Below are positions 1-55,593 of a stretch of 55,593 nt of DNA, in pieces (positions within the stretch are counted from its first letter, which is position 1; each line of letters starts with the position of its first letter). The translations under genes were made by a program, and so were the position numbers. The notes below the pieces were generated by a model. That model did not search any database and was not told the origin of the DNA. It worked only from the letters and a program-made list of their open reading frames with translations. Source of the stretch: Chromatiales bacterium (GTDB lineage Bacteria > Pseudomonadota > Gammaproteobacteria > Chromatiales > Chromatiaceae); NCBI GenBank assembly GCA_030145485.1, contig JAQYVP010000259.1:1-55593 (forward strand), given 5' to 3'.

Positions 1-283
1 CAACGGGAAATCGCTGACAGATCCGGACGAAGCTCACTGGAAAGTCAAGAAAGATGGCGGAGCCTTTGACCAGTTTACAGGAGCAACCATCACCCCGCGG
101 GCGATTGTCAATAGCGTCAGGAAAGCGCTGCTCTATTTCGACCAGGAGTACCAGGAAATTTTCAAACGCTATCTCAATGAGTCCCGTGAAGAGGCTCAGA
201 AAAAAAGCCCAAAACAAGCAGATGTTAATGCAAAAACCGAGGCTCAAGTTGAAGCACACCAAGAGGCGCAGAATCCATCATGA
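1..283 (+). CDS. rnfG: RnfG, electron transport complex subunit G (C-terminal part)
   Basis: The open frame enters from the left edge and ends with TGA at 281-283, so only the last ~93 residues are present. RnfG is the membrane-anchored, periplasm-facing subunit of the Rnf ion-translocating ferredoxin:NAD oxidoreductase and carries a covalent FMN. The visible segment contains [12 protein letters not shown], which matches the family flavinylation site (S/T)GA(S/T)xT. FMN is attached there through phosphoester linkage to Thr by ApbE. The tail after this motif is unusually charged, rich in Glu, Lys, Gln and Ala, and runs ~50 residues. The stop overlaps the rnfE start (ATGA), so the two are translationally coupled. 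The operon upstream (rnfABCD) lies outside the window. Confidence 0.9.
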
Positions 284-966
284 ACAGCTATAGAGAGATC
301 ATCTCCAACGGCCTGTGGGGCAACAACCAGGCGCTGGTTGCACTGCTGGGCCTGTGTCCGCTGCTGGCAGTCAGCAACACCGCCATCAATGGACTGGGAC
401 TGGGACTGGCGACAACCCTGGTGCTGCTGCTATCGAACACCTCGGTATCTCTGATCCGCCACGTGGTGCGCCCGGAAGTGAGACTGCCGGTGTTCGTGCT
501 GGTGATCGCCTCGTTCGTGACGGCGGTCGAACTCTCCATGAAGGCGTACTTCTTTGACCTCTACAAGATTCTCGGCATCTTCATCCCGCTGATCGTCACC
601 AACTGCGCCATCATCGGCCGCGCCGAGGCCTTCGCCTCAAAAAACACTCCCGCCAAGGCAGCTGTGGACGGCCTCGCGATCGGCATCGGCTTCACACTGG
701 TGCTGTTCGTACTCGGCGCAAGCCGCGAGTTGATCGGCCAGGGAACCCTGCTCTCGCAGGCGCACCTGATGTTCGGCGAAGCGGCAAGGGATTGGACCTT
801 TCACATCGAGGGCTTCAAGGGCGCCCTGCTCGCCATCCTGCCGCCCGGCGCATTCCTCGGCCTGGGCTCCATCATCGCGCTGAAGAACGTCATCGACCAC
901 TGGCAGCAGAAGCAGGCCGCAAAAGAACCAGTGGTCGAGGCCGTGCCGCAGGAGTCGCCGGGTTAG
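280..966 (+). CDS. rnfE: RnfE, electron transport complex subunit E
   Basis: This 228-residue, strongly hydrophobic protein has about six membrane segments and an N-terminus ([20 protein letters not shown]) typical of RnfE/RsxE. Its length matches the ~230-residue family. The segment [16 protein letters not shown] around residues 107-122 is the conserved family signature, with a cysteine that in the Rnf/Nqr family can bind a membrane-embedded Fe-S centre. The ATG overlaps the rnfG stop by 4 nt. In many gammaproteobacteria nth follows rnfE. Here no nth is present and the next genes are on the opposite strand, so the operon ends at this gene. Confidence 0.95.
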
Positions 967-970
967 GGGA

Positions 971-994
971 TCGCGGTCAGACGACCGCTCCTAC
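971..994. repeat. Solo copy of the GTAGGAGCGGTC palindromic module
   Basis: The segment reads as GTAGGAGCGGTCGTCTGACC plus GCGA on the minus strand. Nearly the same module lies inside the M elements at 9430-9450 and 48270-48295. Here it stands alone just after the rnfE stop, where its stem (GCGGTC/GACCGC) could form a small hairpin. Confidence 0.6.
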
Positions 995-1004
995 AATTCA
1001 GAGT

Positions 1005-1172
1005 TCAATCAACGCCTTCCGCCACCTCCACCACCGCCGCGGCGACCTCCACTCCAATGCCCTGTCGTTGGTAGGCTTTGGAAATGGCAAGTCGTCCCAG
1101 CATGGCTACCGGTATCGGGTATTTGGGCAAGCGGCGTCGGATGACTTCCGGCAAATCAGCGGCATGCAGACT
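1005..1172 (-). pseudogene. Fragment of a GNAT acetyltransferase toxin (TacT/AtaT-like)
   Basis: A minus-strand frame reads [19 protein letters not shown], followed by [21 protein letters not shown]. This matches the conserved middle of GNAT toxins: the L-P-x-Y-P segment, LGRLAxxxxYQxxG, and the acetyl-CoA pyrophosphate-binding loop R/Q-x-x-G-x-G. After GIG the similarity stops, and the frame runs through a Val/Ala/Glu-rich stretch to a stop at 1005-1007. Upstream the frame is closed by TGA inside the antitoxin gene. Only ~30 of the usual ~160 residues survive, without start codon, N-terminal sheet or catalytic C-terminus, so it cannot be active. It overlaps the 3' end of the RHH antitoxin gene in another frame, which suggests a deletion joined two toxin-antitoxin loci. 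Confidence 0.7.
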
Positions 1173-1399
1173 GCCAGACCAAGATCACGCTCCACTTCAT
1201 TTAGCGTGTAGGTTTGCTCTTCACCACGTCGCAGCCGCTCCAGCGTCTGCTCGGCGAGGTAGGTATCTTCCAGATCTTCCAGATGCGTCTCGATGGCCTC
1301 CCGAATATAGTAGGTTGCCGTGCGTCCTGTTTGCGCCGCCAGCGCCTGTAGTCGGTCAAAGGTTTCGTCCGGAATGCGCACTGCTGTTTGTTTACTCAT
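1106..1399 (-). CDS. RelB/DinJ-type ribbon-helix-helix antitoxin, C-terminus replaced
   Basis: The 97-residue product starts [20 protein letters not shown] and continues with [20 protein letters not shown], a ribbon-helix-helix DNA-binding domain (residues ~3-45) like RelB-family antitoxins. The start at 1399 is preferred over an upstream in-frame ATG at 1447 because family members begin at MSKQTAVR. The conserved tail ends near VERDLGL (about residue 75). The last ~22 residues are an out-of-frame reading of a GNAT-toxin fragment. The RelE toxin normally expected directly downstream is missing. It may still bind DNA, but as a toxin antagonist it is probably orphaned. Confidence 0.75.
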
Positions 1400-1453
1400 T
1401 GTTGCTTCCCATACGATTGGTATATGTGTATACGATAGCGTGCCCATACTGAT

Positions 1454-1481
1454 GGTGCAATGCGCTGTCGTTTATTGCACC
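1454..1481 (-). terminator. Hairpin after the universal stress gene
   Basis: GGTGCAAT and ATTGCACC form an 8-bp perfect stem with a 12-nt loop immediately after the stop of the 1482-2291 gene. A very similar sequence (GGCGTAAT ... ATTGCGCC, same loop) follows rhlB at 14315-14342, so this is a dispersed 3'-end hairpin family. There is no clear U-tract, so a role as an intrinsic terminator is tentative. Confidence 0.45.
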
Positions 1482-2291
1482 CTACAAACGGACTGTCAGC
1501 ACATCGCAGGAGGCATTGTGCAGCACCGAGTTGACGCTGGAGCCCAGCAGGCGTTCGATGCCGCGGCGTCCGTGCGAACCGATGACGATCAGGTCGACGT
1601 CGTGCTCATGCGCATAATGTGTGATGGCATGGCCGGGGTTGCCGGTGATGACTTCGGCTTTGAGATTGGCTGTCTCTACACTTGCCACCAGTTCACCCAT
1701 TCTTTGGTGTGCGACCTCCAGCAGGGTTTTCTCCAGTTCGATATCGACGGCGAGATCATAGAACTCCCCCGGCATCATCATGTCATCGACCACGTGCAGC
1801 AGGGAAAGATTGGCTTTGCTGACGAGCGCGAGTTCCTGCGACCGCTGCAACGCTCTTTCTGAATGCTCAGAGAAGTCGGTGGCCAGCAGGATATGGCGAT
1901 ACCCTGTATAGTCGTCGCGCTCGATGCGGTTCGTAACCTGAGAGAGCCACTGCAGCGCCTGTTGCGACTGACTCTCGTCAAAATAGCGCACTTCCGTATC
2001 GACAAAGGCGTTGCCGATCATCGTCATCCAATGTTCCATGGCGTTCTCGCCAAGCACGGCAATGCGTGCGAAGTCCTGCTGATGCTTGACGCCGAATTTA
2101 AAGTCATCCCAGGCAGCCTTCGCCTCCCAGCCCTCGAAATTTTCAAGAGTGATCAGCAGTGAGATGGGGGTCTCCTGCTTGAGTATCTCCTCGATGCGGG
2201 GAATCAACTCCTGGTAATCCGCATCAGTCAGTTTGCCGCTCACCTTGAAAGCATATACATGCGCTTCATTGACCGGTGTCTCTTTAAACAT
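1482..2291 (-). CDS. SpoIIAA-like/UspA fusion stress protein
   Basis: The 269-residue protein has two domains. Residues ~1-125 resemble the SpoIIAA-like/STAS-type fold (alternating strands and helices, with GWEAKAAWDDFKFGVKHQQDF). Residues ~130-269 are a universal stress protein domain starting YRHILLATDFSEHSERAL. The ATP-binding signature G-2x-G-9x-G(S) is intact as GSHGRRGIERLLGSS at ~238-252, so this is a nucleotide-binding Usp. The start at 2291 is chosen over one at 2360 because it has AGGAG 8 nt upstream and overlaps the upstream gene by 8 nt. Coupling to the coiled-coil gene upstream suggests joint expression. The partner or signal is unknown. Confidence 0.85.
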   Translation of the reverse strand: MFKETPVNEAHVYAFKVSGKLTDADYQELIPRIEEILKQETPISLLITLENFEGWEAKAAWDDFKFGVKHQQDFARIAVLGENAMEHWMTMIGNAFVDTEVRYFDESQSQQALQWLSQVTNRIERDDYTGYRHILLATDFSEHSERALQRSQELALVSKANLSLLHVVDDMMMPGEFYDLAVDIELEKTLLEVAHQRMGELVASVETANLKAEVITGNPGHAITHYAHEHDVDLIVIGSHGRRGIERLLGSSVNSVLHNASCDVLTVRL

Positions 2292-2706
2292 CCTGCTGCT
2301 CCTCTTTATCAGAGCCGCTTTGCTGTTGCTCCTGTTCACGCTCTTTGATTCTTTCTGCAAGCTCTTCGTTGAGCTGGATCAACTCCACAGAGGTTTGATC
2401 TGCAACCATTTTCAGGCGATCGAGGATGCCTGAGGAGATATACATGGCGTCCATTTTCAGGGCATTGCCCATGAACTCCCTGACCTCATGCGCCTCCTCA
2501 CCCACATCCTTGAGGTTTTTTACGAACTCGCTGCTAATGTCGTCAATCTCATCACGCGACAAATCCCCCAACTCATGCAACCGCGTCTGCGCCTGTTGCA
2601 ATGCATCACCGAGGGTGGCTGTTTCACTCTTGAGAAACTCCTCGACATGCTCCAGCATGCTCTCATAAGCATGCTGCAATTTTGACTTCATCTCGTTTGT
2701 ATCCAT
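2284..2706 (-). CDS. DUF1451-like helical protein lacking the zinc ribbon
   Basis: The 140-residue protein is almost wholly helical and acidic. Its pattern (LQHAYESMLEHVEEFL, then LHELGDLSRDEIDDISSEF and ADQTSVELIQLNEEL) follows the N-terminal part of the DUF1451/YbeL family. In that family a C-terminal CxxC...CxxC zinc ribbon follows. Here the protein ends with a Glu/Gln-rich tail and has no cysteine pair. The start at 2706 has AGGAG 6 nt upstream and is preferred over 2757. It overlaps the following stress-protein gene by 8 nt. Function is not known. The family assignment is by pattern and moderately sure. Confidence 0.6.
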   Translation of the reverse strand: MDTNEMKSKLQHAYESMLEHVEEFLKSETATLGDALQQAQTRLHELGDLSRDEIDDISSEFVKNLKDVGEEAHEVREFMGNALKMDAMYISSGILDRLKMVADQTSVELIQLNEELAERIKEREQEQQQSGSDKEEQQDV

Positions 2707-2744
2707 CTTCTGCTCCTCTTTGGCGTCTCGGTTAAATGCATCAT

Positions 2745-2955
2745 CTAGCGAGACCAAGTCTCAGACTGACAAGGCATGAAAAAAATATTTCTCTCGCAAA
2801 GCTTCCGCGTCCTGCTCACGCCCCTCACCTACGATCCCTGTAGGCGAAGACGCAAAGTTCGCCAAGAAAAACCTTTGCGATCTTGGCGCTCTTGGCGAGA
2901 GATTTCTTTAAAACTTAACTCATTTGTAAACATGTTGATCTCTCAAGGATTACTA
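2745..2955 (+). repeat. Family A repeat, copy A1 (core in inverted orientation)
   Basis: About 210 bp between CTAGCGAGACCAAGTCTCAG and TCTCAAGGATTACTA. The left flank contains CAGACTGACAAGGCATGAAA and the right flank AACTCATTTGTAAACATG. Between them lies a 111-bp core (2791-2901) bounded by CTCTCGC and GCGAGAG. Other copies are at 16614-16815, 26236-26431, 33717-33878 (reverse), 38004-38212 and 40988-41151. In this copy and A3 the core reads as the reverse complement of the core in A2, A4, A5 and A6 relative to the same flanks. Confidence 0.85.
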
Positions 2956-3000
2956 GTACAACGATGCTTAAATATCTATCAGTAGAACCAATTCCAAAAC

Positions 3001-3113
3001 ACGTCATCCCGGCGGGGCCTGTACCGGGCTTGATCCGGTAGCCGGGATCCATGGAATTAACCACTTACAGGTCGATACGCATGGATTCCGGCTAAAAGAC
3101 TGCCGGAATGACG
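3001..3113 (+). repeat. Family C repeat, copy C1
   Basis: This short palindromic element begins with a CGTCATCCCGGC-type end and closes with GCCGGAATGACG. The interior contains AACCACTTACAG and ATGGATTCCGGCTAAAAG, as in copies 4039-4125, 7640-7705 and 14425-14553. The left arm here carries a longer GC-rich variant. The rest of the gap from 2956 to 3291 shows no gene. Confidence 0.75.
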
Positions 3114-3291
3114 AGGTTTTTCGAGCGTATCTGATGATAGATATTTATGCACTCCTTTACTAGCGCTTACTCTCTTTATAATATCGTCCTGTTTGCCGGA
3201 TTGTTCAAGTGATATGAGTCATAAAAACTCTTTTTCATGTATCTTCTCAGAAACTCAGGGCGAAGCTCATCTCTTGTCATTTCGATGAGAC

Positions 3292-3315
3292 GGTATATAC
3301 TTACCAGTATATACC
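3292..3315. promoter_or_regulatory. Inverted-repeat operator upstream of vapBC
   Basis: GGTATATAC-TTACCA-GTATATACC is a perfect 9-bp inverted repeat with a 6-bp spacer, 18 bp before the vapB start codon. VapB antitoxins autoregulate by binding AT-rich palindromes in this position, so it is a likely operator overlapping the promoter. Confidence 0.65.
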
Positions 3316-3333
3316 ATATTTTTTGAGAGTCCT

Positions 3334-3567
3334 ATGGAACCCCGGATAGCTAAAATTTTCATGAACGGTCGAAGTCAGGCTGTACGTTTACCTAAAGAAT
3401 ACCGCTTTGATAGTGACGAGGTTTACATTTCAAAGCAAGGCTCAAACGTCATTATTACTGAAAAAAAACCGACCTGGGATCAGTTCTTTGATTCTGAACC
3501 AGCCTTTGATGATGACTTCTTAACTGACCGGCTCGATGCCCAACCTCAAGAGAGGGATTTTGATTGA
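3334..3567 (+). CDS. vapB: VapB antitoxin (AbrB/SpoVT-like)
   Basis: The 77-residue protein has an N-terminal swapped-hairpin AbrB-type domain: AKIFMNGRSQAVRLPKEYRF, then a strand pattern and VIITEKK (residues ~5-45). This is the VapB/MazE-type DNA-binding fold typical of antitoxins. The C-terminal ~30 residues are acidic and likely disordered and wrap the toxin. It overlaps vapC by one nucleotide (TGATG) and lies behind a palindromic operator. The pair is probably plasmid-like or horizontally mobile in origin, although base composition does not prove that. Confidence 0.9.
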   Translation: MEPRIAKIFMNGRSQAVRLPKEYRFDSDEVYISKQGSNVIITEKKPTWDQFFDSEPAFDDDFLTDRLDAQPQERDFD

Positions 3568-3968
3568 TGTACATGCTCGACACAAACATCTGCATCTATG
3601 TTTTAAAACATCATTCCGACAAATTACGTCATAAATTCAAGGCCATTAAAAACATCTGCATCTCTTCGGTCACATACGGCGAACTCTGCTTTGGCATTGA
3701 AAATGGGGTTGGCTCTATGAGAGAAACTCGTTGGGGACAGCTCGACATTTTCACCCAAAGATTACTCATTGGTCCCTGGGACGAAGATGCCGCCAGACAT
3801 TATGGCTTCATTCGAGCCCTGTTAAAAAAACAGGGGGCAATGATTGGTAATAATGATCTCTTGATTTCGGCCCATGCACGCAGCATGAATGCTGTGCTGG
3901 TTACAAATAATATTCGAGAATTTTCCAGGGTTCCTGATCTCTCTATAGAAAACTGGGTGGCCGAATGA
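3567..3968 (+). CDS. vapC: VapC toxin, PIN-domain ribonuclease
   Basis: The 133-residue PIN domain starts MYMLDTNICIYVLKH, with the first catalytic Asp in LDTN. A conserved Glu follows in SSVTYGELCFGIE, and the later acidic cluster in GAMIGNNDLLISAHARS (where a GxxIGxxDxLIAAHA motif is typical) has Asp in NNDLL. Residues forming the Mg-binding quartet are thus present, so the toxin looks intact. VapC enzymes cleave initiator tRNA or rRNA. ATG at 3567 overlaps the vapB stop. A TTG at 3564 is also in frame but less likely. Confidence 0.92.
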   Translation: MYMLDTNICIYVLKHHSDKLRHKFKAIKNICISSVTYGELCFGIENGVGSMRETRWGQLDIFTQRLLIGPWDEDAARHYGFIRALLKKQGAMIGNNDLLISAHARSMNAVLVTNNIREFSRVPDLSIENWVAE

Positions 3969-4038
3969 AAACACACAAAAATAACCACGGAACACACGGA
4001 TAATACCCCCCCCCTGGGCCACTGCAAAACTGCAAAAT

Positions 4039-4125
4039 ACGTCATTCCGGCGTAGGCCGGAATCCAATATCAATACTTGCAGATCAAGACAGATAGATTC
4101 CGGCTAAAAGCATACCGGAATGACG
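4039..4125 (+). repeat. Family C repeat, copy C2
   Basis: CGTCATTCCGGCGTAGGCCG at the left and ATTCCGGCTAAAAGCATACC with GGAATGACGG at the right match the C family. It is preceded at 3976-4000 by a half copy of the B repeat (ACCACGGAACACACGG). It lies in the vapC-pilU gap. Confidence 0.75.
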
Positions 4126-4183
4126 GGATTTCAGAAGCGCCACCCCGTCATTGCGTAGGAATTCTCAAGGCGCCAGTTAAAGT

Positions 4184-4245
4184 GACGACATTTTAAAAGA
4201 CCAATACCACGAAGCACACGAAGGGCACGAAGAATTAACTGGATA
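4184..4245 (+). repeat. Truncated family R repeat
   Basis: GACGACATTTTAAAAGAC, then TACCACGAAGCACACGAAGG and GAAGAATTAACTGGATACAA match the left half of the R elements (compare 24578-24650). The right half with the TTCGTGGTGAGTATCTC arm and both ends are missing, so this is a decayed copy. Confidence 0.6.
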
Positions 4246-4354
4246 CAAAATAGAGGAACTTGCGCTGTACCACTCCTGAAGAAACCTAATACAACATACA
4301 GTAGATGTAGAAATTGAAACCACAATATATAGATATCATTGTCTCAAAATCCTG

Positions 4355-4514
4355 GTGATTAGCTCTATGCTTCAGCTGGGACTGTTCTGAGTGGGTTGAC
4401 GCAGTAAAAAGTGATGGCAATACTGCTGAATATGAGTGTGCCTCCCCACAATGAGTTGATATGGCTACTACTGGGGTAGATGCGACCCTACAGCTGAAGG
4501 ATAGGGCTAATCAC
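4355..4514. mobile_element. Candidate MITE with 24-bp terminal inverted repeats
   Basis: The left end GTGATTAGCTCTATGCTTCA and the reverse complement of the right end GTGATTAGCCCTATCCTTCA, each followed by GCTG, agree at 22 of 24 positions. The 160-bp unit contains no gene. It occurs only once in this window, and no obvious target duplication is seen, so assignment as a mobile element rests on the terminal repeats alone. Confidence 0.5.
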
Positions 4515-4550
4515 TAAATCTTTACAGCGCAAGTTCCTCGTTTTAAGGGG

Positions 4551-4600
4551 AAGGTTCTAGGTTTTAGGTGGGATGACTTAAAACCTAAAACTTAAAACCT
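4551..4600. repeat. Family F TTTTAGG-type low-complexity repeat
   Basis: A run of TTCTAGGTTTTAGG and its opposite-strand form AAAACCTAAAACTTAAAACC sits just after the pilU stop. Similar tracts are at 17866-17886 and 53685-53717. The two arms are partly complementary and could fold into a hairpin. Confidence 0.55.
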
Positions 4601-4606
4601 ATCTCC

Positions 4607-5746
4607 TCACCCCTTAAATGCACCCATGATGTCGTCATCGTCCTCTTCGTTCAACTCAAAACCACCGTCGCCGAATTCGCCGCCCTTGCCGGAGAGCTTG
4701 ATCAACAGGCGCACATCGTTGGACGAGTCGGCAAAACGCAGTGCATTTTCATAGGTGATTTTATCATCCAGATACAACTGCACCAGATCCTGGTCAAAGG
4801 TCACCATTCCCTGCTCCTGAGAGCGCTTCATCAGATCCTTGATCTCATGAATATCACCACGTCTGATCAGATCTGCGGCATAGGGGGTGTTCAACAAAAT
4901 CTCGATCGCCGGCACCAGTCCCTTGTGATCAGTGCGTGGTATCAATTGCTGTGCAATGATCGCCTTCAGGTTCAGCGAAAGATCCAGCAGCAACTGGTTG
5001 CGACGGTCTTCCGGGAAGAAATTGATGATCCGGTCAAGCGCCTGGTTAGCATTGTTGGAGTGCAGCGTCGCGATGCAGAGATGTCCGGTCTCTGCAAAAA
5101 TGATTGCCTGGTCCATCGCTTCGCGAGTGCGCACCTCGCCGATCAGGATGACGTCGGGGGCCTGGCGCAGGCAGTTTCTCAACGCAACCGGGTACGACTC
5201 TGTATCTATCCCCACTTCACGCTGATTGACGATGCACTGGTCATGTTCATGAATGTATTCGATCGGATCCTCGATGCACAGGATATGACCGGCGCTGTTG
5301 TGATTACGGTAGCCGATCATGGCAGCCAGCGTGGTTGACTTACCTGTGCCGGTGGCGCCGACCACCAGCACCAGTCCGCGCTTGATCATGGCAATATCAT
5401 TAAGCTGCTCGGGAAGACCAAGCTCCTCGACCGTCGGGATATCCGAGACGATATAGCGCATCACCATGCCCGGCGTATCTTTCTGGAAAAATGCACTGAC
5501 ACGAAAACGTCCGACGCCCTCTTCGGCATAGGCAAAGTTTGCTTCGTGCGTCTGGTGAAACTCCTCGATACGGTTGGCAGGCATCAGGCTCTCGATCAGG
5601 GCTTCGGTCTGAACCAGTGTCAGCGGCTTGTCGCCGACCGGATGCAGGGTGCCATGGAGTTTGAGGCTGGGTGGACGGCCCACACTGAAGAACAGATCAG
5701 ATGCACCGCGCTTAACCATCAATTCAAGATAGGGCTTGATATCCAT
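4607..5746 (-). CDS. pilU: PilU, type IV pilus retraction ATPase accessory
   Basis: This 379-residue PilT-family hexameric ATPase powers twitching-pilus disassembly together with PilT. An N-terminal PAS-like domain (MVKRGASDLFFSVGRPP) precedes the RecA-like core. Walker A is GATGTGKSTTL at ~130-140, and the Asp/His-box segments include CIEDPIEY and ETGHLCIATLHSN. The C-terminus is longer than in PilT and ends in an acidic EEDDDD stretch, a known PilU trait. It overlaps pilT by one nucleotide (TGATG), so the two are translated from one mRNA. Confidence 0.93.
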   Translation of the reverse strand: MDIKPYLELMVKRGASDLFFSVGRPPSLKLHGTLHPVGDKPLTLVQTEALIESLMPANRIEEFHQTHEANFAYAEEGVGRFRVSAFFQKDTPGMVMRYIVSDIPTVEELGLPEQLNDIAMIKRGLVLVVGATGTGKSTTLAAMIGYRNHNSAGHILCIEDPIEYIHEHDQCIVNQREVGIDTESYPVALRNCLRQAPDVILIGEVRTREAMDQAIIFAETGHLCIATLHSNNANQALDRIINFFPEDRRNQLLLDLSLNLKAIIAQQLIPRTDHKGLVPAIEILLNTPYAADLIRRGDIHEIKDLMKRSQEQGMVTFDQDLVQLYLDDKITYENALRFADSSNDVRLLIKLSGKGGEFGDGGFELNEEDDDDIMGAFKG

Positions 5747-6780
5747 CAGAATGAATCCTTGCTCTCGGCCCGTTCACGCGCCGAACCCGCTGTGATCACA
5801 CCGGAATCGACAAGTTTTCTGAGACATTGGTCCATAGTCTGCATGCCTTCCGCCTGCCCGGTCTGTATCACCGAATACATCTGCGCGAGTTTATTCTCAC
5901 GAATCAGGTTGCGAATCGCCGGATTCGCAACCATAATCTCCCAGGCTGCAACACGGCCGCCGCCAATCTTTTTAAGAAGTGTCTGGGAGATGACCGAGCG
6001 CAGTGAATTCGATAACATCGAGCGCACCATCTCTTTCTCGTCACCGGGGAAAACATCGATAATACGGTCAATGGTCTTGACTGCGGAGCTGGTATGCAGG
6101 GTGGCGAATACCAGATGCCCGGTCTCGGCAGCTGTCAATGCCAGGCGGATGGTCTCGAGATCACGCATCTCGCCCACCAGGATGACATCTGGGTCTTCAC
6201 GCAGCGCGGCGCGCAGTGCATCGGTAAAACTCAGGGTATGCTCATGCAGTTCACGTTGATTGATCAGGCATTTCTTGCTTTCATGCACAAATTCAATCGG
6301 GTCTTCGATGGTGAGGATATGCAGTGGCAGGGTTTTGTTGATTTCATCGGTAAACGCGCCGAGCGTGGTGGTTTTTCCCGAGCCGGTGACACCTGTCACC
6401 AGCACCAGGCCGTTCTTGACGTTGATGATCTCCTTGAAAGTGGCTGGCGCATCGATCTCTTCGAGCGTTACGACATCGGAAGGAATGACACGAAACACCG
6501 CCCCGACGCCGCGATTGTGATGGAAAGCGTTGACACGAAAACGCGCCACATCAGGTAGATGAAAGGAGAAATCAGCCTGCAGCTCTTTTTCGAACGCACG
6601 ACGCTGGCGATCATTCATGATGTCAAACACCATGTCATGCGTCTGCTCCTTCTCGAGGTCGGGCAGTTTGAGCCGTTTGATATCACCATCGATACGTATC
6701 ATGGGAGGAAGTCCGGCTGATATATGCAGGTCAGAAGCACCCTGATTCACGGTGAATGTGAGTAATTCAGCGATATCCAT
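5746..6780 (-). CDS. pilT: PilT, type IV pilus twitching motility ATPase
   Basis: The 344-residue protein is the canonical retraction ATPase length. Walker A GVTGSGKTTTL lies at ~130-140, followed by the Asp box (LTIEDPIEFVH), Walker B (DVILVGEMRD) and His box (ETGHLVFATLHTSS). The AIRNLIRENK motif near residue 280, required for retraction, is intact. It is the first gene of the pilT-pilU unit and is divergent from yggS. The ~95-bp space between the two starts must carry both promoters. The start ATG at 6780 matches the family N-terminus MDIAELLxFxVxxGASDLH. Confidence 0.96.
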   Translation of the reverse strand: MDIAELLTFTVNQGASDLHISAGLPPMIRIDGDIKRLKLPDLEKEQTHDMVFDIMNDRQRRAFEKELQADFSFHLPDVARFRVNAFHHNRGVGAVFRVIPSDVVTLEEIDAPATFKEIINVKNGLVLVTGVTGSGKTTTLGAFTDEINKTLPLHILTIEDPIEFVHESKKCLINQRELHEHTLSFTDALRAALREDPDVILVGEMRDLETIRLALTAAETGHLVFATLHTSSAVKTIDRIIDVFPGDEKEMVRSMLSNSLRSVISQTLLKKIGGGRVAAWEIMVANPAIRNLIRENKLAQMYSVIQTGQAEGMQTMDQCLRKLVDSGVITAGSARERAESKDSF

Positions 6781-6876
6781 AATTTTCTATGACTCAGCGA
6801 TTGCAGTTCACCCCATGAAAGAGTGAAAAACTGGTTTAAAGAATATAGAATGAAAGTTACTACATACGCTCGCACA

Positions 6877-7572
6877 ATGACAATGAATTCAGCAATTATC
6901 CAGGAAAATATTTTACAGGTGCAGCAGCGCATAGAGACTGCTGCCAGCGATGCCTGCCGGAACTCATCTGAAATCCGCTTGCTGGCCGTCAGCAAGACCC
7001 GATCTGCACAGGAGATCATGGCCGCCTATCACTCCGGTCAGACTGCCTTTGGTGAGAATTATGTCGCCGAGGCTATCGAAAAAATCACAACGCTCGCAGA
7101 CTACCCGCTTGAGTGGCACTATATCGGCGGCATCCAAAGCAACAAGAGCAGGCTGATCGCCGCGCATTTCTCCTGGGTGCATACCATTGCATCATTGAAG
7201 CACGCACAGCGTCTGCATCAGCAGCGCCCCGCAGAACTTCCTCGGCTGAATAGCTGCATACAGGTGAATATCAGTCATGAGCACAGCAAGGGAGGGGTTA
7301 TGGAGGATGAAGTTCTGCCGCTTGCACGCGAAATCGCGCAGCTCGGAAGACTTCGACTGAGAGGACTCATGGCGCTTCCCGCCGCCACCACCGATTATGA
7401 AAAACAGAGGAAAAATTTCAGCATCCTGCGTAAACTCAGCGACAAGCTACAATCCGAGGGGATCGAACTCGACACGCTCTCCATGGGAATGTCGAACGAC
7501 ATGGAAGCCGCAATTGCCGAAGGAGCAACCATCGTGCGTATCGGCACGGCAATATTCGGACCGAGAACATAA
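6877..7572 (+). CDS. yggS: YggS family PLP homeostasis protein
   Basis: This single-domain, TIM-barrel PLP-binding protein is of the YggS/PROSC family and is thought to buffer pyridoxal phosphate. The PLP lysine lies in LLAVSKT (about residue 40), followed by FGENYVAEA and WHYIGGIQSNKSR, both family signatures. The phosphate-binding end is LSMGMSNDMEAAIAEGATIV and RIGTAIFG. Several in-frame ATGs exist (6823, 6850, 6877, 6883). Starts near 6877-6883 fit homologues (xxIQENIxxVxxRI), but no strong ribosome-binding site decides. It sits with proC and yggT, the usual gammaproteobacterial grouping. Confidence 0.9.
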   Translation: MTMNSAIIQENILQVQQRIETAASDACRNSSEIRLLAVSKTRSAQEIMAAYHSGQTAFGENYVAEAIEKITTLADYPLEWHYIGGIQSNKSRLIAAHFSWVHTIASLKHAQRLHQQRPAELPRLNSCIQVNISHEHSKGGVMEDEVLPLAREIAQLGRLRLRGLMALPAATTDYEKQRKNFSILRKLSDKLQSEGIELDTLSMGMSNDMEAAIAEGATIVRIGTAIFGPRT

Positions 7573-7580
7573 AAAGATTG

Positions 7581-7859
7581 ACCACGAAATGCACGAAAAA
7601 AGACAACCGAAGGGCGAGCGAGCGATTAACTCAGGGAATTAAGCACTTACAGATCATGACAAATGGATTCCGGCTAAAGGACTGCCGGAATGACGGAGTT
7701 TTGCAAGTACCTCCGAGTAATATCTATTGTCGCATATAGCACCACGATAATGGTGGGTGCGCTATCAATTTATAGCTGACTAGGACCTACTACAAGAATG
7801 AAACACATAGATCTCTAAGAATTTGCTGTTTTTTTCGTGTTTTTCGTGTATTTCGTGGT
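7581..7859. repeat. B-like palindrome split by a partial family C copy
   Basis: ACCACGAAATGCACGAAAAA at 7581 and the complementary arm TTCGTGTATTTCGTGGT ending at 7859 flank ~250 bp. Inside, 7640-7705 is the right half of a C element (CACTTACAG, ATGGATTCCGGCTAAAGG, GCCGGAATGACGG). The arrangement suggests the C element inserted into an older ACCACGAA palindrome. No gene is seen in this gap. Confidence 0.55.
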
Positions 7860-7897
7860 AAAAAAACAAAATAATCATTGGGAATGGAACAGGCACT

Positions 7898-8722
7898 ATG
7901 AAAGATAAAAAAATCACCTTTATCGGCGCAGGCAACATGGCTTCCGCCCTGATCAAGGGGCTGATCCAGGGTGGCCACCCGGCTGAAAATATTACTGCAG
8001 CTGATCCTGACGCTGACAAGCTCGAACTTATCAGCGAGCAAACAGGAATTGGCATCACAAGCGACAACAATGCGGCAATTTCCGGCGCCGATGTGATCGT
8101 CATTGCAGTCAAACCGCAGATTATCGAAGCTGTCGCCAGCGGAATTTCATCAGCCGTCGCTGCAAGCCAGCCTCTCATCATCTCCATCGCCGCCGGCATA
8201 CCCACAGCGCACCTGCAGCAGTGGCTGGGTGAGACAACAGCCATCGTGCGCACCATGCCGAACACCCCCGCGATGCTGCAGGCTGGCGCCACGGGGCTGT
8301 TTGCCGCGGCGAATGTCAATGATGAACAACACAGCCTGGCCGAATCCATCATGCGCGCCGTCGGCCTCACTATCTGGGTCGAACAAGAATCCCTGATCGA
8401 TGCCGTTACTGCAGTATCAGGAAGCGGCCCCGCCTATTTTTTCCTCTTCATGGAGCACATGATGCGCGCAGCCGGGGCGCTTGGGCTGCCCGAGGAGAGC
8501 GCACAACTGCTGACACTGCAGACAGCCCTCGGCGCATCCAGGATGGCGCTGGAGAGCGATGACAACCCGGCAACGCTGCGCACCATGGTGACCTCTCCGG
8601 GAGGAACCACCGAGCAGGCGATCAACACCTTCGAAGCCGGGGGGCTTGAGCAGCTGGTCATGGACGCCATGCGCGCTGCACGAGACCGCTCGATAGAACT
8701 CTCCTCACAAATCCCGGATTGA
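7898..8722 (+). CDS. proC: Pyrroline-5-carboxylate reductase
   Basis: ProC catalyses the last step of proline synthesis, NAD(P)H-dependent reduction of pyrroline-5-carboxylate. The 274-residue protein opens with a Rossmann motif KITFIGAGNMASALIKGL (residues ~5-22). It carries VRTMPNTPAMLQAGATGL and the C-terminal substrate-binding signature TAVSGSGPAYFFLFMEHM, and ends with MVTSPGGTTEQAI. All family motifs are intact. It is followed after 4 nt by yggT, indicating one transcript. Confidence 0.96.
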   Translation: MKDKKITFIGAGNMASALIKGLIQGGHPAENITAADPDADKLELISEQTGIGITSDNNAAISGADVIVIAVKPQIIEAVASGISSAVAASQPLIISIAAGIPTAHLQQWLGETTAIVRTMPNTPAMLQAGATGLFAAANVNDEQHSLAESIMRAVGLTIWVEQESLIDAVTAVSGSGPAYFFLFMEHMMRAAGALGLPEESAQLLTLQTALGASRMALESDDNPATLRTMVTSPGGTTEQAINTFEAGGLEQLVMDAMRAARDRSIELSSQIPD

Positions 8723-8726
8723 CACC

Positions 8727-9308
8727 ATGGACTCTGGCTACCTCTCAACACCCCTGATTTTTCTCGTACAGGTCATCTTTGGTTTTTACACGCTGATGGT
8801 AATGCTGCGTTTTCTGCTGCAACTGGTGCGGGCGGATTTTCACAATCCTGTCTCCCAATTTGTACTCACGCTGACCACACCTGTTCTCAAGCCGCTGAGG
8901 AGATATATTCCCGGTTATCGTGGACTTGACATGACGTCACTGCTTGTCGCCTGGCTTGTCAAAACCGTTGAGATCGCCATAATTTTGCTGCTCTCGGGAG
9001 CAGCAGGCATCGCGCATGCCATTTTGTGGGCGATACCGGCGCTGGTTTCACTGGTGTTTATGATTTTTACCGTCTCAATTTTCATCGGTGTGCTGCTGAG
9101 CTGGTTCCAGGCTGGCTACTCCCATCCGGTGGCGGGATTGGTTCACTCGCTGAATGCGCCGATACTGAAACTGGCAAGACGTTTCGTACCTGTGATTTCA
9201 GGAATCGACCTGGCGCCATTGGCTGCAATCCTCGCCCTCACCGTCCTGAAAATGTTGGTGATGCCGATCCTGTATACACTTGTCGGCATGCCACCCGGTA
9301 TTTTTTAG
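8727..9308 (+). CDS. yggT: YggT family membrane protein
   Basis: The 193-residue integral membrane protein is made of two homologous YggT units (residues ~8-90 and ~105-185). Each has two helices around an NP-hydrophobic, PLRR/LARR-(Y/F)-P motif: VLKPLRRYIPGYRGLDMTSL and ILKLARRFVPVISGIDLAPL. The duplication is typical of the gammaproteobacterial protein. A role in ion homeostasis and osmotic tolerance has been proposed for the family, and the molecular function is not settled. It is last in the yggS-proC-yggT group. Confidence 0.93.
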   Translation: MDSGYLSTPLIFLVQVIFGFYTLMVMLRFLLQLVRADFHNPVSQFVLTLTTPVLKPLRRYIPGYRGLDMTSLLVAWLVKTVEIAIILLLSGAAGIAHAILWAIPALVSLVFMIFTVSIFIGVLLSWFQAGYSHPVAGLVHSLNAPILKLARRFVPVISGIDLAPLAAILALTVLKMLVMPILYTLVGMPPGIF

Positions 9309-9398
9309 AGCCTTTGCGGCACAGTGGAAGCGTGAACCCCGAAAATGTTTCATCACTGATACACACAGATGCCCTCCATCTTTTTATCTATATTTATC

Positions 9399-9594
9399 GT
9401 TACTTCTCAATAAATCCGTGCATTTCGCGGTCAGATGACCGCTCCCACAACAATTACGGGCCCCAAATGTAGGAGTTGCTCTTCCGACCGCCATGGATGG
9501 CGGAAGTGCCGGCAACGCAGGAGCATTTACCGGCTGACCACGATGGACAAGTACTGTCATCCTATCTAAATGCACGGACTTATTGAGAACTTAC
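9399..9594. mobile_element. MITE M1 with GTAA-type ends, nested in a family D repeat
   Basis: The ends GTTACTTCTCAATAAATCCG and (reverse complement) GTAAGTTCTCAATAAGTCCG are inverted repeats extending through GTGCAT. The flanking octamers TATTTATC and TGTTTATC agree at 7 of 8, as expected for an old 8-bp target duplication. It interrupts a D repeat (about 9350-9640) with CTGTGTGCATCTGTGTGCAT on the right. The interior holds the GCGGTCAGATGACCGC module and a CGCCATGGATGGCGG palindrome but no gene. Confidence 0.75.
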
Positions 9595-9643
9595 TGTTTA
9601 TCTGTGTGCATCTGTGTGCATCTGTGGAGAAAAAAAACAATGA

Positions 9644-10009
9644 CTAACCACCCATCTCCAGAAACGGCATCACCGAAAAGTAGATGATTGCAACCACAGC
9701 TGCAACATAGAGCAGCATGCGCAGCGGATCCTCCCTGAAAATATCGTACAGGTTTCTATTTTCTCCGCGCTCTTTTTGACGCGCATATTCACTCTGCATG
9801 CGGCTGCTGCGCTCCTCCTGATAGACTTCCAGCATCTGTTTCGTCTGCTTCAGCTGATGATAGTCACGCAGCCAGATCGCCGGCATCGATATCCCCCAGT
9901 TGCCCGCGCTGGTTTCATAGAAATCGATCCCGTTTGTCTTCAGCAGTTCACGGATCTCATCGGCTTCATCATCCGGCACACCCCTGAGCCTGAATAGAAT
10001 GACTGACAT
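9644..10009 (-). CDS. DUF6164-like protein with a C-terminal membrane helix
   Basis: The 121-residue protein begins MSVILFRLRGVPDDEADEIR, an alpha-beta domain of ~60 residues containing NGIDFYETSAGNWGISMPAI. A charged linker follows, then a single C-terminal hydrophobic helix (LLYVAAVVAIIYFSVMPFL), which suggests a tail-anchored inner-membrane protein. The pattern fits the small uncharacterised DUF6164 family. The start at 10009 has AGGAAA ~9 nt upstream and is preferred over 10066. Function is unknown. It stands alone between repeats. Confidence 0.7.
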   Translation of the reverse strand: MSVILFRLRGVPDDEADEIRELLKTNGIDFYETSAGNWGISMPAIWLRDYHQLKQTKQMLEVYQEERSSRMQSEYARQKERGENRNLYDIFREDPLRMLLYVAAVVAIIYFSVMPFLEMGG

Positions 10010-10053
10010 GCAAATATTTCCTGATTGATAAAGTTTCAGAACCGGCAACAAAG

Positions 10054-10206
10054 CAGCAATTCTCAATGCAGTAATAAAGTGTCAACATTTTAAAAGACTT
10101 TTACCACGAAGCTCACGAAGACCACGAAGAATCAAATGGATACAAAAATATCTTCACGCTCTTCGTGTCCTTCGTGGTGAATATCTCTCTACATTTAGAA
10201 TTGCTG
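10054..10206 (+). repeat. Family R repeat, copy R1
   Basis: This 153-bp unit has imperfect terminal inverted repeats CAGCAATTCTCAATG and CATTTAGAATTGCTG. The interior is a quasi-palindrome, TTACCACGAAGCTCACGAAG ... CTTCGTGTCCTTCGTGGTGA. Further copies are at 12790-12940, 15554-15704, 24558-24724 and 32730-33091, all in this orientation. Confidence 0.85.
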
Positions 10207-10298
10207 ACAACAAAGAGTATACCTTGACAGTAAAATCTGTCAGGATTCCTCATTAGTGCACGATCGATAGAGACCACGAGTAGAGAACCACAATCACA

Positions 10299-11816
10299 AT
10301 GGATAAACAACCCGTTATACTGATTATTTTTGACGGCTTCGGAGTCAATCCCAGCCGTGCTGCGAACGGCTGGGCGCTGGCGCGGACACCACACCTCGAT
10401 CACTACTTCTCCTCATGGCCACACGCTGTATTGCAGGCATCCGGCCGGGCCGTGGGTCTGCCCGACGGGCAGTTCGGCAATTCCGAAGTCGGCCATCTGA
10501 CCCTGGGAGCAGGGCGTATTCTCGAACAGGACCTGATGCGCGTCGCCAATGCCATTCATGATGGTACTCTGCAGCAACTGCCTGCCTGGCAGGATCTTTT
10601 ACAAGACACCAAACGCCTGCACCTGGTTGGCATGGTCTCCGACGGCGGTGTGCATTCGCATATCGAACACCTGTGCGGGCTGCTGCAGATGATCGTTGCT
10701 GCCGGCATCGAACCTGTTGTCCACATGATTACCGACGGCAGAGACACCTCGCCCAAAGCCGCCCTGGGCTACCTTGAGTTACTGGAACAGGATTTTGTCA
10801 AACTCGGCAAAGGACAAATTGCCACTGTCTGTGGCCGCTACGATGCCATGGATCGCATCGGCAACTGGGATCGCACCCGGAAAGCATGGAAGGCGATGCG
10901 ACTGGGACAGGGACTGGATGCCGAGACCCCCAGGGAGGCGATCGAAAACGCCTATGCGCGTGGTGAAAGCGATGAGTTCATTCAACCTACGGTGATTCGA
11001 GACCATATTGGAATCGCCGCCGATGAACCGGTGCTTTTTTTCAATTTCCGCAGTGACCGCGCACGACAGATGGCAGCCGCTATCGGACTGGAGGAGTTTG
11101 ACGGTTTTGACCGCGGATCCGCTGGAAACCGCAGGCTGGTGGGAATGACCGAGTATAATGTCAACTTCCCCTTTCCGGTCCTTTTTTCACCACAAATTCC
11201 TGAACAGGTACTGGCCGAGGTGATCAGTGATGCCGGGCTGAAACAGTTTCACTGCGCAGAAACCGAAAAATACCCGCATGTCACCTATTTTTTCAATGGC
11301 GGCACCGAGCGGCCCTACCCGGGAGAGGATCGTTCAATCGTCCCCTCCGCCAAGGTGGCAACCTATGACCAGCAACCGGAGATGAGTGCTCCCAAGGTTG
11401 CCGAGAACGTCATCAGCGCTATCGAAAGCGAGCAGTATGCTTTTATTCTGGTCAACTTTGCCAATGGCGACATGGTTGGACATACCGCTGTTCCCGAGGC
11501 CATTATCAAGGCTGTTGAAACCTTGGATCTGCAGGGGCACAGGGTCATTGAATCCGCGCTAAAACATGGCTGGCGTGTGCTGCTGACTGCAGACCATGGC
11601 AACTGCGACGAGATGGTCGATCCTGTCGGTGGACAGCCGCATACAAGACACACCGGCTACCCGGTTCCTCTACTGCTGGCAGGCGCCGGGGATGTTCCTC
11701 TGGGTATCGGCCGGGGACTGGCGGATATTGCCCCAACCGTACTGGATCTGCTCGATATACCCCGTCCTCGCGAGATGACCGGCCGCAGCATGATCCTGAA
11801 AGGCAAACTGATTTGA
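10299..11816 (+). CDS. gpmI: 2,3-bisphosphoglycerate-independent phosphoglycerate mutase
   Basis: GpmI interconverts 3- and 2-phosphoglycerate using two Mn ions. The 505-residue protein is of standard length. The metal-binding Asp is in ILIIFDGFGVN and the phospho-acceptor Ser62 in QFGNSEVGHLTLGAGR. Later metal ligands lie in FANGDMVGHTAVPEA, LLTADHGNCDEM and GGQPHTRHTGYPVPL. An inverted repeat, CCTTGACAG-TAAAAT-CTGTCAGG at 10222-10244, lies upstream and overlaps a possible TTGACA -35 box. The PfkB-type kinase follows after 12 nt, so two sugar-phosphate enzymes are co-transcribed. Confidence 0.97.
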   Translation: MDKQPVILIIFDGFGVNPSRAANGWALARTPHLDHYFSSWPHAVLQASGRAVGLPDGQFGNSEVGHLTLGAGRILEQDLMRVANAIHDGTLQQLPAWQDLLQDTKRLHLVGMVSDGGVHSHIEHLCGLLQMIVAAGIEPVVHMITDGRDTSPKAALGYLELLEQDFVKLGKGQIATVCGRYDAMDRIGNWDRTRKAWKAMRLGQGLDAETPREAIENAYARGESDEFIQPTVIRDHIGIAADEPVLFFNFRSDRARQMAAAIGLEEFDGFDRGSAGNRRLVGMTEYNVNFPFPVLFSPQIPEQVLAEVISDAGLKQFHCAETEKYPHVTYFFNGGTERPYPGEDRSIVPSAKVATYDQQPEMSAPKVAENVISAIESEQYAFILVNFANGDMVGHTAVPEAIIKAVETLDLQGHRVIESALKHGWRVLLTADHGNCDEMVDPVGGQPHTRHTGYPVPLLLAGAGDVPLGIGRGLADIAPTVLDLLDIPRPREMTGRSMILKGKLI

Positions 11817-11828
11817 ACGAGAATAACC

Positions 11829-12788
11829 ATGTCTAAAAAAAGTAAAATAGAACCTGTCGCCGTACTCGCACTGAATCCCTCTCTGGACATCAGCTACCAG
11901 GTGACGCAACTGCTGGACGACCAGAAAGTCCCCTCCATGAATACACATTATGAGCCCGGAGGGAATGGCATCAATGTCTCACAAACGCTTAGCCGTCTGG
12001 ATATCCCTGTCAACTGCTCGTGCATCATTGCAGGAAAAATCGGCGAGTTCGTACTGCAACTGCTGCAGAATGAACTCAGCGACCTCCACTATCTCACCGT
12101 CGAGGGAGAGTCCCGCATCAACACGACACTGATGCAGCGCAGCCCCCAGGGACAGTGTGAAGTCGACGGCAGCGGACCCGAGGTTCCTGAGACCGTCCTC
12201 GAGGAGATAGAGGAGTCATTTCTGAAAGCCTGCCGTGGTGGTTTTGGTATCATGAGCGGCTCGGTTCCCCCCGGCGTTCCTGACGACACTTACGGTCGCC
12301 TGGCAAGAAAAATCGGGGAGCAGGGGGGCAAGGCGGTTGTAGATGCATATGATACCCTGCTTGAAAAATCTGTTGATTCAAAACCATTTCTGTTAAGAGT
12401 CAATCAATATGCGCTTGAGATGTATACGCGCAAGAAGCTGCGCAAACTTGATGAAGTGGTTGCCATTACCCGTCAATTCCAGCAGGATCATGCGCTGAAT
12501 CATGTGTGCGTCACTTTTGGAGAGTATGGCGCTCTGCTGCTCGATTCGAAATACACCTATCTCTGCACACCACCCAAGACTCACATCCGCTCGACGGTTG
12601 GTTCCGGCGATGCCCTGCTTGCAGGACTGGTAGCCGCCTATGTGTCTGGAGGCGATAGTTCTACCGCATTGAAACTTGGCGTCGCCTGCGGAACAGCGAC
12701 GACAACCCACTCAGGCACCGGCCTCTGCAGCCGTGATGAAGTCGACCGCTTGATGAATGAGCTCGAGGTCAAGCGTCTCGATAGCTGA
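11829..12788 (+). CDS. PfkB-family hexose phosphate kinase (1- or 6-phosphofructokinase type)
   Basis: The 319-residue ribokinase-fold enzyme starts VLALNPSLDISYQV, which matches the NPxxD opening of the FruK/PfkB/LacC subfamily. The N-terminal PGGNGINVSQTLSRL is the sugar-binding signature. The C-terminal STVGSGDALLAGLVAAY holds the anion hole and catalytic Asp (GxGD, normally GAGD). The pairing with gpmI favours a glycolytic role as an ATP-dependent 6-phosphofructokinase II. FruK or tagatose-6-phosphate kinase activity cannot be excluded from motifs alone. No PTS or transporter gene is adjacent, which argues against a dedicated fructose operon. Confidence 0.85.
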   Translation: MSKKSKIEPVAVLALNPSLDISYQVTQLLDDQKVPSMNTHYEPGGNGINVSQTLSRLDIPVNCSCIIAGKIGEFVLQLLQNELSDLHYLTVEGESRINTTLMQRSPQGQCEVDGSGPEVPETVLEEIEESFLKACRGGFGIMSGSVPPGVPDDTYGRLARKIGEQGGKAVVDAYDTLLEKSVDSKPFLLRVNQYALEMYTRKKLRKLDEVVAITRQFQQDHALNHVCVTFGEYGALLLDSKYTYLCTPPKTHIRSTVGSGDALLAGLVAAYVSGGDSSTALKLGVACGTATTTHSGTGLCSRDEVDRLMNELEVKRLDS

Positions 12789-12789
12789 T

Positions 12790-12940
12790 AGCAATTCTCA
12801 ATGCACGAATAGAGCGCCTACATTTTAAAAGACTTTTACCACGAAGCACACGAAGATCACGAAGAATCAACTGGATAGAATAAAACTTCGTGCTCTTCGT
12901 GGCCTTCGTGGTGAATATCTTTCTACATTTAGACTTGCTG
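12790..12940 (+). repeat. Family R repeat, copy R2
   Basis: It runs from AGCAATTCTCAATGCACGAA to TACATTTAGACTTGCTG with the internal arms TTACCACGAAGCACACGAAG and GCCTTCGTGGTGAATATC. It begins 2 nt after the stop of the PfkB-type gene. Confidence 0.85.
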
Positions 12941-12994
12941 CTTGTCAGAGGTTTCTAAAGCAATAACCACTCCTTTGCGGTATGCTACGTCGCC

Positions 12995-14293
12995 ATGAGC
13001 GATAAACACTTAACAGATACGACATTTGCCAGCTTCAATCTCGAAAAAAGTATCCAGCAGGGTCTGGATGAAGCGGGTTTTACGCACTGCACCCCGATCC
13101 AGCAGAAGAGCATCCCGGTTGCCATCGAGGGCAAAGATGTCGCCGGACAGGCGCAGACTGGTACCGGCAAGACAGCCGCCTTCATGGTTGCGACGCTGCA
13201 GTATTTGCATGACCACCCCGCCCCCCCTGAGCGCAAGCCTAATCAGCCGCGTGCTTTCATCGTGGCGCCGACCCGCGAGCTTGCCATACAGATCCACAAG
13301 GATGCGGAGCAACTGGGTAAGCACTGCGGTCACAAGATGCGCGTGGTCTATGGCGGTTCGGGTTACGAGCAGCAGCGCGATTCACTCAAGGATGTCGACA
13401 TCCTGATCGGCACACCCGGCCGTTTGATCGACTATTTCAAGCAGCATGTCTACAACCTGCGCGCTCTCCAGGTGGTGATCATCGATGAAGCCGACCGTAT
13501 GTTCGACCTGGGTTTTATCACGGATATCCGCTATCTGCTGCAGCGCATGCCGCCGCCGGAAAAGCGTCTCGGCATGCTGTTCTCGGCAACCCTCAGCTAC
13601 CGCGTTTCGGAACTCGCCTACGAGCACATGAATGATCCACAGATCATCAAGGTCGAATCGGACACGGTCACCGGAGAGAATGTTACCCAGCGCGGCTACA
13701 TGATCTCTAATGATGAAAAAATCGCCTTGCTAATTGGCCTGATACAGCATCATGAGCCAACACGCACCATCATTTTCGTCAACACCAAGCGTACTGCGGA
13801 CGAGGTATGGGGATTTCTCGAGGGCAATGGCTTCTCCTGCGCCATCCTCTCGGGTGACGTGCCGCAGCGCAAACGCATTGCGTTGCTGGAGAAATTTCAA
13901 CGTGGTGAATTAAAGATTCTGGTAGCCACGGATGTCGCTGCACGCGGTCTGCATATTCCGGACGTCACCCATGTCATCAACTATGACCTGCCACAGGACG
14001 GTGAGGATTATGTGCATCGCATCGGACGCACTGCCCGCGCCGGTTCAAGCGGTGACGCCATCAGCCTGGTGTGTGAGACTCACGCCATGTCACTGCCTGA
14101 TATTGAAACCTATATCGAGAGTCGTATTCCGCTGGAGATGCCCGAGGCTTCTTTGATCGCGGAAGTTGACCCGCGAAGCCGCAAGCGTCCGCCCAGGCGC
14201 CCAAGCTCCGCCAACAGACAGCAGCAGGGAAGACGCAATTCACCGAGAGGCAACAGTAACCGTGGGCAGAATCGTGGCGGTCGCCATCGTTAG
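12995..14293 (+). CDS. rhlB: ATP-dependent RNA helicase RhlB
   Basis: This 432-residue DEAD-box helicase has the order typical of RhlB: Q motif (GFTHCTPIQ), Walker A AQTGTGKT (~52-59), [21 protein letters not shown] within [15 protein letters not shown] (~160-172), SAT ([12 protein letters not shown]), then [10 protein letters not shown] in the second RecA domain. The N-terminus [16 protein letters not shown] and [11 protein letters not shown] before the tail match RhlB, the helicase of the RNA degradosome. The last ~45 residues are an Arg/Gly/Asn-rich RNA-binding tail. Thioredoxin, the common neighbour in enterics, is absent here. Confidence 0.93.
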
Positions 14294-14314
14294 GAGTTGT
14301 TCTGCAGCCTGTAG

Positions 14315-14342
14315 GGCGTAATAAGCGACAGCGCATTGCGCC
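14315..14342 (+). terminator. Hairpin after rhlB
   Basis: GGCGTAAT and ATTGCGCC flank a 12-nt loop AAGCGACAGCGC 21 nt after the rhlB stop. It is a second copy of the hairpin at 1454-1481 with the same loop. Its position after a stop codon in both places supports a 3'-end role. A short T run follows at 14359-14365. Confidence 0.4.
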
Positions 14343-14424
14343 GCATGGAGATGTGCTGTTTTTTTCCACAGATGCACACAGATAAACACTGATTAAGAGG
14401 AATTATAGTCTCTGTGTTCATCTG

Positions 14425-14553
14425 AGCCTCTTGCAAAACTCCAAAATTCGTCATTCCGGCGAAGGCCGGAATCTATAGATTCAACCACTTACAGATTGAG
14501 AAAATGGATTCCGGCTAAAAACATGCCGGAATGACGGAATTTTGCAAGAGGCT
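14425..14553. mobile_element. Complete family C element (C4) inserted in a family D repeat
   Basis: The most complete C copy in the window, 129 bp, has AGCCTCTTGCAAAA and TTTTGCAAGAGGCT as perfect 14-bp outer ends and CGTCATTCCGGC/GCCGGAATGACG as inner arms. CATCTG is present on both sides (14419-14424 and 14554-14559). It interrupts a D repeat starting CCACAGATGCACACAGATAA at 14366. The duplication may be a target-site repeat, but D repeats can contain CATCTG twice by themselves. Confidence 0.7.
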
Positions 14554-14614
14554 CATCTGTAGGTCATTTCCTTTGCCTGTGTTCCGTGGTTTATCGCTCT
14601 TTACCAAACTGCAT

Positions 14615-15472
14615 TCAGGGATAGATTTCAGGAACAAAAGTCTGATCCGACATCGGTGGTCGGACATAGCCGATGCCCTCCTTTCTTTTCGGCAGTTTGA
14701 TCGGTTCCGGCGTCAGATCCTCATAAGGAATCTGAGTCAACAGATGATGAATACAGTTGAGACGCGCATGCTTCTTGATATCGGAGTTGACCACATACCA
14801 GGGCGCCTGCTTGATATCCGTGTGCGCGAACATCTGATCCTTGGCTTTCGAGTATTCAAGCCAGCGTGAGCGTGACTCCAGGTCCATCGGGCTGAGCTTC
14901 CAGCGCTTGAGGGACTCACTGAGACGACTCTGAAAACGCTTCTCCTGCTCCTCGTCAGAAACCGAGAACCAGTACTTGATCAGAATAATTCCGGAACGCA
15001 CCAGCATGCGTTCAAATTCAGGGCAGGAGCGCAGAAATTCACGGTACTCCTCCTCTGTGCAAAAACCCATGACACGTTCGACGCCGGCGCGGTTATACCA
15101 ACTGCGATCGAACAGCACGATCTCGCCGGCAGAGGGGAGATGCGGCGCATAACGTTGAAAATACCACTGTGTCGTCTCCCTCTCGGTGGGAGCGGGCAGC
15201 GCGGCAATTCTACAAATACGCGGATTGAGGTACTGGGCGATACGCTTGATCACACCGCCCTTGCCTGCGGCATCACGCCCCTCGAAAACCACCACCACCT
15301 TGAGTCCCTTGTCTTTGACCCACTCCTGCAGCTTGACCAGTTCTACCTGAAGACGAAACAGCTCCTTTTCATAGACAGACTTCGAAATCTTCCTCTTCTT
15401 CCTTCTCTTGCTTTCACTCTTGTCATGGCCTGCAGCCATGTTACTTTTCGCATTTTTCTTCTTATGACCCAT
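14615..15472 (-). CDS. ppk2: Polyphosphate kinase 2 family protein
   Basis: PPK2 enzymes transfer phosphate between polyphosphate and nucleotides. The 285-residue protein has a Lys-rich N-terminal ~30 residues and then the PPK2 core. Walker A is FEGRDAAGKGG (~63-73) and the Walker B/lid segment is IVLFDRSWYNRAGVERVMGF, with RWKLSPMDLESRSRW further on. These fit a one-domain PPK2. Whether it prefers GDP, ADP or AMP cannot be read from motifs. The start at 15472 has AAGGAG ~7 nt upstream and is preferred over 15541. It is monocistronic between repeats. Confidence 0.93.
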   Translation of the reverse strand: MGHKKKNAKSNMAAGHDKSESKRRKKRKISKSVYEKELFRLQVELVKLQEWVKDKGLKVVVVFEGRDAAGKGGVIKRIAQYLNPRICRIAALPAPTERETTQWYFQRYAPHLPSAGEIVLFDRSWYNRAGVERVMGFCTEEEYREFLRSCPEFERMLVRSGIILIKYWFSVSDEEQEKRFQSRLSESLKRWKLSPMDLESRSRWLEYSKAKDQMFAHTDIKQAPWYVVNSDIKKHARLNCIHHLLTQIPYEDLTPEPIKLPKRKEGIGYVRPPMSDQTFVPEIYP

Positions 15473-15553
15473 GATGGACTCCTTATTAAAAAACCGATTA
15501 ATTATGAGGTTACCAGCAGATGGAGTTTGAATCAATGACATGCATCACAACAT

Positions 15554-15704
15554 AGCAATTCTCAATGTATCAAAAAACCCCGATATTTTAAAAGACTTTT
15601 ACCACGAAGCACACGAAGACCACGAAGAATCAAATGGTTACAAAAATACCTTCGTGCACTTCGTGTCCTTCGTGGTGAGTATCTCTCTACATTGAGAATT
15701 GCTG
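15554..15704 (+). repeat. Family R repeat, copy R3
   Basis: It runs from AGCAATTCTCAATGTATC to CTACATTGAGAATTGCTG with the arms TTACCACGAAGCACACGAAG and TGTCCTTCGTGGTGAGTATC. It is located upstream of ppk2. The following ~110 bp to 15813 show no recognisable feature. Confidence 0.85.
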
Positions 15705-15813
15705 ATCACAGCACAGAAGTTTAATTCAGTGATTCGAGATAGCCGTGTTGCGTTCACAATGACACCCTCTTGTGTCATTGCAATGAGATTCCGGCTTGCC
15801 TCACTCTGACTGA

Positions 15814-16608
15814 CTACAAATCCTGGCGCACATCCAGTCTGTCCCGCATCCAGTCGCCCAGCAGATTGGCGGAGAGCACCACCAGCATGATGGCAATGCC
15901 GGGAAAAATGGCAAGATGCGGCGCAACCAGCAGAAAACCCGCGCCTTCACGGATCATACTGCCCCAGGAGGCCTGTGGAGGCTGCACTCCGAGTCCGAGA
16001 AAAGATAGCCCGGCTTCAGCGACAATCACTGCTGCAAGGCCAAAGCTGGCTTCGACCAATAGTGGCGCCATCATCAGGGGTAGCAGGTGACGAAACACAA
16101 TACGCCCCTGACCGCTGCCGAGCGCGATTGCAGCTGTGATGTGTTCACTTGTGCGCAGACTCATCGCCTGGGAGCGCGCCAGCCTGGCGTATCCGACCCA
16201 GCCGACACTGGAGATAGCAATAATCAGGTTTTCGATGCCCGGGCCGAGAATTGCCGCCAGTGCAATCGCCAGCAAAATCCCGGGAAACGCCAGCATGATA
16301 TCGATCACCCTGGAAATCAGGTGATCGAACGCCCCGCCGGTATAACCACTGACGGCTCCGATCACGGTTCCCGCCAGCGCCGAGATCAACACGGTCGAAA
16401 AAGCCACCACAAAAGCGATACGCGCCCCGGCTATCAAGCGCTCGGCGACTGAGCGTCCCAGGCCATCATTCCCCAGCCAGAAGTCAGCGGATGGCGCAGC
16501 GAGAATAGCAGGCAGATGTATCTCGTTTGGAGAAATCGGCAACAGCGCCCCCAACAGGGCAGCCACAATCCATAGCAGCAGGATGATGAAGGCAAGCCAC
16601 TGCTTCAC
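15814..16608 (-). CDS. DppC/NikC-type ABC transporter permease
   Basis: The 264-residue permease is of the dipeptide/oligopeptide/nickel family. An N-terminal helix is followed by DFWLGNDGLGRSVAERLIAGAR, the OppC-type TDxxGRD region with the usual Asp present as GNDGLGRS. Five more helices follow, and the EAA loop is GVQPPQASWGSMIREG. It would form a heterodimer with the DppB-like protein encoded upstream (16802-17710). The two genes are separated by an A repeat of ~200 bp instead of the usual overlap. No solute-binding protein or ATPase gene is nearby. Confidence 0.88.
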   Translation of the reverse strand: MKQWLAFIILLLWIVAALLGALLPISPNEIHLPAILAAPSADFWLGNDGLGRSVAERLIAGARIAFVVAFSTVLISALAGTVIGAVSGYTGGAFDHLISRVIDIMLAFPGILLAIALAAILGPGIENLIIAISSVGWVGYARLARSQAMSLRTSEHITAAIALGSGQGRIVFRHLLPLMMAPLLVEASFGLAAVIVAEAGLSFLGLGVQPPQASWGSMIREGAGFLLVAPHLAIFPGIAIMLVVLSANLLGDWMRDRLDVRQDL

Positions 16609-16613
16609 GGCAT

Positions 16614-16815
16614 CAAGTCTCAGACTGACGAGACATGAAAGAGATTATTTTCTCTCGCCAAGGCGCAAAGACCGCAAAGTTTTTTCCTGGCGGGCTTGGC
16701 CTACATGGATGTAGGTTAGGGGCGTTAGCAGGACGCGGAAGCTTTGCGTCTTTGCGAGAGTTATTATTAAGATTTGACTCATTTGAAACGATGTTGGCCA
16801 CTCAAGAATTACTAA
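16614..16815 (+). repeat. Family A repeat, copy A2
   Basis: The unit runs from AAGTCTCAGACTGACGAGAC to CACTCAAGAATTACTA. The 109-bp core 16652-16760 is bounded by CTCTCGC and GCGAGAG and holds the CCTACATGGATGTAGG palindrome near its right side. It lies between two permease genes and supplies the last residues and stop of the dppB-like gene. Confidence 0.85.
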
Positions 16816-17710
16816 TCCGGGGATCCAGCAGTTGATAGAGAAGATCGGTGACTGTATTGACCAGCAGGTAGCTCACTGCAACCAGCAGTACACAGCCCTG
16901 CACCAGCGGGTAATCGCGCTTCTGAATCGATTCGATCAGCAGTGAGCCGATGCCCGGCCATGAGAATACCGTTTCGGTGATGACAGCGCCGGCAAACAGC
17001 GCGCCCAGCTGTAGTCCCAGCAGGGTCACGACAGGCAGCATCGTATTCATCAGTGCATGTCTCCAGATAACGCTGCTCTCTTTGAGACCTTTCGCCCTTG
17101 CTGTGCGAATGTAATCTTCATTGAGGACTTCCAGCAGGGTGCTGCGCACCATGCGCGCCAGTACGGCTGACAGCGATGCGCCGAGCGTGATTGCCGGCAG
17201 GATCAGCGAGCCAGCCTGCTCGCGGCCACTGACCGGCGTCCATCCCAGCCACAGCGAAAATAGCAGGATCAGCATGGGACCAAGCCAGAAGTTCGGAATC
17301 GATACACCCAGCAGAGAGATGGTCATGGCGCTGCTGTCCCATGCCGTTCCCCGCCTCCTGGCCGCCATGACGCCCAGAGGAACCGCAATCAGCACCGCGA
17401 TGACAAAAGCGGCCAGCGCCAGTTCCAGGGTTGCAGGAAAATGCTCCATCAGTAAAGCAGTGACAGACTGGTTGCTGTGCAGCGATCTGCCGAGATCCAG
17501 CGACAGCAGATTCTTCAGATAGCTGCTGTATTGCTGCAGCAGCGGCTGGTCGAGTCCCAACTGCTGACGCAATGCATTGCGATCAGCGGGTCTTGCTGAA
17601 TCACCGAGGATATATTCAACCGGATCACCGGGAATGAAATGAATCAGAAAAAAGACCAGGGTGACAACCCCAAACAGTGTGATCAGCGCAGAGAGCAGGC
17701 GTGAAGTCAT
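16802..17710 (-). CDS. DppB/OppB-type ABC transporter permease
   Basis: The 302-residue permease has the family N-terminus (RLLSALITLFGVVTLVFFLI, HFIPGDPVEYILGD). The conserved binding-protein-dependent loop is YIRTARAKGLKESSVIWRHA, the EAA motif that contacts the ATPase. Six membrane segments and length fit OppB. The last four residues (ISNS) and TGA stop are written by the end of an A repeat, so the natural C-terminus, usually a few residues longer after LLDPR, has been replaced. Substrate is unknown. Without ATPase and binding-protein genes here, the transporter is either completed elsewhere or is a remnant. Confidence 0.88.
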   Translation of the reverse strand: MTSRLLSALITLFGVVTLVFFLIHFIPGDPVEYILGDSARPADRNALRQQLGLDQPLLQQYSSYLKNLLSLDLGRSLHSNQSVTALLMEHFPATLELALAAFVIAVLIAVPLGVMAARRRGTAWDSSAMTISLLGVSIPNFWLGPMLILLFSLWLGWTPVSGREQAGSLILPAITLGASLSAVLARMVRSTLLEVLNEDYIRTARAKGLKESSVIWRHALMNTMLPVVTLLGLQLGALFAGAVITETVFSWPGIGSLLIESIQKRDYPLVQGCVLLVAVSYLLVNTVTDLLYQLLDPRISNS

Positions 17711-17743
17711 TTTTCAACCACGAAAAAAGGTCAAAAACAATAA

Positions 17744-17812
17744 ACCACGGAACACACTGAACAGACGGAAAGGAAAACAAAACGATTCCGTGTTGTCCGT
17801 GTGTTCCGTGGT
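17744..17812. repeat. Family B palindrome
   Basis: ACCACGGAACACACTGAACA and TTGTCCGTGTGTTCCGTGGT are near-perfect inverted arms around a ~30-bp centre. Copies lie at 23242-23310, 36331-36466, 42526-42592 and 43542-43608. It lies between dppB and trpB, and a short F tract (AAAACTTAAAACCTAAAAC, 17866-17886) follows. Confidence 0.8.
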
Positions 17813-17889
17813 AAAAAAAACCTTCCTCGTTCCACCGCTCCTGCGTGGGTACGAGAGGAAAGCCTAAAACTTAAAACCTAAAACTTCAT

Positions 17890-19086
17890 CTACAAAGAGA
17901 GACGCTCTGCGACAAAGTCTGCATCCTTGTCGCCGCGGCCGGAAAGGTTGATCAGGATGGTTTGATCGGCAGACATATCCTTAGCGATATCCATTGCGTA
18001 GGCAACAGCATGAGCGCTCTCCAGGGCGGGAATAATCCCCTCGGTGCGTGACAGCTTCATGAAAGCATCGAGACAGGCTTTGTCATCGACAGACTCATAT
18101 CGGACACGACCCAGGTCTTTCAGGTAGCAGTGCTGCGGGCCGACACCCGGATAATCGAGACCGGATGCAATCGAATAGACCGGCAGTGGCTCACCATTGT
18201 CATCCTGCAGGTTGTAGCACTTGAATCCATGGATGGCGCCCTTGCTGCCAAGCGTCAGCGTCGCTGCATTATCCGGAGTATCGAGGCCTTTGCCAGCCGG
18301 TTCGACACCGATCATCTCGACTGACTCATCCGGCAAAAATTCAGTGAAGAGCCCGATCGCATTGGAGCCGCCGCCGACGCAGGCCATGACGATATCCGGC
18401 AGTTTCCTCTGCTCTTCAAGAAACTGCGCACGCGCCTCTTTACCGACGACGCTCTGGAAATCGCGCACCATCCTGGGGAACGGATGAGGCCCGACAACGG
18501 AACCGATGGCATAAAAGTAGTTGACAGGATCCTTCAGGTACTCTTCGAAAGCGCTGTCAACCGCATCTTTCAGGGTTTTGGTGCCGCGCGTCACTGGAAC
18601 CAGTTTGCAGCCGAGAATCTTCATCTTGGTGACATTGGGATGCTCCTTGTCGATATCGATTTCACCCATGTGAATCTCACACTCGATATCCAGCAGCGCG
18701 CAGGCAGTAGCCAGCGCCACGCCATGCTGTCCGGCGCCGGTTTCCGCCAGCACCTTGGTTTTTCCCATATGTTTCGCCAGCAACGCCTCGCCAAGACAGT
18801 GATTGATCTTGTGCGCGCCGGTGTGGTTGAGATCTTCACGTTTCAAATAAATGCGCGCACCACCAATCTCTTCACTCAATTTTTTGACGTAATAGATCGG
18901 ACTGGGACGTCCCACATAGTGTTTATTCAGATCGGCCAACTCCTCCTGAAATGCCTTTGTGTGGCGGATTTCCTCATAGGCATCATTGATGTCATTCATA
19001 ACTTGTATCAGTTGCGGAGGGATTATCTGCCCTCCGTATTCGCCAAAATAGCCATTTTCATCAGGCATCAGAGATGTGTCGATCAT
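17890..19086 (-). CDS. trpB: Tryptophan synthase beta subunit
   Basis: TrpB condenses indole and serine using PLP. The 398-residue protein has the PLP lysine K93 in [16 protein letters not shown], catalytic Glu115 in [12 protein letters not shown], and the phosphate-binding loop [11 protein letters not shown]. It ends with the usual [12 protein letters not shown]. The region [20 protein letters not shown], with [19 protein letters not shown], differs clearly from the common proteobacterial version. The gene is alone, without trpA or trpF, so it may be a second or laterally acquired beta subunit. A truncated E repeat and a hemerythrin-like gene lie upstream. Confidence 0.95.
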
Positions 19087-19164
19087 GGGATTCCTCCGGT
19101 TGTTTGTTTCAGATTTTTTTGTGGGGCAGGAGCGCAGAGAATTTGCAACGCCTGAGAGAGGGGA

Positions 19165-19300
19165 AAGTTTGCAGTAGTCAGTTGGCAGTATGCAGTAAAA
19201 ACATGGAAGAATTACTCTCCATGGTATATTTTTTTCTTTTACTGCAAACTGAAGACTGCCTACTGCAAACTATGTCTTTCTGCCGACTGCAAACTATTTT
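19165..19300. repeat. Family E GCAGT-type repeat
   Basis: TTTGCAGTAGTCAGTTGGCA and, in the other strand sense, ACTGCAAACTGAAGACTGCC and TACTGCAAACTATG form a loose inverted arrangement. The same motif family appears at 48074-48334 after glnD. It fills the gap between trpB and the hemerythrin-like gene. Confidence 0.55.
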
Positions 19301-19301
19301 A

Positions 19302-19751
19302 TCAGGCAACCAACAGGCGATCCTCGCCCGTGATCTCGCGCAACAGTGGGAACAGATTTTCTGATTCATCCTGGATGCGATCCAGTACCAGTTCAAACAT
19401 CTCATCCGTCTCCCTGGCAAACTGCACATAATCATTGATTCTCAGTTCATGACCGCGCTTTTTGCACCATTTCCGCAGATAGGATGCGAATACTCGTTTG
19501 ATTTCCACCTGGCCGGACATGAATTTAGTCGCAGTATTCCTGACACCCTGATCCCTGTGTGTCAGCATTTGGCGATAAATATGCCTGTCCTCCAGTTTCA
19601 GGTGATCCTGCACAGTTTCAACATACTGGAAAAACAGGTCGCAGGTAACCCTCGAGTCACACAGACCCCGATCGGAAAGCAGCATGTTCAATACGTGTGA
19701 GAGTTCTGTGATTTTGTCATTCTGTGAATTGAGATCATCATAAGTAACCAT
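19302..19751 (-). CDS. Hemerythrin-like (HHE-type) helical protein
   Basis: The 149-residue all-helical protein has the spacing of an HHE domain: a His in ITELSHVLNML, then VQDHLKLEDRHIYRQMLTH with the H-x3-E-type ligand set, and acidic residues in the C-terminal helix (DESENLFPLLREI). Some iron ligands of the canonical H-HxxxE-HxxxH-HxxxxD set are not obvious, so a di-iron centre is possible but not certain. The start at 19751 has GGAGG 6 nt upstream. A near-consensus FNR site lies ~106 bp upstream, which would fit an oxygen- or NO-responsive role. Confidence 0.65.
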   Translation of the reverse strand: MVTYDDLNSQNDKITELSHVLNMLLSDRGLCDSRVTCDLFFQYVETVQDHLKLEDRHIYRQMLTHRDQGVRNTATKFMSGQVEIKRVFASYLRKWCKKRGHELRINDYVQFARETDEMFELVLDRIQDESENLFPLLREITGEDRLLVA

Positions 19752-19856
19752 TTTTTCCTCCATTATTCCTTATCGACACCGCACAGATACAATCAGGTCT
19801 GGTCTATGCAGGAAACTGTTGCCATCGTACAATAGCAATAGAGATAAGTCATTCTA

Positions 19857-19870
19857 TTGAGATTAATCAA
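19857..19870. promoter_or_regulatory. Candidate FNR/ANR-type binding site
   Basis: TTGAGATTAATCAA differs from the FNR consensus TTGAT-N4-ATCAA at one position. It lies in the 306-bp divergent space, ~106 bp from the hemerythrin-like start and ~188 bp from the cupin start. A separate inverted repeat AAAAATAAC ... GTTATTTTT (19936-19970) is nearby. Confidence 0.45.
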
Positions 19871-20057
19871 TATTGCAATAAAGTATTTTTTATAGTGTCG
19901 TCCAGGCTCATAAATATTAGATTCAGGGAATATTCAAAAATAACAATGTAGTGATAAAAAAGTTATTTTTTAAGCAGCCGATCTTTTCAATCATGCTACG
20001 CAAAACCACCGGTTTCATATAGAATCAGCGGCTATTTCAGCAATCGTCAAATCAACC

Positions 20058-20342
20058 ATGAGCGATACAGTCGACATCTACTGCGAACACAACCCCTCCC
20101 CCGCCAAACTTGAAGTCCTCGGCGTCTACGACTGGTCCGTATGGAGCAAGGAGATTTCTGAGTTTCCCTGGAGCTACGAGGATCAGGAAAACTGCTACAT
20201 CATCAGAGGGCGCGTCATTGTCACCCCGGACGGCGGAGAACCACAGGAGTTCAAACGCGGAGATTTAATCACCTTTCCAAAAGGGATGTCCTGTCACTGG
20301 AATATTCTGCAAGCGATCGAAAAATACTACCGCTTCGGTTAA
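20058..20342 (+). CDS. Small cupin-domain protein (EutQ-like/DUF861)
   Basis: This 94-residue single-domain cupin of the (S)-ureidoglycine aminohydrolase/EutQ-like type contains [37 protein letters not shown], then [18 protein letters not shown]. These are the two cupin motifs with Gly/Pro-rich turns. Metal ligands appear reduced: Glu in motif 1 and His (CHW) in motif 2. The reaction is unknown. The stop TAA overlaps the mutS ATG by one base, so it is translationally coupled to mutS. Confidence 0.85.
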
Positions 20343-22912
20343 TGGCTCAAACAGCAACAAAACACACACCGATGATGCAGCAGTATTTGCGCATCAAAGC
20401 CGAACACCCGCAGATGCTGCTGTTCTACCGCATGGGGGACTTTTACGAACTTTTTTATGGCGATGCCGAGCGTGCCTCGCAGCTGCTTGACATCACCCTC
20501 ACCAAACGCGGCAAGAGCAACGGCAAGTCTATCCCCATGGCGGGCATCCCCTACCATGCCGCCGAGGGATACCTGGCGCGTCTTGTAAAACGCGGTGAGT
20601 CAGTCGCAATTTGCGAACAGATCGGTGACCCGGCAACCTCGAAGGGACCGGTCGAGCGCAAGGTGATGCGCATTGTCACCCCTGGCACTGTCACTGACGA
20701 GGCGCTGCTCGATGATCGCCGCGACAACCTGCTTGCCGCTGTCTCTGACAACAACGGTTTTGGCCTTGCGGTGCTCGATCTTGGCAGCGGTCGCTTTACC
20801 CTGCAGCAAGTCGATACACCTGAAGCACTCGCCAGTGAACTGGAACGACTGCGGCCAGCCGAACTGCTGCTTGCAGAGAGTGATGAAGCCTCGACCCGGG
20901 CAGCGCCACTGCAGTCACACTTCAAAGGCGCCACACAGCGTGCACAGTGGCATTTCGACCTCGATTCAGCCACACTGCTGCTCACCGCTCACTTTGGCAC
21001 CAGGGATCTGGGCGGCTTTGGCTGCAGCCACCTGCCTGAGGCTATCAGCGCCGCCGGTGCGCTGCTGCAGTATGTGGAGGAGACACAGCAGGCCGCGCTG
21101 CCGCATATCACCGCACTCACCGTGGAGAGCCGTGATGAAGCCATCATCATCGATGCAGCCACGCGCCGCAATCTGGAGCTCGAGCACTCAGTTTCCGGAG
21201 ACCACAGCAATACCCTCGCAGCGATCCTCGACTGCACCGCGACCGCCATGGGCAGCCGCCTGCTGCGCCGCTGGATCAGCCGCCCGCTGCGGGATAATGT
21301 TGTAGTCGGGGCGCGTCATGATGCCGTTGAGGAGTTGCTGCAGAGCGGCTGCTTCGATGCTCTCACAGATCTGTTGCGCGGTATTGGCGATATCGAACGC
21401 ATCGTCGCACGCATCGCCCTGAAGAGTGCGCGTCCACGCGATCTGGCTGTGCTGCGCGACTCACTGATGATCATCCCTCAACTCCACGCTTCACTGGAAG
21501 CCTTCTCAGGGGAGCTGCTGACAGAGTTGACCCGGCAACTCGATGAGCATGCCAAACTGCTGACACTGCTGCAACGGGCGATTATCGACAACCCACCGGT
21601 ACTGATCCGTGACGGCGGGGTGATCGCGGAACATTTTGACCAGGAGCTGGATGAGCTGCGCAATCTGTCACAGAATGCCGATCAATTCCTGCTGGATCTG
21701 GAGCAGCGCGAACGCGAAAGCAGCGGCATCCACTCCCTGAAGGTGAGCTATAACCGGGTGCATGGATTTTACATCGAAGTGAGTAAACTCCATGCTGACA
21801 AGGTACCGCAAAGCTATGTTCGCCGCCAGACGCTGAAAAATGCTGAGCGCTACATCACTCCGGAGCTGAAAAAATTCGAAAACCAGGTATTGAGCGCCCG
21901 CGAGAGATCACTGGCGCGCGAAAAGATGCTCTATGAGAAGTTGCTGCAGCAGCTTGACGCCCATATCGTACCTCTGCAGCAGTCTGCAGCGGCAATTGCC
22001 GCATTCGATGTATTATCCAACCTTGCAGAACGGGCGCAGTCACTCAACCTGAGCCGGCCGCAGCTGACAGACTCCGCCGGCATCCATATCGAAGGCGGAC
22101 GTCATCCGGTGGTGGAACAGGTCTCAGACTCTCCCTTTGTTGCCAACGATGCCGTGTTGAACCAGCAGCGGCGCATCCTGATTATCACCGGCCCCAATAT
22201 GGGTGGTAAATCGACATTCATGCGGCAGACTGCGCTGATCGTACTGCTGGCGTATACCGGAAGTTTCGTCCCGGCTGCGGCTGCAACCATGGGCCCTATC
22301 GACCGTATTTTTTCACGCATTGGCGCTTCTGATGATCTCGCCGGCGGCCGCTCGACTTTTATGGTGGAGATGGAGGAGACCGCCAATATCCTGCACAACG
22401 CCACCTCCAAATCACTGGTATTGATGGATGAGATAGGCCGCGGCACCAGCACTTTCGATGGCTTGTCACTGGCATGGGCAAGCGCAATCGAACTGGCCAC
22501 GACCATCAAGGCCTATACCTTGTTTGCCACCCACTATTTTGAACTGACCACGCTGCCTGAGGAATATACAGGCATCGCCAATGTGCATCTCGATGCTATC
22601 GAGCATGGCGACTCCATCGTCTTCCTGCACAGCGTCAAGGATGGCCCTGCCAACCAGAGCTACGGTCTGCAGGTAGCGCAGCTTGCCGGGGTTCCCAGAT
22701 GCGTCATCAAACGCGCACGCAGGCGGCTCGAGGAGTTGGAGCAGCAAGCCAGCGAGCAGGCGCCTACCAACCAGCTATCACTCTTTGCCGACATGCCGCA
22801 GGCGGACGATCCGCTCCACAACATGATGGATACTATCGAACCGAATGAGTTGACCCCCCTCGCTGCACTGGAAATGCTCTACAAGCTCAAGGAGACGGCT
22901 GAGAAGCTCTGA
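20342..22912 (+). CDS. mutS: DNA mismatch repair protein MutS
   Basis: The 856-residue MutS recognises mismatches and recruits MutL. The N-terminal mismatch-binding domain has the Phe-x-Glu motif in [13 protein letters not shown] (~residues 32-44). Connector, lever and clamp domains follow. The ATPase has Walker [15 protein letters not shown] (~616-629), Walker [21 protein letters not shown] and the ATHYFELT His. The length matches E. coli MutS (853). It is coupled to the upstream cupin gene and followed after 3 nt by a truncated Crp/Fnr gene. Confidence 0.98.
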
Positions 22913-22915
22913 TTT

Positions 22916-23230
22916 ATGCCCATGCAAACACCTCGATCCATTGTCGATTTTCTGCAGCAGCATTCCTCAAAGACGCAAAACATCTCTGCACCCGCCGGAA
23001 CACGGATTTGCGGACAGGGTGATCAATGCAGCAGTCTGATTATTCTCACACAGGGTGTGGGTGAAATAAGCACCACACATCAACAGGTCGCAGAAGAGCT
23101 CGGGAGCAGCCGCGAGGTGATCAGCAGACTTTTGAAAGATATGGAAAACAGTGGATTGGTCAGCCTGTCACGCGGCAGGATAGCAATCACGGACCAGCAG
23201 GGATTAACTGCGCTGACAGAGGCGCAGTAA
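22916..23230 (+). pseudogene. Internally deleted Crp/Fnr-family regulator
   Basis: The 104-residue frame joins two pieces of a Crp/Fnr regulator. Residues ~10-42 resemble the first strands of the cyclic-nucleotide-type sensor (ISAPAGTRICGQGDQCSSL and LILTQG). Residues ~48-100 are an HTH_Crp domain (QQVAEELGSSREVISRLLKD, then a winged strand RGRIAITDQQGL). Between GVGE and ISTTHQQ, about 90-100 residues of the sensor barrel and dimerisation helix are missing without loss of frame. It could yield a monomeric DNA-binding peptide, but loss of the dimer helix argues for a relic. It sits 3 nt after mutS. Confidence 0.75.
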
Positions 23231-23241
23231 CAAGGAGAAGA

Positions 23242-23310
23242 ACCACGGAACACACGGACAACACGGAATTTTTGTGTTTTATCTTCCGTGTGTTCAGAGT
23301 GTTCCGTGGT
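23242..23310. repeat. Family B palindrome after the Crp relic
   Basis: ACCACGGAACACACGGACAA and TTCCGTGTGTTCAGAGTGTT, ending CCGTGGT, form long inverted arms. It could act as a bidirectional hairpin 12 nt after the preceding stop. Confidence 0.8.
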
Positions 23311-23352
23311 TAAAAAGAGACCCTACGTGATATCCTCAGATGAACAACCCAA

Positions 23353-23412
23353 ACCACGGACCACACGAAAAACACGAACGATCAGTTTGTCAGCTTTCGT
23401 GCCTTTCGTGGT
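23353..23412. repeat. B-variant palindrome (ACCACGGACCACACGAAA)
   Basis: ACCACGGACCACACGAAAAA and GCTTTCGTGCCTTTCGTGGT are inverted arms. The same variant forms the left part of the 36331-36466 copy. It lies downstream of the DUF2892 gene, in the convergent space. Confidence 0.7.
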
Positions 23413-23435
23413 AAATAAAGAGATCCGCAGGGTGG

Positions 23436-23624
23436 CTATCCCTTTTTGATAGAGCAGGTGTTCCAGCCAAAAATCGCATAGGGAGGACACCAGCCCATTA
23501 GCCCGGTCAGCAGTGGCACAGCGCCAATCGCACCCCACCAGCTTTGGTAATAGACACCGGCGCCAATGATAGCAACTCCGGCAACAATACGAACCACACG
23601 GTCAATCGAGCCTACATTTTTCAT
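23436..23624 (-). CDS. DUF2892 small membrane protein
   Basis: The 62-residue protein matches the DUF2892 pattern: KNVGSIDRVVRIVAGVAIIG, a second helix WWGAIGAVPLLTGLMGWCPP, and the end YAIFGWNTCSIKK. It has two membrane helices with the conserved C-P-x-Y and C-terminal Cys. Relatives are often fused or adjacent to rhodanese domains (YgaP). Here it stands alone, and no rhodanese is seen. Function is unknown, with sulfur transfer a possible link by association only. Confidence 0.88.
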   Translation of the reverse strand: MKNVGSIDRVVRIVAGVAIIGAGVYYQSWWGAIGAVPLLTGLMGWCPPYAIFGWNTCSIKKG

Positions 23625-23715
23625 AATCTATCTCCTGTTGAGTACAGAGGAGATGATAATTGAAAAATGAGGCTGTTTCTGTGACCGGGGTTACACAAAA
23701 CGAAAAATTGCGAGA

Positions 23716-24438
23716 TTACTGCTCCAGGTACTTCGACAATCGCTTGGCGGGAATATAGCCGGGAAGCAGTTGGCCATCTTCCGAGATGATAGCAGGTGTT
23801 CCGGTCACACCCACCTGTTGTCCCAGGTCAAAGTGCTTCTGAACCGGGTTTTCACAGCTCTTCTTGCCCACATCACCACCGGATTTTGCAGTCGTCATCG
23901 CCTTCTGCTGATCATCGGAACAATATACGGAAATCGCCTTGTCACCCGAGGGACTCTTCACGCCGGCGCGGGGGAAGAAGAGATATTGAACACGAATTCC
24001 TTCGGCGTTGTACTGGTCCATCTCATTGTGCAGTTTTGCACAGTAGGGACAATCGATATCGGTAAAGACCGTCACAGTGTGCTTGGCATCCTTGTCGCCA
24101 AAGGAGATCATCTCCTTTTCGTCCACAGCATCCATCAACTTCTTGCGGGTGGCGTTGCGGCGTTTCTCGGTAAGGTTGACCATTCCCTTTTCAATATTGT
24201 AGACATCGCCCTGAAAAAGATGCTTGCCATCCTCGGAGATATAGAGAATTTCACCACTAACATCGACTTCCCTGATACCAGAAACACCAATATCATTTAC
24301 AGCAGTAATATTTGCCTGGGGGAGCATTTTTGCCAGCTTTTCTTTAAGCTGATCATTGCTCAGAGTATCTGCCGCATAGAGAGTTGTTGACGATGCGGCC
24401 ATGACTGCGGCGCACACCACGACTGAAAATCTTTTCAT
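23716..24438 (-). CDS. dsbC: Thiol:disulfide interchange protein DsbC
   Basis: This periplasmic disulfide isomerase has 240 residues including a signal peptide (MKRFSVVVCAAVMAASSTTLYAA, cut near residue 23). The N-terminal dimerisation domain (~24-85) is followed by the thioredoxin-like domain with active site C130-P-Y-C133 in FTDIDCPYCAKLHNEM. A cis-Pro segment VTGTPAIISEDG follows. Cys155-type structural cysteines are also present (SVYCSDD and KKSCENP). The family usually lies next to xerD in gammaproteobacteria, and here xerD is ~385 bp upstream on the same strand, separated by R and D repeats. Confidence 0.95.
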   Translation of the reverse strand: MKRFSVVVCAAVMAASSTTLYAADTLSNDQLKEKLAKMLPQANITAVNDIGVSGIREVDVSGEILYISEDGKHLFQGDVYNIEKGMVNLTEKRRNATRKKLMDAVDEKEMISFGDKDAKHTVTVFTDIDCPYCAKLHNEMDQYNAEGIRVQYLFFPRAGVKSPSGDKAISVYCSDDQQKAMTTAKSGGDVGKKSCENPVQKHFDLGQQVGVTGTPAIISEDGQLLPGYIPAKRLSKYLEQ

Positions 24439-24557
24439 AGTGAGTTTTCCAATAGAGAGTTTTAGGGAGGTAATACATCGAGACCCCTTTACAGGGATTT
24501 ACTTACAGCGAATTATGTCACAACCCGGCTTATTCTCAAACAACCCATCGCAGACAG

Positions 24558-24724
24558 CAGCAATTCTCAATGAACCAATAGAATGACGACATCTTAAAAA
24601 GACTTTTACCACGAAGCACACGAAGAACACGAAGAATCAAATGGATACTAAGTCGTTGTCCAAAAATACCTTCGCGTTCTTCGTCTCCTTCGTGGTGAGT
24701 ATCTCTCTACATTTAGAATTGCTG
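24558..24724 (+). repeat. Family R repeat, copy R4
   Basis: It runs from CAGCAATTCTCAATGAACC to TACATTTAGAATTGCTG. The centre carries a ~13-bp extra segment (TAAGTCGTTGTCC) that other copies lack. It is located between dsbC and xerD. Confidence 0.85.
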
Positions 24725-24751
24725 CGCAGACAGTAGCAACTCAAAGCCTTC

Positions 24752-24817
24752 CCACTGATAAACACAGTTCATATGACATCTCGTAATCAGTGTTCATCTG
24801 TGTGCATCTGTGGTTCA
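24752..24817 (+). repeat. Family D repeat
   Basis: CACTGATAAACACAGTTCAT and AATCAGTGTTCATCTGTGTG, followed by CATCTGTGG, are the D-type arms. It ends just before the xerD stop. The left arm lacks the usual CCACAGATGCACACAG. Confidence 0.6.
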
Positions 24818-24822
24818 TGTTT

Positions 24823-25719
24823 TTACGCTCTCGGATGATGTTTCCGGTAAAGAGACTCAAGACGCTCCTTCGCCACGTGGGTATAGATCTGCGTGGTTGA
24901 GAGATCACTGTGCCCCAGCAACATCTGCACAACCCGCAGATCGGCGCCATGATTCACCAGGTGGGTGGCAAAGGCATGACGCAGAGTATGCGGTGAGATA
25001 TGGGTATGAATACCCGCTCTCTGCGCATGTGCCTTGATGCGGTACCAGAACGCCTGCCTGGTCATGCCACTGCCGCGGCGGGTAGGAAAAAGATCATCAC
25101 AGACTCTTCCCCTGAGCAGATCCTGACGGCAACCGGATATGAAATTCTGCAGCCACTCCAGGGCATCTTCACCCAGTGGAACCAGCCGCTCCTTGCTGCC
25201 TTTACCTGTCACCCTGACAACTCCCTGGTTGAGACTCACCTGTTCAGGGCGCAAGCGGATCAACTCCGAGACCCTCAAACCCGTGGCGTAAAGCACCTCG
25301 AACATGGTGCGATCACGAAAACCTTCCGCTGTCGAAAGATCCGGAGCCGCAAGTAGATCCGCGACCTGCTGCTCTGTCAGTGATTTGGGGAGAGGACGTC
25401 CCTGCCGGGGCATCTCGATCTGCAGGGTAGGATCGACATCGACCAATCCCTCCCTGGTTGCCCATTGATAGAACTGACGCGCAGAAGAGAGCAGTCTTGC
25501 TGAGGAACGACTGCTGTTGCCAGCCTCGGAAAGCGTGGCAAGAAAACCCAGCAACCCGGCGCGGCTTGTTTGCAGCAGTGAAGTGCTGCAACTGGAGTTC
25601 GTCCACTTAGACAGTTTCCGCAAGTCACTCTGGTAGGCATCGAGTGTATTTTTGCTCAAACCCCTTTCCATCCATAAGACATCCGCAAACTGCTCGATGA
25701 GTGCAACATCCTGTTTCAA
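24823..25719 (-). CDS. xerD: Site-specific tyrosine recombinase XerD
   Basis: The 298-residue recombinase resolves chromosome dimers at dif with XerC. The N-terminal SAM-like domain starts LIEQFADVLWMERGLSKNTL. The catalytic domain has the first Arg in YATGLRVSELIRLRP, the HxxR box in SPHTLRHAFATHLVNHGADL, and the His/Tyr end VQMLLGHSDLSTTQIYTHV with the nucleophile Tyr. The spacing and the RLVPLGEDA segment favour XerD over XerC. The ATG overlaps the ogt stop (ATGA), so they form an operon. Confidence 0.95.
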   Translation of the reverse strand: MKQDVALIEQFADVLWMERGLSKNTLDAYQSDLRKLSKWTNSSCSTSLLQTSRAGLLGFLATLSEAGNSSRSSARLLSSARQFYQWATREGLVDVDPTLQIEMPRQGRPLPKSLTEQQVADLLAAPDLSTAEGFRDRTMFEVLYATGLRVSELIRLRPEQVSLNQGVVRVTGKGSKERLVPLGEDALEWLQNFISGCRQDLLRGRVCDDLFPTRRGSGMTRQAFWYRIKAHAQRAGIHTHISPHTLRHAFATHLVNHGADLRVVQMLLGHSDLSTTQIYTHVAKERLESLYRKHHPRA

Positions 25720-26186
25720 AGGTCGACTCCTTCATGATGCAGCAGCCGGCGTTTGATATCGCTCATGACACCCGTCGTGGCGCCTGAGAAGCCACCCAGT
25801 CCCGAAGCCGCAACCACACGATGACAGGGAACGACGATAGGAGAGGGATTGCGGCGGCAAGCCTGGCCGACCGCACGTGCGGAACTCTTTAAACGGGCTG
25901 CAAGTTCACCGTAGGTCACAACATCACCAGCCGGGATTGCCAACAGGCTGCGCCACACACGCTGCTGAAATGCTGTCCCCGACAATTGTAGAGGCGTATT
26001 GGCTGACCACCGGCCAGTTTCAAAATAGCTGTGCAAAAAATCAACCGTCGCCGCTGCTACACGACTTCGAGCTTTTATTTCAGCAACTGGCGAGAGATTG
26101 AGATCGATCTGTGTCACCGCATCATCCCGCGTACAGATACCGATCAGGCCGACAGGTGTCGAGATAATTGCATCATAATCAGGCAT
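25716..26186 (-). CDS. ogt: Methylated-DNA--protein-cysteine methyltransferase (Ogt type)
   Basis: This suicide repair protein removes alkyl groups from O6-alkylguanine. The 156-residue protein has a ribonuclease-H-like N-terminal part and the conserved C-terminal domain: FQQRVWRSLLAIPAGDVVTY, an HTH segment with the Arg finger SARAVGQACRRNP, and the active site PIVVPCHRVVAASG with the acceptor Cys. The start at 26186 (MPDYDAIISTPVG) fits the family better than 26204. The stop overlaps xerD. Confidence 0.94.
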   Translation of the reverse strand: MPDYDAIISTPVGLIGICTRDDAVTQIDLNLSPVAEIKARSRVAAATVDFLHSYFETGRWSANTPLQLSGTAFQQRVWRSLLAIPAGDVVTYGELAARLKSSARAVGQACRRNPSPIVVPCHRVVAASGLGGFSGATTGVMSDIKRRLLHHEGVDL

Positions 26187-26235
26187 GAAGTAAGAGTTCC
26201 ACATAAGGTCTCAATAATTGCGCTTAGATTCGAGT

Positions 26236-26431
26236 TTCTAGTGAGATCAGGTCTCAGACTGACAAGGCATGAAAAAAACATTTTCTCTCGCAAAGCTTCC
26301 GCGTCCTGCTCACGCCCCTCACCTACGGTCCTTGTAGGCGAAGACGCCAAGACCGCCAAGAAAAACCTTTGGGTCCTTTGCGTTCTTAGCGAGAGATTCT
26401 TTTAAAACTTGACTCATTTGCAAGCATTTTA
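26236..26431 (+). repeat. Family A repeat, copy A3 (core inverted, right end truncated)
   Basis: It begins CTAGTGAGATCAGGTCTCAG and ends ACTCATTTGCAAGCATTTTA, lacking the terminal TCTCAAGGATTACTA. The core 26285-26395 reads CTCTCGCAAAGCTTCCGCGT and so on, the same inverted orientation as A1. It lies upstream of ogt. Confidence 0.82.
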
Positions 26432-26460
26432 GTGAATTGATGAATTCTGTGAGTTTTGAA

Positions 26461-26534
26461 CCACAGATGAACACGGATGCACACAGATACTGCTCCATCT
26501 CTTAATCTGTGTTTATCTGTGTTCATCTGTGGTT
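26461..26534 (+). repeat. Family D repeat
   Basis: CCACAGATGAACACGGATGC and TGTTTATCTGTGTTCATCTG, ending TGG, form complementary arms, giving a long hairpin. It sits 32 bp past the stop of the Kef-type gene and may end its transcript. Confidence 0.7.
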
Positions 26535-26566
26535 AACCCTTGCCGTTTTTCTTACTGCAATCGGCA

Positions 26567-27748
26567 TCAATCGAGCCTCAACTCATCCCGGGTTGCAATT
26601 GGCGTCGGCAGCCGCTGCACCACCCACCATGATGAGGCGATAAAAGTAAACAGAGTCGTAAACTGTATCAGATATCCGGTCTCATGGCTGATGCTGCCGG
26701 AATCCATCGCCACAACTGAAATCAACAAAGAAAACTCGCTCATCTGTCCGAGACGAATCCCGATCGCTGTCGAGCGTTTTTCAGACTCACCGATGCGCAG
26801 CAATAACCAGCGAAACACCAGCGGTTTGAGTAACAGGGTAACGGCGCACAGCACCAGTGCCGGCAGAATCACCCGGGCTGACATACCCAGATCCACACTG
26901 GCGCCAAGCGAGAAAAAAAACAGTATCAGGAAAAAGTCCCTCAATGGCTTCAGGCTTTCGGAGACAAACAGCGCCACAGGCGCGGACGCCAGCGATACTC
27001 CACCAATAAAAGCGCCGATTTCAGCGGAGAGACCCAACCAGCTTGCTAACTGCGCCATACCAAGACACCAGCCGATTGCGACCAGAAAAATAAACTCGCG
27101 GATCTTATCAAAACGAGCCATCAGGGGGATCAGCAGATATCTTGTCATGATCCATGTAAACAACACCAGCAAAGGCAGCTTCAGTAACAGCAACAACGGC
27201 TCAAGCCACTCCCTGTCAGTCACGCCGAGGCTTTCACCCGTGCCTTTCACCAGCACCAGCAATACCATCGCCAGCAAATCCTGTAACAACAGAATAGAGA
27301 TCACCACCTCACCTGTACGTTGATGGTGCAGGATCGATGTTGGCAGCAGTTTCAGTCCGATGATGGTGCTGGAAAAACTCATCACAGCCCCCACCAGCAC
27401 CGCCTCGAAGAAGGGAATGCCAAATAGCAACGACACCGTGAACCCGGCCAGCGCGAAGATCAATGAACTGGCGAGAGTCACCAGGGTCGTCTTTTTTACC
27501 ATCTGCAGCAGTTCGATCGGATTCAGGCTGAGACCCAGCAGAAACAGCAGGAAGATGATGCCGATATGGGCAATCTGCTTGATGACCTCAGGGTTGCTCA
27601 CTATTCCTGACACCGACGGCCCAAGCAAAACACCAAGCAGCACATAGGCGACGAGCAGCGACTGACGCGCGAACAACGCCACTGCCGCAATCACTGCGGC
27701 ACCGGTAAAGATCATAAAAAAAGTGAATAAAATCGTCTCTTGCAGCAT
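26567..27748 (-). CDS. Kef-type/CPA2 cation:proton antiporter
   Basis: The 393-residue membrane protein has ~12 helices of the Na+/H+ exchanger fold. Signature segments are LLVAYVLLGVLLGPSVSGI, GIIFLLFLLGLSLNPIELLQ, and SFSSTIIGLKLL with LLLQDLLAMVLL, where the QD pair is the ion-binding region of CPA2 transporters. FFFSLGASVDLG follows near residue 280. There is no C-terminal TrkA-N/RCK domain, so unlike KefB/C it lacks the visible nucleotide/glutathione sensor. K+/H+ or Na+/H+ specificity is unresolved. It is monocistronic and divergent from dksA. Confidence 0.9.
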   Translation of the reverse strand: MLQETILFTFFMIFTGAAVIAAVALFARQSLLVAYVLLGVLLGPSVSGIVSNPEVIKQIAHIGIIFLLFLLGLSLNPIELLQMVKKTTLVTLASSLIFALAGFTVSLLFGIPFFEAVLVGAVMSFSSTIIGLKLLPTSILHHQRTGEVVISILLLQDLLAMVLLVLVKGTGESLGVTDREWLEPLLLLLKLPLLVLFTWIMTRYLLIPLMARFDKIREFIFLVAIGWCLGMAQLASWLGLSAEIGAFIGGVSLASAPVALFVSESLKPLRDFFLILFFFSLGASVDLGMSARVILPALVLCAVTLLLKPLVFRWLLLRIGESEKRSTAIGIRLGQMSEFSLLISVVAMDSGSISHETGYLIQFTTLFTFIASSWWVVQRLPTPIATRDELRLD

Positions 27749-27903
27749 TGTGGATGCGCTATCGTTTGCTCCCCGTTTGAAACAATGCAGGGGATTATTG
27801 AAAAGTTACCATCTTGTCTAATAATAGACTGATTTTTCGAGATTTTCTGACGAAATAAGTAAGAATATGCAATCTGGATTATCAAGAAAATACCATTCAA
27901 ACC

Positions 27904-27942
27904 TTGTCGTATGCAGGCGTTTCTGATATACCTAGCGCGCTA
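27904..27942 (+). promoter_or_regulatory. dksA promoter with GC-rich discriminator
   Basis: TTGTCG and TATACC are separated by exactly 17 bp (-35 at 27904-27909, -10 at 27927-27932). They are followed directly by TAGCGCGCTA, a GC-rich palindrome where the discriminator lies. Promoters with such discriminators are typically repressed by ppGpp and DksA, which would fit autoregulation. The strong ribosome site GGGAGGA is at ~27966-27972. Confidence 0.55.
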
Positions 27943-27977
27943 AATAGAAAACTCATTACATATCCGGGAGGACTTCG

Positions 27978-28553
27978 ATGTCCGCAAAGAAAAAAGCTGT
28001 TGCAAAAAAGAAGGTGAGTAAAGCAACAGCAAAGAAAAAGGTTGCCGTAAAAAAGAAAACAACCGGAAAAAAGAAGGTTGTTGCAAAGAAAGTAGCCTCG
28101 AAGAAGCGCGCCGCCTCAAAAACACCTCAGCGTACAGGCGCAAAGGGTACACCTGATATCGAGCCATATAAAGAGAAGCGTGGTGAAGAGTATATGAATG
28201 AAAGGCAGGAAGCCCATTTTCGCACCATATTGTCTGCATGGAAACAGGGTTTGATGGAAGAGGTAGACCGCACCATGCACCACATGCGTGATGATGCTTC
28301 CAATTTTCCTGACCCGAATGACCGTGCAACCCAGGAGTCAGAATTCAGCCTAGAACTGCGCACGCGTGACCGTGAACGGAAATTGATCAAGAAAATCGGC
28401 CAGACAATCGACCGTCTCGATGATCATGATTATGGATGGTGCGACTCTTGTGGCGTAGAGGTTGGTATTCGTCGCCTGGAGGCACGACCGACAGCCACAC
28501 TCTGCATTGACTGCAAGACGATTCAAGAGCAAAAAGAGAAGCACATGGCATAA
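27978..28553 (+). CDS. dksA: DksA with lysine-rich N-terminal tail
   Basis: DksA binds the RNA polymerase secondary channel and works with ppGpp. Residues ~65-191 are a full DksA. The coiled-coil tip FPDPNDRAT keeps the two Asp needed for function, and a C4 zinc finger GWCDSCGVEVG ... LCIDCKT is intact. The first ~58 residues are an extra tail of repeated KKK/KKV/AKK units with Ala, Ser and Thr, resembling histone H1/AlgP-like tails, and E. coli DksA (151 residues) has none. The tail probably binds DNA, RNA or polyphosphate. A GC-rich-discriminator promoter lies upstream and gluQRS follows after a hairpin. Confidence 0.93.
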   Translation: MSAKKKAVAKKKVSKATAKKKVAVKKKTTGKKKVVAKKVASKKRAASKTPQRTGAKGTPDIEPYKEKRGEEYMNERQEAHFRTILSAWKQGLMEEVDRTMHHMRDDASNFPDPNDRATQESEFSLELRTRDRERKLIKKIGQTIDRLDDHDYGWCDSCGVEVGIRRLEARPTATLCIDCKTIQEQKEKHMA

Positions 28554-28563
28554 CCCACACCGC

Positions 28564-28587
28564 TGCCGGGAATCATTTTTCCCGGCA
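28564..28587 (+). terminator. Hairpin between dksA and gluQRS
   Basis: TGCCGGGAA-TCATTT-TTCCCGGCA is a perfect 9-bp stem 10 nt after the dksA stop and 10 nt before the gluQRS start. The loop side has a T run, but no long T tract follows. A terminator in the same position limits gluQRS expression in Shigella, so partial termination here is plausible. Confidence 0.6.
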
Positions 28588-28597
28588 TCCTCCTCCG

Positions 28598-29488
28598 ATG
28601 CTCTATCGCGGTCGCTTCGCCCCCTCTCCCACTGGCGCCCTCCATTTTGGCTCAGTCGTTGCTGCACTCGCCAGTTACCTTGACGCCCGGCATCAACAGG
28701 GTAAATGGCTGCTGCGTATCGATGACCTCGACACACTCAGGGAGCGTCCGGGAAGTGCGGCTCAGATACTCACGACACTCGAACACTTCGGCATGCACTG
28801 GGATGAAGAGGTCGTCTACCAGTCTCAACATCTGAGGCTCTATCAGCAGGCGCTCGCAGAGTTGCAAAACATCGGACTCGTCTATGGCTGCAACTGCAGC
28901 CGCAAGCACATTGCTGCAATTGCCACAGCAGGTATCGAGGGGTTCATCTACCCGGGCAGTTGCCGCGACCGCGGTATCAGTAAAACCACATCACACTCAT
29001 TACGACTGCGCACGAATAACCTGGATACCGTTTTTGATGATCGTATTGCGGGGGCAATCACACAATGTATCGAATCCGAGATCGGCGACTTTATTCTCCG
29101 TCGTGGCGATGGTATCTTTGCCTATCAACTTGCTGTTGCAGTCGATGACCACGAGCAGGGGGTAACGCATATTGTGCGCGGGGCAGACCTGTTGCACTCG
29201 ACTCCCCGTCAAATGTATCTTCAACGACTGTTGAAGATGCATCATCCTGTCTATGCACATCTTCCGCTGGTAACGAATGCCGACGGCAGTAAACTCAGCA
29301 AAAGCAGTGAAGCCTGGCCAGTTGATACCAGCAACCCGATCACAACACTCAACCAGGCGCTGAAATTTCTTGGCCAGCAACAGGTGCCGGCTGAGAGTGT
29401 CGAAGAGCTCTGGCCCCAGGCCATCCGTCAATGGGATATAGGGGCTGTCAAAGGAGTCATGAACCACAGATGCACACTGATATTTTGA
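28598..29488 (+). CDS. gluQ: Glutamyl-Q tRNA(Asp) synthetase
   Basis: GluQRS attaches glutamate to the queuosine of tRNA-Asp. The 296-residue protein is a truncated class I synthetase lacking the anticodon domain. The HIGH-like motif is RFAPSPTGALHFGS (~6-19) and the KMSKS-like motif GSKLSKSSEA (~230). The zinc site is in YGCNCSRKHI with later YPGSCRDR. The last eight residues (NHRCTLIF) and the stop come from a D repeat, so the native C-terminus has been replaced. Linkage to dksA is the usual gammaproteobacterial order. Confidence 0.95.
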   Translation: MLYRGRFAPSPTGALHFGSVVAALASYLDARHQQGKWLLRIDDLDTLRERPGSAAQILTTLEHFGMHWDEEVVYQSQHLRLYQQALAELQNIGLVYGCNCSRKHIAAIATAGIEGFIYPGSCRDRGISKTTSHSLRLRTNNLDTVFDDRIAGAITQCIESEIGDFILRRGDGIFAYQLAVAVDDHEQGVTHIVRGADLLHSTPRQMYLQRLLKMHHPVYAHLPLVTNADGSKLSKSSEAWPVDTSNPITTLNQALKFLGQQQVPAESVEELWPQAIRQWDIGAVKGVMNHRCTLIF

Positions 29489-29526
29489 CCTTTATTAATC
29501 GGTGTTTATCTGTGTGCATCTGTGTG
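29462..29526 (+). repeat. Family D repeat overlapping the gluQRS 3' end
   Basis: ACCACAGATGCACACTGATA and GTGTTTATCTGTGTGCATCT are D-type arms. The left arm is inside the gluQRS reading frame and encodes its terminal residues and TGA stop. Confidence 0.7.
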
Positions 29527-29561
29527 CGTGTATGGAAAAAAATAGCCGCTGCAATGAGCGA

Positions 29562-29608
29562 TTGATTTTGTTCTTGCTTTGTTCCATACTTGTCTGCAAG
29601 AGAACAAA
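29562..29608 (+). promoter_or_regulatory. lexA promoter and possible operator
   Basis: TTGATT and CATACT separated by 17 bp (29562-29567, 29585-29590) form a fair sigma-70 promoter. An inverted repeat TTTGTTC ... GAACAAA (29578-29584 and 29602-29608) overlaps the -10 region and start site. No enterobacterial CTGT-N8-ACAG box is seen, so this repeat is the best local candidate for a LexA operator. Confidence 0.4.
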
Positions 29609-29620
29609 TAGAGAATATCA

Positions 29621-30241
29621 GTGCCGATCAATCTTACACGCCGCCAGCAGGAGATCTATGAATTCCTGCAGGAGAATGAAGTTAGCTTCAAACATCCACC
29701 CACGCTTGCAGAACTCTGCAGTGCAATGCAACTCAGTTCACGGGGTTCGATGCATAAACAGATCAGTGCCTTGATCGATGCGGGATTAGTGGAGCCAATG
29801 CAGCAGAAAAAAAGAGGCATTCGACTGCGCCATAGCAGCACCCCGCCCCCTGCTGAAAACCCCGATCAGCTGCCGATGCTTGGCTACATTGCAGCCGGTC
29901 AGCCAATTGAAGCCATCAACACACCTGAATCCATTGGCATTCCCTCCTGGCTGCACAGCTCCAGGCCCTGCTACGTGCTTGGGATCAAAGGAGACTCCAT
30001 GATTGACGCTGGTATCTTCGATGGCGACAGAGTGATTATTGAGCAACAGGATCATGCACATAACGGTGACATCGTCGTAGCGCTGATCGATGGCTCGGAA
30101 GCGACCCTGAAGCGCCTGCAGCAAACTCCACAGGAGGTCATACTGCACCCGGCGAATGCCGCAATGGAAGCACAACACTACTCACACGAACAGGTGCAGA
30201 TCCAGGGCGTGCTTATCGGACAGATGCGGAAATATCACTGA
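29621..30241 (+). CDS. lexA: LexA repressor (SOS regulator)
   Basis: LexA represses SOS genes until RecA filaments trigger self-cleavage. The 206-residue protein starts with GTG at 29621 (MPINLTRRQQEIYEFL). It has a winged-helix HTH (residues ~1-70, with TLAELCSAMQLSSRGSMHKQ) and an S24 peptidase domain. The cleavage bond is A92-G93 in GYIAAGQPI, the nucleophile Ser126 is in KGDSMIDAGIF and the base Lys164 in EATLKRLQ. The recognition helix SSRGSMHKQI differs from E. coli (SPNAAEEHL), consistent with a different operator. No sulA or recA is adjacent. Confidence 0.96.
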   Translation: MPINLTRRQQEIYEFLQENEVSFKHPPTLAELCSAMQLSSRGSMHKQISALIDAGLVEPMQQKKRGIRLRHSSTPPPAENPDQLPMLGYIAAGQPIEAINTPESIGIPSWLHSSRPCYVLGIKGDSMIDAGIFDGDRVIIEQQDHAHNGDIVVALIDGSEATLKRLQQTPQEVILHPANAAMEAQHYSHEQVQIQGVLIGQMRKYH

Positions 30242-30294
30242 GGAAACTCTGATCGAATCGCTTCGCCCTATACGTCGCAGGTGAGGGGCAAGCT

Positions 30295-31443
30295 TCATGC
30301 TTGAATCAGATTCAACACAGTATCTGCAGCTTTTTGTGCAGCATTCTGCTGTAATTTCCTGTGTATCTGCATGTATCGACTCTTGATTTTATCAATCTGC
30401 TGTTGATCTGTCATGAGGCGCAGCAGCGCCGGAGTAATCTTCTCTGCCGTACACTGGTGTTGAATAAACTCAGGAGCCAGAGCTTCTCCGGCCAGCAAAT
30501 TCGCCATGGCAATGTAGTCCACCTTGATGCGCCGAAACAGCGTCAGCAGGCGATAGGTGATCGCATTGACACGATAACCGACCACCATCGGCTTCTTATA
30601 CAGCAGCGTCTGCAGAGTTGCAGTGCCTGACGCCGTCAGCACTGCATCCGCTGCTTCGAGCACCAGGTCAGCCTGTTTATCAATGAGAATGCAGTCGAGG
30701 GCAGGAACCAGCTCCTGTCGCTGCTGTTCGAACAATTCATGAATGTGTCCGTTCACCATCGGTGCGACAATTTTCAAATGCGGTATCTGCTGTGCAAGCG
30801 AGGCTGCTGCTTCAAGGAACGGCTTTGAGAGGCGTTTGATTTCACCGACGCGGCTGCCAGGAAGCAGCGCCAGCAGCGGAGCATCCAGGGGAAGCCCGAG
30901 CACCGCTCTAGCACTGGCAGGATCAGGATTCAGCGGTACCTGGTCAGCGAGTGGATGCCCCACATAGATACTCGGCACCTGGTGGTCTAGCAGAAACTCC
31001 TGCTCAAAGGGGAAGATGCTGAGCACCAAATCCAACGCCTCGCGTAGAATCTTCACCCTCCCCTGCTTCCACGCCCATACAGTTGGCGCAACGTACTGAA
31101 CAGTGGGGATTCCAGCCGCCTTCATCTTTTTTGCCAGGCCGAGGTTGAAATCCGGGGCATCGACGCCAATAAAGAGATCAGGAGGATTGTCGATGAAATG
31201 CTGTGCAAGCTGACGGCGAATGAGCAGCAGCTCCGGCAGGTGCGGCAACACCTCGATCAGCCCCATGACAGTGAGTTTTTCCATCGGATAGAGGCTTTGC
31301 ATCCCTGCCGCTATCATTTCCGGGCCACCGATCCCGCTGTAGGAGACATGGGGAATCCGTGCATTGATTGCCTGCATCAGGGCGGCGCCCAGATGATCCC
31401 CGGAAGGCTCTGCAACGACCAGCGCGATGCGTAATCCGGACAT
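30295..31443 (-). CDS. lpxB: Lipid-A-disaccharide synthase LpxB
   Basis: LpxB joins UDP-2,3-diacylglucosamine and lipid X, the glycosyl transfer of lipid A synthesis. The 382-residue GT-B-type protein begins MSGLRIALVVAEPSGDHLGA. It carries YSGIGGPEMIAAGMQSLYPM, VGHPLADQVP, ALLPGSRVGEIKRL, and the C-terminal TASGTATLQTLLYKKPMVVG. The start at 31443 fits family N-termini. An upstream in-frame ATG at 31494 would overlap lpxA by 11 nt. It is last in the fabZ-lpxA-lpxB unit. The usual rnhB/dnaE neighbours are missing, and lexA converges from the other side. Confidence 0.95.
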   Translation of the reverse strand: MSGLRIALVVAEPSGDHLGAALMQAINARIPHVSYSGIGGPEMIAAGMQSLYPMEKLTVMGLIEVLPHLPELLLIRRQLAQHFIDNPPDLFIGVDAPDFNLGLAKKMKAAGIPTVQYVAPTVWAWKQGRVKILREALDLVLSIFPFEQEFLLDHQVPSIYVGHPLADQVPLNPDPASARAVLGLPLDAPLLALLPGSRVGEIKRLSKPFLEAAASLAQQIPHLKIVAPMVNGHIHELFEQQRQELVPALDCILIDKQADLVLEAADAVLTASGTATLQTLLYKKPMVVGYRVNAITYRLLTLFRRIKVDYIAMANLLAGEALAPEFIQHQCTAEKITPALLRLMTDQQQIDKIKSRYMQIHRKLQQNAAQKAADTVLNLIQA

Positions 31444-31483
31444 GCCGGGCGCCTCTGAATGAAGCGATTCGTTCAGAACTTCC

Positions 31484-32248
31484 TCAACGCACAATACTGC
31501 GACGGCTGTTTTGCAGAAAGTCGACCATCACGGCAAGTTGCGGGGAGTTGAGTTCAGTAATCTGTTCGATAGCTTCGTCGAGCTTGAGTCCGCTATTGTA
31601 GAGCAATATATAGGCATCCTTGATGTGGCGTACAGTTTCAGCATCAAAACCTTTGCGCTTCAGTCCTTCACTGTTGACCCCCCTGGGGGTGGCAGGTGAC
31701 CCGGAAACCAGCAGGTAGGGGGGGACATCACGGTTGATCGCGGTTCCCATGGCGCTAAAGCTGTGTGCGCCAATCGAACAAAACTGGTGCACCAGCGTAA
31801 AGCCGCTAAGAATGGCATAATCACCGATATCAACATGCCCGGCTAACGAGGAGCCATTTGACATGATGATATGGTCCTTGAGCATGCAGTCATGCGCCAC
31901 ATGGGTATAGGCCATGAGTAAATTGTCATTGCCGATACTTGTTATCCCCTGGTCCTGCGCCGTGCCTCGATGGAGGGTTGCATATTCCCGGATGATATTA
32001 CGGTCACCGATTCTCAGCAGCGTATCCTCCCCCGAATATTTCATATCCTGGGGAATCTCTCCGATCGAGGAGAACTGGAAAATTCTGTTGTCTTCACCGA
32101 TAGCTGTGTTTCCCTGAATGACGACATGAGAAGCGACGCTTGTTCCCCTGCCAATTTTCACACCTGCGCCTATAACGCTGAAAGGACCAATACTGACCCC
32201 ATCAGCAATGTCACAATCTGCATCAATAATCGCAGAGGGATGAATCAT
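31484..32248 (-). CDS. lpxA: UDP-N-acetylglucosamine acyltransferase LpxA
   Basis: LpxA catalyses the first step of lipid A synthesis. The 254-residue left-handed beta-helix protein has hexapeptide repeats from [20 protein letters not shown] through INRDVPPYLLVSGSP, and a C-terminal helical part. Catalytic His lies in LMAYTHVAHDCMLKDHII. The start at 32248 overlaps the fabZ stop by one base (TGATG), and an ATG at 32269 would lie inside fabZ. Confidence 0.97.
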   Translation of the reverse strand: MIHPSAIIDADCDIADGVSIGPFSVIGAGVKIGRGTSVASHVVIQGNTAIGEDNRIFQFSSIGEIPQDMKYSGEDTLLRIGDRNIIREYATLHRGTAQDQGITSIGNDNLLMAYTHVAHDCMLKDHIIMSNGSSLAGHVDIGDYAILSGFTLVHQFCSIGAHSFSAMGTAINRDVPPYLLVSGSPATPRGVNSEGLKRKGFDAETVRHIKDAYILLYNSGLKLDEAIEQITELNSPQLAVMVDFLQNSRRSIVR

Positions 32249-32697
32249 CAGGTCTTCCGAGGTGTGCACATGATTTGTGCCGAGGCCGCCAGATTTCCGT
32301 CGACACTGGCCCTGGTATTGAACACCCAGATCGAGCTCCTTTGCTTGACAAAATCGACTTCCAGTCTCAACTGGTCACCGGGCTCAACAACCTGCTTGAA
32401 ACGCACCTTGTCGATACCGACAAAATAGTAAATCAGGCTTTTCCTGAGCTCCTCAGGCTGCGCCATCATGGCCAGCAAACCGGTACACTGAGCCAGAGCC
32501 TCGACGATCAACACCCCGGGCATCACCGGCTTCACCGGAAAGTGGCCTGCAAAAAAATGCTCATTGATGCTGACATTTTTAATACCAACCAGTCGCTGAG
32601 TCTCTTCGATCTCAATGACCCTGTCTACCAGCAAAAAGGGATAGCGATGTGGCAGGTACTCCATGATCTGCCGAACATCCATAACTGTTTCACTCAT
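32248..32697 (-). CDS. fabZ: 3-hydroxyacyl-ACP dehydratase FabZ
   Basis: FabZ dehydrates 3-hydroxyacyl-ACP in fatty acid synthesis and competes with LpxA/LpxD for hydroxymyristoyl-ACP. The hot-dog fold protein of 149 residues has [14 protein letters not shown] and the catalytic His/Glu segment [20 protein letters not shown], then AQ at the helix. ATG at 32697 has AGGAG 7 nt upstream. In the canonical order lpxD lies immediately upstream, between skp and fabZ. Here that position is a 440-bp repeat-filled gap. Confidence 0.97.
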
Positions 32698-32729
32698 CGA
32701 CAACTCCTGCTGAATAGTCTCAAATAAAT

Positions 32730-33091
32730 AGCAATGCTCAATGCACCAATCAAGTGTCTATATCTTAAAAGATTTTTACCACGAAGCACACGAAGATCAG
32801 GAAGAATCAACTGGTTACAAAATTGCCTTGTCATTTCTCAATAACTCCGTACAGAAAAGCAGGGTTGGGACTTGCCTTTCAGGGCTTCCGCCGAATAAAT
32901 GCTCCTGCGTTTTCGGCACTTCCGCCATCCATGGCGGTCGAAAACAGGGATGCTTTATCAGAGCTTACAGGGATGTATTCACGCGTCCCTAAAAGGCTGG
33001 TCATGACCCTGCGAAAACCAACTTATGTACGGGATTATTAAGAAGTTACAATACCTTCGTGGTGAGTATCTCTCTACATTGAGAATTGCTG
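32730..33091 (+). repeat. Family R repeat, copy R5, split by MITE M2
   Basis: The R ends AGCAATGCTCAATGCACC and TACATTGAGAATTGCTG are in place, but the centre is interrupted at 32830-33049. The left half ends near AACTGGTTACAAAATTGCCT and the right half resumes ATACCTTCGTGGTGAGTATC. A D fragment follows at 33111-33145. Confidence 0.82.
32830..33049. mobile_element. MITE M2 with GTAA-type ends, nested in R5
   Basis: The left end is GTCATTTCTCAATAACTCCG. The right end in reverse complement is GTAACTTCTTAATAATCCCG. The flanking octamers ATTGCCTT and AATACCTT agree at 6 of 8. The interior shares TTCCGCCATCCATGGCGGTC with M1. No gene is present. It lies in the skp-fabZ gap where lpxD would be expected. 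Confidence 0.65.
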
Positions 33092-33143
33092 CTTAAAACA
33101 ATGCTTAATTGAATAATCTGTGTATATCTGTGCGTATCTGTGG

Positions 33144-33707
33144 TTACTTTTTTTTATCAGAAGCCATATCCGGCTCCTCTTCTACATAGCGTTCCTTGAG
33201 GCGTTGCAGGATCTGGTCAGAGATATCAACGCGGTCACTGACATAGACGACCCCAGCCTCAAAAACCATATCGATATTCTGCTCCTTGGCAATGGACTCA
33301 ATCACCTCTGCGATCAGCAGACGCAGTCTGTTCATCTCTTCATTTTTTTGTAGCGCGATATCCTCTTCCAACTCGATGCGGGCTGTTTTCAAGCGCCGCG
33401 CCTTGACCAGGATATCCCGTTCCAACTCCGTACGCTTGTTGATATCCAGCGTATCACGCTGGCTTGCCAGCCCTTTTTTTGACTTGTTAAGGCTCTCTTC
33501 ACGCAGATTGAGTTCAGCTTCACGCTTTTCATATCCTCCCTTCAGGACAGCTTCAATTGCCTTGACCTGGGGCGTGAACTTCAGGATTCTGCTGACATTA
33601 ACAAAGGCCAGTTTATGGGGAGCATTGCCGGATTCAGCAGCCACGCAGGGCATCGTAGAGAAGAGCAGTGCTGCAACCAGCAACGCCAGCAGATGGGGAT
33701 GATTCAT
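33144..33707 (-). CDS. skp: Periplasmic chaperone Skp/OmpH
   Basis: Skp holds unfolded outer-membrane proteins in the periplasm. The 187-residue protein has a signal peptide (MNHPHLLALLVAALLFSTMP, cleavage near CVAA-ES) and a long, charged coiled coil (GYEKREAELNLREESLNKSK and on) between short strand segments LAFVNVSRIL and DMVFEAGVVYVSDRVDIS. It fits the OmpH family. The open frame extends upstream to 33854, but that part is an A repeat read through, so 33707 is the start. It lies directly downstream of bamA, the usual order. Confidence 0.93.
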   Translation of the reverse strand: MNHPHLLALLVAALLFSTMPCVAAESGNAPHKLAFVNVSRILKFTPQVKAIEAVLKGGYEKREAELNLREESLNKSKKGLASQRDTLDINKRTELERDILVKARRLKTARIELEEDIALQKNEEMNRLRLLIAEVIESIAKEQNIDMVFEAGVVYVSDRVDISDQILQRLKERYVEEEPDMASDKKK

Positions 33708-33716
33708 ACGGCCGGG

Positions 33717-33878
33717 TAATCCATGAGTGACCAACATCTTTACGAATGAGTCAAATTTAAAGAATAACCCTCGCGAAGACGCTAAGCTCGCCAAGAAAAA
33801 CCCTTTGCGGTCTTTGCGCCTTAGCGAGAGAAAATAATCTTTTTCATGCCTCATCAGTCTGAGATTTGATCTCGCTAG
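33717..33878 (-). repeat. Family A repeat, copy A4 (reverse orientation, short core)
   Basis: Read on the minus strand it runs from CTAGCGAGATCAAATCTCAG to GTTGGTCACTCATGGATTA. The 63-bp core (33768-33830) lacks the CCTACATGGATGTAGG module. The bamA stop codon TAG lies in the first bases of the repeat (CTAGCGAGA), and the skp start lies 10 nt beyond the other end. Confidence 0.82.
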
Positions 33879-36166
33879 AAATTCGAACCAAAGGTAAACT
33901 GAAACTCTTCGGTCTCATCAAAAGGCTGCTCATTAAAGGGCGCCGCATAGCTGACATTCAGCAACCCGAATGGAGATAGCCAGCTCACTGCAAGACCTGC
34001 GGAGTAGCGGAACTTGTCCGAATCAAAATCATCGACATCGAAGGAGACGTTGCCAAAATCGGCAAAGGCGATCAGGCGCACGCTCTCACCCAGATCCATG
34101 AACGGAGGTGGGAACCACAACTCGCCACCGCCAATGACCTTGAAAGTACCGGCGATGGTATTGCCATCGAGGTCGGTTCCTCCACCAATCGAGTAGGATT
34201 TATAACCACGCACCGAACCGGGGCCGCCGGCATAAAACCCCTCATAAAAAGGGAAAAGGTCAGTATCGGAATAAGTGTCGCCCCAGGCGACCTCTCCTTT
34301 CAATGCCAGAGAAAGATGATCGGTGATGCCGAAATACTGTTTATGCTTGTATTTCAGCGTCCAGAATTCAAAATCACTGCCGGGCAGTGCAAGCATTACC
34401 CCGGCGCTGATGAGGGCGCCTTCAGAGGTAAACATCGCCGTATCCCTGGTGTCACGCGACCAGGTGACGCCAAGCTTGTAGGTATTGATCTGCTGGCCAT
34501 CTGTATAGAATTCGGAGATATAGAGCGGCGTCTCGTTCTCATTGAAGTGGAGCTTCAGATACTCGAGATTCAGATAGACCCCGATTCTGTCCCACTCACT
34601 GATCGGGAAGCCGAAATTAAGCCCCAGGATCCCAGTGTCTGTCGCATACCTGGCAACATCAGTATTCAGTCTGGAAAAATCAGTTTGACGGTACATGATC
34701 CTGAAACCCTGGCTGATGCCGTCAATCGTGAAATAAGGATTGCGGTACGCGAGTTCCACGTAGCTATTGACATCACTGGTACTAAAACCAAGGGTCACAT
34801 TCTTGCCGGAACCAAAGAAGTTGTCATCACTCAGCCTGGCCTGGAACGAGACCCCGCTGTCCTGTGAAAAACCAACGCCCAACATCAGCTCGCGAGATTT
34901 TTTCTCCACCACCGTGACATCCACATCAACCTGGTCAGGGGATCCCGGAACTGGCCTGGTGGCAATCTCTACGGTCTCGAAATAGCCCAGGCGCAACAGG
35001 CGCTGCTTCGATTCCCGGACCCTTTCAGCTGAAAACCAGGCTGCTTCCATCTGCCGAAATTCACGTCGCAGCACTCTGTCGCGCGAACGGGTATTACCGT
35101 GGATATTGACGCGCCTGACATAGGCCCGCCTACCGGGTTCGACATAGAGCGTGATCTTGACGCTCTTGTTCTCTTCGTCGATATCAGGAATGGCATTGAC
35201 ACTGGCAAGCGCATAGCCCTTGTCGGAGAGCGCTGCACTGATGGCTTCGGTGCTTTTGACGACCTGCTTGCGGGAGAAAGGCTCGTTGCGCCGCAATTCT
35301 ATCAGCGGAAACAGCTCTTCAGGGTCGACCACTGCCTTGCCGGCCAACTGGATATCTTCAACGGTATAGACATCACCCTCGGTAATATTGATGGTGAGGA
35401 AGACATCCTCTTTCTCGGGACTGATATTCACCTGTGTCGATAGCACATCAAATTTCAGGTAGCCGCGATCCATGTAAAAAGAACGCAGACTTTCAAGATC
35501 CGCTTCCAGTTTCTGGCTGGAGTATTGATTGTTCTTGGTAAAACGTGAAATCCAGTTACCTGTCGACAAAGAGATTTCATCGAGCAGATCATCCTCGTCA
35601 AAAGCCTTGTTGCCGACGATATTGACACGTTTGATTTTTGCCGTTCTTCCCTCGCGTACATTGATATCGACTGCGACACGGTTACGCTCCAGTGGAGAGA
35701 CCGTGGAGGTAATGATGACGCTGTACTTGCCACGGTCAAAGTAGGAGCGTTTCAAATCCTGTTTGATGCTGTCAAGTACCTGCTGGTTGAATACCCTCCC
35801 TTCGGAGAAACCTGCATCACGCAGACCCGTTTTCAGTTGATCAGTATCGATATCCTTGTTGCCGCTAAAAGTAATCGATGCAATCGATGGACGTTCGATT
35901 ACTGAGACCACCATCACAGCGCCATCCTGCTCGAGCGATACATCCTTGAACAGGCCGCTTTTGTAGAGTGCACGTACAATCTCGCCACCGGCAGTGTCGT
36001 CGACCCGGTCGCCAATTTCAAAAGGGATAAAACTGAAAACGGTGCCGACGGGAACCCGCTGCAGACCCTCGACGCGGATATCCCGAATGACAAAGGAGCC
36101 GGCATAAACAAGTGAGGAGAGAACCAGCAGCCCTGCTGCTACTAACGCATATTTTGTTTTTATCAC
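33875..36166 (-). CDS. bamA: Outer membrane protein assembly factor BamA
   Basis: BamA is the central barrel of the machine that folds outer-membrane proteins. The 763-residue precursor has a signal peptide (MIKTKYALVAAGLLVLSSLV, cut near YAG) and five POTRA domains from about 25 to 425 (the first with IRDIRVEGLQRVPVGTVFSF). A 16-strand Bac_surface_Ag barrel runs to the final Phe (FTFGSNF), whose C-terminal aromatic serves as the assembly signal. The loop-6 region has GGPGSVRGYKSYSIGGG with the VRG(F/Y) motif. It lies between rseP and skp. Confidence 0.97.
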   Translation of the reverse strand: MIKTKYALVAAGLLVLSSLVYAGSFVIRDIRVEGLQRVPVGTVFSFIPFEIGDRVDDTAGGEIVRALYKSGLFKDVSLEQDGAVMVVSVIERPSIASITFSGNKDIDTDQLKTGLRDAGFSEGRVFNQQVLDSIKQDLKRSYFDRGKYSVIITSTVSPLERNRVAVDINVREGRTAKIKRVNIVGNKAFDEDDLLDEISLSTGNWISRFTKNNQYSSQKLEADLESLRSFYMDRGYLKFDVLSTQVNISPEKEDVFLTINITEGDVYTVEDIQLAGKAVVDPEELFPLIELRRNEPFSRKQVVKSTEAISAALSDKGYALASVNAIPDIDEENKSVKITLYVEPGRRAYVRRVNIHGNTRSRDRVLRREFRQMEAAWFSAERVRESKQRLLRLGYFETVEIATRPVPGSPDQVDVDVTVVEKKSRELMLGVGFSQDSGVSFQARLSDDNFFGSGKNVTLGFSTSDVNSYVELAYRNPYFTIDGISQGFRIMYRQTDFSRLNTDVARYATDTGILGLNFGFPISEWDRIGVYLNLEYLKLHFNENETPLYISEFYTDGQQINTYKLGVTWSRDTRDTAMFTSEGALISAGVMLALPGSDFEFWTLKYKHKQYFGITDHLSLALKGEVAWGDTYSDTDLFPFYEGFYAGGPGSVRGYKSYSIGGGTDLDGNTIAGTFKVIGGGELWFPPPFMDLGESVRLIAFADFGNVSFDVDDFDSDKFRYSAGLAVSWLSPFGLLNVSYAAPFNEQPFDETEEFQFTFGSNF

Positions 36167-36330
36167 TGTAAAGCCCCATGTGGGTCTGAAAAAAGTGCAC
36201 CACTTCAGCTATTTGATCGTTCAGCTGCACACTGAAGATAAACACATACCGAATAGCTGCCGATTATAAAGGAATTCGGGATGTTGCGTAATGCAAAAAA
36301 CCAGCTTTGAATCTACACGAGAACTCTATT

Positions 36331-36466
36331 ACCACGGACCACACGGAAAACATGAACGGTCGACTTGTCAATTTTTGTGTTTTTCGTGACATTTATGGTT
36401 AAAAAATCAGTTCTTCATAACGCCGTGCGTGATTCACTCTTCCGTGTGGTCCGTGTGTTCCGTGGT
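36331..36466. repeat. Extended family B palindrome (hybrid copy)
   Basis: The outer arms ACCACGGACCACACGGAA and TTCCGTGTGGTCCGTGTGTT, ending CCGTGGT, enclose a second, weaker pair (ATTTTTGTGTTTTTCGTGAC, then TTATGGT) like the copy at 23353-23412. It looks like two B-type units combined. The rest of the 36167-36635 gap has no gene. Confidence 0.65.
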
Positions 36467-36635
36467 GAAAAAACTTAGGGATGAGGCAGAAATTAAAGTA
36501 CCAATATAACGCAGGATAAAAAATCAAGAGCCAGGCGTGGAACCGCAGGAATATCAGTATCTTTCGAGGTTTCACAACAACGCTATTGTTTTTTTTAGAC
36601 AAGTTAGGTTGGTGCTTTAATAAATGCCTCATTCC

Positions 36636-38003
36636 TTACATACCGAAAAAGCGGTTCAAATCCACATAAATCGCCAGAAACATGATTGCCGCGATGATCA
36701 TCAGCCCCACCTTCTGCAGCTGCAGCATTGCAGGCTCGGACAGCGGGCTCCCTTTGACTGCTTCGATCAGATACAAAAACAGGTGACCGCCATCCAGCAC
36801 CGGCACCGGCAGCAGATTGATGACACCCAGAGTAATACTCAACATCGCCAGCAAGCTGACAAAAAATGAAAATCCACCGCTGGCGGAATCACCGGCAATC
36901 TTGGCGATTGTCAATGGCCCGCCCATATTATGCACCGACATTCTTCCGGTGATCATGCTCCAGATGCCATTGAGCGTCAGCTTTGTCATGCGCCAGGTTT
37001 CATGCAGCGCCCTAGGCCAGGCTTCGATAACGCCATAGCGATCCAGAATACGGTATTCATCCACGAACCCTTCGGGGATCGCACTGCCTACACCGGCAAA
37101 ACCAATCACTGTGCCATTCTCATCCTTCCTATCCGGACGGAGTTTCAGCTCGATTTGGGTGCCCTCTCTGTCAACCACAAGCTGAATATCCTGCTCAGGA
37201 TTCGCCCTGATAACATCACTCCAGGCTTTCCAGGAGACAATCTCATCGCCATTGGCAAACAGAATCCGGTCACCCGCCAATAATTGCGCGCGCTCCGCCG
37301 CCTTGCCGCTGCTGATGACTCCAATCACAGCTGGAAGCGTTGGAAAGCGGGGCGCCAGACCAATTTTTTCCAGCGAGGCCTGCCCCTCCCGTAGAGGCGA
37401 CAACATGGCATTTGTCAGAACAACAGCGCGCTCGGCATCAAACTCTCCACGCAGCAGAAGCTGCGCCGGCTGCTCTGTCATTGCCGCCTCGATCAAAGCC
37501 TGGTTGACCCTGTTCCACCCCGGGGTCTGATCATCATTGACGCTGACAATACGGTCATTTTCACGCACACCAGCCAGATAGACTATGGAGTCAGACGCCA
37601 GCTCCCCCACGTAGGATTTGATATCGATCTCGCCATTCACAAAAACCGCCCAGTAGGCAACAACGGCGAATAGCAGGTTGAACAACGGTCCGGCAACGAC
37701 GATGGCGCTGCGAACTGCGAGCGACTGACGATTGAAGGCGTAGGGAAGATCTTCTTCGGCAATATCCTCCTCCTCGCGCTCATCGACCATTTTGACGTAG
37801 CCGCCAAGCGGAATTGCAGCAAAGATGTATTCGACGCCACCTTTGGAGGTATGTTTCCATAAAGCAGGACCGAATCCAATGGAGAAGCGCAGCACCTTCA
37901 CTCCCAGTTTTCGAGCCACCCAGAAGTGGCCGAACTCATGAACACCAACAAGAATGACGATGAGAACCATCGCCCAGAAAACCATGGAGAGAATATCAAG
38001 CAT
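36636..38003 (-). CDS. rseP: Site-2 zinc metalloprotease RseP
   Basis: RseP cleaves anti-sigma-E factor RseA inside the membrane, transmitting envelope stress. The 455-residue protein starts MLDILSMVFWAMVLIVILVG with the zinc motif H22-E-F-G-H26 directly after. Two PDZ domains occupy ~110-300, and the third zinc ligand region is NLLPVPVLDGGHLFLYL. Length and topology match E. coli RseP (450). The start at 38003 is chosen because the upstream part of the frame (to 38069) lies in an A repeat. No rseA/rpoE is present in this window. Confidence 0.96.
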   Translation of the reverse strand: MLDILSMVFWAMVLIVILVGVHEFGHFWVARKLGVKVLRFSIGFGPALWKHTSKGGVEYIFAAIPLGGYVKMVDEREEEDIAEEDLPYAFNRQSLAVRSAIVVAGPLFNLLFAVVAYWAVFVNGEIDIKSYVGELASDSIVYLAGVRENDRIVSVNDDQTPGWNRVNQALIEAAMTEQPAQLLLRGEFDAERAVVLTNAMLSPLREGQASLEKIGLAPRFPTLPAVIGVISSGKAAERAQLLAGDRILFANGDEIVSWKAWSDVIRANPEQDIQLVVDREGTQIELKLRPDRKDENGTVIGFAGVGSAIPEGFVDEYRILDRYGVIEAWPRALHETWRMTKLTLNGIWSMITGRMSVHNMGGPLTIAKIAGDSASGGFSFFVSLLAMLSITLGVINLLPVPVLDGGHLFLYLIEAVKGSPLSEPAMLQLQKVGLMIIAAIMFLAIYVDLNRFFGM

Positions 38004-38212
38004 GCTAGCGAGACCAGGGCTCAGATTGATAAGATATGAAAGCCTTCTTGATTTCTCGCAAAGACGCAAAGACGCAAAGGCTTTTCCTTGGCGTGCTTGG
38101 CCTACATGGATGTAGGTCAGGGGCGTAAGCAGGGACGCGAAAGCTTTGCGGCTTGGCGAGAGTTATTGTTGAATTTCGGCTCATTTGTAAAGATATTAGT
38201 TAGTCAAGGATT
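38004..38212 (+). repeat. Family A repeat, copy A5
   Basis: It runs from CTAGCGAGACCAGGGCTCAG to TTAGTCAAGGATTGCTT. The core 38053-38162 is in the A2 orientation with CCTACATGGATGTAGG and CAGGGACGCGAAAGCTTTGC. It fills the whole space between ispC and rseP, starting 1 nt from the rseP start codon. Confidence 0.85.
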
Positions 38213-38217
38213 GCTTG

Positions 38218-39384
38218 TCAGACCATATGCGGGATGAATTGTTCCGCCTGGCAGCGGCTGCGTTGATCCACTTCCAACAGGTGCTCAATGCTCTGCGGCT
38301 GCATCTGCTCGGCACTCTCCATCACGGCCTGGTTCAGCCGCGGGATCGCCGTGAAGGGGATGCGACCGCTGAGAAAAGCATCGACAGACACCTCATTCGC
38401 CGCATTCAACACCGCCGGCATGACGCCTCCAGCATGAACGACATCATACGCCAACTGCAGGCATTGAAAACGTTCGAAATCAGGTCGTTCAAAATCGAGG
38501 CGTGCAATCTCAAACAGATCCAGCGATGCAACGCCGGAATCAATACGGTCCGGCCATGCCAGCGCATGCGCGATGGGGGTTCGCATATCAGGATTTCCCA
38601 TCTGCGCCAGCACCGAGCCGTCAGCATACTCCACCATGGAGTGAACCACACTTTGTGGATGCACCACCACCTGGATCTCTTCAGGTGCGAGATCAAACAG
38701 CCAGCGCGCCTCGATCACCTCGAGCCCTTTGTTCATCATGGTCGCCGAATCAACCGAGATCTTTTTCCCCATATCCCAATTAGGGTGTGCACAGGCCTGC
38801 TCCGGTGTCACGTGCTGTAGATCATCCATGGAAATACTGCGAAAGGGACCACCTGAAGCAGTCAACAAAATGCGCCTGACCCCCTCTTTACCGCCATCTG
38901 CAGGCATGCACTGAAAAATAGCATTGTGCTCGCTGTCGATGGGCAACAGGGTTGCCTGATGCTGTTCTACAGCATCCATAAATAGCTGACCGGAAACCAC
39001 CAGTGACTCCTTGTTTGCCAGCAGCACGCGTTTTCCGGATGTTGCAGCAGCCAGCGCAGATCGCAGGCCGGCGGCGCCAACGATGGCCGCCATCACTGCC
39101 TCTACCTGAGAGAGCGACGCCACAAATTCGAGTGCATCGGCACCCTCCAGCACCTCTGTTGCCAGCCCCTGGTACGCAATGCGCTGACGCAGCTGCTGTG
39201 CCGCCGGCGGCTCGACCAGCACAGCATACTGCGGTTGAAATTCAATCACCTGTTGCAACAGTTTTTCGACACTGCTGTTCGCTGCAAGCGCAACGACCCT
39301 GTACAGATCGGGATGGCGCCGAAGCACATCCAGCGTACTGACGCCGATAGAGCCGGTCGACCCAAGCACCGTAACCCCGATCAC
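38218..39384 (-). CDS. ispC: 1-deoxy-D-xylulose 5-phosphate reductoisomerase
   Basis: IspC (Dxr) makes methylerythritol 4-phosphate with NADPH in isoprenoid synthesis. The 388-residue protein starts with GTG at 39384 overlapping the cdsA stop (GTGA). The NADPH motif is [18 protein letters not shown]. Metal and substrate residues lie in [15 protein letters not shown] (Asp, Glu) and [18 protein letters not shown], and the lid segment [12 protein letters not shown] is intact. The open frame runs further upstream but that part is the cdsA gene in another frame. Confidence 0.96.
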
Positions 39385-40220
39385 TGCAGAATTCCACTGA
39401 GATAGAGTCCGGCGACAAACACCGGCGCACTGGCAATCAGGCTGTCGATGCGATCCCAGATACCACCGTGCCCCGGCAGCAGGTGACCACTGTCTTTTTT
39501 GTCGGCGCGTCGTTTTACAAGACTCTCGAACAGATCGCCGGCAACAGAGACGACGGCTGTCAGTAAAGACAGCAGCAGAGCGACAACCACAAGATGGAGA
39601 GTCGAATATGCAGATGCCTGAAACAGCAATACAAACATCAACAGGCCCCACAGGGCTGCGGCAAGTAGCGCCCCGGCCATCCCTTCGAGCGTTTTTCCGG
39701 GACTCAGCACCGGCGCCAGCTTGCGGCGGCCAAAGGCTTTGCCGGTGAAATAGGCCGCTGAATCTGCAATCCAGATCAGAATCAGCAATCCCAGCGTCAA
39801 TTTTGGTCCAATATCCGGCAGCTTGTGCAGGGAGACCAAAGCCTGCCAGGCTGCAGTGAGCAGCAGCAACCCGAGTACCAGGATAAATGGCTGGAAAGGC
39901 GCTTTGTGCAATACTTTAGTGCGCCATGAAAACAGGGCGAATGCCATTCCCAGCCAGATGCCTGCAGCAATCAGGATCAGGAAGTGAGACACCGTATCCG
40001 CGGCAAAAAACCACAATGCGGCGATCAATAGCCCGCACAGGAACACATACAAAATTTGTAGAGCAGGGGTTTTCAGACCAGCCAGCCGCGCCCACTCCCA
40101 TGCACACAACAGCATCACGGCAGCCACGATAGAGGCAAACAGCCAGTGCTCGGCAGCAAGCACGCCCCACACAACGAAGGGAATCAGAATGATAGCGGTG
40201 AGAACGCGTTGCACTATCAT
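39381..40220 (-). CDS. cdsA: Phosphatidate cytidylyltransferase CdsA
   Basis: CdsA makes CDP-diacylglycerol from phosphatidate and CTP at the inner membrane. The 279-residue protein has ~8 helices and the C-terminal family signature [20 protein letters not shown], then GIWDRIDS, with the metal-binding Asp residues. [20 protein letters not shown] is the other conserved block. It overlaps uppS by 1 nt and ispC by 4 nt, making a tight three-gene block. Confidence 0.96.
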
Positions 40221-40960
40221 CAGCTTGCCAAGACCTGCTCGCCCGTACGCCCGAAACGGCGCTGCCTGTGTGCAAATTCCTCAAGTGCCTTGCGATACTC
40301 GACTACAGAAAAATCAGGCCACAGGACATCGCTAAAATAGAGTTCGGCGTAGGCCGCCTGCCACAGAATGAAATTGCTGATGCGCAATTCGCCACCAGTG
40401 CGAATAAAAAAATCGACATCCGGGAGATCCGCAAAACTCAACTCTGCTGCGAAGTGCTGCTCATCGACATCGGCAACAGCAAGTTCACCGCCTGAGACTT
40501 TCTCAGCGACACAGCGTGCTGCTGTTGCAATATCCCACTGTCCGCTATAGGAGAGTGCAACCTGCAGCACCATCTTGTGATTGCCGGCAGTCAGTTTTTC
40601 AGCATCCGCGATAACCTGCTGCAGTGTTTTTGAGAGCACCGACCTGTCACCGATAAAACGCACCTGGATATGGTTGCTGTGCAGTTCATTGATCTCGCGC
40701 TGCATCACCTTGATGAAGAGTCCCATCAAAAAGGAACTCTCCTGCTGCGGTCTTTTCCAGTTTTCGCTGGAGAAGGCAAAAACCGTCAGCACATGAATCC
40801 CCTGATTCTTACTCTCTTCGACAATTTCGTGTAATAGCCTGGATCCGGCCTGGTGGCCGAAGGTGCGTGGTTTGTTTTTCTGTTTTGCCCAGCGTCCATT
40901 GCCATCCATGACGATAGCAACATGGTGCGGTAGAATAGAAACTTGAACATTATCAGGCAT
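40220..40960 (-). CDS. uppS: Undecaprenyl diphosphate synthase UppS
   Basis: UppS makes the C55 carrier lipid for peptidoglycan and O-antigen. The 246-residue cis-prenyltransferase has the catalytic Asp19 in [34 protein letters not shown], and the C-terminal [20 protein letters not shown]. All five family regions are present. Membership in the rpsB-to-lpxB operon is the standard gammaproteobacterial order. Confidence 0.97.
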
Positions 40961-40987
40961 GGCGGGCGCTATAGAGTGAAAATATCT

Positions 40988-41151
40988 GGCAAGACCAAGT
41001 CTCAGACTGACGAGGCATAAAAGTGATTATTTTCTCTCGCCAAGGCGCAAAGACCGCAAAGGTTTTTCTAGGCGAGCTTAGCGTCTTTGCGAGAGTCATG
41101 ATTGAAATTTTACTCATTTATTAAGACGTTGGTCACTCAAGCATTACTAAA
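40988..41151 (+). repeat. Family A repeat, copy A6 (short core)
   Basis: It runs from GGCAAGACCAAGTCTCAGAC to TCACTCAAGCATTACTA. The 62-bp core (41034-41095) has the A2 orientation and lacks the optional module. It separates frr from uppS and abuts the frr stop codon. Confidence 0.83.
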
Positions 41152-41704
41152 AAGACATCAGCTCTTCTTCCTTGACGTCAAGGCGCTGGTCGATCTCCTT
41201 GACATGCTGATCGGTCAGTTTCTGGATAATCTCCTGTCCACGCCGATCATCATCTTCAGTAATCAGTTTCTCCTTGAGCAACTCCTTTAAATCACTATTG
41301 GCGTCACGACGAATATTGCGCACAGCAACGCGCGCCTGCTCACCCTCGTGCCGCACCACGCGGGTCATATCACGGCGACGCTCTTCGGTCAGAGGCGGCA
41401 ACGGGATACGCATGACATTTCCAGCAGTATTTGGATTCAGACCCAGGTCAGACTCCATGATCGCCTTCTCGACAGCCTTGACCATGGTCTGTTCAAAGGG
41501 CTGTACCAGCAGTGTCCGCGCATCTTCAACAGAGATATTCGCTACCTGCCTCAACGGCGTAGCCGAACCATAATAGGGCACCACGAGATGTTCGAGCAGG
41601 CTGGGATGGGCGCGTCCTGTACGCAGTTTTGTCAGCGTACCTTCAAGCGCCAGGACACTTTTACCCATGCGATCAGCCGCATCTCTCTTTATTTCATCAA
41701 TCAT
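41147..41704 (-). CDS. frr: Ribosome recycling factor
   Basis: RRF splits post-termination ribosomes with EF-G. The 185-residue protein matches the family length. A three-helix bundle carries [37 protein letters not shown], and [13 protein letters not shown]-type sequence (read here as [20 protein letters not shown]), followed by [17 protein letters not shown]. It follows pyrH by 41 nt without a repeat, unlike the other gaps of this operon. Confidence 0.97.
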
Positions 41705-41745
41705 CGTATTTCGTTCATCTGTTTTTGAGGATTATCCGCTGTGCA

Positions 41746-42456
41746 TCACTGTACGAGTGTGCCTACAGACTCTCCTCCTATCAGGCGGGTCAGTGCGCCC
41801 TCGTCATAGATATTCATCACACGCAGTGGTAGCTTGTGATCTCTGCACAGCAAAATCGCTGTTAAATCCATCACCCCGAGATTCTCTTTCAATATGCGGT
41901 CATAATCGAGTAGTTCATAAAATTCAGCATCGGGATGAGTTACCGGATCCGCCGAATAGACGCCATCGACCTTGGTAGCCTTGATCAACAGATCGGCGCC
42001 AATCTCAACCGCACGCAGGGCCGCAGCTGTATCAGTCGTGAAAAAGGGGTTTCCGGTACCGGCCGAAAAAAGAGCAACCCCGCCCTGCTGGAGAAAATCG
42101 ACAGCACGGTCACGGCTATAGTGTTCACACACCTGGTCGATGCGCATGGCTGAGTAGACGCGACTGTTGACGCCGGCGCGGCGCAGAAAATCGTGCATGG
42201 CCAGGGAGTTCATGACTGTCGCCAGCATTCCCATGTGATCACCGATAACGCGATTGATGCCGCTCTGCACCAGGCCGGCGCCGCGAAAAATATTTCCGCC
42301 TCCGATTACAACGCCAACTTCGACGCCACTCTCAGATATCGCCTTGATATCTGCCGCAAGGCGCTGCAGCACCTGCGGTTCAATACCGAAATCACCGCTG
42401 CCCATCAGGGCCTCGCCTGATAGTTTCAGCAGAATTCGTTTAAGCGGTTTACTCAT
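41746..42456 (-). CDS. pyrH: UMP kinase
   Basis: The hexameric bacterial UMP kinase makes UDP for nucleotide and envelope sugar synthesis. The 236-residue amino acid kinase-fold protein has [25 protein letters not shown], the ATP/UMP site [17 protein letters not shown] and [13 protein letters not shown]. It is intact. The 148-nt gap to tsf contains a B palindrome. Confidence 0.97.
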
Positions 42457-42525
42457 GGTGGTGAACTCTATAGCAAAACGCTCCTGAGCGCTTCAATATT
42501 GTAACTTCCAAAAGATCAAATTTTT

Positions 42526-42592
42526 ACCACGGAACACACGGACAACACGGAATTATCCTTGTTTTTTCCGTCTGTTCTGTGTGTTCCGTGGT
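42526..42592. repeat. Family B palindrome between tsf and pyrH
   Basis: ACCACGGAACACACGGACAA and TGTTCTGTGTGTTCCGTGGT are inverted arms of ~20 bp with a ~27-bp centre. The hairpin would form in the operon mRNA 12 nt after the tsf stop. Confidence 0.82.
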
Positions 42593-42604
42593 TATTTTAT
42601 CTTA

Positions 42605-43486
42605 TCAGGCGTTGATTTGCGCCATCACCTCGGCTGCAAAATCCTCCTGCTTCCTCTCGATTCCTTCACCGACCTCAAAACGGGTGAAGCCGATCACTGT
42701 AGCGCCCGATTTCTCGAGTAGTTTACCAACAGTGGTATCAGGATCGATCACATAAGGCTGTCCATTCAGGGTCACCTCCTCGAGATATTTACGCACACGG
42801 CCTTCGATGATCTTGTCAACAATGTTCTCGGGCTTGCCGCTCTCCAGCGCCTGTGCACGGAAAATTTCACGCTCCTTCGCCAGTGCATCGGCCGGTACAT
42901 CCGCCTCGGAGACGCATACCGGGTTGCTTGCCGCAATATGCATGGCAATTCCACGGCCAAGTTCCGCATCACCACCCTCCATATCAACTAGCACACCGAT
43001 GCGCACACCATGTCGGTATGTGTAGATGCTGCCGCTGGAGTTGACGCGCACAAAACGCCGCACAGAAATATTTTCACCGATCTTGGAGATCAGTTTTTCA
43101 CGCGTGGTTTCAATCGTTGTCTCATCACCATCGTGCAGCGGTTGCTGCACCAGGACATCCACATCATCCACATCAGAGTTGAGCACCCGTGCAGCGACTG
43201 CATCGGCAAAGGAGGAGAAGTTCTCATCCTTGGCAACAAAATCTGTTTCACAGTTGATTTCCGCCATCGCGGCGGATTTTCCATCTGCGGATGCAGTAAT
43301 CACCACCAGTCCATCAGCGGCAATACGCCCTGCTTTCCTGGCGGCCTTGGCCTGACCGGATTTACGCATCATTTCAATTGCTGCTTCGATGTCGCCATCG
43401 GTCTCCTGCAGCATTTTCTTACACTCCATCATGCCCGCGCCGGTGCGTTCGCGCAGATCTTTCACTTGAGAGGCTGTAATCGCCAT
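42605..43486 (-). CDS. tsf: Translation elongation factor Ts
   Basis: EF-Ts exchanges GDP for GTP on EF-Tu. The 293-residue protein has an N-terminal UBA-like domain (TASQVKDLRERTGAGMMECK), the TDFVA motif at ~81-85 in INCETDFVAKDENF that inserts into EF-Tu, and a C-terminal module with VIGFTRFEVGEGIE. Its length matches the ~283-295 family. It is flanked on both sides by B palindromes. Confidence 0.97.
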   Translation of the reverse strand: MAITASQVKDLRERTGAGMMECKKMLQETDGDIEAAIEMMRKSGQAKAARKAGRIAADGLVVITASADGKSAAMAEINCETDFVAKDENFSSFADAVAARVLNSDVDDVDVLVQQPLHDGDETTIETTREKLISKIGENISVRRFVRVNSSGSIYTYRHGVRIGVLVDMEGGDAELGRGIAMHIAASNPVCVSEADVPADALAKEREIFRAQALESGKPENIVDKIIEGRVRKYLEEVTLNGQPYVIDPDTTVGKLLEKSGATVIGFTRFEVGEGIERKQEDFAAEVMAQINA

Positions 43487-43541
43487 GTTCTCTTTACCCC
43501 TTGAAAAAATTTGGATCTAATAAACTCGGCTAACTCTTTTA

Positions 43542-43608
43542 ACCACGGAACACACTGACCATACGGAATGAACTATCAATTTTCCGTGTATTCAGTGTGT
43601 TCCGTGGT
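43542..43608. repeat. Family B palindrome between rpsB and tsf
   Basis: ACCACGGAACACACTGACCA and TATTCAGTGTGTTCCGTGGT are inverted arms around a ~27-bp centre. It lies 14 nt after the rpsB stop. It is the second copy in adjacent gaps of the same operon. Confidence 0.82.
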
Positions 43609-43622
43609 TGAATCCCTAATTA

Positions 43623-44450
43623 TTACTTGGATTCAGTTGCTTCTGCTGTTTCCGCTGGTTTTTCAACTTCGACAACTTCAGCAGCCTTAGTTTTTTCAGC
43701 TTTTTCAGCTTTTTCAGGCTTTGCCTTGCTCTCTGCAGGATCACCTGATGCGGCAACCATTGCGGCGCTCGCACGTCCCTCGAGAACAGCGGCTGAAGCA
43801 CCCTGGACATAAAGCTGAACAGCACGGATAGCATCGTCATTGCCGGGAATCACGTAATCGATGCTGTCAGGATCATTATTCGTATCGACAACACCAATCA
43901 CAGGAATACCGAGTTTTTTCGCTTCCAGCACTGCAATATCCTCGTGGCCGGTATCGACAACAAAGAGTGCGTCAGGCACACCGCCCATATCCTTGATACC
44001 GCCAAGACTGCGATTGAGCTTGATTTTTTCACGCGTCATATTGAGAGCCTCTTTCTTGTTGAAACGACTCTCGAGGGTGCCATCCTCTTCCATCTTCTCA
44101 ATATCTTTGAGACGATTGATCGACTGGTGAATGGTCTTGTAGTTTGTGAGCATTCCACCGAGCCAGCGATGGTTGACATAAGGCATAGCGCAACGCTCCG
44201 CCTCTTCGCGAATGACATCCTGTGCAGCACGCTTGGTGCCGACAAACAGGATTTTTCCGCCATTGGCTGCGAGCGTGCCAAGAAAGTTCATGGCATCGTT
44301 GAACAGCGGCAGCGTCTGCTCCAGATTAATAATATGAATCTTGTTGCGGTGCCCGAAAATGTACGGTGACATCTTTGGGTTCCAGTATCTGGTCTGATGA
44401 CCAAAATGCACGCCTGCCTCGAGCATCTGGCGCATACTAATATTTGACAT
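43623..44450 (-). CDS. rpsB: Ribosomal protein S2
   Basis: The 275-residue protein starts [20 protein letters not shown] and includes [52 protein letters not shown] and [14 protein letters not shown], all S2 signatures. The C-terminal ~45 residues are an added Lys/Glu/Ala-rich tail not present in E. coli S2 (241). The start at 44450 has CGGAG 9 nt upstream and is preferred over 44495. It is the first gene of the long minus-strand operon and divergent from map. Confidence 0.97.
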
Positions 44451-44668
44451 AAGTTTAACTCCGGTTTTGGGTTCTGCTTCCATGTGTCCCAGCAAACCAA
44501 CCCTTTATTGAAACAAATAATGAAACAAATAATGAATCAATCAGGGCACCCGGCTGCTGTGTCGACACATGTGTGAATTTCCTCACAAATCGATAGTTGA
44601 TCTGCAAGGGCGCGTTTTATAGCATAATACGCACTTTAACTCAATCAATTACTCATTCAAATTACACT

Positions 44669-45430
44669 ATGGCCATTACCATCAAGACTGTCGAAGAGAG
44701 TGAAAAAATGCGTGTCGCAGGCCGCCTGGCGGCACAGGTTCTGGAGATGATCGAAGCCCACGTCGTTGCGGGGATCACCACCGATGAGCTGGATCGAATT
44801 TGCCATGATTATATCGTGAATCAACAGCAGGCGATCCCCGCCCCTCTGAACTATCACGGTTTTCCAAAATCGATCTGTACTTCTGTCAATCACCAGGTCT
44901 GCCACGGCATTCCGAGTGATAAAAAACTCAAAAACGGAGATATCATCAATATCGATATCACGGTCATCAAGGATGGTTTTCATGGTGACACCAGCAAGAT
45001 GTTTGCCGTCGGCAGCGCCTCGGTACTCGCCAAACGTCTGATGCAAACGACCCAGGATGCCATGTGGCGAGGTATCGGCATGGTGGCGCCCGGCGTCAGG
45101 CTTGGCGATATTGGTCATGCAATCCAGCAACTCGCCGAAGCTGCCGGCTTCTCGATTGTGCGAGAATATTGCGGGCATGGCATTGGCCGAAATTTTCACG
45201 AAGATCCGCAGGTCATGCATTATGGAAAACCCGGCACAGGTATGGAGTTACGCGCCGGCATGTGCTTCACCATCGAGCCCATGGTCAATGCCGGCAAGGC
45301 TCCGATCAGGCTTCTGCCGGACAAATGGACTGTTGTCACCAAAGACAGAAAGTTGTCTGCCCAGTGGGAGCACACCCTGCTGGTCACGGATAGCGGCCAT
45401 GAAGTGCTGACACTGCGGGACGAAGAGTAA
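44669..45430 (+). CDS. map: Methionine aminopeptidase
   Basis: Map removes the N-terminal Met from nascent proteins. The 253-residue type I enzyme has metal ligands Asp in INIDITVIKDGFHGDTSKMF, His in CGHGIGRNFHEDP, Glu in CFTIEPMVNAG and QWEHTLLVT. The N-terminus has the usual IKTVEESEKMRVAGRLAAQV. The start at 44669 is preferred over 44597. The 218-bp divergent region with rpsB must hold both promoters; GCATAATACG near 44620 is a possible -10. glnD follows after 7 nt. Confidence 0.96.
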   Translation: MAITIKTVEESEKMRVAGRLAAQVLEMIEAHVVAGITTDELDRICHDYIVNQQQAIPAPLNYHGFPKSICTSVNHQVCHGIPSDKKLKNGDIINIDITVIKDGFHGDTSKMFAVGSASVLAKRLMQTTQDAMWRGIGMVAPGVRLGDIGHAIQQLAEAAGFSIVREYCGHGIGRNFHEDPQVMHYGKPGTGMELRAGMCFTIEPMVNAGKAPIRLLPDKWTVVTKDRKLSAQWEHTLLVTDSGHEVLTLRDEE

Positions 45431-45437
45431 CAGACGC

Positions 45438-48092
45438 ATGACTATCGCAACCATCCAGCAACAGCTGCTCGCAGCAGTTGACGAAGCCGATTCTGATGTA
45501 GCTCAGATCCGCACCGCCCTCAAGCAAGCCGGCGCGCAGCTTGAAAAGATGTTTATGGATCAAGCTCCCATCCGCGAACTGGTGAATGGCCGTGCGACTT
45601 TTGTGGATGCACTGCTGCAGAGTTTGTGGAGGCGCCATTTTAACACCCCCCTGGATATCGCGCTTGTCGCTGTAGGTGGTTACGGACGTGGAGAACTGCA
45701 TCCCGCCTCTGATATCGACCTGTTGATTCTGCTGGGCGAGACGGATGACGAAGAGATTGCCATAGCGCTGTCATCCTTTATCACCCTGTTATGGGACATC
45801 GGGCTGCATGTCGGCCAAAGTGTACGCACCCTGCAGGAGTGTCGTGAAGAGGCGGCTAAAGATATCACTGTCGCCACAAATCTGATGGAGGCGCGTTTTC
45901 TGTGCGGCAACAGCAAACTTGTTGATCAAATGCTGCAGCAGACAGGACCGCAAAACATGTGGCCCTCCGATCTTTTTTTCAAGGCCAAGTGGCAGGAGCA
46001 GCAACAGCGTCATCTCAAATACGACGACACCGCCCACTCACTCGAACCCAATGTCAAGGAGGGTCCCGGTGGATTGCGTGACATGCAGATGATCGGCTGG
46101 GTTGCGAAACGCCACTTTTGCGTTCCCTCTCTCAGTGGACTGGTGGAACACCAGTTTCTCACCCGAAGTGAATATGAGTCACTGAAAAAAGAGGAGGCGC
46201 ATCTGTGGTGGGTACGCTTTGCACTGCACATAACGACCTCACGGGCTGAAGACCGGCTGTTGTTCGACTATCAGCGCACACTTGCAACCCTGTTTGGCTA
46301 TGACGATGACGATGTCGAACTGGGTGTCGAAAAATTCATGCGGCGCTATTATCTTGCAGTCACCGAACTGCAGCGTCTCAACGAGATGCTGCTGCAATAT
46401 TTTCAGGAGACTATTCTGCTGAAAAACAGGCTGCAGCCACCGTGCATCATCAACAACCGCTTTCAAACTCGCAACGGCTTCCTCGAAGTGCGTGACAAGC
46501 AGCTCTTCAGCCAGCGTCCGATCATCATGCTGGAGCTGTTTCTACTCATGACGCAGGACAGCAGTATCAAGGGGGTGCGCGCCTCCACCATTCGCCTGAT
46601 TCGCGAACACCTGCATCTGATCGACACCAGGCTGCGCACAAATCCCAAAGCCAAGCAACTCTTTCTGCAAATTCTGAAGCAGCAACAGGGTGTGTTCCAT
46701 GCGCTGCGCCGCATGAACCGCTACGGCATCCTCGCCGCCTATATTCCGGACTTTGCCAATATTGTAGGAAGAATGCAATATGACCTTTTCCATGTCTACA
46801 CGGTCGACACTCACACGCTGTTTGTGATCCGCAACCTGAGACGTTTTACTGTTGCAAAATATCATGATGAATTCCCGTTATGCTCGGATGTCATCGCCAC
46901 AATTCCCAAACAGCAGCTGCTGGTACTGGCCGCACTATTCCATGATATCGCCAAGGGGCGCGGTGGCGACCATTCACAGCTTGGCGAAGCGGTTGCCTAT
47001 CAATTCTGTCGTGAACACGGACTGCAAGAGAAAGACAGCCGCCTGGTAGCATGGCTGGTGCGCACGCACCTGCTGATGTCGATGACTGCCCAGCGCAAGG
47101 ACATTGAAGATCCGTTGGTCATCCAGGAATTTGCCGGCAAGATGCAGACTCCGGAGCGTCTCGACTACCTTTACCTGCTGACAGTCGCTGACATGCGCGC
47201 CACCAATCCAAAACGCTGGAACAGCTGGAAAGCCTCTCTGCTGGGACAACTGTACAGCTCGACACATCTTGCGCTGACCACGGACATCGACACACACACA
47301 CGCCACAGCCGCCAGATCGCACGCAATAAACAGTTGGCCATGCAGCAACTGCAGCAGCATTATGACGAAAACGATATCAGCGCACACTGGATCTCCATGA
47401 GCGACAACTACTTTCTGCAGAATAGCGTTGACGGCATCGTGTGGCAGACATCCCTGCTGTTTGACCATGCTGCGCAGACGTCACCGCAGCTGCATATCAT
47501 CACGAATGACTCTCATGGCGGCAGTGAAATCCTGGTTATCGATCGCGACAGAGACAATCTGTTTGCCATGACGACCGGCCTGCTGGATCAACTGGGACTG
47601 AATATCGTGCATGCCCGGATCGAGACCGCCGGCAATGGTATCTCCATCAACAGCTTTGTGGTGCTGGAAGAGGATGGCTCTGCAGTTGCAGGAGATGAAC
47701 GCAAAGATGAAGTCAAGCAGCGCCTGCTGCAGCGCCTGCAGGAGTCCGCTCCCCTAACCGTGAACAGTGCAGAATTTCGCTCCAGGGAGTCGCGTCATTT
47801 CGATGTGGAAACACGCATCCGCTTCAGCCCGGATGAATCCGGACAGAAAATCATCATGCGCATATTGACAGCGGATTGTCCGGGGCTGCTTGCAAAAATC
47901 GGGCTCGCTTTCAGCAAATGTGATATCCGTCTCTGCGGCGCTAAAGTTGCCACCATTGGTGCAGATGTAGACAACAGCTTCTTTATCACCGACAGTAACA
48001 ATCAACCGCTCAGCGACAACCGGCAGCGCCTGCTGCAGGAGTCAGTGCTGCAACAGATTCAGCCGCAAGAATCAGTAGGCAGTTCGCAGTAG
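45438..48092 (+). CDS. glnD: Bifunctional uridylyltransferase/uridylyl-removing enzyme GlnD
   Basis: GlnD uridylylates PII proteins when glutamine is low and removes UMP when it is high. The 884-residue protein has a nucleotidyltransferase domain with GGYGRGELHPASDIDLLIL (~residues 75-95), the HD phosphohydrolase (LAALFHDIAKGRGGDHSQLG, ~495-515), and two C-terminal ACT domains that sense glutamine (ILVIDRDRDNLFAMTTGLLD and RILTADCPGLLAKIGLAFSK). The last few residues (SVGSSQ) and TAG stop are written by an E repeat. map-glnD is the standard order. Confidence 0.96.
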   Translation: MTIATIQQQLLAAVDEADSDVAQIRTALKQAGAQLEKMFMDQAPIRELVNGRATFVDALLQSLWRRHFNTPLDIALVAVGGYGRGELHPASDIDLLILLGETDDEEIAIALSSFITLLWDIGLHVGQSVRTLQECREEAAKDITVATNLMEARFLCGNSKLVDQMLQQTGPQNMWPSDLFFKAKWQEQQQRHLKYDDTAHSLEPNVKEGPGGLRDMQMIGWVAKRHFCVPSLSGLVEHQFLTRSEYESLKKEEAHLWWVRFALHITTSRAEDRLLFDYQRTLATLFGYDDDDVELGVEKFMRRYYLAVTELQRLNEMLLQYFQETILLKNRLQPPCIINNRFQTRNGFLEVRDKQLFSQRPIIMLELFLLMTQDSSIKGVRASTIRLIREHLHLIDTRLRTNPKAKQLFLQILKQQQGVFHALRRMNRYGILAAYIPDFANIVGRMQYDLFHVYTVDTHTLFVIRNLRRFTVAKYHDEFPLCSDVIATIPKQQLLVLAALFHDIAKGRGGDHSQLGEAVAYQFCREHGLQEKDSRLVAWLVRTHLLMSMTAQRKDIEDPLVIQEFAGKMQTPERLDYLYLLTVADMRATNPKRWNSWKASLLGQLYSSTHLALTTDIDTHTRHSRQIARNKQLAMQQLQQHYDENDISAHWISMSDNYFLQNSVDGIVWQTSLLFDHAAQTSPQLHIITNDSHGGSEILVIDRDRDNLFAMTTGLLDQLGLNIVHARIETAGNGISINSFVVLEEDGSAVAGDERKDEVKQRLLQRLQESAPLTVNSAEFRSRESRHFDVETRIRFSPDESGQKIIMRILTADCPGLLAKIGLAFSKCDIRLCGAKVATIGADVDNSFFITDSNNQPLSDNRQRLLQESVLQQIQPQESVGSSQ

Positions 48093-48345
48093 GCAGTAGG
48101 CAGTCGGCAGTCGGCAGTCGGCAAAAAATTAATCGGTTTGTTCCACACTGCAAACTTTACTTTTTCTGCAAACTGCCTGGTAACGTCTCAATAAGTCCGT
48201 GTATGCCGATAGAGTGTAGTGCTTGTCAATCGTGGTCAGAAGACCACTCCTACGTTTGCAGTCAGCAATTGTCGTAGGAGCGGTCTTCTGACCGCGAAAT
48301 GCACGGGGTTATTGAGAAGTTACACTGCCTGCTGTTAACCTTGCT
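48074..48345. repeat. Family E repeat interrupted by MITE M3
   Basis: Tandem AGTAGGCAGTCGGCAG-type units run from within the glnD 3' end, then the arms CTGCAAACTTTAC and TCTGCAAACTGCCTG. After M3 the sequence ACTGCCTGCTGTTAACC resumes. The repeat is like 19165-19300. Confidence 0.6.
48180..48323. mobile_element. MITE M3 with perfect 8-bp target duplication (IS66-like ends)
   Basis: The 144-bp element has ends GTAACGTCTCAATAAGTCCG and, reverse complemented, GTAACTTCTCAATAACCCCG. Both sides are flanked by ACTGCCTG (48172-48179 and 48324-48331). GTAA termini with 8-bp duplications are the known hallmark of the IS66 family, so it is probably a non-autonomous IS66-type derivative. The interior has two GTCAGAAGACCACTCC/GGAGCGGTCTTCTGACC arms forming a strong hairpin and no gene. 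M1 and M2 are relatives. Confidence 0.85.
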
Positions 48346-49138
48346 TCTCTGTAAACTTGTTCAAATCATCTGCAACAGAACTCAGCGCCGCGGCATTCTC
48401 TGCATTCCTGTCTGATATCTCGCTGATCGATTCGATCGACTTGCCGACGCCGGCAACAGATTCTGATTGCCGTTGCGAGACCTGAGCCATACGGCGTGAC
48501 AAATCGGCAAAATAGTAGAAAACCTCCTCCGGGTTGAGAGCGGTTTCGTCGCTAGCCATCTGTATCGAATCTCTCGCAATATCCGCAGACTCCTGCGCAT
48601 GCTCCGCCATCTCATCCATCACTGTTTGTGCCTCAGCCATGCTGCTGCCCGCTGCGTGCAGATGAGCTGTTTCAAAGCGGCTCCCATCGAGCAGCCGCTG
48701 CGCAACTTCGCGGCAGATTTTTGCTGCTGCAGCCAGTTGTTCATGCGCCTCATCGACTCCTGCCTTCATGGCGCGTTGTGTTTCACCAGGCGCACTTGTT
48801 GCAGCATGCAACATCTCAAATTTTGTTTGCTGCCGCTCAAGCTCGGCAGCGTGCTGATCGTCACGTAAACGGGCATCGCGTGAGAGCATACTGATCAGTA
48901 TGACTGCCACCGTTAACGCCACAGCTCCCAACACAATCAGAATGCGAAGGCCGGCCTGAAAACGAACCACTCCTGCATCACTCGATTGCACAGCGGCAGT
49001 GTCATGCAGCATCGCCGTAAATTGCGCATAGTCACCCACGGCAAGCAGCAGAAACACCACCAGAATCGCCAACAACAGGATAACAAGAAGCACGGAGAGT
49101 GCGCGGAATGACGTGCTTGAATCCTGTTTTGCTCTCAT
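48335..49138 (-). CDS. Two-helix membrane protein with MCP/PilJ-like coiled coil
   Basis: The 267-residue protein has two N-terminal membrane helices (ALSVLLVILLLAILVVFLLL and ILIVLGAVALTVAVILISML) with a short ~35-residue periplasmic loop. A long cytoplasmic helix-rich region rich in Ala, Glu, Gln and Met follows. Its end (SESVAGVGKSIESISEISDR) resembles the outer part of a chemoreceptor signalling domain. The hairpin tip that binds CheA/CheW is not seen, and methylation motifs are unclear, so it may be a degenerate receptor or a scaffold. No che or pil genes flank it. It has its own promoter region divergent from gshB. Confidence 0.55.
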   Translation of the reverse strand: MRAKQDSSTSFRALSVLLVILLLAILVVFLLLAVGDYAQFTAMLHDTAAVQSSDAGVVRFQAGLRILIVLGAVALTVAVILISMLSRDARLRDDQHAAELERQQTKFEMLHAATSAPGETQRAMKAGVDEAHEQLAAAAKICREVAQRLLDGSRFETAHLHAAGSSMAEAQTVMDEMAEHAQESADIARDSIQMASDETALNPEEVFYYFADLSRRMAQVSQRQSESVAGVGKSIESISEISDRNAENAAALSSVADDLNKFTEKQG

Positions 49139-49262
49139 AATCTGACGCTGCCTTTGTAAAGAATGATATGTTATTGAATAGTGAACAAAAGATCACACAG
49201 GAGAATCTGCCTCGCTGTTATGGCACAATAGTACATCCTGTCACAGAAGATTCAATCGATAA

Positions 49263-50210
49263 ATGAAGTCACTTTCCGTCGGGTTCGTTATGGACCCCAT
49301 CCATGAAATCAAGATCCACAAGGACAGTACCTTTGCCATGATGCTCGAAGCGCAACGGCGTGGACATCAAATCTGGTCTATGGAGCTTTCGGATCTGTGG
49401 CTGCAGAGTGACAGGGCATGGGCCAGACAGCACCGTATTGTCGTTACTGACAGGGCGGACAACTGGTTCGAGATCACTCAAAGCCGGGAGCGCCCCATGG
49501 ATGAGCTGGATGTCATCATGATGCGCAAGGATCCCCCCTTTGATCTGACATACATCATCACCACCTACCTGCTGGAAGCAGCCGAGCGTCGCGGAACGCT
49601 GGTCGTCAACCCCCCTGCCGCATTGCGTGATTATAACGAAAAGCTGGCTACCGCGCTTTTTCCACAATGCTGCGTGCCCTCTATCGTGACACGCGATATG
49701 CAGCGGCTGCAAGATTTTATCCATGCTGAGCAGCAAGCCGTTGTCAAACCGGTCGACAGCATGGGTGGCGACTCAATTTTTCGCGCCAATGCCGATGATC
49801 TCAACCTCAATGTTATCCTCGAGACGGTCACCAAGCGTGGCACGTTGTATGTCATGGCGCAACGATTTATCCCCGAGATCAACGCCGGTGATAAACGCAT
49901 CCTGATGGTCAACGGCGATCCCGTTCCCTATGCACTGGCGCGCATTCCTCGTGAAGGCGAGTTCCGTGGAAACCTTGCAGCCGGAGGCAGAGGAGAGGGA
50001 CAAACGCTCTCGGAACATGACAAATGGATCGCAGCTCAAATCGGCCCATGGTTGAAAAGCAACAAAATCCTGTTTGCAGGGCTTGATGTCATCGGTGAAT
50101 ACCTCACTGAGATCAATATCACCAGCCCCACATGTATTCGTGAGCTCGATACTCAATTTGACTTGAATATAAGCCGTCATCTTTTCGATATTATTGATAA
50201 TTATGTTTAA
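49263..50210 (+). CDS. gshB: Glutathione synthetase
   Basis: GshB joins gamma-glutamylcysteine and glycine. The 315-residue ATP-grasp enzyme matches E. coli GshB (316). It starts MKSLSVGFVMDPIHEIKIHK, with MMRKDPPFDLTYI, NPPAALRDYNEKLATALFP, the ATP lysine in QAVVKPVDSMGGDSIFR, and GNLAAGGRGEGQTLSEHDKW. The end has FAGLDVIGEYLTEINITSPT. It is the first of a cluster gshB-apbE-like-tonB-algH-ruvX-pyrR, with overlapping or short gaps. The added apbE-like gene is not usual in this cluster. Confidence 0.97.
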   Translation: MKSLSVGFVMDPIHEIKIHKDSTFAMMLEAQRRGHQIWSMELSDLWLQSDRAWARQHRIVVTDRADNWFEITQSRERPMDELDVIMMRKDPPFDLTYIITTYLLEAAERRGTLVVNPPAALRDYNEKLATALFPQCCVPSIVTRDMQRLQDFIHAEQQAVVKPVDSMGGDSIFRANADDLNLNVILETVTKRGTLYVMAQRFIPEINAGDKRILMVNGDPVPYALARIPREGEFRGNLAAGGRGEGQTLSEHDKWIAAQIGPWLKSNKILFAGLDVIGEYLTEINITSPTCIRELDTQFDLNISRHLFDIIDNYV

Positions 50211-51264
50211 TAATAGACAATATATTGCCCCTCTTTTGATGACAGCAGGCCTCCTGTTCGTGACTGCCTGCACAAAAAATGATCCAGTCTACTCCACGAC
50301 TTTCACGATTGCCGGAGAACGTATTCATATCGCAACCACCAGCACCTCCAAAGCCAGGGCGCTGCGTGTTTTTTCTCAGCTCAAAGAGGATAGCCTCTAT
50401 ATCGAGAAATACTGGAATCCCCTGCGAAGTGGAACTTTACGGCGCACCAACACGCTGCTCTCCAGCGGCAAGCAGTTTTCCGCTCCCCCCTCCATCATCC
50501 CCATGATCAAACTGAGTCAGAAATATGCGCAACTCAGCAACGGCAAATTTGATGCGGCAAGAGGGAAATACCTCCATACCTGGGGTTATTACAACAACCA
50601 TGGAGGCAAAGCATCAGCGACTAAAGCCTCATTGACAGCTGCGTCTGGCGAATCCCTGCAGCCTCCTCCTCGCTCATCAGATGTCAAAATCGATGACTTC
50701 AGACTGCAGACAGACAACCCCAATGTGATGTTCGATTTCGGCCTGCTCAGCAAAGGATACAGCCTGGAGATGTTTGCGAAATCACTCAGGGAGAACGGCA
50801 TCTATAACGCCATCATCAACCTTGGCGGTGATTTCAAAGCAATTGGCACGCGTTCGGGAGCACCGTGGAACATTGGGATCCCGAGAGGAGACAACACCGG
50901 CGTTCTGGCAACCGTCAATATCGCAGAGGGAGAATCCGTCATGACGCTTGGCAGCTACAGCTGGCAATCCATTGCCAGCAACCCCCTCAACTACCCTGTC
51001 TATGACCCGGCAACACAGGCTCCGGTTGAGCATACCACTTCCGTCACTGTACTCCATCGGGATGCCACCCTTGCGAGTGCAGCGGCGCAGGCGATTTTTG
51101 CGTCTGGCCCGCAACTGTGGCAGCAGACAGCAATTGCGATGGGGGTCGACGAGGTTCTTCTCATCGATAACAAAGATAAAATCCACCTCACTGCAAACCT
51201 GCATAAACGCCTTGATTTCACACAAATCAACCCTGATCTTGATATCGTCACTCTTCTAAGATGA
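50203..51264 (+). CDS. ApbE-like FAD:protein FMN transferase, divergent lipoprotein
   Basis: ApbE transfers FMN from FAD to Thr in (S/T)GA(S/T) sites such as that of RnfG. The 353-residue protein has a lipoprotein-type signal (LLFVTAC, Cys ~23), the FAD region FDAARGKYLHTWGYY, VMFDFGLLSKGYSLEMFAKS (family: DFGGIAKGYAVD), NLGGDFKAIG and YPVYDPATQAPVEHTTSVTV. The usual metal-binding Asp of the final xxADALATALF motif is Ser here (TLASAAAQAIFASG). Activity is thus in question. It overlaps gshB by 8 nt (start 50203; 50194 also possible). Confidence 0.8.
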   Translation: MFNNRQYIAPLLMTAGLLFVTACTKNDPVYSTTFTIAGERIHIATTSTSKARALRVFSQLKEDSLYIEKYWNPLRSGTLRRTNTLLSSGKQFSAPPSIIPMIKLSQKYAQLSNGKFDAARGKYLHTWGYYNNHGGKASATKASLTAASGESLQPPPRSSDVKIDDFRLQTDNPNVMFDFGLLSKGYSLEMFAKSLRENGIYNAIINLGGDFKAIGTRSGAPWNIGIPRGDNTGVLATVNIAEGESVMTLGSYSWQSIASNPLNYPVYDPATQAPVEHTTSVTVLHRDATLASAAAQAIFASGPQLWQQTAIAMGVDEVLLIDNKDKIHLTANLHKRLDFTQINPDLDIVTLLR

Positions 51265-51274
51265 CCACTCCGGC

Positions 51275-52159
51275 ATGAACAGCCTTCACCTGCCAGAGAT
51301 CAACGTCACACTTGCGAACACGCTGATCCTGGCGCTGGCGATTCACGGCTTTATCATCCTGGCAATCGACTTTGAAAAGAGACAGGAAAATGCCCAATCC
51401 CGACTTCAGTCACTGGAAGTCACAGTCGCCACTCAATCAGATCCTGAAAAACCGCACAACCCCGATTTTCACGCTCAGTCAAACCAGGCTGGAGGAGGCA
51501 ATCTTGACGATGCAGTCAAACCTACCCTCAGTTCTGAGCTCGAAGCTGCTGTCGACATACACACAGATGCAAGCAATCGCTCTGAATTCAGCCCCGCGCA
51601 GCAACACAACAAGCAACACCCTATGAGTGGAATACCGCGGCTCACGATTTCAAGGCCTTCATCATTCATCAGTGAGACAATCAGTGACGACAGCGCGACA
51701 GGAGAGCAATTGCCTCCAGCCGACTTACTCGCAAATCTCTCCCAGGAGATCCACCAACTGGAAGCCGAACTCGGTGACAAGACTGAAGCTTTTGCAAAAT
51801 TCAACCGGCGTAAAACCATCGCTGCGGCAACCGCAAAACATCGTTACGCCGCCTACATGGAAAAATGGCGGCGCAAGATTGAAGAACATGGAAACCGCAA
51901 CTATCCAACAGGAGCCGATGGCAGTGTTGTTGTCCAGATTTCAGTGCGATTTGATGGCAGCGTGGAAAAAATCCGCATTCTGCAAGCATCGAAATCAGCA
52001 CTGGTCAACGAATCGGCGCTGAGTATTGCGCGATCAGCAGCGCCCTTTCCTCCTTTTCCAGACAGCATCAGGGAAAAAACCGATATACTTGATATCATTC
52101 GCACATGGCGATTTCAACCGCAAGGTGGCGGATTGAACGTTGGAGAAATAAATAAGTAA
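51275..52159 (+). CDS. TonB family energy transducer
   Basis: The 294-residue protein has one N-terminal membrane helix (TLILALAIHGFIILAIDF), a long polar periplasmic linker without the usual Pro-rich stretch, and a C-terminal TonB domain (~residues 190-290) with YPTGADGSVVVQISVRFDGS, IRILQASKSALVNESALSIA and IIRTWRFQP. In Pseudomonas a TonB paralogue lies at the same place before algH. It may energise outer-membrane transport or act in envelope assembly and twitching, as proposed for TonB3. ExbB/ExbD genes are not seen nearby. Confidence 0.88.
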   Translation: MNSLHLPEINVTLANTLILALAIHGFIILAIDFEKRQENAQSRLQSLEVTVATQSDPEKPHNPDFHAQSNQAGGGNLDDAVKPTLSSELEAAVDIHTDASNRSEFSPAQQHNKQHPMSGIPRLTISRPSSFISETISDDSATGEQLPPADLLANLSQEIHQLEAELGDKTEAFAKFNRRKTIAAATAKHRYAAYMEKWRRKIEEHGNRNYPTGADGSVVVQISVRFDGSVEKIRILQASKSALVNESALSIARSAAPFPPFPDSIREKTDILDIIRTWRFQPQGGGLNVGEINK

Positions 52160-52170
52160 CATTTAATACA

Positions 52171-52737
52171 ATGATTTACACTAACCTTACAAACCATTTT
52201 CTAATAGCAATGCCGGGCTTGCATGACCCGAATTTTGAAAAATCCGTGACCTACATTTGTGAGCATACCAGCGAACATGGCGCCATGGGAATCATCATCA
52301 ATTCACCTCTTGATATACCCATGTCTGAAATCCTCGAACAGCTGGATATCGATCACCCCATAGCTAGACTTGAAAACAGCATCATCTATCTGGGGGGGCC
52401 GGTCAGCAGTGACAGGGGCTTTGTGCTGCATGAGAGTACATCCACCAGGTGGGACTCGACACTGGTCGTCAAGGACGGTATCAGCATCACCACTTCACGT
52501 GATATTCTGCAAGCGATCGCGCGTGGAGAGGGGCCGGAAAAGAGACTCCTGGCACTGGGTTATGCAGGCTGGTCACCAGGCCAGCTCGAACAGGAGCTCG
52601 CTGCCAACTCATGGTTATGCGGGCCTGCCGACGAAACAATTATTTTTGACCAGCCGGCATCACAGCGCTGGCAGGCTGCCGCCAGTGATCTGGGGGTCGA
52701 TCTTTCACTGCTGAGCACCGAAACCGGTCACGCTTGA
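52171..52737 (+). CDS. algH: YqgE/AlgH family protein
   Basis: The 188-residue single-domain protein of the UPF0301 family starts NHFLIAMPGLHDPNFEKSVT. It has YICEHTSEHGAMGIIINSPL, IYLGGPVSSDRGFVLH, LALGYAGWSPGQLEQELAAN and WLCGPADETIIF. Molecular function is not established. In Pseudomonas the family was linked to alginate and quorum regulation. It is directly followed by ruvX (ATG abuts the TGA). Confidence 0.96.
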   Translation: MIYTNLTNHFLIAMPGLHDPNFEKSVTYICEHTSEHGAMGIIINSPLDIPMSEILEQLDIDHPIARLENSIIYLGGPVSSDRGFVLHESTSTRWDSTLVVKDGISITTSRDILQAIARGEGPEKRLLALGYAGWSPGQLEQELAANSWLCGPADETIIFDQPASQRWQAAASDLGVDLSLLSTETGHA

Positions 52738-53154
52738 ATGTCGGCAGCAGCATCGGGCAATCATACCCTGCTGGGTTTTGACTATGGCGTCAAACACATT
52801 GGCGTCGCTGTGGGTCAGACACTGCTGCAAAGTGCAACGCCACTGACAACCCTGCACGCCATCAAGCACAAACCTGACTGGGATGCTATTGCGCAACTGA
52901 TCGCCGAATGGCAGCCCGTGGAGCTGGTTGTGGGATTGCCTTTCACAATGGATGACACCGAATCAGAAGTCGCCGACAAAGCAAAACGTTTCGCCCGCCA
53001 ACTGCATGGCAGATACCATCTGCCGGTCCACATGATCGACGAGCGGCTGACAACGCGCGAAGCCGCATCCATCCTACACACCCAGGACAAACGTGACGGC
53101 AGACTCGATGCCCTGGCAGCGGCTCTCATCCTGGAAACATGGTTAAGGAAATGA
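52738..53154 (+). CDS. ruvX: YqgF/RuvX, pre-16S rRNA processing nuclease
   Basis: The 138-residue RNase H-like protein is of the YqgF family, known to mature the 5' end of 16S rRNA and proposed as a Holliday junction resolvase. The first Asp is in LLGFDYGVKHIGVAVG, with VVGLPFTMDDTESEVADKAK, IDERLTTREAAS and a C-terminal RDGRLDALAAALILE with the catalytic Asp. All acidic residues are present. It is located between algH and pyrR, the usual order. Confidence 0.96.
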   Translation: MSAAASGNHTLLGFDYGVKHIGVAVGQTLLQSATPLTTLHAIKHKPDWDAIAQLIAEWQPVELVVGLPFTMDDTESEVADKAKRFARQLHGRYHLPVHMIDERLTTREAASILHTQDKRDGRLDALAAALILETWLRK

Positions 53155-53696
53155 CACAACAAACACATTTTTTTATGGGCCACGATGCCATCATCAGCGT
53201 AATCGACGGCATGGCCACAAAGCTCTCGATCAATCTTGAAAACAGAGCGCGTGAAGATATCGCCATGATCGGCATTCATACCGGCGGCATATGGGTAGCG
53301 CAGCGATTGCATCAACTGCTGCACATCGATCCGCCTCTCGGCATCATCGACATCTCCTTCTACCGGGATGATTTTAGCCGCATCGGGCTGAACCCGGAAG
53401 TCCGTCCGTCGCAGATCAACTTCGATGTCGATGGCCGTCACATCATCCTGGTCGACGACGTACTACATACCGGAAGAACCATCCGTGCTGCTCTCAATGA
53501 AATTTTCGACTATGGCCGCCCCGCTTCGGTCACACTTGTAACACTCGTCGATCGCAGTGGACGGGAGCTTCCTGTCGAACCCGGGATCATCGGCGTAGAG
53601 GTCACCATCGATCCCCGTGAAGAGATTAAATTGACCGGCCCGGAGAAACTGGAACTTGTGATCGGCAGTAGTTTAGAGGATGGTTTCAGGTTTTAG
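53151..53696 (+). CDS. pyrR: PyrR, uracil phosphoribosyltransferase/pyrimidine regulator
   Basis: This PRTase-fold protein of 181 residues has the PRPP loop HIILVDDVLHTGRTIRAALN and GIHTGGIWVAQRL, DISFYRDDF and DPREEIKLTGPEKLELVI. In gammaproteobacteria it usually precedes pyrB. The start at 53151 overlaps the ruvX stop by 4 nt; 53139 is also in frame. The C-terminal DGFRF and TAG stop lie in an F repeat (GGTTTCAGGTTTTAGG). pyrB and pyrC are absent here and yihY follows. Confidence 0.93.
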   Translation: MTQQTHFFMGHDAIISVIDGMATKLSINLENRAREDIAMIGIHTGGIWVAQRLHQLLHIDPPLGIIDISFYRDDFSRIGLNPEVRPSQINFDVDGRHIILVDDVLHTGRTIRAALNEIFDYGRPASVTLVTLVDRSGRELPVEPGIIGVEVTIDPREEIKLTGPEKLELVIGSSLEDGFRF

Positions 53697-53717
53697 GTTT
53701 CAGGTTTTAGGTTTTAG
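53680..53717 (+). repeat. Family F tandem GGTTT(T/C)A repeat at the pyrR 3' end
   Basis: Five irregular units GGTTTCA/GGTTTTA run in tandem across the pyrR stop codon. Similar tracts after pilU (4551-4600) and before trpB (17866-17886) are the same type. It marks the point where pyrB would be expected. Confidence 0.7.
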
Positions 53718-53742
53718 GACAGGATATCGTGGGGAATTCCGG

Positions 53743-54633
53743 ATGGTGAGCAAACCACCACCTTACAAGCAGGTACTGAAATACCCGCTACGTTTCATAT
53801 GGCAGGTTCTCAAGGGCTTCAAAGCGAATCAGGGATTGCTGCTCTCCGGTGCTGTCGCCTACTACGCCCTGCTCTCCATCATTCCATTGATTACACTGAT
53901 CCTGATGGCGCTGTCCCATTTTGTGGGTACCGATTTACTACTGCAAACACTGAGACAGAATATAGAGCTGATCGTACCCGCACATGCAGATGTCATCGTT
54001 GAGCAGATGTCAGAATTTCTCAACCACAGACATGCAAGCTGGTTTCTGATCGCTGCACTGCTGTTCTTTAGTTCAATGGCGTTCACCGTGCTAGAGAATG
54101 CCATCTCATTCATCTTTCACCATCGTGTAGCGATCCATCGACGCCACTTTCTGGTTTCGGCCATACTGCCCTATATCTACATCCTGGTGATGGGCATCGG
54201 CTTTTTTCTGATGACAGTGATTGCCAGCATCATGGCAGGTGTCGAAACCAGAGAGCTATCACTGCTTGGAAGCACCTGGTCTCTACAGGGCATCTCGAAC
54301 GCCACGCTTTATGTTATAGGCCTGACGGGACAAATCCTGCTGTTGACCTCCTTCTACCTGGTCATGCCTCTCGGCAACCTCTCCTTACGCCATGCCCTGG
54401 TTGGCGGCATAACAGCCGCTATTTTGTGGGAAGTGATGCGTCATATCCTGGTGTGGTATTTTTCAACCCTGTCACTGGTCAACGTCGTCTATGGCTCCCT
54501 GGCAACAGCGATCGTGGTGCTAATCAGCCTGGAGATTGCCGGCATGATCCTGCTGTTCGGCGCCCAGGTGATCGCCGAATACGAACGTCTTGGTCTGCCG
54601 GAAGACAACAGAAAGCAAGGCATTCATAGCTGA
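53743..54633 (+). CDS. YihY/BrkB family membrane protein
   Basis: The 296-residue protein has six membrane helices and the family segments GLLLSGAVAYYALLSIIPLI, HRRHFLVSAILPYIYILVMG, and the C-terminal VNVVYGSLATAIVVLISLEI. The family was once called tRNA-processing ribonuclease BN in error; the function in transport or envelope integrity is unsettled. The start at 53743 has GGGGAA 8 nt upstream and is preferred over 53680, which lies in pyrR and the F repeat. It converges with the next gene with only 11 nt between stops. Confidence 0.92.
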   Translation: MVSKPPPYKQVLKYPLRFIWQVLKGFKANQGLLLSGAVAYYALLSIIPLITLILMALSHFVGTDLLLQTLRQNIELIVPAHADVIVEQMSEFLNHRHASWFLIAALLFFSSMAFTVLENAISFIFHHRVAIHRRHFLVSAILPYIYILVMGIGFFLMTVIASIMAGVETRELSLLGSTWSLQGISNATLYVIGLTGQILLLTSFYLVMPLGNLSLRHALVGGITAAILWEVMRHILVWYFSTLSLVNVVYGSLATAIVVLISLEIAGMILLFGAQVIAEYERLGLPEDNRKQGIHS

Positions 54634-54644
54634 AAGCAGAAGAG

Positions 54645-55142
54645 TCACTCTGTAAATTGCAGACGCTCTTCGAGGTTCTCTATCGCTTTCAACGCGCAAA
54701 CCTCATCCTTTTCACCACCGGGAGCACCGCTGATTCCGAGCGCACCGATACGGCTTCCGGAAGCCGTGATCTGCACCCCGCCCTGCATGATGATAATGCC
54801 ATTCATATGATTCAATTCCGGCCGGATATCACCACGATTTTGACGCAACAGACCTGAGTCCGTACCGGACAAAATCACTGCATTGGCTTTCTCCTCGGCG
54901 ATCTGCAGTGTAAAACGCGACGCTCGGTCGTCACGCAAAGCGGCACGCAGATTACCATTACGGTCAACCACCACCGCGCTCACCTGGTAGCCCATTTTAC
55001 GACACTCCAGGATACTCTCACCGACCAGATCACGCGCCAGCTCGAGGCCGATGGTCTTTACCGTCACCACATCCCCGGCAAAAAGTTGTGCGGAGAAAAG
55101 CAGTAACAATGCGGTAATCTTGACAGGATAGATGTATTTCAT
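54645..55142 (-). CDS. Exported GlcG/HbpS-like protein
   Basis: The 165-residue protein has a signal peptide (MKYIYPVKITALLLLFSAQL, cleaved near FAG) and a GlcG/HbpS domain. Segments are ARDLVGESILECRKMGYQVS, AVVVDRNGNLRAALRDDRAS, and LNHMNGIIIMQGGVQITASG, GALGISGAPGGEKDEVCA at the end. HbpS relatives bind haem outside cells and act in redox sensing. Haem ligands cannot be assigned from sequence. It has no evident operon partner. Confidence 0.88.
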   Translation of the reverse strand: MKYIYPVKITALLLLFSAQLFAGDVVTVKTIGLELARDLVGESILECRKMGYQVSAVVVDRNGNLRAALRDDRASRFTLQIAEEKANAVILSGTDSGLLRQNRGDIRPELNHMNGIIIMQGGVQITASGSRIGALGISGAPGGEKDEVCALKAIENLEERLQFTE

Positions 55143-55176
55143 AGGGAGCCTCTTTTAGTGTTTAATTGGTGTACGT

Positions 55177-55371
55177 TCAACAGGCATCTTCATCAAGCGC
55201 CTGAACCTGGATATCGCCGCTTTCACTGACGCTGACAGACAGTTGAATTGGCCTGCAGCAAACCTGACAATCTTCAATATACTGCTGTTGCTCCACAGAA
55301 GCATCAACAACGATATCAATTGGCTCCGCACAATATGGGCAATCAATCCCGACAGTTTGCAGCAGATACAT
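55177..55371 (-). CDS. CPXCG-motif cysteine-rich small protein
   Basis: The 64-residue protein contains DCPYCAEPIDIVVD and QYIEDCQVCCRPIQLSVS, two CxxC knuckles that would hold one zinc, as in the CPXCG family of small gammaproteobacterial proteins. It ends acidic (ALDEDAC). The start is ATG at 55371; a TTG at 55389 is also in frame. Function is unknown. It lies between the HbpS-like gene and tRNA-Thr. Confidence 0.85.
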   Translation of the reverse strand: MYLLQTVGIDCPYCAEPIDIVVDASVEQQQYIEDCQVCCRPIQLSVSVSESGDIQVQALDEDAC

Positions 55372-55490
55372 CAGCCGGTGCGCCTGCAAACCATCGCGGC
55401 ACAGCGCGGCGATTCTGTCACTTCGTTCTTCACAGTGATCAATATATCAATGCTACCTTGAAATAGTCAATTTTTAAGGCAGGCTTGCTT

Positions 55491-55496
55491 TATAAT
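55491..55496 (+). promoter_or_regulatory. -10 element upstream of tRNA-Thr
   Basis: A perfect TATAAT lies 21 bp before the tRNA, the expected distance for a short leader. The -35 is less clear, with TCAATT at 55467-55472 (18-bp spacing) the best candidate. The promoter for the single tRNA is likely here. Confidence 0.5.
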
Positions 55497-55517
55497 TGCA
55501 GCCACTCTTCACATCAG

Positions 55518-55593
<76 letters not shown>

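Follow-up and report, generated by a model that had tools for sequence, protein, structure and literature searches.

The LpxD1/LpxD2 genes of Francisella and Legionella are lpxD genes that lie outside the bamA cluster; on relocation of lpxD itself, our search of the literature found nothing direct. When named genomes were retrieved with LpxD, 79 of the 80 had fabZ directly after lpxD. The genome analysed here likewise carries its lpxD outside the canonical bamA-skp-lpxD-fabZ-lpxA-lpxB cluster; unlike the genes of Francisella and Legionella, it is present as a single copy whose product belongs to the main LpxD clade, not to the clade of second copies. We consider it highly likely that lpxD left this cluster in an ancestor shared by at least five species of the genus, and that the repeats now found between skp and fabZ settled there later.

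Within the window (the whole stretch of DNA that was analysed, 55,593 nucleotides), ORF reading and Pfam profiles gave the minus-strand order uppS-cdsA-dxr-rseP-bamA-skp-(440 bp)-fabZ-lpxA-lpxB (Table 1). The end of skp at 33144 and the start of fabZ at 32703 leave 440 bp between them with no lpxD, and the longest ORF in this gap, on the opposite strand, has 83 aa. Gene order and gap together bear out the earlier note, which had reported that lpxD is absent between skp and fabZ. A promoter/terminator scan of the 440-bp gap found none. The TAA stop codon of skp is supplied by the end of a D-type repeat fragment. At the other end of the gene, a longer skp ORF (to 33854, 236 aa) runs at its N-terminus into the upstream intergenic repeat (window 33708-33893), and Skp homology in congeners starts at about residue 48-65 of this long ORF; translation probably begins at the ATG at 33707 instead.

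Table 1. Features at the skp-fabZ junction and in the adjoining lpx cluster (window positions).
Feature	Position	Strand	Description and evidence
R5	32730..33090		~150 bp without insert; terminal inverted repeats AGCAATNCTCAATGYA; bounds AGCAATTCTCAATGTA and complement; aligned copies
M2	32830..33049		MITE-like element of 220 bp lying within R5; ends GTMAYTTCTYAATAA / complement
D-type repeat fragment	~33117..33146		CCACAGAT...CACAGAT; alignment of five congeneric gaps
skp (ompH-like)	33144..33707	-	Pfam OmpH 81.8 bits; sequence read; likely start ATG at 33707
fabZ	32248..32703	-	Pfam FabA-like 128.7 bits
lpxA	31484..32269	-	TIGR01852 / NF003657 above cut-off
lpxB	30295..31494	-	Pfam LpxB 357 bits
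bamA	33875..36166	-	Pfam POTRA and Omp85

Searching the whole genome with the gap sequence gave 68 matches in dozens of separate places, far above chance (other copies reach E values as low as 1e-104). The matches fall into two recurring pieces, with query 9-109 and 334-371 corresponding to R5 and query ~108-329 corresponding to M2. M2 is absent from intact copies of R5, both from those at window positions 10046, 12781 and 15544 and from those on further contigs, and copies of M2 elsewhere lie within unrelated DNA. Both parts recur separately across the genome. The earlier description of the gap as R5 split by M2, together with a D fragment, holds. M2 is a non-coding element of 220 bp with terminal inverted repeats (GTAACTTCTCAATAA..TTATTGAGAAGTTAC) and about 20 copies, as is characteristic of MITEs, and it further resembles them in the 8-bp duplications found at several copies. 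These target duplications are exact at two copies, TCGATACG in L166 and ATACCTTC in L167, the latter copy (contig C247) itself lying inside another R5; the copy in L159 has 7 of 8 positions matching, and at the window copy the duplication is decayed (6 of 8). The IS66 end rule comprises a GTAA start and an 8-bp target duplication, and by these two features M2 may be likened to IS66-type ends.

Repeats are not peculiar to this junction. If only those with more than one occurrence in the window are considered, they cover 30 bp or more in 17 of its 22 intergenic gaps that are 150 bp or longer, and repeats in the vacated skp-fabZ gap are therefore expected background. Several short palindromic repeat families are spread over most intergenic gaps of the window (e.g. 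16609-16801, 26205-26566 and 38070-38217); they are built on the periodic units ACACGGAAC, ACACAGATA, CTTCGTGTC and CTTTGCGTC and have ACCAC...GTGGT-like ends in common, and some of them may owe their mobility to related enzymes.

The search of the genome located lpxD as a single intact copy on another contig (G000:C259:4212-5282, minus strand), where it is divergent to mgtE and transcribed away from it. The expectation in the earlier note that lpxD must be elsewhere or replaced was thus well founded. The encoded protein is a full-length equivalog of TIGR01853 (350.4 bits; cut-off 242.5), scores 410.7 bits against NF002060 (cut-off 207) and carries the N-terminal domain PF04613 (71.6 bits). 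It therefore lies above both curated cut-offs for LpxD and differs in place, being encoded beside mgtE and not beside skp and fabZ. Residues 15-343 can be aligned with solved LpxD structures, including the hexapeptide region with 6uec, 3pmo and 4ihg. The QI(G/A)HN motif is retained; H251-N252 is invariant in alignment A1 and matches the IAHN of the solved chains, and we take H251, the histidine of this motif, to be the catalytic one. We infer that the gene at this site is functional. LpxC was also found in this genome, and because LpxA, LpxB, LpxC and LpxD are all present, lipid A synthesis would be expected to be normal. The new site of lpxD has a single repeat, which lies only downstream and is of another family than those at skp-fabZ; no repeat family common to the old and new sites was found.

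The junction was compared across the genus, whose genomes are all fragmented drafts (56-93% complete). All four congeners with junction sequence (G001, G002, G003 and G005) have skp-fabZ without lpxD, separated by gaps of ~130 to ~345 bp. In G003 the gap of ~130 bp contains only one palindrome of ~70 bp, of the ACCACGGAA family; in G002 the same palindrome is accompanied by the D fragment and an apparent M2 end, and the gaps of G001 and G005 hold elements with M2-like ends and different cores. The D fragment at the skp stop is common to four of the five species (the genome of the window, G000, and G001, G002 and G005), and the R5/M2 nest is private to the species of the window among the five compared. 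Divergent arrangement of lpxD and mgtE was observed in G000, G001, G003 and G005; in the incomplete assemblies of G002 and G004, lpxD was not found. Being common to several species, skp-fabZ without lpxD and lpxD beside mgtE are therefore both older than the split of these species, and the R5/M2 nest is more recent.

Outside the genus, the canonical arrangement skp-lpxD-fabZ was found in 23 other genomes of the family, namely in the sister genus (G010; BamA-FabZ-LpxA-LpxB tree, support 1.0) and in 22 other genera. It also occurs in G069, and in G065 skp-lpxD reaches the contig end. The lpxD gene of G010 (L010:12161-13198) is in place, yet its LpxD is unusually divergent and forms a long branch. 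Gene order was also compared around mgtE: rpoN-hpf-ptsN-hprK-rapZ-...-mgtE is intact in G004 and G010 (L060 and L061), and in G000, G001, G002 and G005 (L152, L153, L154 and L155) rapZ-ptsH has neither hprK nor mgtE beside it. In this genus, lpxD is thus not alone in having departed from a conserved cluster, and the simplest frame is an overall decay of gene order rather than an excision peculiar to skp-fabZ.

The most likely reading is that the family's own lpxD was relocated. According to this model, lpxD would have been translocated from bamA-skp-lpxD-fabZ-lpxA-lpxB in an ancestor of at least five congeneric species to become the stand-alone gene divergent from mgtE. The vacated skp-fabZ junction would then have turned into an ordinary gap between genes, where short mobile repeats settled and turned over in each species separately; here, M2 would have inserted into an R5. 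We infer that the gene itself moved, as opposed to having been duplicated and lost or replaced. Counting against relocation are the very long stem of the LpxD of the genus and its failure to join the sister genus in the tree. The divergence could instead reflect xenologous replacement, in which the native lpxD was lost and a horizontally acquired lpxD took over at the mgtE locus, a possible but unlikely course. It would account for the 38% identity between the LpxD proteins of the genus and G010, compared with 49-74% for the neighbouring genes, and for the long branch of the genus outside the family in a first tree of 52 sequences. However, after addition of 21 family sequences the LpxD of the genus is placed within the family clade (88/95), sharing an unresolved portion of it with G010, and an AU test does not reject its grouping with G010 (p 0.19), whose LpxD is equally long-branched. 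No closer donor emerged either: the best database matches belong to the same family, at ~50% identity, and among the matches listed for the named genomes (80 loci) none exceeds 49%, so that recent transfer from a named donor was rejected. The branch lengths suggest fast evolution of LpxD across the whole lineage, including G010. Several family members have two lpxD genes, one of them outside the cluster, and the gene at mgtE might be such an ancient second paralogue (as in G016, G026 and G027) that survived while the canonical copy was lost. This origin is highly improbable and is effectively excluded by the tree, in which the second copies of G016, G018, G026, G027 and G044 form their own clade (98/94 for five of the copies; 93/88 for all six taken together), apart from the LpxD of the genus.

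The repeats themselves raise another set of explanations. The assembly is a draft of 260 contigs with dense repeats, which, if collapsed, could have dropped lpxD from the contig; such an artefact is barely credible and was rejected, as the same lpxD-less junction recurs, each time with different repeats, in five separate assemblies, and four assemblies have lpxD in a consistent other context. Recombination between repeat copies might have excised lpxD and perhaps carried it to its new site. Repeat-rich genomes recombine, and the D-type fragment at the skp stop in four of five species points to one repeat present early at the junction, but we regard this route as very doubtful. The R5/M2 nest is confined to one species, and G003 has neither the nest nor lpxD; the repeat at the new site is of a different family and on one side only; and repeats form the background in most gaps of the window. 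Moreover, the lpxD of G010 is packed against skp (~20 bp) and fabZ (~70 bp) with no repeats visible, and therefore no flanking repeats are available there as substrates for excision. It is quite unlikely, too, that spreading short mobile repeats dissolved conserved operons (lpx and rpoN-mgtE), with an early D repeat helping to move lpxD. The earlier note had proposed repeat-mediated excision as the cause, a proposal that is not supported, as congeners without these repeats also lack lpxD at the junction. The comparison that it had suggested, of lpxD in relatives without the repeats, identifies the R5/M2 nest as secondary; this does not fully extend to the D fragment, whose arrival may date back as far as the loss itself. 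Taken together, the repeats at skp-fabZ are best read as secondary or background, and relocation of lpxD as having preceded the R5/M2 nest.

A different condition of the locus was noted in three relatives from two other genera, in which fabZ comes directly after skp (L026 in G009, L039 in G029 and L157 in G089). In G009 and G029, rnhB and dnaE are next after fabZ, and the locus has therefore lost lpxD, lpxA and lpxB as a block. No LpxD or LpxB was found in the assemblies of G009, G029 and G089 (69-84% complete); LpxC is missing in G009, and the LpxC of G029 is without an internal stretch. With assemblies only 69-84% complete, these three may be lipid A-less bacteria.

In the organism studied here, all the lipid A genes that were looked for (lpxA, lpxB, lpxC and lpxD) were found, so that to this extent the pathway is complete and no unusual lipid A is needed. 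We regard the case as an old relocation of a gene, of an ordinary kind, within a genome rich in repeats. It illustrates cleanly how an envelope gene can depart from a cluster that is highly conserved, and shows that repeats occupying the gap left in an operon can be bystanders.
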